Source: Ascochyta rabiei
Lineage: Eukaryota; Ascomycota; Dothideomycetes; Pleosporales; Didymellaceae
Direction of reading: 5' to 3'
NCBI RefSeq assembly: GCF_004011695.2
Contig: NC_082407.1
Location: forward strand, 310,001-374,000
Length of the DNA stretch: 64,000 bases
In this document: in pieces, positions 1 through 64,000 of the stretch
Position numbering within the stretch: the stretch's first letter is position 1
Layout of the letters: every line of letters starts with the position of its first letter
Translations under genes and position numbers: made by a program
Notes under the pieces: model-generated
What the model saw: the letters and a program-made list of their open reading frames with translations, nothing else
Told to the model about the DNA's origin: nothing
The model's database searches: none

Positions 1-492
1 GTGCCTTCTTTACTTGACCATCTGCTTGGTATACTATCGCGAGCTCGTGCTGGCTCAACAGCATATCTGGGTCATCCTTTTCTAACATGCTTCTGAGCCT
101 ACAACACTCCTCTAGCCACTTCGCAGCTTCTTTGATCCTCCCGTCAGCGCGTAAGCACCGACCTATCCGTAAACAGAGCTTTGCCTTCTCTTTGACACAA
201 CGATCGAGCTCGGCTCTGAGCAATCGTAGCGCGTGTGGTAAATACACCCTCCATACGACCCGGTTCTCCCAGTCGTTCGATGGAAAAACGTTCGCAACGT
301 GTCTCACCGCGCCCTCTACTATGCCACTTGCGTCGCTGTACGTCCTTATCCAAATCTTTGTCGCCAGGTGTACGAGCCGATGTATGTCGTACAGCTCATC
401 TGCCTCTGGGGTTTTGTCGGCACCCTCATCTTGCTTGCCCGCTCCGCTAGCCGCCTTTTTGTCGCTGTTCCGCCGTGCCAAGAACGAGTATC
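1..492 (-). pseudogene. TPR part of a Pfs/NB-ARC/TPR NLR gene, separated by a LINE
   Basis: Read on the minus strand from 492 downwards in the phase of the NB-ARC part at 7088-8107, the sequence stays open to the window edge. It encodes the post-NB-ARC region of fungal NLR proteins: an ELYDIHRLVHLATKIW segment, then HVANVFPSNDWENRVVW, then TPR-like helices with CLRIGRCLRADGRIKEAAKWLEE and the ELAIVYQADGQVKKA signature. Such tails of fungal NLRs are ligand-sensing superstructure-forming repeats. Codon usage is GC-rich and shows no RIP. The missing start and the 6.6-kb LINE between the two halves make this allele non-functional unless transcription begins inside. The TPR array continues beyond base 1, so the C-terminus is not visible. 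The assignment rests on the phase continuity and recognised family motifs. Confidence 0.88.
479..492. repeat. Left target-site duplication of LINE-1
   Basis: CAAGAACGAGTATC here is repeated exactly at 7088-7101, at the other end of the LINE. It lies in NLR coding sequence and marks the insertion point. The first three bases overlap ambiguously with the AATC tail at the right copy, so the duplication is 11-14 bp. Confidence 0.9.
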
Positions 493-599
493 ACCGAAAC
501 ACCAACTTTTGAATTTTGGGTATCCTTCTCAGGGCCCCAAAATTCGCTCTAATTCTACTCTACTTATCATCTCTGATACTGCAAAGCTACCTTAGCCAT

Positions 600-2790
600 C
601 CCTAAGGCAGTTGCCTGCCTAGGACAGATAGCTAATGTAACTCTAGTAAGGCTATTACTACCTGCTAACAGCTATACTAGGGCTAGAGAACTAGAATCCC
701 CTAGCTATTACAACCTACGCATTACTAAATAGAACACTAGAATTACTATAGCTCCCCTTAGTACTACAGCGCAGAACAACCTACAGCTTATCTCTACTAC
801 CCTTACCTAGCAGATATAGGCTATTAAAGAGGCTACTATTACACGCTACTATGTTACCTAGGCTATTGCTACTGCTATAGACACCTGTATTTAGACATTC
901 TAGTCTCCCCTTAAGACTGCTATAGCTACAGACCTGCAACAACAAATTACTGCTGCCCTAGAGGTCTCCCTCTAGGGCTACGCTACTGCTACCCCCCTAG
1001 AGTTACAACACTTAAATAAAGGCTGCTCTTTAAACCAGACCTAGGTAGGCATTATCTAGACCCCTAGAGACTTAGCACCTAAAAAACCTGCCCCTGCCCT
1101 GCTAAAGGCAGGCACTAGTACCAAATCTAGCTTAGACTAGCCCCTACTAAGGGCTAAACCTAAAACTAACTACTGTATACTTATTACTATGCCTACTAAC
1201 AAGAGGCTTAACCCCTTAGCCTCCTTTACTATTTAACAGGCTATCTGCAACGCTACTAAGCTTACCCTAAAAGATGTACCTAGAGCTATAACTACACGCA
1301 CTAGATAGGCAATTACCCTAGCTAATGCTACTATTTAGGAGCAACTCCTTAAACAAGAGAATAAGGAACTACTCCTCTAGGCAGTAGGGGGTAATAGCGC
1401 TGCCCCCCTATAGACCTAGATTAACTATGTAGTATAAGGAGTTACTAGCTCCTATAGGACCCTACTTAGGACTATAGTACTAACTACAGTAGATATAATT
1501 AAGAAGGAAGTCTACTTACAGACCTAACAAGCACTAGTTAGCTACTGCCCCTCTAGGCATAGCCTAAACTTATCTAGGCTTACTACCTAGATAATATCCT
1601 TTAGTACGCTGGCAAATAGGTTAGGGTTAGGTTAGGGTTAGGTCGCGTTACGTAACAACCCCTACCTAACCCTAACCCTAACCCGCGCTAACGCCTGCTA
1701 AGAGGGTTAGGGTTAGGTAGAGGTTGTACAGACTAGGGGTTAGGTAGGGGTTCAACACGTAACACAACCTAACCCTAACTTAACCCTAGCATTTAAGTGT
1801 CTTTACTACTGCTTTATATTTAGCTTTAGCTAGAAATAGGGATACAGCTCTTTACTTCTAGAACTAAAGTAGTAGTTAGTTATTATATTCTATTATTATA
1901 GAGCTACACTAGCTAGCTGCAGCAAAGTAGCTATAGCAGACGCTTAGTGCTGCTTATAAAAAGTAGGATAGTATTAGAACTAAAGTTGTAGTTTATTACA
2001 GCTTGTTATTATAGGGAAGGGCGTATTTTAGGTTATTTATTAAATTTCTCTACTACTCCTCTTAGAGTAAACTACGAACTACATGCTATAATAACCACGC
2101 TCTTATCTATTATAGTATAGTAGAGTACCCCTAACCTAACCTAAACCTAGGCAGACCTAACCCTAACCCACGCTAGTGCTACCCTAACCTAACCCCTACC
2201 CGCACTAGGGCAACCTCTACCTAACTACAGCCCCTAGTCCGTGCAACCTAAACCTAACCACGACCCCTAGTCTATACGACCCTAACCTAACCCTAACCCC
2301 TATATAGGGTACCTTAAACCTATTTACTAGTGTATCCTTTAGCATACCTATTTAACCCTTCTACCTATTTAGCATAAGTAATTATTTAAAGGAAATTTAT
2401 AAGAATAACCCTATTATTTAGCATAACCTAGGCTGCTAGGGCTTCTACCTTCCCTTATAATGTAACAAGGACGCCTGTTATAGTAACTGTAGCGCCTAGA
2501 TTACAGAGCATACTAGACCTACACACTAAGATTACACATAACTAAGTAAGTGTACTAACTACTATAGCCTACACCTAGCTATATATAGTTACTACCTAGC
2601 TAAACTACGCTAAACATATAGCACTGTTGTCTGCCTTATACGTAAGGAGCTTATAACTCTTAAAAAGACTAGACTCTTAGCTATAAAGCTACAAGATAAC
2701 AAAGCAGAGGGGCTTACTCCCTCTGCAGGAACTAACACAGCTAACTCTTAGCCAACACTAACGCTAATAGCCCCTGCTAGCTAAAGGCTG
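600..2790 (+). pseudogene. LINE-1 ORF1 (gag-like), RIP-mutated and interrupted
   Basis: With TAG read as Gln or Trp, the frame at about 1240-1570 gives a coiled-coil-like stretch (TIQEQLLKQENKELLLQ-type). The frame near 2425-2600 gives a run of cysteines and histidines spaced like the three CCHC zinc knuckles at the end of Tad-type ORF1 proteins (C..C..GF, C..C, H, then C..CY with TGC codons partly turned to TAC). ORF1 proteins of this clade bind the element RNA. The two parts are separated by the telomere-like block at 1617-2312, which is not expected in ORF1. Many stops; no open frame remains. Confidence 0.6.
1617..2312. repeat. Block with inverted telomere-like arms inside LINE ORF1
   Basis: The left end reads GGTTAGGGTTAGGTTAGGG and onwards to GGTCG. 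The right end, read on the minus strand, is GGGGTTAGGGTTAGGTTAGG running into GTCG. The arms are thus inverted copies of TTAGGG/TTAGG units, about 190 bp each, also holding mixed-orientation CCCTAA runs and a shared motif near GACTAGGGG. Between the arms (about 1800-2115) is AT-rich, RIP-like sequence without a recognised gene. Seen directly: the arrays and their inverted arrangement. Inferred: a separate small insertion, since the arms cut the LINE ORF1. I could not define a clean target duplication. Confidence 0.65.
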
Positions 2791-2979
2791 TGCTGTGCGG
2801 CTACTAGGCAGGGTAACCTTAATCTTACCTAATTATCTACCTACAGTGTTGTATCTACTTACACTGCCTCCTTGTCTACTTAGACTAAGGATACTAATAT
2901 AGCTAATAGCTCCTTATAAGAATACGCTAACACAATAGATAGTAGGGACTTTAGGTCTGCTAGGCTAATGTAAATAGGA

Positions 2980-5900
2980 GCTTACTCTACTATATTACCT
3001 TACTATAACTTATATTTAAAAAAGATATAGATGTTATATATGTCTAAGAGCTACATATATCTACCTAGAACTAGACATCTACATACCTAGGCTACACCTT
3101 AATTACACCTCTAGAAACCTAGAGTGCCTAAGATAAATAGGAGTACAAACGCCTCTAGGTAATAACCTACATTTACAGGACATAGTTATTACACGTAGAA
3201 ATTATATACCTACGCCTAACCTAAGACCTCCTCTAGGTTAGGGTAAACAGGTACTCTATTCTTAACGCCTATTAACTACCTAGGTAAGACAGCACACTAG
3301 AGTATATCCTGTAGCTCTGCCCCCCTTTACTTACACTAATTAGGGGGGACTTTAACATATAACATAAACACTTCTACCTAGGCGTTACCTCTAGCTAGAG
3401 AGGCGTAGTGCTGTTAGAATAGGTATATATAAATCAGATCTCCTATATAGAGGAGCCTAGTGTTATAACTTACTAGGCTAGAAATATACTAGACTTATTA
3501 TTTTCTAATATCCCCTATACGTAGACTATAGTCTATTACAATATAGATACTAGCTCTAATTACTACACTCTTATTATAACAATACCCTCTAGGGGATTCT
3601 ACACCCTAATAACCCTTAGGACCTAACTACCTAAAAGCTAACTTCCCTAATTTGCTAGTACAGTTTAGCTACTTGTCTAAGGCCTAGGCATACTACTAGA
3701 CTGCACTAAGAGTAAACTAGACTAAACTATTAACTAGCTTACCTCTGCTATTACAAGCGCGCTTAAGAAGTGCTTAGTTAAGATGCTAGAAGGGCGCACT
3801 GCTCCCTAGTAGACAGAGGAGTGCTAGTGTAGGTATAGAGCTTACCTAGCTATACGTAACTCTAGCAAGCTAAGACTAATATAAGCTATAAGAGACTTCC
3901 TTTAAGAAGTACAACAGGCTAAGCGCAACTACTAGAGATAGAAGATAGACAACGCGCAGGATAACAAGTCCCTCTATTAACTTATTAGGTGGTATAAACT
4001 AACCTATAACCTATAGAACTCCCCTATCCTCTTACAGGGGAAGCTAATTACTAACCCCCTAAGGAAAGTAGCTGCACTTTAACAGGAAATACTACAGCAA
4101 TTTAACAACTCTAACAATCTGCCTAACTAGAGAGACCCTAGTCTACCCCTCCCTAATCTCCCCTAGGACACTTTTGTATTATTAGAAGAAGTAGAGCAGA
4201 GTGTTATAGAAGTCTCTAGCACCTCCCTAGGCACAGATAAGATTACTATCTAAATACTTAAGGCGTGCTAGGCATTAATCTCTAAACTAATTTACTGTGT
4301 CTATTAACGCTGCCTTTAGTTAAGCCACTTTCTAGCTGCCTAGAAACTAGCTAAAGTGGCAATAATACTAAAAGTAGGTAAACCTAACTAGACGTTACCC
4401 TAGTTATAGCGCCCTATTGCCCTTCTCTCCTGCCTTAGGAAGGGCCTAGAATAGATCCTAGCCTGCCGCATTGCCTACACAGCTATAAATTAGGGGGTTC
4501 TTAGCCTCTAACATAGTAGCGCACTCCCTAAACGTTTAGTAATAGACCTAGTTACTACCTTTACTTATAACATAGAACACGCCTAGGCTATAGGCAAACA
4601 TGTTATAATAGTTACCCTTAATATATAAGGTGCCTTTAATACACTTCTATAGAACTACTTACTCTAATATATAGTATAACAAGGCTAGTCTATAAAACTT
4701 ATCTAACTACTTAAAAGCTTCCTTATAGGACGCCTTGTACAGGTCTAACTAGGTACAGTAATTACACCTTACTAGCTAGTAGCCTGCAGCACTCTATAGG
4801 GCTCCTCTCTCTCCTCTATACTCTATACACTGTACCTAGCTAAGCTACTTAACTAGAATTAGCAGCTTTACTTTAGGTACGTAGACAATATATGCATATA
4901 CTAGGCCTCTTACTCCCTTAACTAAAATATAGAACTACTTACCTAGGACATACGCTCTATACATGCCTAGGGTAATATAAACAAGGTAGCCTTTATACTA
5001 GAAAAGTAAGAAATAGTTTACCTTACTAGGCAGAGAGGGGGATATAACCCCTCTTGCTAAGTAAGCCTATCTCTAACTATCTAGGCTATCCCTATCACTA
5101 AGAATAGCTGCTAACTAGCACTTTAGTAGCTAGGGGTCTAGTTTAACAGGAAACTTACCTTTAGGTAACACGTTACTGTCTATAACACAGCAGCTAGGAA
5201 AATTACCTATTATATTTAAAGTCTAGCTAATATAGTATAAGGGCTACTAGCCTTAGTACTATAGAAGGTAGTTATAACCTGTATACTACCTATAATGCTT
5301 TACAGCACAGAGGCATAGTATAAGGGGTATACTAAGAACCTAGGCATCTAGTAAACTACTACTAGACAAGTTAGCACCTAGGTAGGATGGCACATTGCTA
5401 CGCTTAATAAAACCCTTACTATAGCTGCTAGAGCAGTTCTGCTAGCCTAGAGGACTACACTAAACGTAATACTACTAAGGGAAGCTAGTCTGCTGTCTGC
5501 GCCTATAGCTCTTAAACAGGCAAAGATAAGACTTATACTGCACTTACAAACTATAGATCTAGACTACCCCCTAGCAAAGCAGACTGTAATCTAACCTATT
5601 TAGAGGGGGAGGAAGGTAGAAGAGCTTCTAAAACTAAGATCTAAACTCTAAAGAATTAGGACCTTACTTCTAACAGCCCTACAGCCTGTTCTTATAGAGC
5701 TATACTATACTATAGGCTATAGGGAAGATCCTACCCTAGGCTAAACTAAGAAAGAAGCTGCAGCTAGTTTTCTTAAATAGTAGGACAACCTCCCCTATAA
5801 CGCAATTACTATCTTCTTTAACAGATTAGAGTAAATAGTTAAAGGTAATAAATGTGTAATATATAGCTATGCTGTATATTATAGAAATACATAAATAGAT

Positions 5901-6720
5901 ATAGAATAAGGCTTGCTTAATTCTAAGTTACACGTATTTAACGCAGAGGCTGTTAGGGCCTAGAGAGGTCTCTAACAGGTAATACGCTAACCCTAATTAC
6001 TCCTTAGGTAAATCTAGCTTTGCCTTAACAGCACGTCTATTATCTAGGGCCTCTAAGGAGACCCCCCTAAATTGTTACAATAGGCCTTTAGGTAATGCTA
6101 TGTAGCTATAGATACCTATAATATTAGAGTAAAATAGGCCCCTAGGCATATAGGCATACCTAGAAACAAGGCAGCTAACTAACTAGCAGATTAAGAGGCT
6201 AAGGCCCCCTATCCCCCTAAAGGCCTTGCGGCTACTACAATAGTTACTAGCCTGCAGTTAATAGCACGCGCCTATCTGCAGCTAGCAGAAAGAAACTAGT
6301 AGGTAAAGACAAGATCCTGTCTATTTAAATGCTACTTAGACTAGGACCTCCCCTACACACTATTCGCAACGCCTAGAACACTAGACCTCCCTAGGGGCAC
6401 GCTTGCGCGCCTCCTAGCTATCTAGACTACACATAGAGACTTTTAGTAGTACTACTAAAAGTTCTAATATAATAATACTAATATAACGTGCTCTTATAGC
6501 TGCCTTAAGGCACCTAACTATATAGTTTGCTGCCTAAAGGCGCTAGCAACTTTCTCTAGATAGCTGAAAAACAGTAGCTACCCCCTAGTCACCCTAACTA
6601 AAACGCAAAATTACCTGTCTAGGCTAATAGACCCCTCTAAAGGCTTCTTCTACCTTCTTACTACTACTGCGTTCTATACGTTAATATGCCTACAGTAGTA
6701 AAGAAACTACAGATAACGCT
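2980..6720 (+). pseudogene. LINE-1 ORF2: endonuclease, reverse transcriptase, RNase H
   Basis: Read with RIP stops ignored, the plus strand gives an AP-type endonuclease (about 2990-3620, with a GGDFN-like motif near 3335-3355, read GGDFNI), followed by an RT domain (about 4190-5350). The RT holds the stretch RPIALLS-like, then GLE, IACRIAYTAIN and a palm motif YVDN at 4878-4889, where YVDD has lost an Asp codon to G-to-A change. An RNase H region follows (about 5990-6260) and then a cysteine/histidine segment near 6480-6540, as in Tad1-like elements. The protein would copy the LINE by target-primed reverse transcription. It is dead here because of dozens of TAG/TAA codons. Confidence 0.72.
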
Positions 6721-7056
6721 AAAAATACAACCTACAACCTACTCTCTCTTTCCCTACTTTTTCTGTACCTACTTTTCCTTAGCATTTACAGGAAGTAGTT
6801 TAGCAGGCCTTAGCTTACTAAATAGTTCTCTTAGTTCCTAAGGAGTATAAGCACTGCTTATACACTAATTATCTAGTATATAACAGCGCGCACTTAGTGC
6901 ACATTGCCTATCTACACCTAGCAGTAGAAGACAAACAGACTACGCCTATAGCGCAACATAACCTATAAATTGCTTTCTAAGGTATCTATAAATCTATAGC
7001 CTAGCACGTCTTTTATGTCCCTAGGGAGACTGGAGTGGTTAGACGCTCCTCCTGAC

Positions 7057-7090
7057 GTTAAATAAATCAATCAATTAATCAATCAATCAA
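7057..7090 (+). repeat. LINE-1 3' tail of AATC/AATA units
   Basis: The tail is built of tandem AATC units with a few AATA/AATT variants, directly followed by the right target duplication. Short tandem tails instead of poly(A) are common in LINEs of the I/Tad groups. Confidence 0.85.
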
Positions 7091-7101
7091 GAACGAGTAT
7101 C
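7088..7101. repeat. Right target-site duplication of LINE-1
   Basis: Exact copy of the 14 bases at 479-492. On the minus strand these encode the last shared residues (Y-S-F-L) before the NLR frame enters the LINE tail. Confidence 0.9.
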
Positions 7102-8107
7102 CGCAGAGCGTACCGATGGCCTCTTCCATTTGAGCTTCTGATTGCACCCTCGGCAGTAACGATGGCGGGATGGCCTTCCACTCTACGCACGCCATGAACT
7201 GTAGCAGGCTTGCCGCCAAAGTATTCTGCTTGCGGATCAGGTTGAACGACACGATCCAAGTTGTCGCCACTGCGTTTGCTGAGTTCCTGTACCTCGTGTC
7301 ATCGTGAAATTCTCTGCTCATGACACTAACAAGATCCTGCTCTGTGCTGCGAAGTAGCTGCAGGTACTTGGTGATGGGCATACGGTTCCTGTTTAGATAG
7401 GCGGCTGCCTGCGCGATTGCTAGCGGCAGGCACATCAGCTCGTCTAGTAGTTCGTCCACTAGTTTGGTTGACGCTGGATTTTCACCAAGAAGATTTCTCA
7501 TGGCCAGTGACTTGGTGAGAAGCTCTCGTGCGTCTTGCAGGCCCATGGCTTCTAGCCTTATGACATCACCACGAGTCTTCTCGGCCACCCCGGGGGTACG
7601 CGTGGTGTACACAATCACACTCCTCTCGCTCTTTGGCAGGTAATCGACGATGCCCTTGGACTGCTCCGTTCCGAAGAAGATGTCTGGGTCGTCCGCGTTG
7701 TCCACTACCATTAGCCACCGGCTCACTCGACTCGAGCTCAGCCATGTCCTCACCAGCTCTTTGACGTCGTCTTTCCCGTCTTGCGCCTGCGGGATGTGCA
7801 GCACCCGCGCAATCTCAGCGCATGCCTGCTCAAAGCTCTCAATGCTCACCGCAGGCGCCCAGAAGATTGACCACTCTGGCTGTGCTTTCTTCACGGCATA
7901 CGCAAATTGCAGCGCCACCTGCGTTTTGCCCGTCCCGCCCAGGCCCTCTATGGACATCTCCTGGCAGTCCAGATCTACCAACAGCCGCTGCTGCAGCATA
8001 GCAAGCTCGTCGCGTCGTCCAATGAATTTCTTGTTCTCTTGGAAGGGAATATAGTAGGTCGGCGTGGCTGCCCATTTCATTAGTGCTGATGCATTGTCTG
8101 AAGACAT
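7088..8107 (-). pseudogene. NB-ARC NTPase part of the interrupted NLR gene
   Basis: The visible protein has a P-loop GLGGTGKT at residues 55-62, an RNBS-B-like VIVYTTR at 164-170, a Walker B LMVVDNADD at 132-140 and a CLPLA (GLPLA-like) motif at 226-230, in order. It begins with the FIGRRDEL segment that precedes NB-ARC domains of fungal NLRs. These act as ATP-driven switches in non-self recognition and programmed cell death. The frame runs into the LINE at GYSFL and resumes at 492 on the other side. Upstream, the Pfs part ends at 8118 in another frame, so either this ATG (8107) is internal to a frameshifted gene or the two are joined by an unusually short intron. No RIP is visible. Confidence 0.88.
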
Positions 8108-8117
8108 GGTAGCTACA

Positions 8118-9092
8118 CTAACCGCTCGCGTCTCTCATCATCTCCTCCGCTGTGCGTGCCTTTGTTACATCAGCTGCCGGTATTACAGACAGAATTTCCT
8201 TGGCATACGCCGCTGCCGTAGCTGCTGCGTACGGCTGCCATCTCTTGTTCTTATGTGAGTCTGCGTAATCACACACCCCACGCACGACAAGACACGGGAA
8301 GCTGTTCATAAGCCCTGCTGCCTCCATCTCGAAGCACAGCACCCCGCCCAGGCCTTCGCTTAGCTGTTCTCGCAGCGCAGCGTCCTTGATCACCTGGTTG
8401 CCTGATGCGATGGTCCCGTAGTGTACAACCACTTCTTGTCTCCGTGCTTCCCGAGGAATTTCGCGCTCTTTGCTGCACTTCAGACACGTGGCTCCTTTTC
8501 CGGCATGCTCGTAATCCACCTCGAAAAGCCTGTCCAAGCCGGCAGCGTTGCGGCTGAAGTCGGGCAGGCTGTCCAGCTTGGACAAATACTCTAGTAGCTT
8601 GCCCCTCCCTCTTAAGTGCTTGGCCCGTAGGTTTGATACTGCGTTCAGTAGCACCATCGGTGGTGTGTTCAGCGCTCCTGTGCGCTCGAACCCGTTTATT
8701 GTAGCCTTGCCAAAGTCGTACTGTACTACTCCGCCGTGCGTTTGGTACGGTTTGCTTACTACCACGTCTCCAAGCCGGACATCTGCTTCGTCACTCGGTA
8801 CACCGCCGCCGATACCAACCATCAGGCCAAACCGCGTTGATGAGAAAGTTGACTTCATATGCGTAGCGACTGTCGCGGCCGAATGAGTACCTAACTGCCC
8901 TTCAGGCAGACAAGATATAACCACGTTGTGTTCGCCAACGCGTCCACAGGTGTAAATGTTTGTGTCGTGAGCGTTGTTGTATGGAGGGGTGCTGTGCTCT
9001 TCGTCGAGCATCTCCTGCGCGGCCGCCAACTCGACGGGCAATGCGCACACCCATCCTACTGTGTAGCTGTCAAGGCTCAAAGTCTTATTCAT
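8118..9092 (-). pseudogene. Pfs (nucleoside-phosphorylase-like) N-terminal part of the NLR
   Basis: A 324-residue frame starting MNKTLSLDSYTVGW contains the hallmarks of the PNP_UDP-like (Pfs) domain found at the N-terminus of fungal NLRs: GWVCALPVELAAA (13-25), CLPEGQLGTHSAA (61-73), GIGGGVPS (93-100), RLGDVVVS (106-113), FEMEAAG (254-260) and RGVCDYADSHK (271-281). Length is that of a complete domain. In NLRs this domain is thought to act as effector or nucleoside-metabolising module. The frame ends at a TAG eleven bases before the NB-ARC ATG, whereas homologous proteins are usually one chain, so a +1 shift or micro-intron separates them. The ATG at 9092 is the first in frame and fits the family start. 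Classed as part of a broken gene because of the LINE downstream. Confidence 0.88.
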
Positions 9093-9146
9093 TTGCGATT
9101 ATCGGAAAAAGGAATGCGGAAAATGATGTTGCGAAGACGTCGGACT

Positions 9147-9860
9147 GTACAGAAACGACGGGGTGGAAGGCTGTCAGCTTTTCGACCCCTCACTCATCCT
9201 TACGACGTGATCATCACATGTCGTCAGCATGGGGCAGGCTGAGACAGGCTGTGATATTCTTGGTCTGAAGATGCAGGCGAATGATAGGGGCGGCAAGCAC
9301 AGCCTGCTTATTGGTTAATTGTGGGATTTGCTAACACGCTTAGTCAATCTAGGCAGCATAGCCTTAATTATTATCTAGTAATTTAATAGTTATTATAAGA
9401 GCAAGGAGCGGGAGCTAGAGTAGTAGAAGCTACTAGAAAGATGAGTGGTGCATTGCGAAGCTGAAACTGCTGCTGTTGTGCAGGAGAGGGGCCATGTCAA
9501 CTAGTACAGAAACAACGGGATGGAAGGCTGTCAGCTTTTCGACCCCTCACTTATCCTTACAACGTGATTATCACATGTTGTCAGCATAGGGCAGGCTAAG
9601 GCAGGCTGTAATGTTCTTAGTCTAAAGATGCAGGCAAATAATAGGGGCAGCAAACACAGCCTACTTATTAGTTAATTGTAGGATTTGCTAACACGCTAAG
9701 TTAATCTGGGCAGCATAGCCTTAATTATTATCTGGCGATTTGATGGTTATTATGAGAGCAAGGAGCAGGAACTAGAGTGATAGCAGACACTAGAAAGATG
9801 AGTGGTGCATCGCGAAGCTGAAACTGCTGCCGTCGTGCAGGAGAGGGGCCATGTCGACCA
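9147..9860. repeat. 357-bp tandem duplication upstream of the NLR, mosaic RIP
   Basis: The segment beginning GTACAGAAAC at 9147 recurs at 9504 (period 357) and ends at GAGGGGCCATGTC in both. Differences are nearly all C/T and G/A. Copy 1 is degraded in its second half (about 9355-9420), copy 2 in its first half (about 9510-9700). No coding frame is shared by the copies. It starts only about 55 bases upstream of the NLR start codon, so it occupies the probable promoter of that gene. Confidence 0.85.
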
Positions 9861-10333
9861 GAGTCGTGGTGTTGACTGGGGTCACGGCAGTCTACCCTAA
9901 TAAAGTCTAGTTTGTCATCCTGCTATGCCTGTAAGCTTATGCATTGTGACGTCTCGACGATACCTAAACTTCCCTGTGCAGCTTTTTCGCAATCTTAGGG
10001 CCAAGACAGTAGCAATAACAGATCCTTACGCCGCCTACATCTATCTACTATCGTGCACTACAAGCACTAGGGTTTCTTGCTCATTCTCGAATGAAGTCGT
10101 ATACAGTTATTCAGTTCTGTAAGTGGCTGTCCACCATTGAACCAACATAAGCTGAGGAAGGGTAAGCCTCAGCGGGCTGGATGCTAGAGAACAGAACCAG
10201 CAACCAATGTCTAGATGTAGAAAATAACTTTGCATACGCTGTTGCTTCGCTAATAGTCTGCGTAGGATGCTACTTCTTCACAATTCCAGTATATGTAAGC
10301 TCCACTACCCTACTAATAAGAATCAGAAAATGA
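9861..10333. other. Intergenic, no feature recognised
   Basis: Mixed-composition sequence between the tandem duplication and the CorA-like gene. It may include an upstream exon and promoter of that gene, but I found no convincing coding frame or motif. Confidence 0.5.
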
Positions 10334-10344
10334 CTGTTCTCTAG

Positions 10345-11575
10345 ATTGGTAGAACAAGACGTATTTTGCGCACAAATCGAACCAGCACCGGAGCTTGTAC
10401 AGTTCTTCCAGATCCCTAGTCACCTCCTTACAGCCGTATACAGACGCTCAAACGGGTTCTTCAGCTCTACGGATGCTTTTAATAAGGATGGCCACCTTCG
10501 ATCTTGCTGTAAGATATCTACAAAGCATCTTTCAAGCAAGCACCTACTCACTGCACATTACAGACTCGTAGTTCCGTGTCCTGGTCAAGGTGACCTCTCG
10601 AGATCCCAGCTCAAGCTACACCTGGCACGAGATGACCTTTTGCTCGAAATGGGCATCCAGTCGTTGCGCAATCCTGTGCATTGGTGCGTCTCCATTGTTC
10701 AAAGAGTTGCTGCAAGCCGCTCTTACCCAGCAGGGAACGACGTTACCGCTTTCAGAGCCCTATTCGCTACACTTACCTCTGCTCGAAGCGATCGTTTCCA
10801 TGCAGGACCTGTCAGTATGGTCCATGTGCGACGTTGTGCGTAGCTTTGAGAAGGCAAGAAAGGTGAAACATCAAGATGTCGATAGTTACTAACGAAGGTC
10901 AGGACCGCTCACTCATAGCTCGTGAGCCTCAACATTTTTCTACAATGCACGACGCGGCGCGTCACGCCATTCACTCCTTTGAAACGCTTACCGTGACTGT
11001 AGAGACTGCTGAGGCTATGCAACAACAGGTTGCGTACCTTGCCGACAAGAGCAAGCAGCTTAGTGGAAGTGAGCCGAAGACGTGGCTCCAAGTGCGAATG
11101 CGCATGGAACTCCAAGTCCGGATGTTTCACAACTTGCTCTTGAGGTCGCAGGCAAACAAAGAGCGGCTGCAGAACGAAATTGCTCTGGTAAGTCGCCTCG
11201 CCCACCCACCGATGCAGATTCACTGACGCGAGGCCAGGCATACAATATGATTGCTCAGCGCGACAGCCAGGTCATGGCAGGGCTTGGAGAGGCAGCAAAA
11301 CTTGACAGTGGGGCCATGAAGACGATCGCTATTGTGACGATGGCATTCCTTCCCCCAACCTTCTTATCAGCATGTCCCCCCCTGCCATCACACGAAACTT
11401 GACTGACAGCAGGCAGGCCATCTTCAGCATGAGCTTCTTCAGCTACAATCCCGAGTTGGGCGGAGCGGGATGGTCAGTGTCGAGCAAGTTCTGGGTGTAC
11501 TGGGTCTGCGCCATACCACTGACATCTCTAACGCTGGCCATCTGGTACTGGCGGCAGAGAAGAGTGGGAAGCTGA
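10345..11575 (+). CDS. CorA-like divalent-cation transporter family protein, spliced
   Basis: Joined exons 10572-10862, 10903-11187, 11238-11369 and 11417-11575 give one continuous phase. The protein carries FRVLVK, SYTWHEM, the PLLEAI..MQDLSVWSMCDVVR helix, HDAARHAIHS and MRMELQVRMFHNLLLRSQANKERLQNE coiled coil, then AYNMIAQRDSQ, MKTIAIVTMAFLPPTFLSA (first membrane span) and FWVYWVCAIPLTSLTLAIWYW (second span). This is the C-terminal half of the large fungal CorA-like family, membrane proteins related to magnesium channels; the GMN signature of true CorA is not seen, so transport is uncertain. Intron 1 (10863-10902, 40 nt) has a CTAAC branch site, intron 2 is 10 nt longer, intron 3 is GC-AG. 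The 5' exon (about 10345-10508, ..NKDGHLRSC) does not join cleanly to 10572: either a missed intron or a frameshift. No start codon is assigned. Confidence 0.75.
11370..11416 (+). other. GC-AG intron of the CorA-like gene
   Basis: The 47-bp interval starts GCATGT instead of GTATGT and ends CTGACAGCAGGCAG. Removing it joins PPTFLS to AIFSMSFFSYNPE in phase, as in related proteins. The donor is therefore non-canonical, or a formerly GT donor has changed. Confidence 0.75.
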
Positions 11576-12762
11576 AGAAGCATCAAACCAATGAAATTAA
11601 AGCTAGTAGCAAAGTTATAAACATTAAGCTAATATTGAAGAGCCTTCATAGAGGGTAGTTGAACGTAGAAAAAGACAGGCTTAGTCTTGTTGATGTTTGT
11701 CAGCCGAATGTTCGCATTCATCAGTCCCACTACCCATAGAAACACTCTGCATCTCTAAGCCGACACTTCGTACACTTGCGGACTCTTTAATTTGCACGCC
11801 TCATGAAAGCCACTTATGGTCTGTAGTGCAACGCAATCTAGCAAATGGCACAAGCTCTGCACGGCATATCCGTCTCATCCCAGTACACCACGCGTTTGTC
11901 TCAGCTCGTCAACTGAAACAACTGGACCCAAAACAGCAGCTGGACTTCAAAGCGCTCCTGCAATGAGTGGGGCATCTTTTCGTCTCGCACCGGGCGAACA
12001 GTGACAACTGAGACAGGAGGGAATGGCCAAAGCGCTGCCTCGTTTGCAACAGTGCGCGGCCACACGTCCGGAAGGCATTATGGTACATCACAACCGCGAT
12101 GCATGCATGGGCGGCTATCCACAGCTGGGCTGTTGATCTGATGAAACGCCGCTTGAAATCTGCAACCGTGTCTCTTCATAGCAGCTCGTACTCAGTCAGG
12201 CATGTTTGATTGTGAGTCGAAAAAGCGAAAGTGGCTTCAGGGCAGGGCTGTCGCTCATCGCTTGAATCGTGTGCTACGAGACACGGGGAATTGGCCGATT
12301 CAAAAGCGAAAAGAGAAACAAGAATGTCAAGTTGGAATTTGTGATCTCTCGCTGCCGGCCCAGCTCAACTTGATGCTTCTCGTACCATTTCCCCTTGATC
12401 TTCATCGCCGTTCATTGTCATACCGTCTTTCGGCGTTCCATGAACATCGCCACTTCAACAATAGTCCCGCCCTTCTATGGTGGAATCAACAAAAAAGGCA
12501 CTTATTGCCATCATGTAGTATGTCAACGTTCACGGATGACCTGCTGTTCAGAGCATCAACATTCTTTCTCACTTCTGCTCGACAGGCCTTTGACTTGCTC
12601 AAAAAGACAAGAAGACGGCAGTTTCTGCTTTCGTGTGGTATTCTAAGTCCTGGTCATGACCCGATGTTCTGCTCACCACTCGTGTGCACCTTTCGAAAAT
12701 TCGTCGGTCCATTTCGTGATCGTATATAATTGGGGGACTCGAGGTAGAACGCCGAGATTTGT
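11576..12762. other. Intergenic, no convincing gene
   Basis: Several 60-175 codon frames overlap on both strands (for example 12202-12729 plus, which does begin with ATG) but none shows recognisable motifs, and frames of similar length occur on the other strand. I call nothing here. Confidence 0.5.
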
Positions 12763-12890
12763 AGACCCGCTGTTGCTGATGTTTTTGCAGCTCAGATTGC
12801 CAGCTCCGACTTGGACGACGAAATTTCTGACGCTGAGAGCGAGGCATCCACCATCTTACCTGAACGAATTGCTTTACCCAACGCACCCAT
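12763..12890 (+). pseudogene. Coding-like fragment, acidic, unknown
   Basis: One plus-strand frame reads DVFAAQIASSDLDDEISDAE and continues SEASTILPERIALPNAPIR. It has the composition and codon use of a real protein N-terminal region, but no upstream start in frame and it soon meets stops. It might be a leftover of the same degraded gene as the pieces at 13651 and 14457. No family is assigned. Confidence 0.3.
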
Positions 12891-13230
12891 CAGATTCGTT
12901 GTGTTATATCTTTGACTGGCTCTAATTTTTGCAATTTATTCTCCTACATATATAGCATTCCAGGTCATTGAGTAGTATGGTAGATTTCCATCTATTGTAT
13001 CCATGGACAACTCTAGGGTCGCCGCATCATAGTACTACACGCTTCCGCATGGTAGCTACTACGAACACACTATTCAGACAAGTAAATCAGTTGCTTGGTC
13101 CATCCAAGTCAAAATCTTCAGATTCTCAGCCTTCCGACCAGCCCCGCTGGGGCCTCATCTTTGGGAGTTTTGTGCAAGCGAAGTGATAGATCCTCACACT
13201 GGTTGCCGCTCATGCAGCCTGAGTTAAAAA

Positions 13231-13361
13231 TACGCTAAACGTTGACGTGTATCGCGGCAGGTCAGTGGATATTCGTAGTGAAAAGTTACCGCCAAGGCAA
13301 TAGGCGGGGAATGCGTACCTCAACACTGTAAATATTTCACCACAGATTCCTGTTTAGCGTA
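13231..13361. mobile_element. Possible 131-bp MITE
   Basis: TACGCTAAAC at 13231-13240 is exactly inverted at 13352-13361, giving TA-flanked CGCTAAAC terminal repeats around a non-coding core. Size and TA flanks fit a Tc1/mariner-type miniature element, but the terminal repeat is short and only one copy is visible, so chance is possible. Confidence 0.35.
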
Positions 13362-13650
13362 CCCGCACCCGTGCTACTAATTACCTCGATCAACTAAGTC
13401 CTAACATGCCTTGACGGCTTGACTACTTCAATAAGAAAAAATTCACGAGCTCAGGTTATCATTGCACAACGAGCTACCTCTTCAAGACGATCTCCATCTT
13501 GAAACCCGGATTAACGCCTCGCTCAGATCGCTACCTATGACATACGATAGCTTGGCGTCCTCAGGTTTTGTGCCAGGGAAGAGCAGTCTCGAAGCGTACA
13601 ACCGAACCAGTGTGTCGATGATAGAGCGACCTCATCCCACCAAGTCTTAG

Positions 13651-13890
13651 TTGGGATCTGAGCAGGTCATACAACACTTCGAAAGCTTGGTGCTCGACGG
13701 TGGTGTTGGAAACACCTTCTCAAACCTTGAGAAACTATTTGAGAGGTAGCCATTCCTTGGACGAGACAGACCGCGGGGGACTGGAAAGAGCGGCTTGAAG
13801 ATGGTATTTTCTTCGACGAAGCCATCATCTGCTTTGCACCAATTTCCTTTACTGGTCCAGTCACTATCAGCAACTCGTACCAGACCTAGG
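13651..13890 (+). pseudogene. Degraded gene fragment, unknown
   Basis: A plus-strand frame gives GSEQVIQHFESLVLDGG..FSNLEKLFER then TAG. A second frame then takes over with AIPWTRQTAGDWKERLEDG, FFDEAIICFAPISFTGPVTI and ends SNSYQT. The two read like one protein broken by a frame change near 13748, or joined by an unrecognised intron. Upstream and downstream are closed. I do not recognise the family. Confidence 0.4.
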
Positions 13891-14456
13891 AGACAGCGCA
13901 TAGAAAAGAGAGCAACCAACTCTTCGCCCAGGACGTTCAGTACTCCAGTGTCTACGGTGATTGCACTCCCCCTTTCGACCTCCTAGTCCGCAATCCCAGT
14001 ATAGTCTTCACTAGGGTTATCGTTGCCAACACCGCTCCTCGCAGACCTCGCCAATTCCAACGACCTCACAGGTTTCGGCAAACACAATGCTGGAGGGAGC
14101 GCGGGGCGTACGATTACCATAAGAAGGAGGATCAGAGCGCAGCGGCGGCCGATGGTGGCCAGGTCGGTTTCACAAAGGAAGAAGACCGCGAAAGCGATTT
14201 ATCTGAACAATCTCCGTCATGCCTTGGTTGCTACTGATTTATTAGACCTGGGCATTCGCTCGCTTCAAGAACTGGGGTTGAAGCGACGGCTAAGGTCTCG
14301 TCGACGACGAAGCCTTACTCACTGCAGGGCGGCAAACGAAAAGCCATCGAATGACAGACTCGGTCATTGCTTGACTCTAGGTGGGAAGATGCTAACCAAT
14401 CCAGATCGCGCTGAAAAAGCGGTGATATCGCTGCCGTGGGCAAAAGACTTTCCTTT

Positions 14457-14619
14457 CTTGCTTCAATCCCACTGCTCTTTCCCATGCTTATTGTTTGCAA
14501 GTGCTGGATTCGATGTTGACGAGCGCGACACAACTCACTTCACAATTACCTGCGATGCTGAGATCGTCGTCCTTCACATGCACTGGTATTTTCGCGATGC
14601 TACCCACTACAACAAATGA
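14457..14619 (+). pseudogene. C-terminal remnant of an unknown fungal protein
   Basis: The end of a 198-codon frame reads SAGFDVDERDTTHFTITC, then DAEIVVLHMHWYFRDATHYNK and stop. This resembles the terminal strand-rich segment (..FSI..D...ELHVHW......Y) of a large group of uncharacterised fungal proteins. The upstream part of the same frame is arginine-rich and does not look coding, so only the end is probably genuine. It may belong with the fragments at 12763 and 13651. Confidence 0.35.
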
Positions 14620-15243
14620 ACACAAACGTCGTTCATATTCTGTCTTCAAAGGTAATTAATCGAAACCATCACTGTGACTTAAAAGGCTAACAACAAATCT
14701 TTACTGAATCCCACTAGACACTCATCACCATTTTTTCAATTTCAATCATTCACTGTGTTGACGACTCTACCAACAGCTCCTGGGCCGCTGGTACCCTTAA
14801 AAACGTTCTCATTCTCTTCTTCCCGACTCTCTGGATATCTCTCGCTACATGTGTTTACATTCTCATCGAACTGGAGCTCTTGTTCTTATGCTGAGCAGTT
14901 GAGGCAGTACAGGCTTCAGTCATACTCGGTTCGCCGGGTACTAGATCTGGGAAAGGTCGAATTTGTACAAACGACCTGCAGCACCACGAAATCTGCCGCC
15001 AGCTTGCTGAAGCTCTCATCTATAAGTTGTGTTGATTGGATCCATTAGGTTCGGAAGGCGCTGCGAAAAGCAAGTGCGTTCCAGTAGTGCATATGCAAGT
15101 TTTGAGTCGCGCGTTTAAACAACACAATGTAAATTTCACACTCAAACCAAATTTGTTGCGGGAGAAACGCATGGTTCTTCGTCAATTGCAGCCTCATGAT
15201 CGTCTGCTGGTATTGTCCTGGGCCCCACTTAGCGTCCTATCTT
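14620..15243. other. Intergenic, no feature recognised
   Basis: Unique sequence with only short frames lacking motifs. Nothing supported. Confidence 0.5.
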
Positions 15244-15266
15244 ATGTCGCGAAGACTTCGCGACAT
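15244..15266. repeat. Perfect 23-bp palindrome
   Basis: ATGTCGCGAAG, then A, then CTTCGCGACAT: two 11-bp arms around one base. It could be a protein-binding site, or a hairpin in RNA. No gene start is close enough to assign a role. Confidence 0.6.
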
Positions 15267-15499
15267 GACGAAAACATGCGCTGTGCGCGGTTAATGTCAC
15301 TGTGGGCAATCAAGTAAGTGAAATTCTTTGGCAAGCCCTTGGACGCAGTGCCGAGCGCATCATTCATCTCGATGTCGGTGCAAACCACAACACGGTCATC
15401 GCCAGAGCCAAAGCCATCGTTCTGCAGACGATCGGCGCAACAGTGATCAGCTGGGAAGATGCAAGGCTGCAATTGCTGTGGATTGCTTCGACTTCTTTG

Positions 15500-16278
15500 A
15501 CAATCCATCACTCTTTGACGGCTACAAACCCACGGACCCACATTCTTCGCTGAGGATTTACCCTTGACGAGCTTGATGACCTTCCAAAATGTTTCTCGTG
15601 GCTGTTCAAACGCTATGTAGATGCCGTAAAGCCTTCGATTCATATACGGCTCAGCGTTTTGGCTCATCTGCATCTCATTATCCAAGCAAGATACGCGGCT
15701 AATGACGACAAGGTCAATGAAGTAAATTTTGCTAGGTCCAGACAGCAGACAAAACAATGGCGAAAGGAAGGGAATCCGGGTTGTGCTACAAGTGGTCGAA
15801 ATAGTATCCGTAAAAAAGCAGTGGAACATGTTAAGGGTGCTCCGCAGATGAAAATTTCCACAGCTTTTCTTCACTAACAGACCGGGCATCTCGAGAGAAA
15901 CCGGAAGATCGCGAACTCGCTTTGACGGCGAGGACATGTGGTACATCTTCGCCAACCTGTTCTACGAAGAGGTTATTGGTTACATTGGCTTCGCCTGGTA
16001 CCATGTAGTCCTCGACAATACGTTGCACAATCAACTAATCCCCGCCCTATGCGGCCAGAGATCGCGACGTCTTTGCGCGGATTGATTTTGTGCGCCATTC
16101 CACGAGTCTCTCGACAGCAACGTTAGGCTCCAAGGGTACTCACTATATGTTGCACACACCAGTGGCTATGAAAAAGAGTATCGGCTTCCCAGCGAGTACG
16201 TTAACCGCCATTGCCAGGGCAAGATTCGTGTTTCAGATAATCACTTTACCATTGCTTCATTTTTAAATGTCTGGTAAT
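15500..16278 (+). pseudogene. Broken gene of unknown function
   Basis: Plus-strand pieces in changing frames look like one protein: CFDFFDNPSLFDGYKPTDPH (to about 15540), then FTLDELDDLPKCFSWLFKRY.. through NDDKVNEVNFARSRQQTKQW to a TAA at about 15876, then RPGISRETGRSRTRFDGEDM and WYIFANLFYEEVIGYIGFAW. The last frame crosses one TGA (near 16085) and goes on as GYSLYVAHTSGYEKEYRLPS to NHFTIASFLNVW and stop. The frame change near 15545, the change near 15876 (a CTAACAG lies there, so an intron is possible) and the TGA mark decay rather than a working gene. The 237-codon minus-strand frame over the same interval is taken as its antisense. Family not recognised. Confidence 0.5.
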
Positions 16279-16281
16279 CCC

Positions 16282-17044
16282 TCAGTTATAACGAGCCCAC
16301 TTTGTTCTGCCCGCTTCTGGATTGTTATGGAAGAGACGTCTTATCTGGGCCTTGAATTTCTCGTAGAGGTGCAGATGGTTGGGGGTGACCATGAGCCCAG
16401 TGGCATCTGCGATTGGCTCCAAGGCACAAGATATGTCAGAACAGCAGAAAATCGGACGAGCGTTCGTGCTGGGGGGTTTGAGGGATAGCGTCAAAGAAAC
16501 TTCTATGGATGAGAATATGCATGCCAGCCCTTTCAGTCTGAAGCTCAAATGGACCGCTTTGCTTGATCCAACAAGTGTCAATTTAGAAACAACGCACACC
16601 CTCGTGCCGATCTCGAATTGTGCATCACCGAAATCTGAACTGACCAGCTCCCCTCTCACCAATGCCGTTGATGAAATCCATGAACGCTACTTCCTCGTTA
16701 TTGCTCATGTAAATAAAGGAGGAACAACATCCTCGTCGGGTATGTTGTCATTCGACTGTATCGTAGCTAGCCATCGTCCTCGACCTCAAACAGTCGCACA
16801 TCGCCGTAGCGTGCATTCTCAACAGATCAAGTCGTGCTATGCGCTTGTCATCTGCAGTGCGCTCACCCGTTAGGCTCAACAACGCCTCTTGCTGCTCCTT
16901 TCCGTTGGATGTCAAAAGGGTACCAACTGCCATTGAGTAAGTATTGGGGTCATCAGGAAACAGATTGAAGACTGATGAGGATTGACAAGAGGTGAAAATC
17001 GGTGGCTTAGTAGCCCTTAGTAGAAGCGGGATGGAATTGAGCAC
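16282..17044 (-). pseudogene. Frameshifted gene of unknown fungal family
   Basis: On the minus strand a first frame (17044 to 16748) reads MLNSIPLLLRATKPPIFTSC.. FNLFPDDPNTYSMAVGTLLT.. EQQEALLSLTGERTADDKRI.. CLRSRTMASYDTVE then TGA. After a short gap, NNEEVAFMDFINGI shifts by one base into VRGELVSSDFGDAQFEIG.. SLTLSLKPPSTNARPIFCC.. TPNHLHLYEKFKAQIRRLFH. The pieces follow each other without overlap and share codon use, which fits one former gene of about 250 codons with a nonsense change and a one-base shift near 16662. No RIP-like excess of TA is seen. Function unknown. Confidence 0.5.
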
Positions 17045-17867
17045 TGCCTTCTAAACAAAAGGATGGCCTCAGCCCCATCCACCTCTCCCAGCACGCACCG
17101 TCCACGCAAGAGCGAGATCCTCACACTTGTGCATGCGAACCCGGACGAGAAGTCAACGTCCACTCAATGACAAAACGCCGCTGCTTCCCCTAGCATAAAT
17201 CACAAATGCATTTAGTCGCCACGGATAACATGCACCCAGGCTGTTGCTAGTGGACCTTTCGTCCGCCTGCCTTGCTCGACAACATCACCGATGCGCTAAG
17301 CCTGATTACCATCTCACTACCGTCTCCTACGCTCTGTTGAGACATCGAATTACTGAAGATGGATTGTTGAGTCTGATACCAGGCTCAGAACAAACTCGGG
17401 ATGCAGTGAATGCATCTCTAGGGTGGCGTTGAGCGGCACGGTATTGAGGTCTCGAGGTAGGCGTGCATGCTGATACAAGCTGACATTCTTCAAGACATCT
17501 GGCGACAGAGATGATGTTTGGAAGCTTCACAAAGAAGCGAGATTCACAGCCTAGACAGGCGAGAGGTAGATACGGGTGTAAACGCTTGGTGGTCTAACGA
17601 CTTTCAATCCTTTCTATTGGAGGTTGGATTCTACTTCATTACCTCTTTGACCTCGTGCAGTTGCCAAAATCTCGCCGCGGGTGGTATGCCAAAATATAAC
17701 CGGTCAACAGTATTTCGAAAGGTTAGTAAAGCGACCGCGATGGTCAGGTTCTTTAGCTTGAGCAGGTACAAGCACCCATCAGACCGTCAGCCTGTTGGTA
17801 AACTCCAGAGACGCAACGCCTCGAAGAACGACGTCACCTCACCAAGACCACGAACAACGTCATTGTC
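17045..17867. other. Intergenic, 3' flank of the 17868-18752 gene
   Basis: No supported gene. A 146-codon plus-strand frame at 17518-17958 overlaps the 3' end of the minus-strand gene and has no motif; it is treated as chance. Confidence 0.5.
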
Positions 17868-18752
17868 TTACAAGGCATCAAAAAAGCCTTCCCTGATCTT
17901 CGCCTTGAAGTCCTTACCGAGTCCGTCCGTGCCCCTGTCCAACCTTCTAACCCCGTGACTAAGCTGCTCAGAGCTCTCGTTGTCCTTCTGCGCACTTTCC
18001 TTGATAAGTCCAAAATTACCCTTCCTCGCGTTCAAGCCCGCGATGACCTCTTCCAACATCTTAGCCTTCTTTTGGTCCCCGGCCACTTCGTTAGCGACTA
18101 GAGCCCGCAACTTCTCGGGCTTGAAGTCTGCGATGCCGAGACCGATGCGCGAAACCTTTCGTGGAACGCCGTTGTGCAGAAGGGGTTCCTCAATCGTGTA
18201 CGCCTGCTCTGTAATGCAATTGGCAACAGTGCGCACTTTGCCAAAGAAGTGAAGCGTGCCAGTGGGTTGTGCGGCGGGATTTGGTTTCTCTGACGCTGTT
18301 GGGGCCTCGGAAGCCTCGGGAAGAATAGGGTGCTGCTTTGCGGATTCTCTGAGGCCAGCCGGTGCTGGTGGATTGCCCTGATCTTTCACTTCAGACGACT
18401 GAAGAGACGGGCCTGAGGGGTTGCTGCCGCCACCGATTGCAGGGGCCGAGGTGGCTGAGAAGTCTTTGTCAGTCTCGACTTACTTATCGCTGGAGACAGA
18501 CTTACCTTCGCCTTCCTCATCTGGCGATTTATCACTGACATCGGGACTCTTGTACTGCTTGAATTCGGCAGAGTCGATGGCAGCCGCCTCATTAACTGTC
18601 AACTCTGGGTCATGCTTGGCGTTGTCGCTGACACGAGCGGACATCTCCTGCGGAGCCGAAGCGTCGTTGCGGGAAAGGAGAGTCACTCCATCGACGGATG
18701 TATCAATGGAATTAACAAGGGTCACTATGTTCGGTGTCGAGAAGTCGCTCAT
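17868..18752 (-). CDS. Hypothetical protein, 277 residues, one intron
   Basis: Exon 1 (18752-18506) begins MSDFSTPNIVTLVNSIDTSV and ends in an acidic stretch, SPDEEGEG. A 51-nt intron (18505-18455, GTAAGT to TTCTCAG) is followed by exon 2, ATSAPAIGGGSNPSGPSLQS.., then TGTLHFFGKVRTVANCITEQ.., PRKVSRIGLGIADFKPEKLR, KKAKMLEEVIAGLNARKGNF and a lysine/aspartate-rich end (KDFKAKIREGFFDAL, stop). The junction is in phase (phase 1). The start is the first ATG after a pyrimidine-rich leader. No signal peptide or membrane span; the N-terminal half is low complexity, the C-terminal half probably helical. Composition is ordinary and free of RIP, so this is the best intact gene in the island. I do not recognise a domain. 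Confidence 0.75.
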
Positions 18753-18835
18753 CGTTGTGAAAGGTTGTTCTCTGGAAATCGAGAAAGGTGAAAGAGGAAG
18801 GTAGGGAAAAAAGGTGAGAAGTGTATAGTTAAGAT
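18753..18835 (-). promoter_or_regulatory. Pyrimidine-rich leader/promoter
   Basis: Read on the minus strand, the 80 bases before the ATG are rich in CT tracts (CTTTTTTCCCTACCTTCCTC, then TTTCACCTTTCTC) and end in ACAACG directly before ATG. CT-rich blocks near transcription starts are typical of filamentous-fungal promoters. Confidence 0.5.
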
Positions 18836-19331
18836 CAAGCTGGCAAAGACACCCTACACCTCGTTTGGAGCCCAACGCGAGGCAAGCGGACACGCCTTCA
18901 CCTCAGAACGACCCAAAAGAATGAGATATTAGGGCTGTTTTGACCTGTGACATCATAGAGGTTCGTCTTTGACAACCCTTCACCAAGGGAGTGAAAATAC
19001 GATGACCGTTTAGAACTGAGTATGCCAACTACCAATTCGTTGAGGCTAAATAGTAACAGGCCAGAGAAGATGAAAGAACAAATAAAAAATTATCTGTATC
19101 AAGCTTCCACATCGTACTCCGGAGTCGTCTCATGGATAGTAGAGAAAGGTTAATTAGCTCAGAACTATCTGCAGCGCCATGTTTACGAACGAGATTCCGA
19201 TTCATTCACCCCGGATTTTAGTCCACGCCTCCAGTACAGATCGTTTCTACTAGACTCTGCAATACCAACTAACTTCTGCAGCAGTATTGAGCATTTGTAA
19301 GCCCTGGGCCTGATCATGCGACGGAAGGAAA
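18836..19331. other. Intergenic, no feature recognised
   Basis: No motif-bearing frame. Nothing supported beyond possible upstream promoter sequence for the minus-strand gene. Confidence 0.5.
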
Positions 19332-19589
19332 GTGCTGGTAGCGGGTCCTGCACTTGCAGCCCAGGAAGCAGAGATCGATGATCCGAGGAGTACATACAGT
19401 CCTGCGCGATTTCTCAATTGGGCAAGATTGGACCTGAGGGGACGCATGAGACAATGCGAATGTTGCTCTCCACATGCTGGCATGTGGGAAAAGAAGACGG
19501 AAGATATCGAGGCAGCAACCATGTCCCTGTATGTAGAATTTGATGGCCAGAAAGAGGCGCTAGATGCATATCTTCATCGCGGAGCTTGA
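19332..19589 (+). CDS. Weak small ORF, 85 codons
   Basis: The frame has no ATG at its first position and its second half reads MWEKKTEDIEAATMSLYVEF, then DGQKEALDAYLHRGA and stop, which has protein-like composition. It may be the last exon of a small gene or chance. No family recognised. Confidence 0.2.
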   Translation: MLVAGPALAAQEAEIDDPRSTYSPARFLNWARLDLRGRMRQCECCSPHAGMWEKKTEDIEAATMSLYVEFDGQKEALDAYLHRGA

Positions 19590-19736
19590 CATGTTGCTAA
19601 GGTCACCCGTGCAAGACGGGGTGGAGCGAGGTGATGGCTGCGACGGATGCGACGGCACAAAAGAATATGTGCTGGGAACCGTTGTCGAAGGCGGCTGCAC
19701 TTCGACCTCAGAGAACTTGAGAGATTCTCCGTCGAC

Positions 19737-20201
19737 CTAAAGAAGCGGGCTGCTAGGCGGGGTCGGTGAAGAATGGTACGTGGCTCGCGCAGGCTGGGCG
19801 TCGAATACCGCAGTGGAAGAAGCTTGATATAGAAAGACCGTCGTATCGCTGAAACAGAGAGGGGGTTGTGGCGGGTCGATACATTCCCCTAGGATGTTTC
19901 CTGGCAGGATCCTTGCGAGTCTTGAGATCGTAGGAACACGTGGTGAGGGTGCCCGGAAAACCATGAACTTGTGGGGCAGTGGAATATCGTATATGTACTG
20001 GCTTTGAGGTCGCGAATCCCAGTAAGACAAATTGTCTGGCCATCCGCCAAGAGTATTGGTGCTCGCAGCGGTGTTACTAAACGCCTTGGTAAGCACATCA
20101 TACACCTCCACGCGTGTCTCCGCCGGCATCTCCGCCAGGAGTGGTGAGAGGTCCGACACAGGAATATGAAGCCTACACGCTCGGAGCCTAACTAATTCCA
20201 A
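19737..20201 (-). pseudogene. 2EXR/F-box-like N-terminal fragment
   Basis: The minus-strand frame reads RACRLHIPVSDLSPLLAEMP, AETRVEVYDVLTKAF, later YIYDIPLPHKFMVFRAPSPR. The L.EMPAE.R..VYD.L pattern resembles the opening of fungal 2EXR or F-box-like proteins, which usually read LPAELR..IYEYAL. There is no in-frame ATG upstream before a stop; the first ATG would start at EMPAET. The C-terminal part is proline/serine-rich without motifs. Probably a remnant, or the first exon lies elsewhere. Confidence 0.3.
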
Positions 20202-21599
20202 GAAGCTATGACGAGCAAATTTTGACAGGTCCGTTGGTCAGGTGGGCTGTTGTCCGCTACCCAATGCGTGAAGGTTAAATTTTTTACCAAAGAGAGGTTG
20301 ATGGCCCCCATTGCGCGCTAGACCTTCCCAACAACGTGTCTGAGCTGGAGTCAGTCATTTATGAGAAGCATCTACCCGTAGGCTGAGATGAGCAAGTCAA
20401 CAACAAACAGACAAAAATTGTGTCCGTGTAAGAGAAGAAGCCGGTCACGGTAGGAAGCCGGTGCATTACCCGGAGCTCACTGTTGGTTTGTGACCACTTC
20501 AAGCAGTCGACAGTGTGTATCGAGGATTGACGCCATTGTTCCTCCACCGTGGTACCTCTACATTGTGGTCGATGCATTGGCGCACGGGAGATGTCGGGGT
20601 GTTGCTGCATCTGAGCTATTGTGCCTGGAAATTGGATGCAGAATGTGTTGGTGTACCCTACACCTTGGGAGATGAGCCGCAGGACCTGCAAGACCTTGTG
20701 GCACCTGGCCCGTTCCATGTCTGGTCGCACAGCAAACAAGGAACAATAACACGAGAAGACTCGCCCGCAGGCAGCAACATGGATAGTACCAGATTAGCAA
20801 AGGAACCGAAAGAAGCGACGGGTCTGTGGAATAGGCACAAGCTGACACTCAGCTTCGTTTCGATCTGATCAGTGATCCTGCTAGAGCTGTCCTGAGGCCT
20901 ATCATGGCATTTTTACACTGGAACTCAAGTTGACAAAAGTTGCGGGGATGGCCAGCTGCAATGAGGCGATGCAGGCCAGGTGGCTGGCGAACCGTAAGGA
21001 TCAGGGTTCATAAGCCAAGACCCTGAAGCCATAGATGAATGACCGCCAGGGCGACCGCTCGTCGCATGGATATCTGCATCAGTATCAGCTGACAGTGCAA
21101 CCAAAAGCTCGCGCTTTGCCGATATGCGAGATGATGAAATAGGAGACAGGGTGTCGTGTTTCTGACGACGCTCCAGCAGCAAACGCGGGGAGCCAGGGTC
21201 TTGGGCCTGCTTACCGCATCAGGATAAGCACCGCACGCCACGAGCTTTACCATTCAAGGCGGACGTGCTTGTTCAAGTGATTCAGCAAATAATCCACGTA
21301 GAGCGAGTTTAGACGAGACCTCGATGGGAACCTGGAGAAATGGCTGAGCGCAGAAGTTTTGCTCCAGGCGATTTCCCACTTTCAGCTATGCCTGCTGGAG
21401 CGCCAAAGCAATTTCGTGGGTAAACGTTATGCAATGCCGTACGTATATACAGATCGGGTTGGCCATGTTTCCGTGGTTGGAAATGAGAAAACTTGCAAGT
21501 CTGAAAACTGTAGTCGAATTTTGCCGTGATGCCGCTCCAAGATTTGGCTTGTCACCTACGCGTTGACGACTAGTATAACGAAATGCGAAATACCTGCTT
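20202..21599. other. Intergenic with unassigned short frames
   Basis: Overlapping frames of 60-126 codons occur on both strands (for example 20515-20868 plus). None carries a recognisable motif or a clear intron structure. Confidence 0.45.
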
Positions 21600-22060
21600 T
21601 ACCCTCTAACAGGTCAGGCAGAGCCTTAAAGTTTAGTACACATCTACAGGTACACTCTGTGCACCTATATAACGCTATGATATTAGCTTAAGTAAACTAT
21701 AATAAGTGTATTAATATGCATAGAATTCTATTAAGTTCTGTACTATTGCTATAAAAAGGTGTTGAAAGAGTGTAAAGTTTGTAAAGAGGTAAAACAACCT
21801 ATACGCTTAAACGAACGCTAAAAGAGACTGTACAAAGTAATGTAAATCTGAAGGTAATACACTCCTCAAAAAAAACCTCCCTTTCTATTTTGTGTATTTT
21901 CCCTGTACCTTTTTATAGTTTAGATCAGTAATTCTGACAATAAAATTAGTTTCTACGTATGGGTTAATACATTTTTTAGTATATTTAACCCCTACAAATA
22001 GTATTCCGAAGGTAAATGTAAAGCTGAAATTAAGAAGGTAGGTGTAACAAAGGTCTAAAG
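21600..22060. repeat. AT-rich, RIP-like remnant
   Basis: Composition changes sharply to AT-rich with frequent TA steps and no long frames, unlike both flanks. It probably is a short degraded repeat, but I see no diagnostic ends or coding remains. Confidence 0.4.
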
Positions 22061-22493
22061 GTCCCGCTAGTTGGCTGGGGCTGGTACTTCGCACAACACC
22101 TATGACCAACGTAACCACGCCGATCCTCCACGCGCACCAACCAAGACGCCAACAATATTAACAAGGGTTAGCGCTACAGCCATTCGGCTTTATTCGCTGT
22201 CACATATTCGTTTAATATCTCGTACTGGATCGCTGGCACCGGCGCCAGCATCTAGAAAAGACGATGCATTGCGGAGCACGTGGCATGCCAGCCACCTGCA
22301 GTTCAACTATCATTCAGTGCCGTTTCCATTCTAAGCATACACTCCACGATCATCACACTGCAAGACAGAAATAGCCCTTGGTATGTTGTGGCAACTGGCG
22401 AGTCTGCAACTGCAAACGAGGAGCCTAGGTCCGGGCGCGTTGTGACACAACAAGGCAGACAGCCGTTGCTATGGTCATGCCTGCACAGAAGCA

Positions 22494-22688
22494 TCAGTAC
22501 GACTTTGAGAAAGATTCTATGACTATGCCCATTGAAGCGTGTGCAGATAGCTCATTCTCTTCACTTCCCAGGTGAGCTTCGCGAATGTCAAGCCACGCAC
22601 ATTTCCCCATCTCGTACCTTGTGGATGATTTGCTGCAGGGTTTCGCTTTGTAGTCGCACTGATATCCTGGACCCGTAGAATCCACCAT
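22494..22688 (-). CDS. Small ORF, 64 residues, unknown
   Basis: From the ATG at 22688, MVDSTGPGYQCDYKAKPCSK leads to ..YEMGKCAWLDIREAHLGSEE and a short hydrophobic end. It contains three cysteines and no signal peptide. Composition is protein-like but nothing else supports it; it may be an exon fragment. Confidence 0.2.
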   Translation of the reverse strand: MVDSTGPGYQCDYKAKPCSKSSTRYEMGKCAWLDIREAHLGSEENELSAHASMGIVIESFSKSY

Positions 22689-22699
22689 ATGCAACTACA

Positions 22700-23241
22700 A
22701 TGCTATCCTTTTAATTCTTAAATTGGCAGACTCGCCTGTGATCCAGCTCTGCTTCTGTCAACTTTCATGCATGGCCTCGCACGTTTCTTGTGGCATACCC
22801 ACTCAATATAGATGCATCGGCCTGCAGCAGATCTTCCAGCCCAGCTCTTCGCTTATCATTGTTCTCCGGGCGGCTGCATGTTTCCGTTCGCATTCTACTC
22901 AAGACCTCACTGGCTTCTCTGTCCTGGGCTGTGGAGGAGCGTTTGTATGTCTGCATACGCGTTGAACGACACAATGGATCAATGCGTCAGGAGTCCGGTG
23001 ATAAAGAGGGCTCTTTTCCTTGCATGAAAGCTCTCACATTGAAAACTATTCCACTTCAACAGTCATTATGCCTTCCTTCGGCAGATGCAAGGCTGTGCAC
23101 CTGGCTGGAACAGCTTTCACACACACCAGACTTCTCGTCCACGAGCTCCTCAAACATTTGTCGTGCTACACTGCGTGCAAGTCACCTCTCTACTTCCTCT
23201 ACACACAATCGCTGACTCATTAGCAGCTAAGCAGCACTCCC
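22700..23241. other. Intergenic, overlapping short frames only
   Basis: Frames on both strands up to 141 codons, without motifs. Nothing supported. Confidence 0.4.
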
Positions 23242-23598
23242 ATGAGGACGCAACGAGGCCTGCACTACCTGTCCATCAAGATAAACCACCGCAAGTCTCC
23301 CCACAGCCTGATCCCAAACAATCCCATGCTGACCTATCCCAGCCGCCGCCGCCGATGCTGCCTCGTCCGCCGAGCCCCCGAATCCGACCTCCGCGAAATC
23401 TTCCACAACCATAGCATCGTTCTTCCTGAGCAGTGGACAACCGAATTCGGGCCTTCTGTCGTCGCCTCGTCTTCTCGTGCCGCGGTCGCTGCATCTGATT
23501 GTCTTGATAATGCTCCGGTGCAGGTGGCGGGAACACCAGGATCTTCGATGTTGAAGCAGGGCAGGCGAGCTGCTGGTATGCATACAGCAGTGGTGTAG
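23242..23598 (+). CDS. Small ORF, 118 residues, uncertain
   Basis: It begins with a real ATG (MRTQRGLHYLSIKINHRKSP), is basic in its first half (PSRRRRCCLVRRAPESDLRE) and alanine/serine-rich in its second. The other plus frame and the minus strand are also open here because of GC-rich CCGCCG runs, so which strand codes, if any, is undecided. Confidence 0.2.
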   Translation: MRTQRGLHYLSIKINHRKSPHSLIPNNPMLTYPSRRRRCCLVRRAPESDLREIFHNHSIVLPEQWTTEFGPSVVASSSRAAVAASDCLDNAPVQVAGTPGSSMLKQGRRAAGMHTAVV

Positions 23599-24008
23599 AG
23601 TAGCAAGACAGGCTGAACACAAACACCTCAGATGTCTTCATGACAGATCTGGTCGCACAGTATGAGACCTTATTACGCTCCTGTGTGCTCGTAGATTTAT
23701 ATCATAGATGTAGATGCGTAATATGCTATCTATAACGCCCAAGACATGTTCCTAATCTTCTTCTTTGTTGCACTCACAATGCCCATGTTTACCAAGTGAA
23801 TTACTCGACTTTCACCCATAAACGCATGATGATTGCATTACCGATGTATTTCTCGGCGCCAAGCGCCTGTTTACATACATTCTACACTTGTTCAAGAAAA
23901 GAAGTGCATGATAGGCAGCCCTTGTCACCTATGCAAGCCCCATATGGCGCTCCACACGCGCTCGCCCAACCTTGCGGCAGTGCAAGTGGACCGAGATCCA
24001 GCTTTGCC

Positions 24009-24257
24009 TCAACAGCAACATCCCCGGCCGTTTAACCACTTAGCCTGTTCGCGCTCAATGAACCTAATCTTCTCCCCCTCCAGCACCGCATCTCCAATCT
24101 TCTGGCGATACACGAACACCGCGCTAGTCTTCTTCAGACTCAGCTTCGCTTCTTCTTCCGGTCCGCCTAGGGACTCGTTGAGATGCGTCAAACAATTAAC
24201 TAAAGTGTCCTCTCTCCTCTTATTGTGGAACGAGTGGCCGCCTTGTATGTTTCCCAT
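24009..24257 (-). CDS. Small ORF, 82 residues, probable exon or fragment
   Basis: An ATG-started frame reads MGNIQGGHSFHNKRREDTLV.., HLNESLGGPEEEAKLSLKKT.., EGEKIRFIEREQAKWLNGRG and CCC then stop. Charged, helix-like composition suggests genuine coding, perhaps a piece of a longer gene. No family recognised. It is the last plausible gene before the RIP block. Confidence 0.3.
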   Translation of the reverse strand: MGNIQGGHSFHNKRREDTLVNCLTHLNESLGGPEEEAKLSLKKTSAVFVYRQKIGDAVLEGEKIRFIEREQAKWLNGRGCCC

Positions 24258-24479
24258 AAGCCGGGACTCGAATACCTCGGACCGGACAGTGGAGGTTCTG
24301 TGATGCGCTGCAGAGGTGACGGTTAAGAAACAGTGTCCTCAATCATGTCTGTCACGGAAGGTTTTAGTGTTGCTGGCTGTGCGTACTCTAAATCTTTGTG
24401 CGATTAAAGCCCCTACTACCCAAGTAAGTCTATCTTCTTCTTCTAGGGTGCGAGGCTAAGTGAGACATGCCTTGCTTTG

Positions 24480-24722
24480 TTATTAATTAATACACATCGC
24501 AAACACAAAAAGCAAAATTTCAACATAGGGCCCTACACACCAAAAAGACATCAGAATCTATCTTAACCTAGTAAGGATACACTATCCTAAGCTTCTTAGA
24601 GCCTCTAGGCGTCTAGTTACTGCACGCTGCCTAGTTATTAAACCTATTCTATTGCAAAAAATTTTAGATTTATAGAGCATAGACTACCTCTATAATAAAT
24701 ATCTTATCTTATCTTATCTTTA
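24480..24722 (+). mobile_element. Remnant of a repeat ending in (ATCTT)n
   Basis: RIP-like sequence ends in four tandem ATCTT units (about 24698-24722). This looks like the short tandem 3' tail of another LINE, left at the border of the RIP block. Its coding part is missing. Confidence 0.35.
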
Positions 24723-26050
24723 AAAGATCTTATCTAAGAGAACATAAAAACTAATAAAACATCCTATTTCTACTAGATAGCAACAAGCCTTTCCTTAGCT
24801 TTCTACTTTTAACCTTTTCTTTCTACTTCTAGAGGCCTACTAGTTAGGCTAGTAAAAATAGAATAGAGGCTAGATTAGTAAAGCTAAGACTACCTTTTTC
24901 CTTATTTTTTAGCCCTAAAAAGCAGATAGAGACTAGGTACCTCTGCCTGTGTAAAAACAAGCTCTCTTTTAGTTATTACTTATTTTCTTTATTAAAAGAG
25001 AAGAAATCCCTACCTAGGACTAGGACCTTAGGACTATAGAACTGGAACTACTACCTAATAGAGAGTACTCTCTAAATACAGTAATAATAGAAATAAGCCC
25101 CCTAAGCTCTCTAATCCCTCTAGGAGAGATGTACTAGCCTATACCTACCCCTAGACCTCTATCTATACCCTTATTATTAATATCCCTTTAGTAATCTACT
25201 CTAGAAATATAATAACCTTGTATATTTAACAGAACTATAACTATACCTCTACCCTCTACTTCTTCTAAACAGCTAGCTAGCAGACCTGCTACTCTAACAG
25301 TATTTAGGCTCCCCTCTTTCTAATTTATTATAGCTACTAGGCCTATAACATAAGCTTCTATTACTAAGATAGTAAAAGAAGCTCTATCTATTGCTAGGAC
25401 AATAGTTATTTAGGCTTATTCCCTAGCTACCTTAAGCAAGGAACAGATAAACCTTCTAGACCTTCTTAAAATCTTTAGGGACTATATAAAAAACAACAGA
25501 ATAAACAAATAAGACCTCTCTATTCTAGCGTCTTAAGTATTAAAACTTAAAATAGCGTTTAAATTAATTAAAATAAGAGTAAAACTCCTTTAAACACCTA
25601 CTCTAGATAATAAGACTTCTACTATTTAACCTTCTACCTACTCTACCTTATACGCATCTATAGCTTTAGCTAACCTTTCTAAGAATATAGAGTAGTAAAC
25701 AGTTATATAAAAGAAGCTACCTACTATTATAAAGAACTCTCTAAGTATATACTAACTAGTTCTTATATAAGAATAAGAACTACTTCCTTTTACTCTTCTT
25801 AAAATATATAATACTTTTAATAAGGCCTTTATAGATAAAGGAGTAGGCCTCCCTATAATTACTTCTACTAGCCTAGGTAAAAAGAATAATATATTCTTAC
25901 TACTACACCCTCCTTTATAGTAAAATACCTGCTTAAAAACTAAGTAATCTAGTAATTAGTTACTACCTAAAAGGAAGCTCTTCTAAGAGAACTATAGTAT
26001 AAGGTAATTCTATACAACATCCCTATATCTCTAGAAATAAACTAGGACCT
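24723..26050 (+). mobile_element. LINE-2 (Tad1-like), 5' part with ORF1
   Basis: RIP-mutated plus-strand sequence whose ORF1 frame near the right end reads KEALLRELQYKVILYNIPIS (TAG read as Gln) and stops at the border with element C. The same frame resumes at 57337 after the GACCT duplication. It was therefore the oldest element here and the host of the nest. The exact 5' end is not defined; 24723 is where the preceding tail ends. Confidence 0.6.
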
Positions 26051-27399
26051 TATTAAAGTTAGACTTTAGTTAAAGACTATAAGCACTAATTCTATTAGTT
26101 CTTAGAGACAAGTACTAGTAGATTAGTTAGGGTTATTAACTAAGTAAAGCTTATAAAGAAAGGGTGCACTAAATAGTATAGAGTAGACTATCTAGTTTAA
26201 GTATAGGTTAAGATTCTAAATATAAACTTAATTAATAAGGTTAAATATAAACTATAAGGGTTATATTTCTACTTACTATATACTAAGAAGATATAATACT
26301 TATTAATAAGTAACTTAAGTTAGTCTAATAAAATATATAAGGGTACTTATAGATAAGTATATTATACTTTACTTATTAATAAGTAGTAATATATATTATG
26401 CTTATGTAACAGAGCTTAGAGGACTATACTTAGGTAATTAATGAATTTAATTAGTGTCTATATATTTAATGTGTAACGTGTTACTTAAGCATAAAGGAAA
26501 TTTAGTTATTACGTAATCTTACTTACTTAAGCTTTATAGGCAACCCTTAGGAGCTTAGTAGTTAATTATAGAGAAAGGAGCTACTTAACAAAAATCTATA
26601 AGCTTAATTAGATAGAGGAGCACCCTATTAGTTATCTATAGGCTTAGCTGCGCGACACACCCCCTAGGTAATCCTAGCTAGAATTACCTATCTTCTAAGA
26701 GCTGCTGCGTAGGTAATTAGGCTCTTAAATTCTTAAGCTAGATTTCTAAGCTTGTAGTTAGTAGTTTTAATACTCTCTAGTAGTCTTAGTTTAATTGTAA
26801 CCTGTTGCTAGCTCTAATTATTCTGCTAAGCGGCTAAAATAGGTAGTAGACGCTCGTTTAGCTGCAGATTCCTTATTACTAAGCTACTAAGTATCCTTTT
26901 CTATACTTATTTCTTATAAACCTTATTAGATAAGAGGGATAGTATAGGCTAGTAATCGTCTATTTACTATTAAGCTAGTAACGTTGTGCTGCCTAGAGAA
27001 AGTCGCATTTACTCTTACTTTTACTAGGCGTTTAGAGATCTATATAACTAGCTTACCTACTTGTTTTTCTCTATTTCTTTAACTATCTCTATTAACATAG
27101 CTGTAAGTATACTAATTGCTAGTTTTATACTTCTTAAACCTACTCTATATACTTCTTTATTGTTTTACTAGGTTTACGTTTCCTCTATAGTTGTAATAGC
27201 TTAGAGGAGCGTCTATTTAAGCTTTCTGTCTTTGTTTACTAGCTCTTTTAAGTAGTTTTATTAGCTTTAGCACTTTCTATAGCCTTAAAGGCTTTTTAGA
27301 CAGCGTCTGCTTAAGCTTCCTAGCCTTGTTTTACTAGCTCTTTTTAGAGGTTTTGCTAACTTTAGCCTATAGAAAGAACCTAAATCTAAGCACCTTACG

Positions 27400-28160
27400 C
27401 GCACTACTACTACTACTACTACTACCTAAGCTGCTGCCTATACTGCTAGCAGCTCTACTATATCTATACCTATACCTATAACTATAAGTATAACTATAAC
27501 TATAACTATAACTAAGCCTATACCTATAGCTTTAGCTGCTTCTTCTACTACTACTACTACTACTGTTACTGCCTTTACTACTACTACCTATACTACCTTA
27601 CTACTGCTACTACTACCTTATATACTGCCTATACCCCCTCTACTAGCTTATAACTTATTATAGAGCGCTTATAGAATTATTCTCTATAAGTACTGTATTA
27701 ATATACTTATAGTAAACAGTTTAGTACCTATATACATTAATTGTGTTAGTAGGCAGAGAAGGTACTGCTAGCGTTACGCCTAAGAGTATTTATACTACTC
27801 TCTATAGGTTTTATTTAAATAGCGCTTATAAATAGTAGTCTAATAGCTTATTTAGCAACACCCGCCTTAAGCCCTTTAGAATTAAGCTAGTTAATAAGCT
27901 TATTTACTTAGGTAGAGTAATAACTTCTATAAGCAATTATAACTTGTTGTTTTTTATTAGCTAATAAGCTTATAGCAGGTAACTAATCTATACTACGCTC
28001 TCTACGTAGTAAAGAGCCTAATTAAGAATAGGTACTTCTTCTAAGTACCCTCCTTAGTAAGGTTAGGTTTTAGAGCTGCTAGATACCTATAGGGAGAGGG
28101 CTATCCTCCCTATATATAGTTTAAAGAATTTACTAAGCCTTATAGCTGTTAGTTAAGCGC
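27400..28160 (+). pseudogene. Antisense ORF of A1 with C-x2-C-x6-C motif
   Basis: On the strand opposite pol, one frame interrupted only by TAG/TAA reads a Thr/Ile/Pro low-complexity tract, then PLLAYNLL, ILIVNSLVPIYINCVS, RQRRYC-stop-RYA-stop-EYLYY, and on to AYLLR and SNNFYKQL. TAC codons at Cys positions fit TGC-to-TAC RIP, restoring a C-x2-C-x6-C pattern with a helical tail. The same frame aligns without gaps to A3 at 62940-63240 (AYNLI, ALIVSSLVLVYINKVSS, SRYC-stop-RY, YLYYPL). An extra antisense protein is inferred; the copies are homologous DNA, so conservation of the frame needs a substitution test. Confidence 0.45.
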
Positions 28161-31100
28161 TTAAAAGAGCTGCTACTAGTAGTTACAGGTGCTCTTTTGC
28201 CTATTTAGAGAGAGGGTTATCCTCCCTAGCAATACTATAATCTTCTACCTTCCTCTTAACCTACTCTTTTTCTATATAATTAATGCTAAATAGGTTTAGG
28301 TATAAGATAAAGCGCTTATAAGCCTGTCTAGGGAGTGCTTTTATAAGACTATTAGCTAGTATCTTACTTATTTTAAGGTATATTACCTAGAGATTTCCTC
28401 TAGTATACTCTTATTTTAACTATATATTCTAGATATCTACATAACACAGCTAAGTAGTAAGCTACTTACTCTCTTCTACTACTAATTAGATTGTTTATTA
28501 GTTATCGCAGAAAATCTCCTATAGTACCCCTAAGTCTAGCTAAAGTTTATATAGAAACTATTTAAGAGCTGCTGCTTTCTTAGCTACATACTCTAATACT
28601 AACAACTTAGCTTTAGTAGTTAAAGTCGTTACTATTAATTAACGTGCTGCTTTCTAGATAATTAGACCACTAAAGAGCTGCACGATATACCCCTAAGAGG
28701 AGTATCTAGTCTTCTAATTGTTAGTAAATAACGCGTCCCTATAGATAAGTAATTAGCTGCCTTAGTAAGCTCTATACTGTATCTCTAGATACTTTGTTTA
28801 ATAGAGGTAAGCTATAACCTAAGCTGCTACCTTAAAGTAAGTAGCTTCTAGATTTATAAGATAATAGAATAGCTAAGAGGTAGTATACGCTATATCTAGT
28901 TAGATTATAATTACTATATAGAGAATAGATCCTACCTACTCTTAAAACGCTTTAACTTCTTACTTTAAAGCTTACCTGTTATGCTTAAGTAGCTCTTCTA
29001 TTAGGAAGAGAACTGTTAGGAAGGATCCCTTCTCTACTACTCTAAATTTAGTAGTAAGCTTGTTAATATAGGCGTTGTGCGTAAGTATAATAGTTCTAGC
29101 AGCTCTATTACAGATAATACGCACTTCTAGAAACTATTTAGCAGCTCTATAGTCTTCTATCTAGTATTTAGCCATTAATAAGCTTATAAGATGCTTTGCA
29201 GCAGCTTAATTATCCTTATAATAGGCTAGCAGAATATCGTCTATATAGAATAGTAGCACTATCTAGCATTTAGCGTTATAGAATAAGTAAGGTTCCTCTT
29301 TTAACACAATTAGGCTAAGCTTCTAGAGAGTAGCTAAGAGCTCTTTATACTATAGAACTAGTAAATTACGTAACCTATATAGAGCCTATAGAAGTAGAAC
29401 TACCTTCTTAGGTTTTATAAAGCTATCTAGCAGCTTACAGAGTACTTAGGGTTAGTCCTAGCAGCTTACGTTAAGAAACGCGCCTACAACGTTATACTAA
29501 TAGAGCTCTAGGTTAAACTAGGTAGCTATCGCCACTATAGTGCGAAATAACCTAGAAGTAAGTGTTGTAGCATAGGTTAAGATAATTAAATCCTTAGCTT
29601 GTAGGTCTCCGCGTACACAGATTCTAGCTTTATATTTAGTAAAGTAACTATCTTAATTAAGCTTATATATAAAGACCTATTTAAGCAGCAGAGGCCTAGC
29701 TAAGGCGCTTGCTTAGTCTATCTCTGTCTAGGTTTTCTTCTCTATAAGTATTACTATCTCTTTCTTATAAGCCTAGTAGAATAGAGCTCCTAGTAGGTAG
29801 TAGGCAAGATTCTTCTATTTCTTTAGCAAAGGTAGGAGCTTATTATAGTGTGTGCGCAGCTCTAAAGGGATTTTCTCCTTCTTTAGGCTAGACGTAGCAA
29901 GCACTACGTAGATAGTTAGCAGCTTTCTTCCCTCTATACTATATTTATTTGCATATTTAAATAGTAGGTAGATAAGCTAGAAGTATCTGTGTTTATTTAT
30001 AGAGCTTATTATAGAGTACTAGCCTACTCTATCCTTATAATTATTAGTAAGTTTATTACGCTCTTAGTTATCTATCTAGCAGCTCTGCCTAGTAGCTAGG
30101 CTCTAGATTCTCCGTTAATACAAGCGTCTTATTACTGCCTTATCTACTCCTATTGTCCTTTAAGAAGGTATTAGAACAATTAGCAATGTAGGTCTTAGTA
30201 GATCTTCTCTTTTAAGATCCTTGTTACCTACTAGCGCGCTTTCTTTTAAATTAGGTAAGTGCACTTCCTATAAGCTGTTAGTTAGATTCTTCTCTTAAGG
30301 AGCTTCCCTACCTATAGCTAGTAGCTCTAGCTCTAGTATTAGGTTAGGGGATAGGAGGCCTGTTTCTTAGTGTTGTCCTGCACAGATCTCTAGTAGCTTA
30401 CTAGCTAAGCTTACTGCGCATATAGTATCTGTCTTAGAAGCTTCTTTATTACTAGACTAGCTATCTAGTAATTGTAGTTGCTCCTAAGTGTTACCCCTAA
30501 GCTAATACTTAGTAGACTTGCTAAGGGTTAGGTCTCCCTTAGGGAGCTTAATTACTTCCTCTATGTTTATAATCTCACTAGGTTTATATAGGACCTCTAC
30601 TACTACTATTACTTCTTTAGCGCTTATAGTAGTAGATTTATTAGCTCTATTATAATAGAGCTCCTTATTAAAGGTTACATTACGTATTATAATAACCTAG
30701 TTAAGTATAAGGACCTATTTCTAGTTGATGTTAGATGCTTAGTACCTAACTAGGTACCTAATATGTCCCCTTAGAGTAACTTTAAAGCCTCTCTAATTAC
30801 GTCTAGCTGATTGTTCCTTATTTAGAGGGTAGCCGCAGCAGCTATACGCGTAAATCCTACTCTAATCTAGTCTTAGATCTGCTATAAGTACCCTTACTTA
30901 CTTAGGTTTATACTAGTAGAAGTACTATATAAACTAATAATTAAGCTCTTTATTAAGGCTCTAAAGCTTATATGCATGTAATAGACTTATATTATAGAGC
31001 TATACTGCTGCAACAACAATTTCTAGCTAGAGCTTCTAGGGCAGGTTTATACTACTCCTTATCTTAATTAATTTTATAATTACCTCTTAACTAGCTCTTT

Positions 31101-33487
31101 CTACTCCTCTGTTTAGCTTGTGTGTGTATAGAGAGACGCACTTAATTTCTATACTCTTATTAAGTGCCTAATACTTATATAAAGAGCTTTCTCTCTATAG
31201 TAGGGTTATAGTGTTATTGTCTTAGCTAATTTTATAGATGTAGAGCTTATACCAGGTACTTACCTAGCTTATAAAGTTTATTAAGACCTATAGGATCTTA
31301 GTTTATGTTTTACCTTACAAATTAAATATAAAGAGCTTCCTACTATAGTACTTCTTAATTATAAGTACCTATAATTTACCTCCTCTTCCTAATAGCATAT
31401 TAAACAAGTCCTATCTAACTTTCTAAAACGGCCGTGCTAGTTTCTCTCTCTTTTTCTAAGATATAACTTGCTTAGTATATACTATTAAGTAAATCTTACA
31501 ATTCTTCTAGAGCGTCCTATTAATACGCACGCTGCACGCCTTTATTACTAGTGCTTAAAGAGCCTCTAGGCCTAGATAACTAGCTTAGGCGTGCTATAGC
31601 TGTTTAGGTAAGCTACGTAGGTAAGATTTATAGGATTGCTTTGTTGTTACTACGTTAAGGATAGGAGGATAGAGAGAAAGTAGCTTATATTTAAGAAAAG
31701 TAAGGTTATAAGCGCGCTTAAGAGTAGCATATACAACGCTTCTATTAAGATCTTTAATATATTCTATATAAAGAGAGCTGTCTAGACCTAGGTACTAGAC
31801 TTCTTTCTTCTAGAGGTAAGCTTCTAAGATTATATTAATATAGAAACCTTCTATAACTATAATATTCTAAAGGAGTAGGTTCTTAGTGTATAGGCTGCGC
31901 TTTCTATATAGAGTATTCTTAAATAAGTAAGCTTCTTATCTAGATATAGGGAGCGCCTAGGTACCTACTTCTACTATATTAGTAGGCCTAGTAGGGCGGA
32001 AAGATCTAGGTACTAGCTAATTAGCGCTGTTAACTAGGTGCGTAGCAGCTCTATTGTCTAAAATAGTACTATCTATTAATAGATAAGCGTTAAAATCTAT
32101 AAGGTTGTATACCCTAGATCCCACGTTCTCTACTAGATTTATTATTAATTTTAGATTAATTAGAGCTGCTTAGACGTTGCTAGGAAACTCTACTTTCTTA
32201 GTTTAGCTAGTAGCAGCTAAAGTAATAGCTAATAGAGCGTTTGCAGTCTATCTAAGCTGCTCTATTACCTTTTAGGTTTCCTTATGCTCTTAGTATCTAA
32301 GCCTCTAGTAAGTCTCTTACTTATTCTTTTTACTTATCTAAACAGGTAGTAAGAAGCTCCCTCTAACAGTAGTTTTAAGGAAACAGTAATTAGTAGGCTT
32401 CTATTTGTAGGTCTTACCTTTTTGTTTATAAGGGCAGACGTATTCTAAGGAGCTGCTAGCGTTGTTCCTAGAGCTCCTACCTGCGTTATTTTAGCTAGAT
32501 AGAGTGTCTAAGTAGGTACTAAAGGTTATAAAAACATCTAGGTTATCTTTACCTAATCTTATAGTATACTTATAAATTAACCTACTAAAGACCCTTAAAA
32601 CCTAGTCTAGATTAAGCGTTTTAAGCCCTAGGATACTGTTCTAGATAATCCTTTATCTTATTATGCAGGCCTACTCTAGAGTAATCTAGTAGCTTAAGGC
32701 ATCTAAGAAATCTTATATAGTAAGCTTTCTAGTAACCTTAGAGAGCTTATATAACTTAGCTCGTATATATAGGTATAACTATTTCTAATACTAATTCTAT
32801 AGAGTAGCTTAACCTTACCTAGCAGCTTCTAGGTGCTGCCTATACTCTACTCTAACCTAGTTTTTAGTACTTATATCTATTAGAGTAAGCTTCTTCTTTA
32901 GGGCTTATATAAGTAATTATAGCGTTATAGTGTTTTAGGTAATAAGCTTTACTATTACTAGTAACAGGATTACTAGGCTTACTATAGAATTAACCTAGTT
33001 CTAGAGCTTCTAAAGGCGCTTAGCCTTAGCTGCCTACTTACTTACTCTTATTTTATACCTAAGGAGCTCTTAGTTATAGATCTTAAGGATTATTAGGCCT
33101 ATAGGAGGCTTATTAGGTTAGACACTCTAGGCTTAGGTTAATTAAGCTAGTAGTTAGGTGGGGGCAGAGCCTATAACAGGTAGCCTAGGGGCTTTATTAT
33201 ATATCCCTAGGGCGTCTTTAGTGTCTAGATCTACTAAATCCTATATATTATAAAGCTTAGCGTGCTACATAGGTTAAATAAACTAATTAGGCTAATTAGA
33301 CCTTAATTTAAGTTAATAGGGTCCTGTTAGGATACCTAAGAGAGCTTAAGCATTATAGTTAACTAGCTCGCCTATAGTAGCGGTTGTGGAGTTAGAAAAA
33401 AAAGATAATTAGGCAAAATTAGAGTAGTTAAGCAATGTCTAATAAGCTTGTTACTAAGTGCGTAGGGAGATCTACTATGCTTAGAAA

Positions 33488-33501
33488 GCTAGGCTTATAA
33501 C
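33488..33501 (-). other. Primer-binding site of A1, initiator-Met half-tRNA type
   Basis: On the minus strand, directly after the LTR, is GTTATAAGCCTAGC, identical to A2 at 45017. Allowing for RIP (TGAG to TAAG, CCAG to CTAG) it matches the complement of the anticodon arm of initiator tRNA-Met, GTTATGAGCCCAGC. Confidence 0.6.
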
Positions 33502-33889
33502 TATAACAGAGCTTAGAGGACTATACTTAGGTAATTAATTAATTTAATTAGTGTCTATATATTTAATGTGTAACGTGTTGCTTAAGTATAAAGGAAATTT
33601 AGTTATTACGTAATCTTACTTACTTAAGCTTTGTAGGCAACCCTTAGGAGCTTAGTAGTTAATTATAGAGAAAGGAGCTACTTAACAATAATCTATAAGC
33701 TTAATTAGATAGAAGAGCACTCTATTAGTTATCTACAGGCTTAGCTGCGCAACAGCTTATTAATAAGCAGTTACGTAATAACCCTTTCTGTCCTATTCTT
33801 CTCTACTATTTGTTCCTTTAAGGCAGAGTTAGAGGTCTTAGTTAGCTAGTACTTATGTTTATACTATACCCTAGTACAGAATTATAACA

Positions 33890-34587
33890 CTATCTCTCTA
33901 TTCTCTTTAGTTTATTCTTAAACTATATAATTGTCTATTAGAGTTTTATATAATCTATAATCTCTATATCTAGTAACCTATAAGTTAAGATATTCTTATA
34001 TACTTATAATATCTATCTTATATTAGAAATCTATTAAGCTAATACACCTACTAAAGTCTCTTATAATTACTGTATCTTTAGTAGCTATAAGTACTATATT
34101 ATATTAGGTAGTTTAAAAGGTCTTAAGTATACTAAGTATATAAAGGCTAGTAAGCTATATATAAACATATCTTAGGTGTTATTACATAATACTTATAAGA
34201 AGTATAAGAAAAAGGTAGAAGTAGATAAGTTACTCCTTATAACTATAATTACATAATTATTACGTAATAAGAAAATCCTAAAATAGGTAAATAGGCGCGC
34301 GCAGTAAAAGGCGCTATGTTTAGCAGATAGAATAGTTAAGGCTAGTAAGTTAGACCTAGCTAAGAAAGTTAATTCTAACTATTCTATAGCGTCTATTAAC
34401 ATATATGCCTTACTAGCTACCTAGAGTACTCTTAGTTAAATTAAAGAGTTTATAGTAAATTATAGTACTTATATACTAATTAGTAGTAACTTAAAAGGTA
34501 AATAGGTAGTTCTTATATATTTTCTAAGTTTAGGTATTCTAACTATTTAACTATATACCTTTATTAATTGCTATTTCTCTTATATAT
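33890..34587. other. Unassigned RIP-mutated interval inside C
   Basis: It should hold the 3' coding end of element C but no minus-strand integrase or RNase H frame is recognisable. A plus-strand frame from about 34200 is open except for TAG/TAA (KALCLADRIVKASKLDLAKK, VNSNYSIASINIYALLAT) and looks protein-like. It may be foreign sequence left by a rearrangement. Confidence 0.4.
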
Positions 34588-35412
34588 TATTTAATATAAT
34601 AATTTAAAAAGTAAGTAATACAACTACAAATATAAAAACTAAGAGAACACTTCTTAAAATAAACTATAAACAAGGAGATTACAATATAAACTATTTCTAA
34701 GTAGATATAGTTAAAGCTATAATAGAAGCTATAGAGGTCTAGAAATACTTATAAGCCTAGTAAAAGGTATAACACACCTAATAAACTAGATTATAATATT
34801 ACCTAAGCTCTACTAGTCCTCATTAAGTCTCTAATAAGAATAGAAGTTAAGGAATAGGAGAAATATACAAATTTTGTAATAAAAACCTTATAGTTAGGAG
34901 TAACCTATTATTTATTACACTAGCGCATCTTAGACTAGATACATTACTAGCTAATATATAATATCTAAGATTAGTAAGCCTATACTACTAGCAGTGCTAG
35001 TGTAATAAATCATTCTAAACTAACTTTTTAACACCTTACTTACAATCGTGCTAAAACGCGTTTTTTAAGTTTTCTTCTCTAATACTAGAGTAAACCTAGT
35101 AAGATAAAGTAAAAATAAAAACTATAAGATTATACTACTCTAAGTATAAGAGTACCAAAAATAAATCTAAAACACTAAGTGTTTTACTAAGGTTATCTAA
35201 AACCAGATCTAGCCCTATCTGAAACTAGATCTAGGCCTGTCTAAAAAACCAGATCTAGGCCCATCTAAAACTAGATCTAGGTCTACCTAAAACCGGATCT
35301 AGGCCTATCTAAAAACTAGATCTAGGCCTATCTGAAACTATAAAGGATAAATACAGCCCTCTCTCTGTAGTTATAAAATTAATTAATTTAACTATTACTT
35401 CTAATTTTTACA
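34588..35412 (+). mobile_element. Lone LTR of B type
   Basis: An 825-bp copy of the B LTR (TATTTAAT to TTTTTACA) with six minisatellite units instead of seven. Flanks are TATAT and GTTTA, so there is no target duplication. It cuts element C between RT and where RNase H should be. A simple solo LTR would keep its duplication, so a deletion or recombination is likely. Confidence 0.75.
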
Positions 35413-36391
35413 GTTTACTACTATAAAATATAATTAATATAGAAGGTATAATATAGGCTTACTTAAGTGCCTTAAACGCATTATTCTATTCTTATCTCTA
35501 CTTAAATAGTGTATCCTTCTACGTAAGCTTTATTAGAAGGATTATAATCTTAGAGTAGTCCTTAATAAAGCGTTAGTTAAAGTTAACAAATCCTAAGAAT
35601 TTCTAGATCTGTTTAACTGTTTTTAGCGTTTACTAAGTCTTAACTACTTCTACTTTTATTAGACTAATCTTAAATTTGTATTGTTCTACAATGTACCCTA
35701 GGAATTTAACTTCCTCCGTATACTATTTACACTTCTTAGGTTTAAGTTATAGGTCTACCTATCTTAGGCATTCTAGCACTTCTATAACGTATTATTTATA
35801 CTCTTCTAGTATCTTTTAGTATACTAGAACATGTCTAGGTATACTACTATAGTTCTGTTAAGGTATACTCTTAGAACCTTATTAATTAACTTCTAGTATA
35901 TTTCTAGTATATTTATTAGACTAAATAGTATAACTAGGTACTTATAGAGTCTATATTACGTTCTAAATACTATTCTTAATTCTTCTTCTTTCTTTATACG
36001 TATAAGGTTTAACACGCCTTATAGGTCTAATACTATAAAATACTAAACTTCTACTATCTAGTTCTATAACTCTGTAATATTTAGAAGTAGGTAGTAGTTT
36101 TTAATAGTAATTTTATTAAGCTTCCTAAAGTTAATATAAGGTTGCAGCTTGCTATTCTTCTTAGGAATAAACATAATTAGGTACCCTATAGGTAATTCTA
36201 ATCTTTAAATAAATATCTTCTTAAGGTTCTTCTTAATAAACTTATAAAGTACTTTAAGTCTCTTTTCTAATTGCTAATATAACAGCCTAAAAGCTAGTAT
36301 CTTTCCTTTCTAAAGCTTAATCTTATAATTCTAAGGTTTATACTTAGGTAGGGCTTTTACTATAAGCTCTTCTCTAAATATCTCTACGTAC
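35413..36391 (-). pseudogene. Reverse transcriptase of element C
   Basis: Reading the minus strand with RIP stops as Gln/Trp gives the gypsy order: ALPKYKPWDYKI-like, PIGYLIMFIPKKNSKLQPYI, FRKLNKITIKNYYLLP, then the connection FLGFVNFN.RFIKDYSKI and LIKLT, ending at IIFYSSK where RNase H would start. The D1 insertion lies just upstream at 36397 and the lone B LTR just downstream. The enzyme copied the RNA of C; here it is dead. Confidence 0.7.
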
Positions 36392-36396
36392 TATCT

Positions 36397-39300
36397 TATT
36401 AGATTAGATAGTAATAGTAATAAGTTAATAATAATATATTAATATTCTGTTGTTGTTCTATATAAGGGTAATTTTTATCTTATCTAGGTTCTAGTAGAGG
36501 CCTCTATATAGTTTCTTAGTAGGTATATTACCTAACCTATTTCTCTAATACCTTTTATTTAATATAGCTCCTTAGCTTAGAATTCTATTATAAGCTACTT
36601 AAACTAGTTAATTAACTCTTTAATATAAGGTCCTCTAGTTGCTCTTATATCTTCTTAAGTAGAATACCCCTTAATATACCCTTCTAGCCCTTAATAAGTT
36701 CTAACTAATTAAGAAAGCTAGCCTATTTACTAAGTAGTAATAACTTTGTAAATCTATCTATAATTATGTTATAGGATAGGATATATTCTACTTTAATTAT
36801 TTTATAGTTAACTTCTTATTATAACTAGTAGTAGTGAATATTAATATACTAAAGTTTAGTTTATATCTTAGTAATATCTATAGTAACTAGACGTATTACC
36901 TATATATTATTATATTTAATTATTATTATTAGATTACTAAGGGTTACCTAAACCTCTTTTAATAGTTAAGAGGTAAATATTACTTCCTTAGCTACTTAAG
37001 ACAGTGCTAGGAGCTTAGCCTTAGTAGTTAACGTTATAACAGTATCTTGTTTATTTACTCTCTATGTAATAAGTCTTCTAAATAGCCTAATAGCGTATTC
37101 TTAGAAACTCTTCTAGTTTATAGTATTGTTAGTAAATAACACATTACTTATAACTTTAAGTTCTTTACTCTATTTAAAGTTAAGTAATAGATTTCTTATC
37201 TTTTATAGGTATAGAAGCACTTAGTTAGTAGTATCTTAGTATTTAATACTTAGGTTAACTAGAAAGCGTGTAATATACAACGTAGCAAACGCTATATTAG
37301 GTTAAGTAGTTACTACTATAAATAATAAGGATCTAATCTTTTACTAATATTAATTAATCTCTAGTAGTTTAGCTAGACTGTTCCTAGACTTAAGTTTAAT
37401 TCTAGATATTAGCGTATTATAGCTTACGTACTATCTAGTTACTAATTAACTAATCTTATTAACGTATGTAGCTTATAATAATTGAATTATCTATTACTAT
37501 CTATTATATTAGACTTCTATACTAAACAACTATTAAAGGTTATCTTCTCTAGTATATAGGTATTACTTCTATATCTATTTAATAGTATTATCTACCTCTT
37601 ATTTATACTTTAGGTAGTACGTAATGATAATATTATCTATATAGAAGAAGATAATAATTCTATTCTTAATTATATAGTATAGCTCTTATAGTACTTATTT
37701 AAATCTAATTCTAGCTAATATTACTATGAATTCCTTCTACTATAGTAGAGAGGAGATATAGAGTCTATATAAGGCTTTCTATACCTTTAGTAAGGTACCT
37801 ATCTTCTAGTATCCTCTTAGTATTCTTATATATATTTTATAGTTAATAGCTATATAAATAAACGTATTTATAAAATCTTATTATTTTAGTTTAAAATTAC
37901 TCTTTATAGTAATTACTATTAGTATTCTAAGTAATTAGCCTATAAGTATTACTATATACATGTCTTATAACATAATATTATATTATTAGTCTTCTCTAAC
38001 TATAGGCCTTACTTTATACTTATTAAGATAGTAGTATTTATTAAACTTTTATATATAGACCTATATATAGTTAAGTATTTATTATCTAGCCTTATAAACT
38101 AGAGCTACTAGAACTTTACTCTATAACTCTATTTATTTATAGCTTTATAGGTATTTATTTTCTACTTATTTTAATATCTTATAGAGAGGTTACTTCTTTA
38201 GCGTAAAGTATACTATAGGTAATACTAGGAGTTTATTCTAATATAGTTTAATTCTCTTTACTATAATCCTCTTTAATTAAGCTTTATTAAAAGGTTTTTC
38301 TTTATATTAAATAGGGTGTTCTACCTTAATACCTACTATAAATATAGCTACCTACAGCATTGTTATAGACGTTCCTTAGTCTTATTTAAGTTAGTCTATT
38401 GTCTTATTATAGCTTATCTATTTAGTTAGAAATACTGCTAGTAGAGGAGTTAGTAGAGGTATTAGGTATACCTCTTTAATCTTTCTATCTTAGTAATATT
38501 TAGGTTTTTTAGTATACAGAGTATTCTTCTATATTATCTTATTTTTATAGAAAGTTTTAGTTTTAGATATATAGCTCTATATAGCTAGGAGTTTAACTAT
38601 ACTAATCTATATTATAATTTCCTCTAATATATTATATATAAGGTTATCTATAATATTCTCTATTCTACTATTAAATATTATTTCTTTATTAAACACTATA
38701 TTATAGGTACTAATTACTTTAGCTATTAATAGAACCTAGATTTAGTATATGTTAGTAGACTAGTATTCTACTAAGTATCTAATATATACCTTTAGGTCTA
38801 GTCTTTATAGCCTTAATTTTCTTTATAAGGTATTATTAGTTATAGTAAATACTTTACATCTATATACTCTTAGGTAAGCCTAGTTTAGTTTTTAAGGTCT
38901 AGTAACTATACTATTTATAGTAGCTATATATATAAAGAATATTTTATATAGTAATATCTACTTATTAAGATAATTTAGCGTCTAATTATATAGGTATACT
39001 ACTGCTCTAGTAATTTCTAGCTAGAGTTTCTATAGTAGATTTGCGTCTAGTTAAATTATATATACCTTCTCTTTTATTATACCCTCTAAGTATTTAGCTT
39101 CTCTATTTTAAGCTTATATGTCTAGAGTAGAAGGCTTAAGTCTTATTAACAGGGACGTGCACTATCTCTTAACCTCTTATTTAACTATAATAATTTTATT
39201 ATCTATCTTAATTACCTTAACTATAATCTTAAACTATTTCTTTAAGAACTAGATAAAGATTCTAAGTAGATAAATAATAGATCTGATAGGCCTGCTGTCC

Positions 39301-41669
39301 TTAAAGTAGAAGTTCTACACATACTAAGAGTGTTAGCAGGTAATAAGTATTTATCTCTTTTTCTTATTAAAGCTTTCTACTTAATATTTCTAGAAGTCTA
39401 TAGCTATTTATTTACCTAGGTCTTTTTTATTTACTTATAGAGTTCTTTAAATTTTAAACCCTAATTTTACTTATCTATATATATTATATTATAATGTTAT
39501 AATACCTTTAATCTTTACCCTCTTAAATCAATATATAAGGTGCTTGATTATAGATAGTTCTAGATATCTAAGCCTCTCATACTATATTATAGTTATTACT
39601 ATCTATAGTAATCTTCTATTATAATTTATACGTATATAGAGTACTACTATAGCTATATTTAGTTATTTAGTAACCTACTATCTAAAGCTTTCTATTAAGA
39701 TAGCTATAATGTTACTGTTCCTTTAATATAGCATTACTAGATCTTCTTAGTTATCCTACTATATTCCTTATCTTTAGAGTAACCTAAATAATACTAGGTT
39801 ATAGAGAAAATCTAGGCACTATATAACATTATCTAAGTATAGTACTTATTTACCTTAAGATCTCTCTACTAATATATTAATAGTACTATATCCTTATATC
39901 TAGACCTTAGAGTTTCTAGTCTAGATATAGTCTTCTATTACTAGCTAGTATATATCTTTAAGTCTTAAGAGGTTATTATAGATATACGTAGTTAAGCTAG
40001 AATCTAGAGAAAATACCTTCTTTAATAGATATTCTTAATTACTTACGCTATATACTACTTTTATACTACCTTTAGTAACCTAAGTAATTTCTTAGCTATT
40101 TAGTTTCTTAATAATCTTATCTAGTGTTTAAGACGTCTTAACGTGTAGAGTAATTAATTAAGACGCTGTTATTATTTATAGTTACTTAGTCCCTTAAGAC
40201 ATTACCTATATTCTCTTTTATAAGATACTATTATATTTAAGCTTATACTATACTAGTTTTATAACACCTCTATTTAGCTTAAACTACTTAGTTGCCTTAG
40301 CTATATTTATATAGTAGTAGTTAGATATATTATAATACTATTTATAGGTAGAATATATATCTTTAGCTCTTACTATATTCCTCTCTAGAAACTACTTAGT
40401 TCTAGCGCTTTAGCTATCTATCTTTCTTTTATTTTATCTAGAGTTTCCCTAGCCTTAATAATTATTATTAGATAGTGCTTTTAGTTCTTCACTAAAGGCG
40501 TCTCTTTATAGGTTTAAGTTAGATTTACTACTTACTACGTATAATACCTCTTCTAGTACAAAGGCACTCTTAGGCTTCTCTCTTAGTAGATATTAAAGGC
40601 TTATATAATTATAGAAGAGTTTTATTATTCTTCTTCTATTTATAGCTTTCTTATTATATTCTAGCCCTTAGAACGCTATAGTCTAGGTTAATGCTATCTT
40701 AGATATAGAGCCTAGAAATTTATTAATAATACTTATATTTATATAACCTTAGCTTCCTTAAGGGTCTTAGCTTAAGTTACTACCTAGTTATATTTACTTA
40801 GCTATATCTTCTAATTTATATTTATTTATATTAGTCTAAGTATAGTATAGTATCTTTCTTATACTTATACCTATTCTTTATCTATATCTACTTTAACTAT
40901 ATCTTAGAAAGTAGTTATCTATTTATATAGCGTTCTATTTTCTATATAGTAGCTTAGCTATAGATATAGTATTACTATTATAAGAATATACTTAACTATC
41001 CTTAATATTTTACTTTTTATATATCAATAGTCTTTCTTAAGTATCTTATATAACTTAAGGTAAAGCTTAAAGTCTTTATAATCTTCTTTATATACCTCTT
41101 ATCTATTTTCTAAGAGGTCTAATACCTATATTAGAATTTTAGGTATTTATAGTATAGTTATTAACATATCTATTACTTTATATTTTATTCTATATGTTCT
41201 ACTTTAACCTACTTAGATAGTCTATAATAATATAGTTAAGGTATTACTTATACTTATTACTAGTTTATATTATATAATTTCTAGAGGTAGTAGCGCCTCT
41301 AGTTATATGCGTTAGAGTAATACCTCTTTAGAGTCTACTAGCAGCTATATATCTTATTACTAGCACTTAATCTTAAGTAAGTAGTACTAGAAGACCTAGT
41401 TACTTAAGTTAGTAAGAATAACTGTTGCGTCCCTCTAGCTTTAGCTAGTTACTATGTTACTTGTTATTAGCGCTTATTATTAGAGCAGTGAGACTCTTAA
41501 TTATTAGATTAGATAGTAATAGTAATAAGTTAATAATAATATATTAATATTCCGTTATTGTTCTAAATAAGGGTAATTTTTATCTTATCTAGGTTCTAGT
41601 AGAGGCCTCTATATAGTTTCTTAGCAAGTATATTACCTAACCTATTTCTCTAATACCTTTTATTTAACA
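36397..41669 (-). mobile_element. Element D1: Ty1/copia retrotransposon, inside C
   Basis: A 5273-bp element with 168-bp LTRs at 36397-36564 and 41502-41669 (TATTAGATTAG to TTTAACA/TTTAATA on the plus strand), flanked by TATCT at 36392-36396 and 41670-41674. Coding is on the minus strand and corresponds to D2 at 57707, whose RT can be identified as copia. Fully RIP-mutated and AT-rich. Confidence 0.82.
41480..41501 (-). other. Primer-binding site of D1, tRNA-Lys(CUU) half-tRNA type
   Basis: The plus strand adjoining the LTR reads GCAGTGAGACTCTTAAT and, further left, TTAGA. This is the sense of a tRNA-Lys(CUU) anticodon arm (..TTAGAGCATGAGACTCTTAAT) with one extra base. The match begins exactly at the LTR end fixed by the TATCT duplication. 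Confidence 0.55.
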
Positions 41670-42339
41670 TATCTATATATATTAGGGATAGTAGAAGGTA
41701 TACTCCTCTTCTTCTTAACTCTTACTTTATATTTAATATAATAATTTAAAAAGTAAGTAATATAACTACAAATATAAAAACTAAGAGAACACTTCTTAAA
41801 ATAAACTATAAATAAGAAGATTATAATATAAACTATTTCTAAGTAGATATAGTTAAAGCTATAATAGAAGCTATAGAACTCTAGAAATACTTATAAGCCT
41901 AGCAATAGGTATAACACACCTAATAAACTAGATTAAAATATTACCTAAGCTCTACTAGTCCTAATTAAGTCTCTAAAGAGAATAGAAGTTAAGGAATAGA
42001 AGAAATACATAAATTTTGTAATAAAAACCTTATAGTTAGCAGTAACCTATTATTTATTACACTAGCGCATCTTAGACTAGATATATTACTAGCTAATATA
42101 TAATATCTAAGATTAGTAGGCCTATAATACTAGCAGCGCTAGTGTAATAGATTATTCTAAACTAACTTTTTAACACCTTCCTTGCAATCGTGCTAAAACG
42201 CGTTTTTTAAGGTTTCTTCTCTAATACTAGAATAAACCTAGTAATATAAAGTAAAAATGGAAACTAAAAGATTATAATAGTCTAAGTATAAGAGTACTAA
42301 AAATAAATCTCAAACACTAAGTGTTTTACTAAGGGGTAA

Positions 42340-42505
42340 TCTAAAACTAGATCTAGCCCTATCTAAAACTAGATCTAGGCCTGTCTAAAAAACTAGATCC
42401 AGGCCTATCTAAAACTAGATCTAGGCCTATCTAAAACTAGATCTAGGTCTACCTAAATCCAGATCTAGGCCTATTAAAAAACTAGATCTAGGCCTATCTA
42501 AAAAC
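42340..42505 (+). repeat. Minisatellite in B 5' LTR
   Basis: Seven units of about 22 bp with the core AGATCTAGGCCTATCTAAAA. The matching array in the 3' LTR is 54204-54370 and in the lone LTR 35197-35342 (six units). The core holds two adjacent 6-bp palindromes, AGATCT and AGGCCT. Confidence 0.85.
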
Positions 42506-42579
42506 TCTAAAGGATAAATACAGCCCTCTCTCTATAGTTACAAAATTAATTAATTTAACTATTACTTCTAATTTTTACA

Positions 42580-42596
42580 GGCTATAAGCCTAGCGC
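42580..42596 (+). other. Primer-binding site of B, initiator-Met half-tRNA type
   Basis: GGCTATAAGCCTAGCGC directly follows the LTR end. With RIP taken into account it matches GGTTATGAGCCCAGCGC, the complement of the tRNA-iMet anticodon arm, apart from one T/C difference. Confidence 0.55.
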
Positions 42597-43379
42597 ACTA
42601 TTACCTAAATAACATCTAAACTAATTGTTTCTCAATTAAACTAATTGTTTCTTAAATTAACACCTCTTTAAGTTAAAAACAGCACAAATTTACAATTAAA
42701 AATGTTAGATTCTCTTAAAATTAAAAAGCTCTCTGGCTAAGCTAATTAAGATTACCTAATCCTTTTACTAGAATTTAGATAAAATAAATATAGAAACACT
42801 ATTTTGTAATTTAATTAAAAAATCCTATTACTAAACAAGTACTAAAAAAGTACTATACTAAACAAAACACAAACTATACTAAAAGAATAAGGTTATAAAG
42901 TAACACTATTATAATAAATATAAAGTAAATACGTATTAAATAAGTAGTTGCTAGTTTCTTAATCTAGAAAAGAAACCTAATTGGTTTAAAACTAGACATA
43001 CCTATAATTCCATTTAACAATTACCTAATCTAGCTAAAAAATATAGTAGAAAAAAGGGTTAAAAAAGAATAAGATTAAGTTCTCTTATCTCTAGATTAAA
43101 TAGATCTAGATTTACTAGGGGATTTAGATAATAAGGTATATTATAATAATAACCTTTCGTTTAGTTTAACTAAAGCTAACTTAATACTAGATTTAGAAAG
43201 TACTTAGCATTTAATATACGATAGGCTACTGTCTTAGAAGGTAGTTTAGTAGATAAAGTAACTAAATTAGGCTAGAGTAATAATACTACTATTAATGCTG
43301 TAGCTATTAGAAAGTTATGCTTTATAGTAAATAATACAAAAATTATACTAAATAATTACCTCTTTATACTAAGCTTCTC

Positions 43380-44500
43380 TGTATTCCTTTAACCTATTTA
43401 AAAATTAATAGAAAAAGACTTAAAAGTAAACTTTACAAAAGAGAAAGCTATCTTAATAAGAGATAATCTAGTTATTAAAGCTAAGTACGCTTATAACATG
43501 TATATACTAGACGTTATAAATAAGATTATTATTAAAGATAGCTCTATAGATAATTTAAACTATAAGAACTATATACTCTACTTAGATCCTAATAAATCTA
43601 CTATAGAAAAGCTAGAACTATATTATAATAGATTTAGACATAAAAGTATAGATACTATAAGTAAACTACTTTATATTAAAATACTATAAAATTATAGTTT
43701 TAAATGTGTAGCCTGTATACGGTCAAAATAAACTAATAATAAATTAAGAGTTATAATAGATAAACCTACTATTTATCTATAAAAAGTAGTAATAGATATT
43801 TATAGACCTTTAACCTCTAGTTTAAAAGTAGAATATAGATATATTATCTTTTTTCTAGATAGTACTACTACGGAACTAAACTTTAAGCTCCTAAAACAAA
43901 AATTAGAGGCTCTAGAATTATTTAAAGAATATAAACTAAAGGTAGAAAACCAATCTAATCTATCTATTAAGATAAAAGGATTAGATAATAGTAAAGAATA
44001 TAATAATTATCTATTTAAGAGATTTACTATTGAAAATTATATTATTTATTAATCTTTAAGCCCCTATATGCTAGAACAAAATAGTTTAATAGAGAGAATT
44101 AATTAAACTATTATAGAAATAACTAGAGGATTACTATTTAATACTAATACAAATCTTCTATACTAGGTAGAGGTAGTTAAAACAGCTATTTATTTATATT
44201 ATATAACTCTATACTTCTATTTATCTATATTACTATTTAAAAAGCTCTATAATAAAAAGCCTAATCTAGATAATCTAAGGATTTAGGGCTCTATAGTATA
44301 CTATAAGAATAAATTAATAGGCCTTATAAAGCTAGAGCCTAGAGCTAAGAAAGAAGTTCTTATAGGTTTTAACTAATATAATTACTACATCTTAGATAAT
44401 TTATCTAAGAGGATTATAAAAACAAGAGATACTATAATTCTAGAAGGAAAATTTTATAATATTATTAAAAACTAAGATATAATTATAATAGACTCTAATA
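43380..44500 (+). pseudogene. Element B pre-integrase and integrase
   Basis: The open frame 43498-43689 includes KLELYYNRFRHKSIDTISKL, a GAG-pre-integrase zinc-binding segment. The same coding sequence continues through LEALELFKEYKLKVENQSNL, SPYMLEQNSLIERINQTIIE, TRGLLFNTNTNLLY and LYNKKPNLDNLRI.GSIVYY to TRDTIILEG, which is the order of a Ty1/copia integrase core and C-terminal region. It inserted the DNA copy into the genome. Interrupted by several TAA/TAG codons. It lies downstream of gag and upstream of the A2 insertion. Confidence 0.75.
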
Positions 44501-45016
44501 AAAGAACTTAGTAATAATAAAAGAAGTTATTAAGAGTTCTCCTACAAGAATAATAACTAAAGTACTAGAGTAGATAGTCTACCTAGTAACTCTAATAGTA
44601 ATATTAACAACTACTATAGTAACTCTAAAGATAAATTAGCGTTTATAACTAGTAATACTAATTTAGAGCTAAGTACCTACTTTAAAGTAATAAATTTAGA
44701 GAATAAAAAGAAATAGCTAGAAGCTTATAAACTAGAGTTTAATTAACTAAAAGAATAAAATACTGTTGCGCAGCTAAGCCTGTAGATAACTAATAGGGTG
44801 TTCCTCTATCTAATTAAGCTTATAGATTATTATTAAGTAGCTCCTTTCTCTATAATTAACTACTAAGCTCCTAAGGGTCGCCTACAAAGCTTAAGTAAGC
44901 AAGATTACGTAATAACTAACTTTCCTTTATACTTAAGCAACACGTTATACATTAAATATATAGACACTAATTAAATTAATTAATTACCTAAGTATAGTCC
45001 TCTAAGCTCTATTATA

Positions 45017-45030
45017 GTTATAAGCCTAGC
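45017..45030 (+). other. Primer-binding site of A2, initiator-Met half-tRNA type
   Basis: GTTATAAGCCTAGC abuts the LTR end fixed by the AATAC duplication. It is the RIP-altered form of GTTATGAGCCCAGC, complementary to nucleotides ending at about position 39 of tRNA-iMet, as used by Drosophila copia and yeast Ty5. Confidence 0.6.
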
Positions 45031-46429
45031 TTTCTAAGCACAGTAGATCTCCCTAAACACTTAGCAACAACCTTATTAGACATTACTTAACCGCTCTAAT
45101 TTTGCCTAATCATCTTTTTATCCTAACTCTATAACTACTACTATAGGCGAGCTAGTTAACTATAATGCTTAAGCTCTCTTAGGTATTCTAACAGGACCCT
45201 ATTAACTTAAATTAAGGTCTAATTAGCCTAATTAGTTTATTTAACTTATATAGTATGCTAAGCTTTATAACATATAGGATTTAGTAGATCTAGATACTAA
45301 AGACGCCCTAGAGATATTTAATAGAGCCCCTAGGCTACCTATTATAGGCTCTGCCCCTACCTAACTGCTAGCTTAATTAACCTAAGCCTAGAGTGTCCAA
45401 CCTAATAAGCCTCCTATAGGCCTAACAATCCTTAAGACCTATAACTAAGAGCTTCTTAGGTATAAAATAAGAGTAAGTAAGTAGGCAGCTAAGGCTAAGC
45501 GCCTTTAGAAGCTCTAGAACTAGGTTAATACTACAGTAAGCCTAGTAATTCTGTTACTAGTAATAGTAAAGCTTATTACCTAAAATACTATAACGCTATA
45601 ATTACTTATATAAGCTCTAAAGGAGAAGCTTACTCTAATAGATATAAGCACTAAAAACTAGGTTAGAGTAGAGTATAGGCAGCACCTAGAAGCTGCTAGG
45701 TAAGGTTAAGCTACTCTATAGAATTAGTATTAGAAATAGTTATACCTATATATACGAGCTAAGTTATATAAGCTCTCTAAGGTTACTAGAAAGCTTACTA
45801 TATAAGATTTCTTAGATGCCTTAAGCTACTATATTACCCTAGAGTAGGCCTGCATAATAAGATAAAGGATTATCTAGAACAGTATTCTAGGGCTTAAAAC
45901 GCTTAATCTAGACTAGGTTTTAAGGGTCTTTAGTAGGTTAATGTATAAGTATACTATAAGATTAGGTAAAGATAAACTAGGCGTTTTTATAACCTTTAGT
46001 ACCTACTTAGACACTCTATCTAGCTAAAATAACGCAGGTAGGAGCTCTAGGAACAACGCTAGCAGCTCCTTAGAATACGTCTGCTCTTATAAACAAAAAG
46101 GTAAGACCTACAAATAGAAGCCTACTAATTACTGTTTCCTTAAAACTACTGTTAGAGGGAGCTTCTTACTACCTGTTTAGATAAGTAAAAAGAATAAGTA
46201 AGAGACTTACTAGAGGCTTAGATACTAAGAGCATAAGGAAACCTAAAAGGTAATAGAGCAGCTTAGATAGACTGCAAACGCTCTATTAGCTATTACTTTA
46301 GCTGCTACTAGCTAAACTAAGAAAGTAGAGTTTCCTAGCAATGTCTAAGCAGCTCTAATTAATCTAAAATTAATAACAAATCTAGTAGAGAACGTAGGAT
46401 CTAGAGTATATAACCTTATAGATTTTAAA

Positions 46430-49400
46430 GCTTATCTATTAATAGATAGTACTATTTTAGACAATAGAGCTGCTACGCACCTAGTTAACAGCGCTAATTA
46501 GCTAGTACCTAGATCTTTCTGCCCTACTAGGCCTACTAACATAGTAGAAGCAGGTACCTAGGCGCTTCTTATATCTAGATAAGAAGCTAACCTATTTAAG
46601 AACGCTCTGTACAGAAAGCGCAGCCTATATACTAAGGACCTACTCCTTTAAAACGTTATAGTTATAGAAGGTTTATATATTAATATAATCTTAGAAGCTT
46701 ACCTCTAGAAGTAAGAAGTCTAGTACCTAGGTCTAGACAGCTCTCTTTATATAGAATATATTAAAGATCTTAATAGAAGCGTTGTATATGCTACTCTTAA
46801 GCGTGCTTACAACCTTACTTTCCTTAAATATAAGCTACTTTCTCTCTATCCTTCTATCCTTAACGCAGTAACAACAAAGTAATCCTATAAATCTTACCTA
46901 CGTAGCTTACCTAAACAGCTATAGCACACCTAAGCTAGTTATCTAGGCCTAGAGGCTCTTTAAGTGCTAGTAACAAAGGCGCGCAGTATGCGTATTAATA
47001 GGACGCGCTAGAGGAACTATAAGATTTACTTAATAGTATATACTAAGCAAGTTATATCTTAGAGAAAGAGAGAAACTAGCACGGCTGTTTTAGAGAGTTA
47101 GATAGGACTTGTTTAATATGCTATTAGGAAGAGGAGGTAAATTATAGGTACTTATAATTAAGAAGTACTATAGTAGGAAGCTCTTTATATTTAATTTATA
47201 AGGTAAAACATAAACTAAGATCCTATAGGTCTTAATAAACTTTATAAGCTAGGTAAGTACCTAGTATAAGCTCTACATCTACAAAATTAGCTAAGATAAT
47301 AATACTGCAACCCTACTATAGAGAGGGAGCTCTTTATATAAGTATTAGGTACTTAATAAGAGTATAGAAATTAAGTATATCCCTCTATACACATATAAGC
47401 TAAACAGAGGAGTAGATAGAGCTAGTTAAGAGGTAATTACAAAATTAATTAAGATAAGAAGTAGTATAAACCTGCCCTAGAAGCTCTAGCTAGAAATTGT
47501 TGTTGCAGCAGTATAGCTCTATAATATAAGTCTATTACATGCATATAAGCTTTAGAGCCTTAATAAAGAGCTTAATTATTAGTTTATATAGTACTTCTAC
47601 TAGTATAAACCTAAGTAAGTAAGGGTACTTACAGCAGATCTAAGACTAGATTAGAGTAGGATTTACGCGTACAGCTGCTGTACCTACCCTCTAAATAAGA
47701 AATAAGCAGCTAGACGTAATTAGAGAGGCTTTAAAGTTACTCTAAGGGGATATATTAGGTACCTAGTTAGGTACTAAGTATCTAACATTTACTAGATATA
47801 GGTCCCTATACTTAACTAGGTTATTACAACATATAATATAACCTTTAATAAGAAGCTCTATTATAATAGAGCTATTAAATCTACTACTCTAAGTGCTAAA
47901 GAAGTAATAGCAGTAGTAGAGGTCCTATATAAACCTAGTGAGATTATAAACATAGAGGAAGTAATTAAGCTCTCTAAGAGAGACCTAACGCTTAGTAAGT
48001 CTACTAAGTATTAGCTTAGGGGTAACACTTAGGAGCAACTATAATTACTAGATAGCTAGTCTAGTAATAAAGAAGCTTCTAAGACAGATACTATACGCGC
48101 AGTAAGCTTAGCTAGTAAGCTACTAGAGATCTGTGCAGGACAACACTAAGAAACAGGCCTTCTATTCTCTAACCTAATACTAGAGCTAGAGCTACTAGCT
48201 ATAGGCGGGGAAGCTTCTTAAGAGGAGAATCTAACTAATAGCTTACGGGAAGTGCACTTACCTAATTAAGAAGAGAGCGTGCTAGTAGGTAACAAGGATC
48301 TTAAAAGAGAAGATCTACTAAGACCTGCATTACTAATTGTTCTAATACCTTCTTAAAGGACAACAGAAGTAGATAAGGCAGTAACAAGACGCTTGTATTA
48401 ACGGAGAATCTAGAGCCTAGCTACTAGGCAGAGCTACTAGATAGATAACTAAGAGTGTAATAAACTTACTAATAATTATAAGAATAGAGTAGGCTAGTAC
48501 TCTGTAATAAGCTCTATAAATAGACACAGATACTTCTAGCTTATCTACCTACTATTTAAACATATAAATAAATATAGTATAGAGAGAAGAGAGCTACTTA
48601 CTATCTACGTAGTGCTTACTACGTCTAGCCTAAAGAAGAAGAAAATCCCTTTACAGCTGCGTATATACTGTAACAAGCTCCTACCTTTACTAAAGAAATA
48701 GAAGAATCTTACCTACTACCTACTAGAAGCTCTATTTTGCTAGGCTTGTAAGAAAGAGATAGCAACACTTATAGAGAAGAAAACCTAGACAGAGATAGAC
48801 TAAGTAAGCGCCTTAGCTAGGCTTCTACTGCTTAAATAGGTCTTTATATATAAGCTTAATTAAGATAGTTACTTTACTAAATATAAAGCTAGAATCTATG
48901 TATATAGAGACCTATAAGCTAAGGATTTAATTATCTTAACCTATGCTATAACGCTCGCTTCTAGGTTATTTTGCACTATAGTAGTAATAGCTACCTAGTT
49001 TAACCTAGAGCTCTATAAGTATAATGTTGTAGGCGCGTTTCTTAACGTAAGCTGCTAGAACTAACCCTAAGTACTCTGTAAGCTGCTAGATAGCTTTATA
49101 AAACCTAAGAAGGTAGTTCTACTTCTATAGGCTCTATATAGGTTACGTAATTTACTAGTTCTATAGTATAAAGAGCTCTTAGCTACTCTCTAGAAGCTTA
49201 GCCTAATTACGTTAAAAGAGGAACCTTACTTATTCTATAACGCTAAATACTAGATAGTGCTACTATTTTATATAGACGATATTCTGCTAGCCTATTATAA
49301 GGATAATTAAGCTGCTACAAAGCATCTTATAAGCTTATTAATAGCTAAATACTAGATAGAAGACTATAGAGCTGCTAAATAGTTTCTAGGAGTGTATATT

Positions 49401-50240
49401 ATCTATAATAGAGCTACTAGAACTATTATACTTATATATAACGCCTATATTAATAAGCTTACTACTAAATTTAGAGTAGTAGAGAAGGGATTCTTCCTAA
49501 CAGTCCTCTTTCTAATAGAAGAGCTACTTAAGCATAACAGGTAAGCTTTAAAGTAAGAAGTTAAAGTGTTTTAAGAGTAGGTAGGATCTATTCTCTATAT
49601 ATTAATTATAATCTAACTAGATATAGCGTATACTACCTCTTAGCTATCCTATTATCTTATAAATCTAGAAGCTACTTACTTTAAGGCAGTAGCTTAGGTT
49701 ATAGCTTACCTCTATTAAATAAAGCACCTAGAGATATAGTATAGAGCTTACTAAGGTAGCTAATTACTTATCTATAGGGACGCGTTATTTACTAACAATT
49801 AGGAGACTAGATACTTCTCTTAGGGGTATATTGTGCAGCTCTTTAGTAGCCTAATTATCTAGAAAGTAGCACGTTAATTAATAGTAACGACTTTAACTAC
49901 TAAAGCTAAGTTGTTAGCGTTAGAGTATATAGCTAAGGAAGCAGCAGCTCTTAAACGGTTTCTATATAAACTTTAGCTAGACTTAGAGGTACTATAGAAG
50001 ATTTTCTACAATAACTAATAAACAATCTAATTAGTAGTAGAAGAGAGTAAGTAGCTTACTACTTAGCTGTGCTATATAGATATCAAGAATATATAGTTAA
50101 AATAAGAGTACGCTAGAGGAAATCTCTAGGTAACATACCTTAAAATAAGTAAGATACTAGCTAATAGTCTTATAAAAGCACTCCCTAGACAGGCTTATAA
50201 GCGCTTTGTCTTACACCTAAATCTATTTAGCATTAATTAT
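46430..50240 (+). pseudogene. A2 pol: protease, integrase, RT, RNase H
   Basis: With RIP stops read through: a retropepsin-like STILDNRAATHLVNSAN near 46445-46500 (usual form DSGA), an integrase region, then RT with the palm motif YIDD at 49269-49280 followed by ILLAYYKDN and the connection region. RNase H follows near 49900-50200 (TKAKLLALEYIAKEAAALKR, then ISKILANSLIKALPRQAYKR), which resembles the ADALTKALPR end of copia RNase H. The gene ends near 50240, well before the 3' LTR. Confidence 0.75.
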
Positions 50241-50269
50241 ATAGAAAAAGAGTAGGTTAAGAGGAAGGT

Positions 50270-51120
50270 AGAAGATTATAGTATTACTAGGGAGAATAAC
50301 CCTCCCTCTAAATAGGCAAAAGAGCACCTGTAACTACTAGTAGCAGCTCTTTTAAGCGCTTAACTAACAGCTATAGAGCTTAGTAAATTCTTTAAACTAT
50401 ATATAGAGAGGACAGCCCCCTCCCTATAGGTATCTAGCAGCTCTAAAACCTAACCTAACTAAGGAGGGTACTTAGAAGAAGTACCTATTCTTAATTAGGC
50501 CCTTTACTACGTAGAGAGTATAGCGCAGATTAGTTACCTACTATAAGCTTATTAGCTAATAAAAAACAACAAGTTATAATTGCTTATAGAAGTTGTTACT
50601 CTACCTAAGTAAATAAGCTTATTAACTAGCTTAATCCTAAAGGGCTTAAGGTAGGTATTGCTAAATAAGCTGTTAGACTACTATTTATAAGCGCTATTTA
50701 AATAAAACCTATAGAGAGTAGCATAAATGCCCTTAGGCGTAATGCTAGTAGTACCTTCTCCACCTACTAACATAATTAACGTATATAGGCACTAAACTAT
50801 TTACTATAAGTATATTAATATAGTACTTATAGGGAATAATTCTATAAGCGCCCTATAATAGGTTAAAAGCTAGTAGAGAGGGTATAGGCAGCGTATAAGG
50901 TAGTAGTAGTAGTAGTAAGGTAGTATAGGCAGTAGTAGAAAAGGCAGTAGTACTAGTAGTAGAAGTAGTAGTAGTAGTAGAAGGAGCAGCTAAATCTATA
51001 GGCGTAGGCTTAGTTATAGTTATAGTTATAGTTATAGTTATAGTTATAGGTATAGGTATAAGCGTAGTAGAGCTACTAGTAGTATAGGCAGTAGCTTAGG
51101 TAGTAGTAGTAGTAGTAGTG
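50270..51120 (-). pseudogene. Antisense ORF of A2, same as in A1
   Basis: This 3' region of A2 corresponds, inverted, to 27400-28270 of A1. On the plus strand it shows GTA-triplet and GTTATA-hexamer arrays (about 50890-51115). Read on the minus strand these give the Thr/Ile tract preceding the cysteine motif. Confidence 0.4.
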
Positions 51121-52189
51121 TATATAAGGTGCTTAGATTTAGGTTCTTTCTATAGGCTAAAGTTAGTAAAACCTCTAAAAAGAGCTAGTAAAACAAGGCT
51201 AGGAAGCTTAAACAGATACTGTCTAAAAAGCCTTTAAGGCTATAGAAAGTGCTAAAGCTAATAAAACTACTTAAAAGAGCTAGTAAACAAAGATAGGAAG
51301 CTTAAATAGACGCTCTCCTAAGCTATTACAACTATAGAGAAAACGTAAACCTAGTAAAATAACAAAGAAGTATATAGGGTAGGTCTAAGGAGCGTAAAAC
51401 TAGCAATTAGTATACTTACAGCTATGTTAATAGAGATAGTTAAAGAAATAGAGAAAAATAAGCAGGTAAGCTAGTTATATAGATCTCTAAACGCCTAGTA
51501 AAAGTAAGAGTAAATGCGACTTTCTCTAGGCAGCACAACGTTACTAGCTTAATAGTAAATAGACGATTACTAGCCTATACTATCCCTCTTATCTAATAAG
51601 GTTTATAAGAAATAAGTATAGGAAAGGATACTTAGTAGCTTAGTAATAAGGAATCTGCAGCTAAACAAGCGTCTACTACCTATTTTAGCCGCTCAGCAGA
51701 ATAATTAGAGCTAGCAACAGGTTACAATTAAACTAAGACTACTAGAGAGTATTAAAACTACTAACTACAAGCTTAGAAATCTAGCTTAAGAATTTAAGAG
51801 CCTAATTACCTACGTAGCAGCTCTTAGAAGACAGGTAATTCTAGCTAGGATTACCTAGAGGGTATGTTGCGCAGCTAAGCCTGTAGATAACTAATAGGGT
51901 ACTTCTCTATCTAATTAAGCTTATAGATTATTATTAAGTAGCTCCTTTCTCTATAAGTAACTACTAAGCTTCTAAGGGTTGCCTATAAAGCTTAAGTAAG
52001 TAAGATTACATAATAACTAAATTTCCTTTATACTTAAGCAACACGTTACACATTAAATATATAGATACTAATTAAATTAATTAATTACCTAAGTATAGTC
52101 CTCTAAGCTCTGTTATAAATACCTAGTTACTAGTAGAGCTACCTAAAAATAGAACAGCACTAAAAGTACGCTAGGTGTTTAATATTAAG

Positions 52190-52860
52190 GAGGACTCTAA
52201 TAACAATATTATTAAATATAAAGTAAGATAGGTTATTAAAGGGTTTAGCTAAATCTATAGACTAGACTACCTAGAAACCTTTATAAATATAATAAGAATA
52301 GAGATTATAAGACTTCTACTATTTATAGTAGCATTTCTAGATCTAGAAATAATATAGCTAGATTTTAAAAACGCTTTTCTATATATACCTATAGATGTAG
52401 ATATATATATATAATAGCCTATAGGCTTTCTAAAAGATAAGAATAAGGTTTATAAATTAAATAAGGTAATTTATAGATTAAAACAAGTACCTAGAGCCTA
52501 GTATATATACCTAAAAGCTATTCTAAGTAAACTAGATTTTAAGCCTATATTTACAGAATAAGATATCTTTATAAATAAGAAGATGGATATCTATCTAATA
52601 ATCTTTATAGATAATGTTCTTATAATAGAAAATAATATTAAACTTATAAAAGAACTAAAAATAAATCTAGCAAGGCTAGTAGAACTAAGTAATCTAGAAG
52701 AAGTAAAATATTTTCTAGGGATAGAGATAATAAGAGATAGAGTAAGAAGATCTATTTACTTAAAACAAACTAAGTATATTAAGGATATACTAGTAAAATA
52801 TAATAAGCTAGATTTAAATCTTGTTAGTATACTAGTAGAAGCTAGTATTAAGTTGTAAAA
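52190..52860 (+). pseudogene. Element B reverse transcriptase
   Basis: The frame reads DYLETFINI, IRLLLFIVAFLDLEI, LDFKNAFLYIPIDVDIYI, PIGFLKDKNKVYKLNKVIYR, LK.VPRA.YIYLKAI, then an uninterrupted 91 codons (52583-52858) with the palm motif FIDN (usual YVDD) at 52604-52615 and LEEVKYFLGIEIIRDRVRRS, YLKQTKYIKDILVKYNKLDL. This is the standard Ty1/copia RT. The second catalytic Asp is Asn through G-to-A change, so it would be inactive even without the stops. RNase H follows to about 53570 (STRKSITRYIFIF, YKAEYIALKEAIKE). Confidence 0.82.
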
Positions 52861-53592
52861 GAATAAAGAATAAGTAACTTTAGAAGATATAAAACTATAC
52901 TAGTAATATATAGGTAGTTTAATATACTTAACTACCTATACTATACTAGATCTAGTATTTAGTATATATAGCTATGTAAGATATATATCTAACTCTACTA
53001 AAGAATACTTTATAGTAGTTGATAGGATTTTTAAATACCTAAATTACATAAGAGAAAATAGATTATTTTTCTAATTATAATTAGCACTCTTATTACTTAG
53101 ATACACAGATGCTGATTAGAGTAGTAATTTAACTACTAGAAAAAGTATAACTAGATATATATTTATATTTAATAACACCTCTATTTACTAGTCTAGTAAA
53201 CTATAAAAATAAACTACTCTAAGTAGCTATAAAGCAGAGTATATAGCTCTAAAAGAAGCTATTAAAGAATATACCTATTTAATAAGTATCTATAAACTAG
53301 TAGATATTAATAAACTTCTAAATCTAAAAGAAGAAAAATTCTATCTATTTAGTAATAATTTACCTACTATTACACTAGCAAATTACCTAGAATACTACTC
53401 TAAAACTAAGTATATAGATATATAATATTACTTTATAAGAGAAAAGAGTCTAGAAAGAATAAAAGATCTAAACTATATAGCTACTAAAGAATAATTAGTA
53501 GATATATTTATAAAAGTATTAAATACACCTACCTTTACTACCTTATCTAATAAGCTAAATATTATAAAACAGTTATATTGCTTAAGAGGGTA

Positions 53593-54442
53593 TATTTAAT
53601 ATAATAATTTAAAAAGTAAGTAATATAACTATAAATATAAAAACTAAGAGAACACTTCTTAAAATAAACTATAAATAAGGAGATTATAATATAAACTATT
53701 TCTAAGTAGATATAGTTAAAGCTATATTAGAAGCTATAGAAGTCTAAAAATACTTATAAGCCTAGTAATAGGCATAACATACCTAATAAACTAGATTAAA
53801 ATATTACCTAAGCTCTACTAGTCCTAATTAAGTCTCTAAAGAGAATAGAAGTTAAGGAATAGGAGAAAAATACAAATTTTGTAATAAAAACCTTATAGTT
53901 AGGAGTAACCTATTATTTATTATACAAGCGCAACTTAGACGAGATACATTACTAGCTAATATATAATATCTAAGATTAGTAGGCCTATACTACTAGCAGC
54001 GCTAGTGTAATAAATTATTCTAAACTAACTTTTTAATACCTTGCTTGCAATTGTGCTAAAACGCGTTTTTTAAGGTTTCTTCTCTAATACTAGAATAAAC
54101 CTAGTAAGATAAAGTAAAAATAAAAACTATAAGATTATAATAGTCTAAGTATAAGAGTAATAAAAATAATTCTAAAACACTAAGTATTTTACTAAGGGGT
54201 AATATAAAACCAGATCTAGCCCTATCTAAAACCAGATCTAGGCCTGTCTAAAAAACCAGATCTAGGCCTATCTAAAACCAGATCTAGGCCTATTTAAAAC
54301 CCGATCTAGGTCTACCTAAAACTAGATCTAGGCCTATCTTAAAACTAGATCTAGGCCTATCTAAAAACTATAAAGGATAAATACAGCCCTCTTTCTATAG
54401 TTACAAAATTAATTAATTTAACTATTACTTCTAATTTTTATA
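53593..54442 (+). repeat. 3' LTR of element B
   Basis: 850 bp, same length as the 5' LTR, with the terminal ACA changed to ATA. Preceded by the purine tract AAGAGGGTA and followed by the CTTTA duplication. Confidence 0.88.
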
Positions 54443-54447
54443 CTTTA

Positions 54448-56881
54448 TAATCTATAGGGCGTTTAGTATCTAGAGAGTTAACTACTCTATCTTAGCACGG
54501 CTTATATATTAAAGAAATATTATTAATCTTCTTCTTATCCGCTAGCTACTACATATACTACGTAGGCGTAGATATATTAGTACTATATTTATATCCTTCT
54601 AATAAAAGTCTTTCTTATACCTAGTCTATCTTTAGGTTGTTCTTTTATAACTAGAAAAGTTCTAATATAATATTATACGTAGCCTTTATAAAGACGTCTA
54701 GGTTTATTTTCTTATAGTGCCTCTATATCTACAGAGGTACTACTATTACTTTAAATTAAAATAGTAGTTTATCTAGTATTAATTCTATATTAGCTACTTA
54801 TAGTAAGTAATAGTTCTTCTTATAATATAATTTAAGTCTAGCTTACTATATTACTATTCTAGATATATAACTTACTTATGCTTCTAAGTCTAAGAGTACT
54901 ATTAAGACTACCCTATTTAGTTTAATAGGTAGCTTAATAAGGTAATTGTTTCTAATACTATTAATAGATTAATCCTTAGGGCTTATAGGCGCTAGCCTAA
55001 AAAAGTCCCCTCTTTACTAAACTCTTTAAACTTCCTAGTACTATAATACTCCTTATAGTCTATATTAAGGTAGTTCTGCTAGTATATATTATAGTAAATT
55101 CTATTAACTACTAGCTATGTTTATATTATAGCCTATAGGTTATCTATTCTAGAAAAGGATACCTTCTAGTATTTATTAATAAGATAAAGTCTATAGAGGT
55201 TATTATAACACTAGTACTATTAACTATAATAAAGGCTTTATTATACTAGAAACTATCCTATACTAAGCTTCTTATTATAGTAGATTATATATTTGTTATT
55301 AGTATATACTATCTATATAAGGTTTCTATATTTTAGGTTTTAGTAGTCTAGAATATACTATAGTTATAGGCTAATTATTAGTAGTATTTCTTTCTACTTT
55401 TATATACGTTCTAGGCTAAGCTATATTTCTTACTTATACTAAAGCTAGTCTTTAGCTTCTTCTAGGTTATTAGTAAACTATTTACTATTATTAATTTCTT
55501 TTCTAAACTAGTAAACAAGCTGTTAGAGTTCTAGCGTTATTTTTATAATTTTAAGTACTCCTATAGAACTAACAAGTTTTTAACACATTTAGTAATAGGC
55601 TTCTTTATTATTATACTTCTAGTGTTATTAAGCTATATATTCTTATTTGCGTATTAGTAGAGTACTAATTTAGTTAAACTCTTACCCTAAGGTGTTTAGT
55701 AAGTTATCTATCTTTTACTAGTTATTATTAGAGTAGTACTCTATTTCTTTACCTATCTAGGCGTTCTAGTAGAGTGTTACTACACGAATTAGAGGTATAA
55801 TATAGTTATTATTATTCTCTAGACTAGTCTCTAGGTCTTCCAGCAGTTATTCTATATTATTAGTAAGAATTTTTTTATTTACTAGTATCTATATTATTAT
55901 AATTATAGGTAAGTATATTTAACTAGTAGTAAACTGTGTTTTTCTAGTAGTCTCTAGTAAAGTAGCCTAGTTTACTATAGTTGTAGCGGTCTCTACTACC
56001 TCTATGTTTATTACCTCCCTTAGGCTTTTTATTCTATTACTTTAGTAGTCTCTTAGTAAGGTTTAAGAGGTCTATTACTTTAGGTCTGTAGTATCTACTC
56101 TAAGTATTGCTATAAATACAATAACTAGTATTTAGCTAATTACAGCCTTCTTACTATCCTTAATTTAAGTTATTACGCTACTAGTTCCTTAGTAGTAGCC
56201 TATTAGTAGTAATAACAGTAGTATATACTCTAGGGTTATCTTAAAGTTTCTACTAAAGTTTATAGAGTTATAAGTTAATATTAATAGTAGTATTAATAAG
56301 CTTATTAAAGGTTTCTATACTTGCGCTGGTACGTATAAGTTCTTCCTTAACCTTAGGCTTTAATTCTTATTAAAATAAAGTAATTAGGGTAGTTTTATCC
56401 TAGTTAGTGTTAGTAGTAAGCTACTAAAACTCTGCAGTATAGTTAGCAGCTAACTTATCCTATCTAATCTTCTAAATATTATGTTAATTAATGTGTAATT
56501 TATTAGAGACTCTAAAGATTAGCTGAATTTTTTCTTTAAATAGGTTAAAGTCTTTTATTTATTTATCTACGTTGTCTAAGGCCTTACTAGCTTGGTACTA
56601 CTATATAAAGAACTTAATCTAGGTAAATACTTTACTATATATATAGCTAGCTGTAAGAACTACTTATTTAGCCTTAGAAACCTTCTTACCTTAGAAGGTA
56701 AAGAAAAGGTCCTACTATATAAGCTAGTTATTAAGCTTACTATAATCTCTCTAGTAAAGGTTAGGTTTATTAATATTTATAGTGCTAGTAGTAATAGTTA
56801 TATCTATATTAATATTACTAGATATAGAGTTACTAGGGGTAGTATAGGATCTAATAGTACTTATTATAGAGGTGTTTAAAA
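54448..56881 (-). pseudogene. Element C gag and protease region
   Basis: The minus-strand frame around 56100-56580 reads ASKALDNVDK, DFNLFKEKIQLIFRVSNKLH, TLITLF, ELKPKVKEELIRTSASIETF and NKLINTTININL, the pattern of gypsy retrotransposon capsid (retrotrans_gag). It lies next to the right LTR, which is thus the 5' LTR. Downstream (55.9-54.45 kb) should encode nucleocapsid and protease but RIP hides clear motifs. The 95-codon plus-strand open frame at 56592-56879 is antisense to this gag and not a gene. Confidence 0.65.
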
Positions 56882-57336
56882 TATTAAAGTTATACTTTAG
56901 TTAAAGACTATAAGTACTAATTCTATTAGTTCTTAGGGCTAAGTACTAGTAGATTAGTTATGGTTATTAACTAAGTATAGCTTATAAAGATAGAGTACAC
57001 TATATAGTATAGAGTAGACTATCTAGTTTAAGTATAGGTTAAGATTCTAAAGATAAACTTAATTAATAAGGTTAAACATAAACTATAAGTGTTAGGTTCC
57101 TACTAGCTATATACTAAGAAGATATAATACTTATTGATAAGTAACTAGAGTTAGTCTAAAAAAATATAAAAGAGTACTTATAGATAAGTATATTGTACTA
57201 TACTTATTAATAAGTAGCTATATAATAACTCTTTCTATTCTATTCTTCTCTACTATTTATTTCTTTAGAGTAGAGTTAGAGGTCTTAGTTAACTAGTACT
57301 TATATTTATGCTATGCCCTAGTATAGGATTATAATA

Positions 57337-57706
57337 GACCTAGAGGTGCTTAAGTTAGAAATATCTACCTTTAATAAGGCCTAATAATAGTAGAAAACCT
57401 ATTCTAGCTAATAAGCTATAAAAGAAGATAAAAGTAATAACTAGAATCTGTTTATATAGTGTTTATAATAGAAAAAGAATTTAATAAGCTATATAGAATA
57501 GACTATACCTACTAGAAGCTAGTATAAGAGTAGAGAAATTTATTACTATACCTTCTACTATATAATGCTAAAAGTTTTAGTGATTTAGACATATAGAGAA
57601 AAGAGGCCTTAATAGTACTATATATAAGATATATATAGATAAATACTTTATAATACTATATAAGTATAATATATATAGTACTATAGGTAAAACCTACATA
57701 TATACT
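57337..57706 (+). mobile_element. LINE-2 continues after element C
   Basis: Beginning with the right GACCT copy, the frame goes on from the left part as DLEVLKLEISTFNKA, later IRVEKFITIPSTIQC.KF..F.HIEKRGL. The last piece corresponds to the first zinc knuckle of Tad-type ORF1 (QC.KC.GFGHIEKRC). It is cut at 57707 by element D2; the rest of LINE-2 would be beyond the window. Confidence 0.65.
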
Positions 57707-60700
57707 TATTAAATAAAAGGTATTAGAGAAATCGATTAGGTAATATACCTACTAGAAGACTGTATAGAGACTACTAGAACCTAGATTAGATAAAAATTAC
57801 CCTTATATAGAATAAGAACATATATTAATATATTAATACATTATTATTAACTTATTACTATTACTATATAATCTAATAATTAAGAGTCTTACTACTACTA
57901 TAATAAGCGCTAATAATAAGTAAAGTAATAACTAACTAAAGCTAGAGGGACGCAACAGTTATACTTACTATCTTAAGTAACTAGGTTTCTTAGTACTACT
58001 AACTTAAGATTAAGTGCTAATTATAAGATATATAGCTACTAGTAGATTCTAAAGAAGTATAAATCTAGCGTATATAAGTAAAGACACTACTACCTTTAGA
58101 AATTAAGTAATATAAACTAGTAATAAGTATAAGGAATACCTTAACTATGTTATTATAGACTATCTAAGTAGGTTAAGGTAGAGCTTATAGAATAGTATAT
58201 AAAGTAATAGAAATATTAATAACTATGCTATAAATACCTATAACTCTAATAGATATATTAAACCTCTTAGAAAAGAGATAAGAGGTATATAAAGAAGATT
58301 ATAAAGACTATAAGCTTTACCTTAAGTTATATAATATACTTAAGAAAGACTACTAAGATAAGAAAAATTTAATATTAAGAATAGTTAAGTATATTCTTAT
58401 AATAGTAATACTATATCTATAGCTAAGCTGCTATATAGAAAATAGAACGCTATATAAATAGATAACTACCTTCTAAGATACTATTAGAGTAGATATAGAT
58501 AAAGAATAGGTATAAGTATAAGAAAGACACTATACTATACTTAGACTAATATAAATAACTATAAATTAGAAGATATAGCTAAGTAAATAAAATTAGGTAG
58601 TAACTTAAGCTAAGACTCTTAAGTAGTTAAGGTTATATAAATATAAGCTATTATTAATAATTTTCTAGACTCTATATCTAAGATAGAATTAACCTAGACT
58701 ATAGCGTTCTAAGAGCTAGGATATAATAAGAAAGCTGTAAATAGAAAAAGAATAATAAAACTCTTCTATAATTATATAAGCCTTTAACATCTACTAAGAG
58801 AGAAGCCTAAGAGCGCCTTTATAGTAGAAAAGGTATTATACGTAGTAAGTAGTAAATCTAACTTAAACCTATAAAGAGACGCCTTTAGTAGAGAACTAAG
58901 AGTACTATCTAACAACAATTATTAAGGCTAGAGAAACCCTAGGCAAAACAAAAGAAAGATAGATAGCTAAGGTGCTAGAACTAAGTAGTTCCTAGAGAGG
59001 AAAATAGTAAGAGCTAAAGATATATATTCTACCTATAAATAGTATTATAATATATCTAACTACTACTATATAAAAATAGCTAAGGTACCTAAAGAGTTTA
59101 AGCTAAATAGAGGTATTGTAAAATTAGTATAGTATAAGCTTAAATATAATAGTATCTTATAAAAGAGAATATAGGTAATATCTTAAGGAACTAAGTAACT
59201 ATAAATAATAATAGTGTCTTAATTAATTACTCTATATATTAAGACATCTTAAACACTAAATACGATTTTTCAGTAACTAGATAGCTAAGAAATTACTTAA
59301 GTTAATAAAGGTAGTATAAAGGCAGTATATAGCATAAGTAATTAAGAATATCTATTAAAAAAGGTATTTCTTCTAGATTCTAGCTTAACTACGTATATCT
59401 ATAATAACCTCTTAAGATAAAGAGACGTATACTAGCTAGTAATAGAAGACTATATCTAGACTAGAAACTCTAAGGTCTAGATATAAGGATATAGTACTGT
59501 TAATATATTAGTAGAGAGATCTTAAGGTAAATAAGTACTATACTTAGATAATATTGTATAGTACCTAGATTTTCTCTATAACCTAGTATTATTTAGGCTA
59601 CTCTAAAGATATAGAATATAGTAGAATAACTAAGATAAATTAACAATACTATATAAAGAAAACAGTAACATTATAGCTATCCTTATAGAAAGCTTTAGAT
59701 AGTAAGTTATTAAGTAAGGAAATATAGCTATAGTAGTACTATATATACGTATAAATTATAATAGAAGATTACTATAGAAAGTAATAGCTATAATATAGTA
59801 TTAGAGGCTTAGATATCTAAGACTATCTATAATTAAGCACTCTATATATAAAGCTAAGAGAGTAAATATTAAAGGTATTATAATAGTATAATAAAATATA
59901 TAGAGATAATTAAAGTTAAAGTATTAAATATAAAGAATATAATAATTAAACTATAAGTGCCTAGGTAAATAAATAGTAATAGATTTCTATAAATACAAAG
60001 AAGGAAGCTCTAATAAGAAGAAGAGTTAAATTTCCAATAATCTACTTATAATCTTAGTATATATAGGACTTCTACTTTAAAGATAATAGGCCTATAAGAC
60101 CTATTATCTGTCTACTTAGAATCTTTGTCTAGTTCTTAAAGAAACAGTTTAATATTATAGTTATAGTAATTAGAATAGATAATAGAATAGTTATAGTTAA
60201 ATAAGAGGTTAAGAGATAGTATATATCCCTCTTAATAAGAATTAAGCCTTCTACTTTAGATATATAAGCTTAAAGTAGAGAAGCTAAACGCTTAGAGGGT
60301 GTAATAAAAGAGAAGGTACGTGTAATTTTACTAAATATAAATCTACTATAGAAACTATAGCTTAAAATTACTAGAGCAGCAGTATACCTATATAATTAGA
60401 CGTGAAATTATTTAAATAAGTAGATATTACTATATAAAATGTTCTTTATATATATAGCTACTATAAATAGAATAGTTAATAGACCTTAAAAACTAAACTG
60501 TACTTATCTAAGAGTATATAGATATAAAGCATTTACTATAACTAATAACACCTACTAAAGAAAATTTTAGCTATAAAGACTAGACCTAAAGATATAGATT
60601 AGATACTTAGTAGGATATTAGTCTACTAACATATATTAGATTAAGGTTCTATTAATAGCTAAAGTAATTAGTACCTATAATGTAGTATTTAGTAATAAAA

Positions 60701-61566
60701 CAATATTTAATAGTAAAATAGAGAATATTATATATAACTTTATATATAATATATTAGAAGATATTATAACTTAGATTAGTATAGTTAAACTTCTAGCTAT
60801 ATAGAGTAATATACCTAAAACTAAAACATTCTATAATAATAAGATAACGTAGAAGAATACTTAATATACTAAACAACCCTAATATTACTAAGGTAGAAAG
60901 ATTATAGAGGCATACCTAACGCTACTCCTAACTCCTCTACTAGTAGTATTCTTAACTAAATAGATAAGCTATAATAAGATAATAGAATAACTAAAATAAG
61001 ACTAAGAAACGTCTATACTAATGCTGTAGGTAGCTATATTTATAGTAGGTACTAAGGTAGAACACCTTAGTTAATATAAAGGAAAACTACTTTATAAAGC
61101 TTAACTAAAAAGGATTATAGTAAAGGGAATTAAACTATATTAAAAAAAACTTCTACTCTTACCTATATTATATATAAAGCTAGAGAAGCTCCCTTTATAT
61201 AAGATATTTAAGTAGATAGAAAAGAAATATCTATAAAGCTATAACTAAATAAAGTTATAGACTAAGGTCCTAGTAGCTCTAGTTTAGAAGTCTAGATAAT
61301 AAATACCTTACTATATATAGGTCTATATATATAAGTTTAAAATGGACTACTACTTTAATAAGTATAAAGTAATACTTATAGTTAGAAGAGACTAATAATA
61401 TAATATTATATTATAAGACATATATACAGTAGTACTTATAGGTTAATTACTTAGAATACTAATAGTAATTACTATAATATATAATTCTAAACTAAAATAA
61501 TAGAATATTATAGATACGTCTACTAATATAGCTATTAACTTTAAAATATATATAAGGATACTAAGA
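57707..61566 (+). mobile_element. Element D2: Ty1/copia, 5' part, inside LINE-2
   Basis: The LTR at 57707-57878 (172 bp) is the inverted match of the D1 LTR and is followed at 57879 by ATTAAGAGTCTTACTACT, the tRNA-Lys-type primer site. Plus-strand gag, integrase and the start of RT follow. Near 61320-61560 the frame gives YIYKFKMDYYFNKYKVILIV, RRDQ and DIYTVVLIG.LLRILIVITI, the Ty1/copia RT opening (VRGDQ..TYA..LAGRS.R). The element is cut there by A3. Left flank is ATACT; the right duplication is outside the window. Confidence 0.78.
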
Positions 61567-64000
61567 TGTAACAGAGCTTAGAGGACTATACTTAGGTAAT
61601 TAATTAATTTAATTAGTACCTATTTATTCTGTATGTAGTACATTACTTAAATATAAAGGAAATATTAGAGATTATATAATCTTACATAAAGGAGCTTTAT
61701 AGGCTTATCTTAGAAGCTTAGTAGCTAATTTTAGAGTAGAAGAGCAGCTTAGTAGTAATCCACATACTTAGCCTAAGAAGAGAGTAATTTACTAGGTAGC
61801 TACCTACTTATCTGTGCAATACACCCTCTAGGTAATCTAACTCTAGATTGCCTGTTGTTAGAGCTACTGTGTAGCTATCTAGAGACTTAAGTCTTAGTAT
61901 ATCTTTTAAGCCTGTAATTAGTAGGTTAGAGGCTTAGCAAATACCTTCTTTTTCTAGCTCTAAGCTAATTCTTTATGGTTTTCCGTTTTCTAGAGCAGCT
62001 AAACCGTTTTCTAGTCGCTTGTTTAACCCTGTGTTTCCTAATAATAAGCTCTTAGATTATTCCCTATCTGCTTATTTAGAGATTCTTACTAGATAATGGT
62101 AATAGTAAGGTCTAAAAAATTGTCTGTTTGCTTTAGAGCTAATAACATTGTGCTGCCTAGAGAAAGTTACTTTTACCCTTACTTTTACTAGGCGTTTAGC
62201 TATCTATATAAGCTGCTTACCTACTTAATTTCCTCTATTTCTTCAACTATCTCTAATAATATAGCTGTAAGTATACCGTTTTCTATTTACGCGCTTTCTA
62301 GACCTATCCTAGTTACTTTCCTTAGTGTTTTATTAGGTTTTATACTTTCTTACAGTCTGCTAGCTATAGGCAGCGTCTATTTAAGCTTCTAGTATTGTTT
62401 TAATAGGCTTTATGTGCTTATTATTAAGCTTCCTAGACCTATTTACCTACTCTTTTTAGCCTTTTACTTACTTTTTATATAGAAAGAATCTAAAGCTAAG
62501 CGTAAGCAGCGCACTGCCTCTACCTCTACTACTCTTACCTGCTACTAAGCTGCTACTACTACTACTATAGGCTTACCTAAGCCTAAACCTATAACTATAA
62601 CTACTACACTATACCTCTATACTTTTAGGCTCTTATACTCTAGCTTACTTTTCTATAAGCTTACTACTACCCCCTACACGCTTACCTCTACCCCTAGTTT
62701 AGCTTTAGCTAACTAAGCTTCTTTTACTAGGCCCTTAGGCTCTATAGACATCGCTGCCCTATACGCGCCCCTTAGCCCCCTTCTAGCTGCTCTTACTACC
62801 TACGCTCTTACCCTTACCCCTACCTCTACCTCTACCCTCTCTACTATTACTACTACAACTACCTCTACTATTACTACTACTACTCTTGCCTACACTACTG
62901 CGCTCCCTACCCCTATTCTAGCTACTTCTGCTACTACTACTGCGCCTCTACTACCCCCTCTATAAGCTTATAACCTAATATAGGGTACTTATAAGGTTAT
63001 TCCCTATAAGGCCTACGTTAACGCGCTTATAGTAAGTAGTTTAGTGCTAGTATATATTAATAAGGTTAGTAGCTAGAGTAGGTACTGCTAGCGCTATACT
63101 AAGGGGTACTTATACTACCCTCTATAGGTCTTTATCTTTATAGAGCTTATAAAGAGTAGACTAATAGCTTATTTAGTAACGTTTAGCTTAAGCTATTTAG
63201 GATTAAGCTAGTAGAGAAGCTTATTTACTTAGGTAGAGTAACAACTTCTATAAGTAATTAAGATCCTTATTCTTTCTATTAGCTAATAAGCTTGTAGTAG
63301 GCAACTAACCTACGCTGCACTATCTGCGTAGTAAAGAACCTAGCTAGAGATAGGTACTTATTTTAAGTACTCTTCTTAGCTAGGTTAGTTAGAGAAGCTT
63401 CTATATACCTATAGGGAGGGGGCTATTCTCTCTATATATAGTTATAGGAATTTATTAAGCTCTATAGCTACTAGTTAAGCGCTTGGAGCTGCTACTAGTA
63501 GTTGTAGAAGCTTATGCCTATTTAGAGAGAGGGCTATCCTCCCTAGCAATACTATAATCTTCTACTCCTCTATTAACTTACTTATTTTCTTTATAATTTA
63601 TACTAAACAGGTTTAAATATAAGATAAAGCACTTATAAGCCTACCTAGGAAGCGCTTTTATAAGACTGTTAGCTAGCATCTTACTTGTTTTAAGATATAT
63701 TACTTAGAGATTCCCCTTAGTATACTCTTATTTTAACTATATATTTTAGATATCTATATAGTGCAGCTAAGTAGTAAGCTACTTACTCTCTTCTACTATT
63801 AATTAGATTGTTTGTTAGTTATTATAGAAAATCTCCTACAGTACCCCTATATCTAGCTAAAGTTTATACAAAAATTGCTTAAAAGCTGCTACTTTCTTAG
63901 CTACGTGCTCTAACGCTAGCAATTTAGCTTCTGTAGTTAAAGTTGTTACTATTAATTAACGTGCTGCTTTCTAGATAATTAGACCACTAAAGAGCTACAT
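61567..64000 (-). mobile_element. Element A3: diverged A-type copia, 3' part, inside D2
   Basis: The LTR at 61567-61823 (257 bp) starts TGTAACAGAG like the A LTR read backwards but is clearly diverged from the 253-bp LTRs of A1/A2. The following sequence parallels A1 26658-28680: the same triplet-repeat block, the antisense cysteine-motif frame and the end of the pol region. The window ends within it. Left flank is TAAGA. Confidence 0.8.
62500..63440 (+). pseudogene. Antisense ORF of A3 with C-x2-C-x6-C motif
   Basis: The frame reads AYNLI, GTYKVIPYKAYVNALIVSSL, VLVYINKVSS, SRYC-stop-RYTKGYLYYPL, then IKSRLIAYLVTFSLSYLGLS and a Gln-rich helix. Stops are TAG/TAA at likely Gln/Trp positions and TAC stands where Cys is expected. 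It has the same phase as the A1 frame with no gap over about 100 codons. Confidence 0.45.

Follow-up and report, generated by a model that had tools for sequence, protein, structure and literature searches.

An NLR-type receptor gene of the PNP-NB-ARC-TPR kind is split by a LINE in Ascochyta rabiei, the chickpea-blight fungus. The element (6,595 bp; 493-7087, plus strand) interrupts the minus-strand gene within a window of 64,000 nucleotides of contig NC_082407.1, and the split announced by the original prediction is confirmed in the sequence. The explanation favoured here, which is given a probability of about 90%, comprises a LINE insertion in exon 2 of the NLR gene, the nested insertion of a hAT-type element, and RIP of the LINE as well as of two duplications of the NLR gene.

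The LINE is bordered by a 14-bp target-site duplication, CAAGAACGAGTATC, at 479-492 and 7088-7101. A search allowing up to two mismatches recovered it at these two positions only, both exact; on shuffled sequence the search gave a mean of 0.29 matches, and two matches were reached in 3 of 100 shuffles. The duplication abuts both element borders and its identity extends by 0 bases beyond them on either side. The shift between its copies is 6609, i.e. 3 x 2203, so the NLR frame is kept across the insertion. That the frame resumes in phase is also borne out, independently of this arithmetic, by the tiling of both halves on homologues. Window positions 8107-7088 (minus strand) align with residues 308-644 of P0002 (66% identity) and the left piece, L032:9490-8819 (minus strand), with its residues 641-848 (63% identity); on P0003 the two halves span 313-637 and 634-854. 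The halves overlap on these uninterrupted homologues by four residues, YSFL, which are the translated duplication. Uninterrupted homologues of the gene do exist, as P0002 and P0003 span both halves. Homologues of 70-74% identity occur in Stagonosporopsis vannaccii and Macroventuria anomochaeta, and the presumed empty site is deduced from homologues of 66-74% identity.

Exon 1 of the gene (8123-9092, minus strand) carries the PNP_UDP_1 domain. It is followed by a predicted 55-nt intron (8068-8122, minus strand), one of four stop-free splice choices, with the same junction in P0001. Exon 2 contains the NB-ARC part as far as the insertion (7088-8067, minus strand) and is resumed at 1-492 (minus strand), where the TPR part begins, which runs on beyond the left window edge as far as L032 8498. 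The LINE therefore lies antisense to the gene, at the transition from its NB-ARC part to its TPR array. PF01048 and PF00931 score above cut-off; TPR_12 reaches 26.1 bits, under its own cut-off of 30.1, and the order and continuity of PNP_UDP_1, NB-ARC and TPR in one gene are taken from the homologues, among which the long ones heading the match list have TPRs. An allorecognition or immune role of the receptor is suggested by family resemblance only. The three domains are known in fungal NLRs from parts of a survey (PMC9815663). The domain kinds are alike there, whereas in the A. rabiei allele a LINE splits the gene and the TPR array has two stops.

The reverse transcriptase stretch of the LINE, which served as search query (4017-5123, plus strand), contains 34 stops (21 TAG and 13 TAA). 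Translated with X at the stops, the element matches RVT_1 (PF00078) at 34.6 and 30.9 bits (cut-off 29.6). This domain, the exact 14-bp repeat and the halves tiling homologues uphold the claim that a LINE inserted into an NLR-type gene and duplicated its target site. The APE-type endonuclease PF14529 scores 19.4 bits, below its cut-off of 27.4, and is carried by the 12 best relatives of the LINE (P0209-P0220); no Pfam families were found in the 5' frame pieces. The ends fit a non-LTR element, with the target-site duplication, a simple-repeat 3' tail of AATC units (7063-7087, plus strand) and no LTRs. In 1-24000 a single direct repeat of at least 30 bp was reported, namely the promoter-side duplicate described below. 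Copy searches across the assembly recovered the LINE only once. RIP requires a second similar copy, and the failure to find one counts against the overall explanation. Another LINE of the same genome, located on contig C8 (L064) and with open frames, is the same kind of element, with a reverse transcriptase 44% identical. It aligns in five nearly gapless blocks in which 1,359 of 2,529 aligned bases are identical (54%), a nucleotide identity that places it in another family, and it was rejected as RIP partner or parent.

The RIP signature here consists of C-to-T changes that affect both strands and cluster in repeated DNA. Positions 493-7087 have a RIP-type composition (TpA/ApT 2.58; (CpA+TpG)/(ApC+GpT) 0.51). 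Within them YCA and YCG are almost exhausted, RCA in part and RCG scarcely; YCA is most affected, YCG near behind, and purine-preceded CpA far less. This pattern points to pyrimidine-C-purine (YCR) rather than plain CpA as the mutated motif. YCR counts per 250 bp are 0-5 in the LINE interior (751-7000) against 26-43 in 1-500 and 7001-9250, and the depletion is flat along the whole LINE, ending just inside its borders. The composition, the near-exhausted YCR sites and the 34 stops agree with the earlier description of the LINE as RIP-dead, and the adjoining sequence, undepleted in YCR, with the claim that RIP had not leaked into the immediate flanks. The genome contains five matches at three places to PF00145 (methyltransferase), which are RID candidates.

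RIP-type mutations also mark the NLR gene itself. A 352-bp tandem duplication starting 55 bp upstream of the start codon is RIPped in its proximal (9147-9498) and distal (9504-9855) copies. Their alignment shows 39 mismatches over 350 compared positions, 36 of them transitions and 27 at YCR; 27 of 55 YCR sites are mutated versus 9 of 269 others (Fisher P 8e-17). Two stops stand at RIP-type (YCR) sites of the TPR array, 183-233 bp outside the left edge of the window. The 123-bp TPR units 2 and 3 show 4 differences over their 123 positions; three are YCR-type transitions, and two of these create stops. Pairs with the diverged unit 1 show 6 YCR versus 20 other C-to-T or G-to-A differences, and the evidence for RIP in these units comes from few sites. 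A similar copy as RIP trigger is present for both the promoter-side duplicate and the TPR units. The NLR gene had been called unmutated, which holds for the coding sequence within the window but not for the TPR array or the promoter region. The two TPR stops and the RIPped promoter-side duplicate are independent of the LINE, and the NLR gene may already have been broken by RIP when the LINE arrived, the insertion then having struck a pseudogene. This reading is less likely than not; against it, the 645 codons ahead of the insertion are free of stops, and one allele does not reveal the relative order of the LINE insertion, the promoter changes and the TPR changes.

The insertion leaves an open frame of 652 aa (PNP and NB-ARC), closed by two LINE-derived codons and a stop (GYSFL-ID; 7079-7087, minus strand). 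Another public A. rabiei protein also has 652 aa, with one conservative residue difference and the same LINE-derived end. By its sequence, this allele cannot yield a full-length receptor; a PNP-NB-ARC protein of 652 aa that lacks TPRs is the most that could still be produced. The proposed transposon knock-out is probable, but no more than that, because the 652-aa frame remains open. That the gene was merely shortened, and that a working protein acts without TPRs, is an unlikely alternative. The open frame and its near-identical second record speak for it, as do seven others of 630-720 aa with at least 96% coverage among the 120 homologues listed; against it, at least one of these seven is marked partial (P0047) and the long homologues topping the list carry TPRs. 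No insertion-free A. rabiei allele was found, the sole other A. rabiei protein found having the truncated end, and so far nothing supports the suggested presence/absence polymorphism. Among the 87 proteins that matched the TPR half in a search, none was named as A. rabiei. The words NLR and NB-ARC are absent from the main text of an A. rabiei population genomics paper (PMC11893274).

Inside the LINE lies a non-autonomous hAT-type element of 730 bp (1605-2334) with TIRs and telomere-like repeats, flanked by 8-bp duplications TCCTTTAG at 1597-1604 and 2335-2342. Its copies elsewhere in the genome have 90-94% identity; 8-bp duplications occur in all 6 of the 6 copies whose ends were examined, and the TIR is TACGCTGGC. 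A relative on contig C3 (L066) encodes a hAT transposase (PF05699, 35 bits, cut-off 21.4), no Pfam families being found in 4 of its 5 searched frames. The TTAGGG runs in 1605-2334 belong to this element, and an inserted telomere sequence was discarded as their origin; they are partly RIP products, the C3 relative showing TTGGG(G) at several of the TTAGGG places. Since the nested element has copies elsewhere and the searches recovered the LINE only once, RIP could have been triggered by the nested element and have spread outward, but the YCR depletion is flat over the LINE, does not fade with distance and stops just within the borders; with the gradient missing and the edges sharp, this spread was ruled out as a very improbable reading. 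An assembly artefact joining unrelated sequences, conceivable for a single-copy LINE in a window that comes from one assembly, is exceedingly improbable given the exact border duplication, the homologue tiling and a second record whose protein ends identically across the right junction.

In the favoured explanation, the LINE entered exon 2 of the PNP-NB-ARC-TPR gene, presumably by target-primed reverse transcription, the established LINE mechanism, and made the 14-bp duplication. The hAT-type element in turn inserted into the LINE. RIP, which acts in the sexual cycle, would subsequently have mutated the LINE until its YCR sites were nearly exhausted. Because mutation stops just inside both LINE ends, the recognised homology would be the LINE itself, and hence a second LINE copy would once have been present, since lost or segregated away. 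RIP-type mutation also marks two duplications that are part of the NLR gene: the promoter-side repeat of 352 bp and, with two stops, the TPR units of 123 bp.

Parts of a study of Podospora anserina describe NWDp1 and NWDp2, NLR-family pseudogenes inactivated by RIP, put forward RIP as a source of additional mutations in NLR repeats and report a RIPped Tad3-2-related LINE downstream of HNWD1 (PMC1805685). There, whole genes are RIPped, with low ratios reaching at least 750 bp beyond, whereas in A. rabiei RIP affected the LINE insert and two short internal duplications, and the edges are sharp. In an excerpt on Zymoseptoria tritici, an example of the CpA-directed RIP described for ascomycetes, RIP likewise produces C-to-T changes in duplicated DNA on both strands, 240 of 242 mutations being at CpA (PMC10294615). 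The preceding base is unreported in that passage; in A. rabiei YCG is nearly as affected as YCA and RCG hardly, so that the base preceding the C matters. The TpCpG bias of Microbotryum violaceum transposons, as given in parts of PMC2621366 and PMC4352252, is likewise a trinucleotide motif including the base ahead of the C. This basidiomycete is affected at CpG only, in contrast to CpA and CpG after either pyrimidine in A. rabiei. No YCR motif for ascomycete RIP was found in the partially covered literature, which is weak evidence of novelty.

The disruption itself is ordinary in kind: it adds another fungal NLR interrupted by a transposon, with unusually good documentation from its junctions, homologues and a second record. 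Its most interesting by-product is the YCR specificity. Single-copy flanks free of mutation adjoin an insert of 6.6 kb that is saturated and a 352-bp duplicate that is half-saturated, and this footprint provides a natural measurement of the RIP motif and of how close to a homology border RIP acts. If the YCR motif is general in this fungal group, CpA-only indices would miscount RIP and the ways in which the RIP enzyme can read DNA would be constrained. A further suggestion of the footprint is that receptor genes themselves have their repeats touched by RIP. On balance, RIP of A. rabiei probably reads YCR and reaches the 123-bp TPR units and the 352-bp promoter-side repeat, the LINE being the largest of three RIP marks; if so, repeat-bearing NLR genes would be standing targets of the defence of their own genome.

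The gene disrupted in this window, which spans C3:310001-374000, is a minus-strand NLR in which a PNP_UDP_1 domain (exon 1) is followed by an intron, an NB-ARC domain and TPRs. The intron is predicted at 8122-8068 (55 nt), one of four stop-free splice choices listed and the one whose junction is found in the public A. rabiei protein P0001. The best two named full-length homologues are 74% and 70% identical (944 aa for the first, a record marked partial, and 1127 aa for the second), and the nearest other NB-ARC in the genome (40.9 Mb assembly, 23 contigs) has 41% identity among the 10 matches listed, query included. Further along the window, at 10876-11580, open frames with introns resemble by eye a CorA-like membrane protein in its C-terminal part.

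The original prediction of a LINE inserted into this gene is borne out by the duplication at its borders, its reverse-transcriptase homology (RVT_1) and the tiling of homologues. The 14-bp duplication CAAGAACGAGTATC is found at 479-492 and 7088-7101, directly outside the element (493-7087), which lies on the plus strand, antisense to the NLR, and has a 3' tail of AATC repeats. On the uninterrupted homologue P0002 the NB-ARC piece stops at residue 644 and the TPR piece starts at residue 641; the same tiling is seen on P0003 (up to 637 and from 634). The overlap of the two pieces, YSFL, is the translated CAAGAACGAGTATC duplication. The predicted continuity of the NLR across the LINE is thus settled better by homologue tiling than by frame arithmetic. 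Disruptions of this kind are ordinary.

The full receptor cannot be made from the split allele. The upstream frame continues for two codons into the LINE tail before a stop, and its predicted product would be a 652-aa remnant ending in GYSFLID. The spliced 5' part (645 aa) matches P0001, annotated 'ADP binding [Ascochyta rabiei]', and across the truncated frame as a whole the two are identical except for one of 652 residues (595, I/V). The C-terminal letters of P0001 are identical to the GYSFLID end, and this second public record therefore has the same right-hand LINE junction. Among the 120 homologues listed, seven besides P0001 are 630-720 aa long at a coverage of at least 96% (P0008, P0015, P0047, which is marked partial, P0057, P0073, P0077 and P0097). 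For P0057, P0073 and P0077, from Aspergillus and Penicillium, the gene models (639-646 aa) stop just short of the segment corresponding to the LINE insertion, either as a natural short form or through a shared annotation break.

The LINE carries a RIP signature, with a TpA/ApT of 2.58 and a (CpA+TpG)/(ApC+GpT) of 0.51, both passing the thresholds of The RIPper as taken from PMC6714961. Per 250 bp, YCR sites number 0-5 in its interior (751-7000) and 9 at 501-750, against 26-43 across 1-500 and 7001-9250. Depletion is confined to inside the borders, indicating that it was the LINE that RIP recognised, its action ending before the element's ends. Unmutated sites persist in its first 105 bp (to 597) and last 56 bp (from 7032). 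RIP-type mutation thus ends about 55-105 bp inside the borders (493-597, 7032-7087), margins that are possibly a measure of a RIP end effect. Searches for a second copy, in which only the best candidates are scored and which do not prove absence, found none; they returned for the whole element 42 matches (itself, nested-element copies and short self-matches), for the 3' part itself and two short self-matches, and for the 5' part itself alone. A six-frame search with the reverse transcriptase gave 73 matches: apart from itself, one has 44% identity and the other 71 have no more than 34%. The 44% match, a LINE on contig C8, belongs to another family, its nucleotide identity being 54% (1,359/2,529). 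Its reverse transcriptase is without stops; the locus (G000:C8:1259001-1269000) has open frames 503 and 276 codons long and a GC near 50%, in contrast to the stop-ridden matches elsewhere in the genome. The RIP partner copy was presumably lost or segregated away. Matches to PF00145 occur at three places in the genome, as candidate RID loci.

The NLR had been described as unmutated, which does not hold: two TPR stop codons lie in YCR context and the promoter-side duplicate is RIPped. Left of the window, in locus L032 (where 9001 is window position 1), the TPR frame is open until a stop at 8498-8500 apart from stop codons at 8816-8818 and 8768-8770. In the array of 123-bp TPR units, the second and third differ at 4/123 positions, three of them C-to-T or G-to-A at YCR, and two of these create both stops. 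Pairs with the more diverged unit 1 show 6 such differences at YCR versus 20 at other sites (with all ordered pairs taken together, 9/56 YCR and 20/296 other sites are changed); it is thus units 2 and 3 that carry the TPR evidence for RIP. The tandem duplicate upstream of the start codon, at 9147-9498 and 9504-9855, shows 39 mismatches over the 350 positions compared; transitions make up 36, and 27 of those fall at YCR (10 in the proximal copy, 17 in the distal). Changed sites amount to 27/55 at YCR versus 9/269 elsewhere (Fisher P = 8e-17), and 14-16 YCR sites per 250 bp are left within it (9251-9750). A DNA search with 9130-9870 found no other matching place. In Podospora, RIP-inactivated NLR-family genes are known, and RIP has been proposed to help diversify NLR repeats (PMC1805685). 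Both the YCR motif and the marks left by RIP on repeats belonging to the NLR are worth following.

The motif was measured in the LINE, nested part excluded, as C/(C+T) per trinucleotide, with the right NLR flank as control. Values were 0.02-0.03 for YCA, 0.03-0.04 for YCG, 0.30-0.34 for RCA and 0.46-0.51 for RCG, against 0.64-0.72, 0.39-0.46, 0.63-0.74 and 0.53-0.54 in the control; purine-preceded CpA is therefore also lowered, to about half. The order is the same at 24.5-64 kb (0.01, 0.07-0.10, 0.11-0.17 and 0.54-0.62). This long AT-rich stretch (25000-64000, GC 22-38% per kb) is YCR-exhausted like the LINE, with a border some 15 kb away from the upstream end of the NLR. Alignment-based counts, free of composition effects, agree with the ratios. 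Across 205 bp of six copies of the nested element, counting a site where another copy shows the C-to-T state, changes affect YCA 63/64, YCG 13/19, RCA 13/62, RCG 4/87, RCY 0/180 and YCY 5/238; in the promoter-side duplicate they affect 17/37, 10/18, 3/65, 1/22, 5/94 and 0/88, respectively. CpA accounts for 240/242 RIP mutations in Zymoseptoria tritici (PMC10294615) and, in transposons of Leptosphaeria maculans, for 90% of such sites (PMC4352252), and a kingdom-wide survey describes the preference as shared (PMC12543289). In the passages concerned these figures come without the preceding base.

The nested element, of hAT type, occupies 1605-2334, with ends TACGCTGGCAAATAGG and, inverted, TACACTAGTAAATAGG, and a duplication TCCTTTAG. 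Other copies are found on C3, C4 (two), C5 and C20, each with its own 8-bp duplication, making 6/6 with the nested one as read from the printed ends. The copy on C3, 6.6 kb long, is a relative in which one of the five frames searched encodes a hAT dimerisation domain. Subterminal repeats resembling TTGGGG/TTAGGG are a trait of the family (window 1605-2334; C3 relative, L066 504-7085). Over 493 aligned bases the nested and C3 copies show 30 differences; read in the direction of the nested copy, 11 of them are C-to-T and 10 G-to-A. At several units that are TTGGG(G) in the C3 copy, the nested one has TTAGG(G), so that its telomere-like look was made in part by RIP; other TTAGGG units are common to both. 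RIP-made TTAGGG in this hAT-type family could mislead telomere scans.
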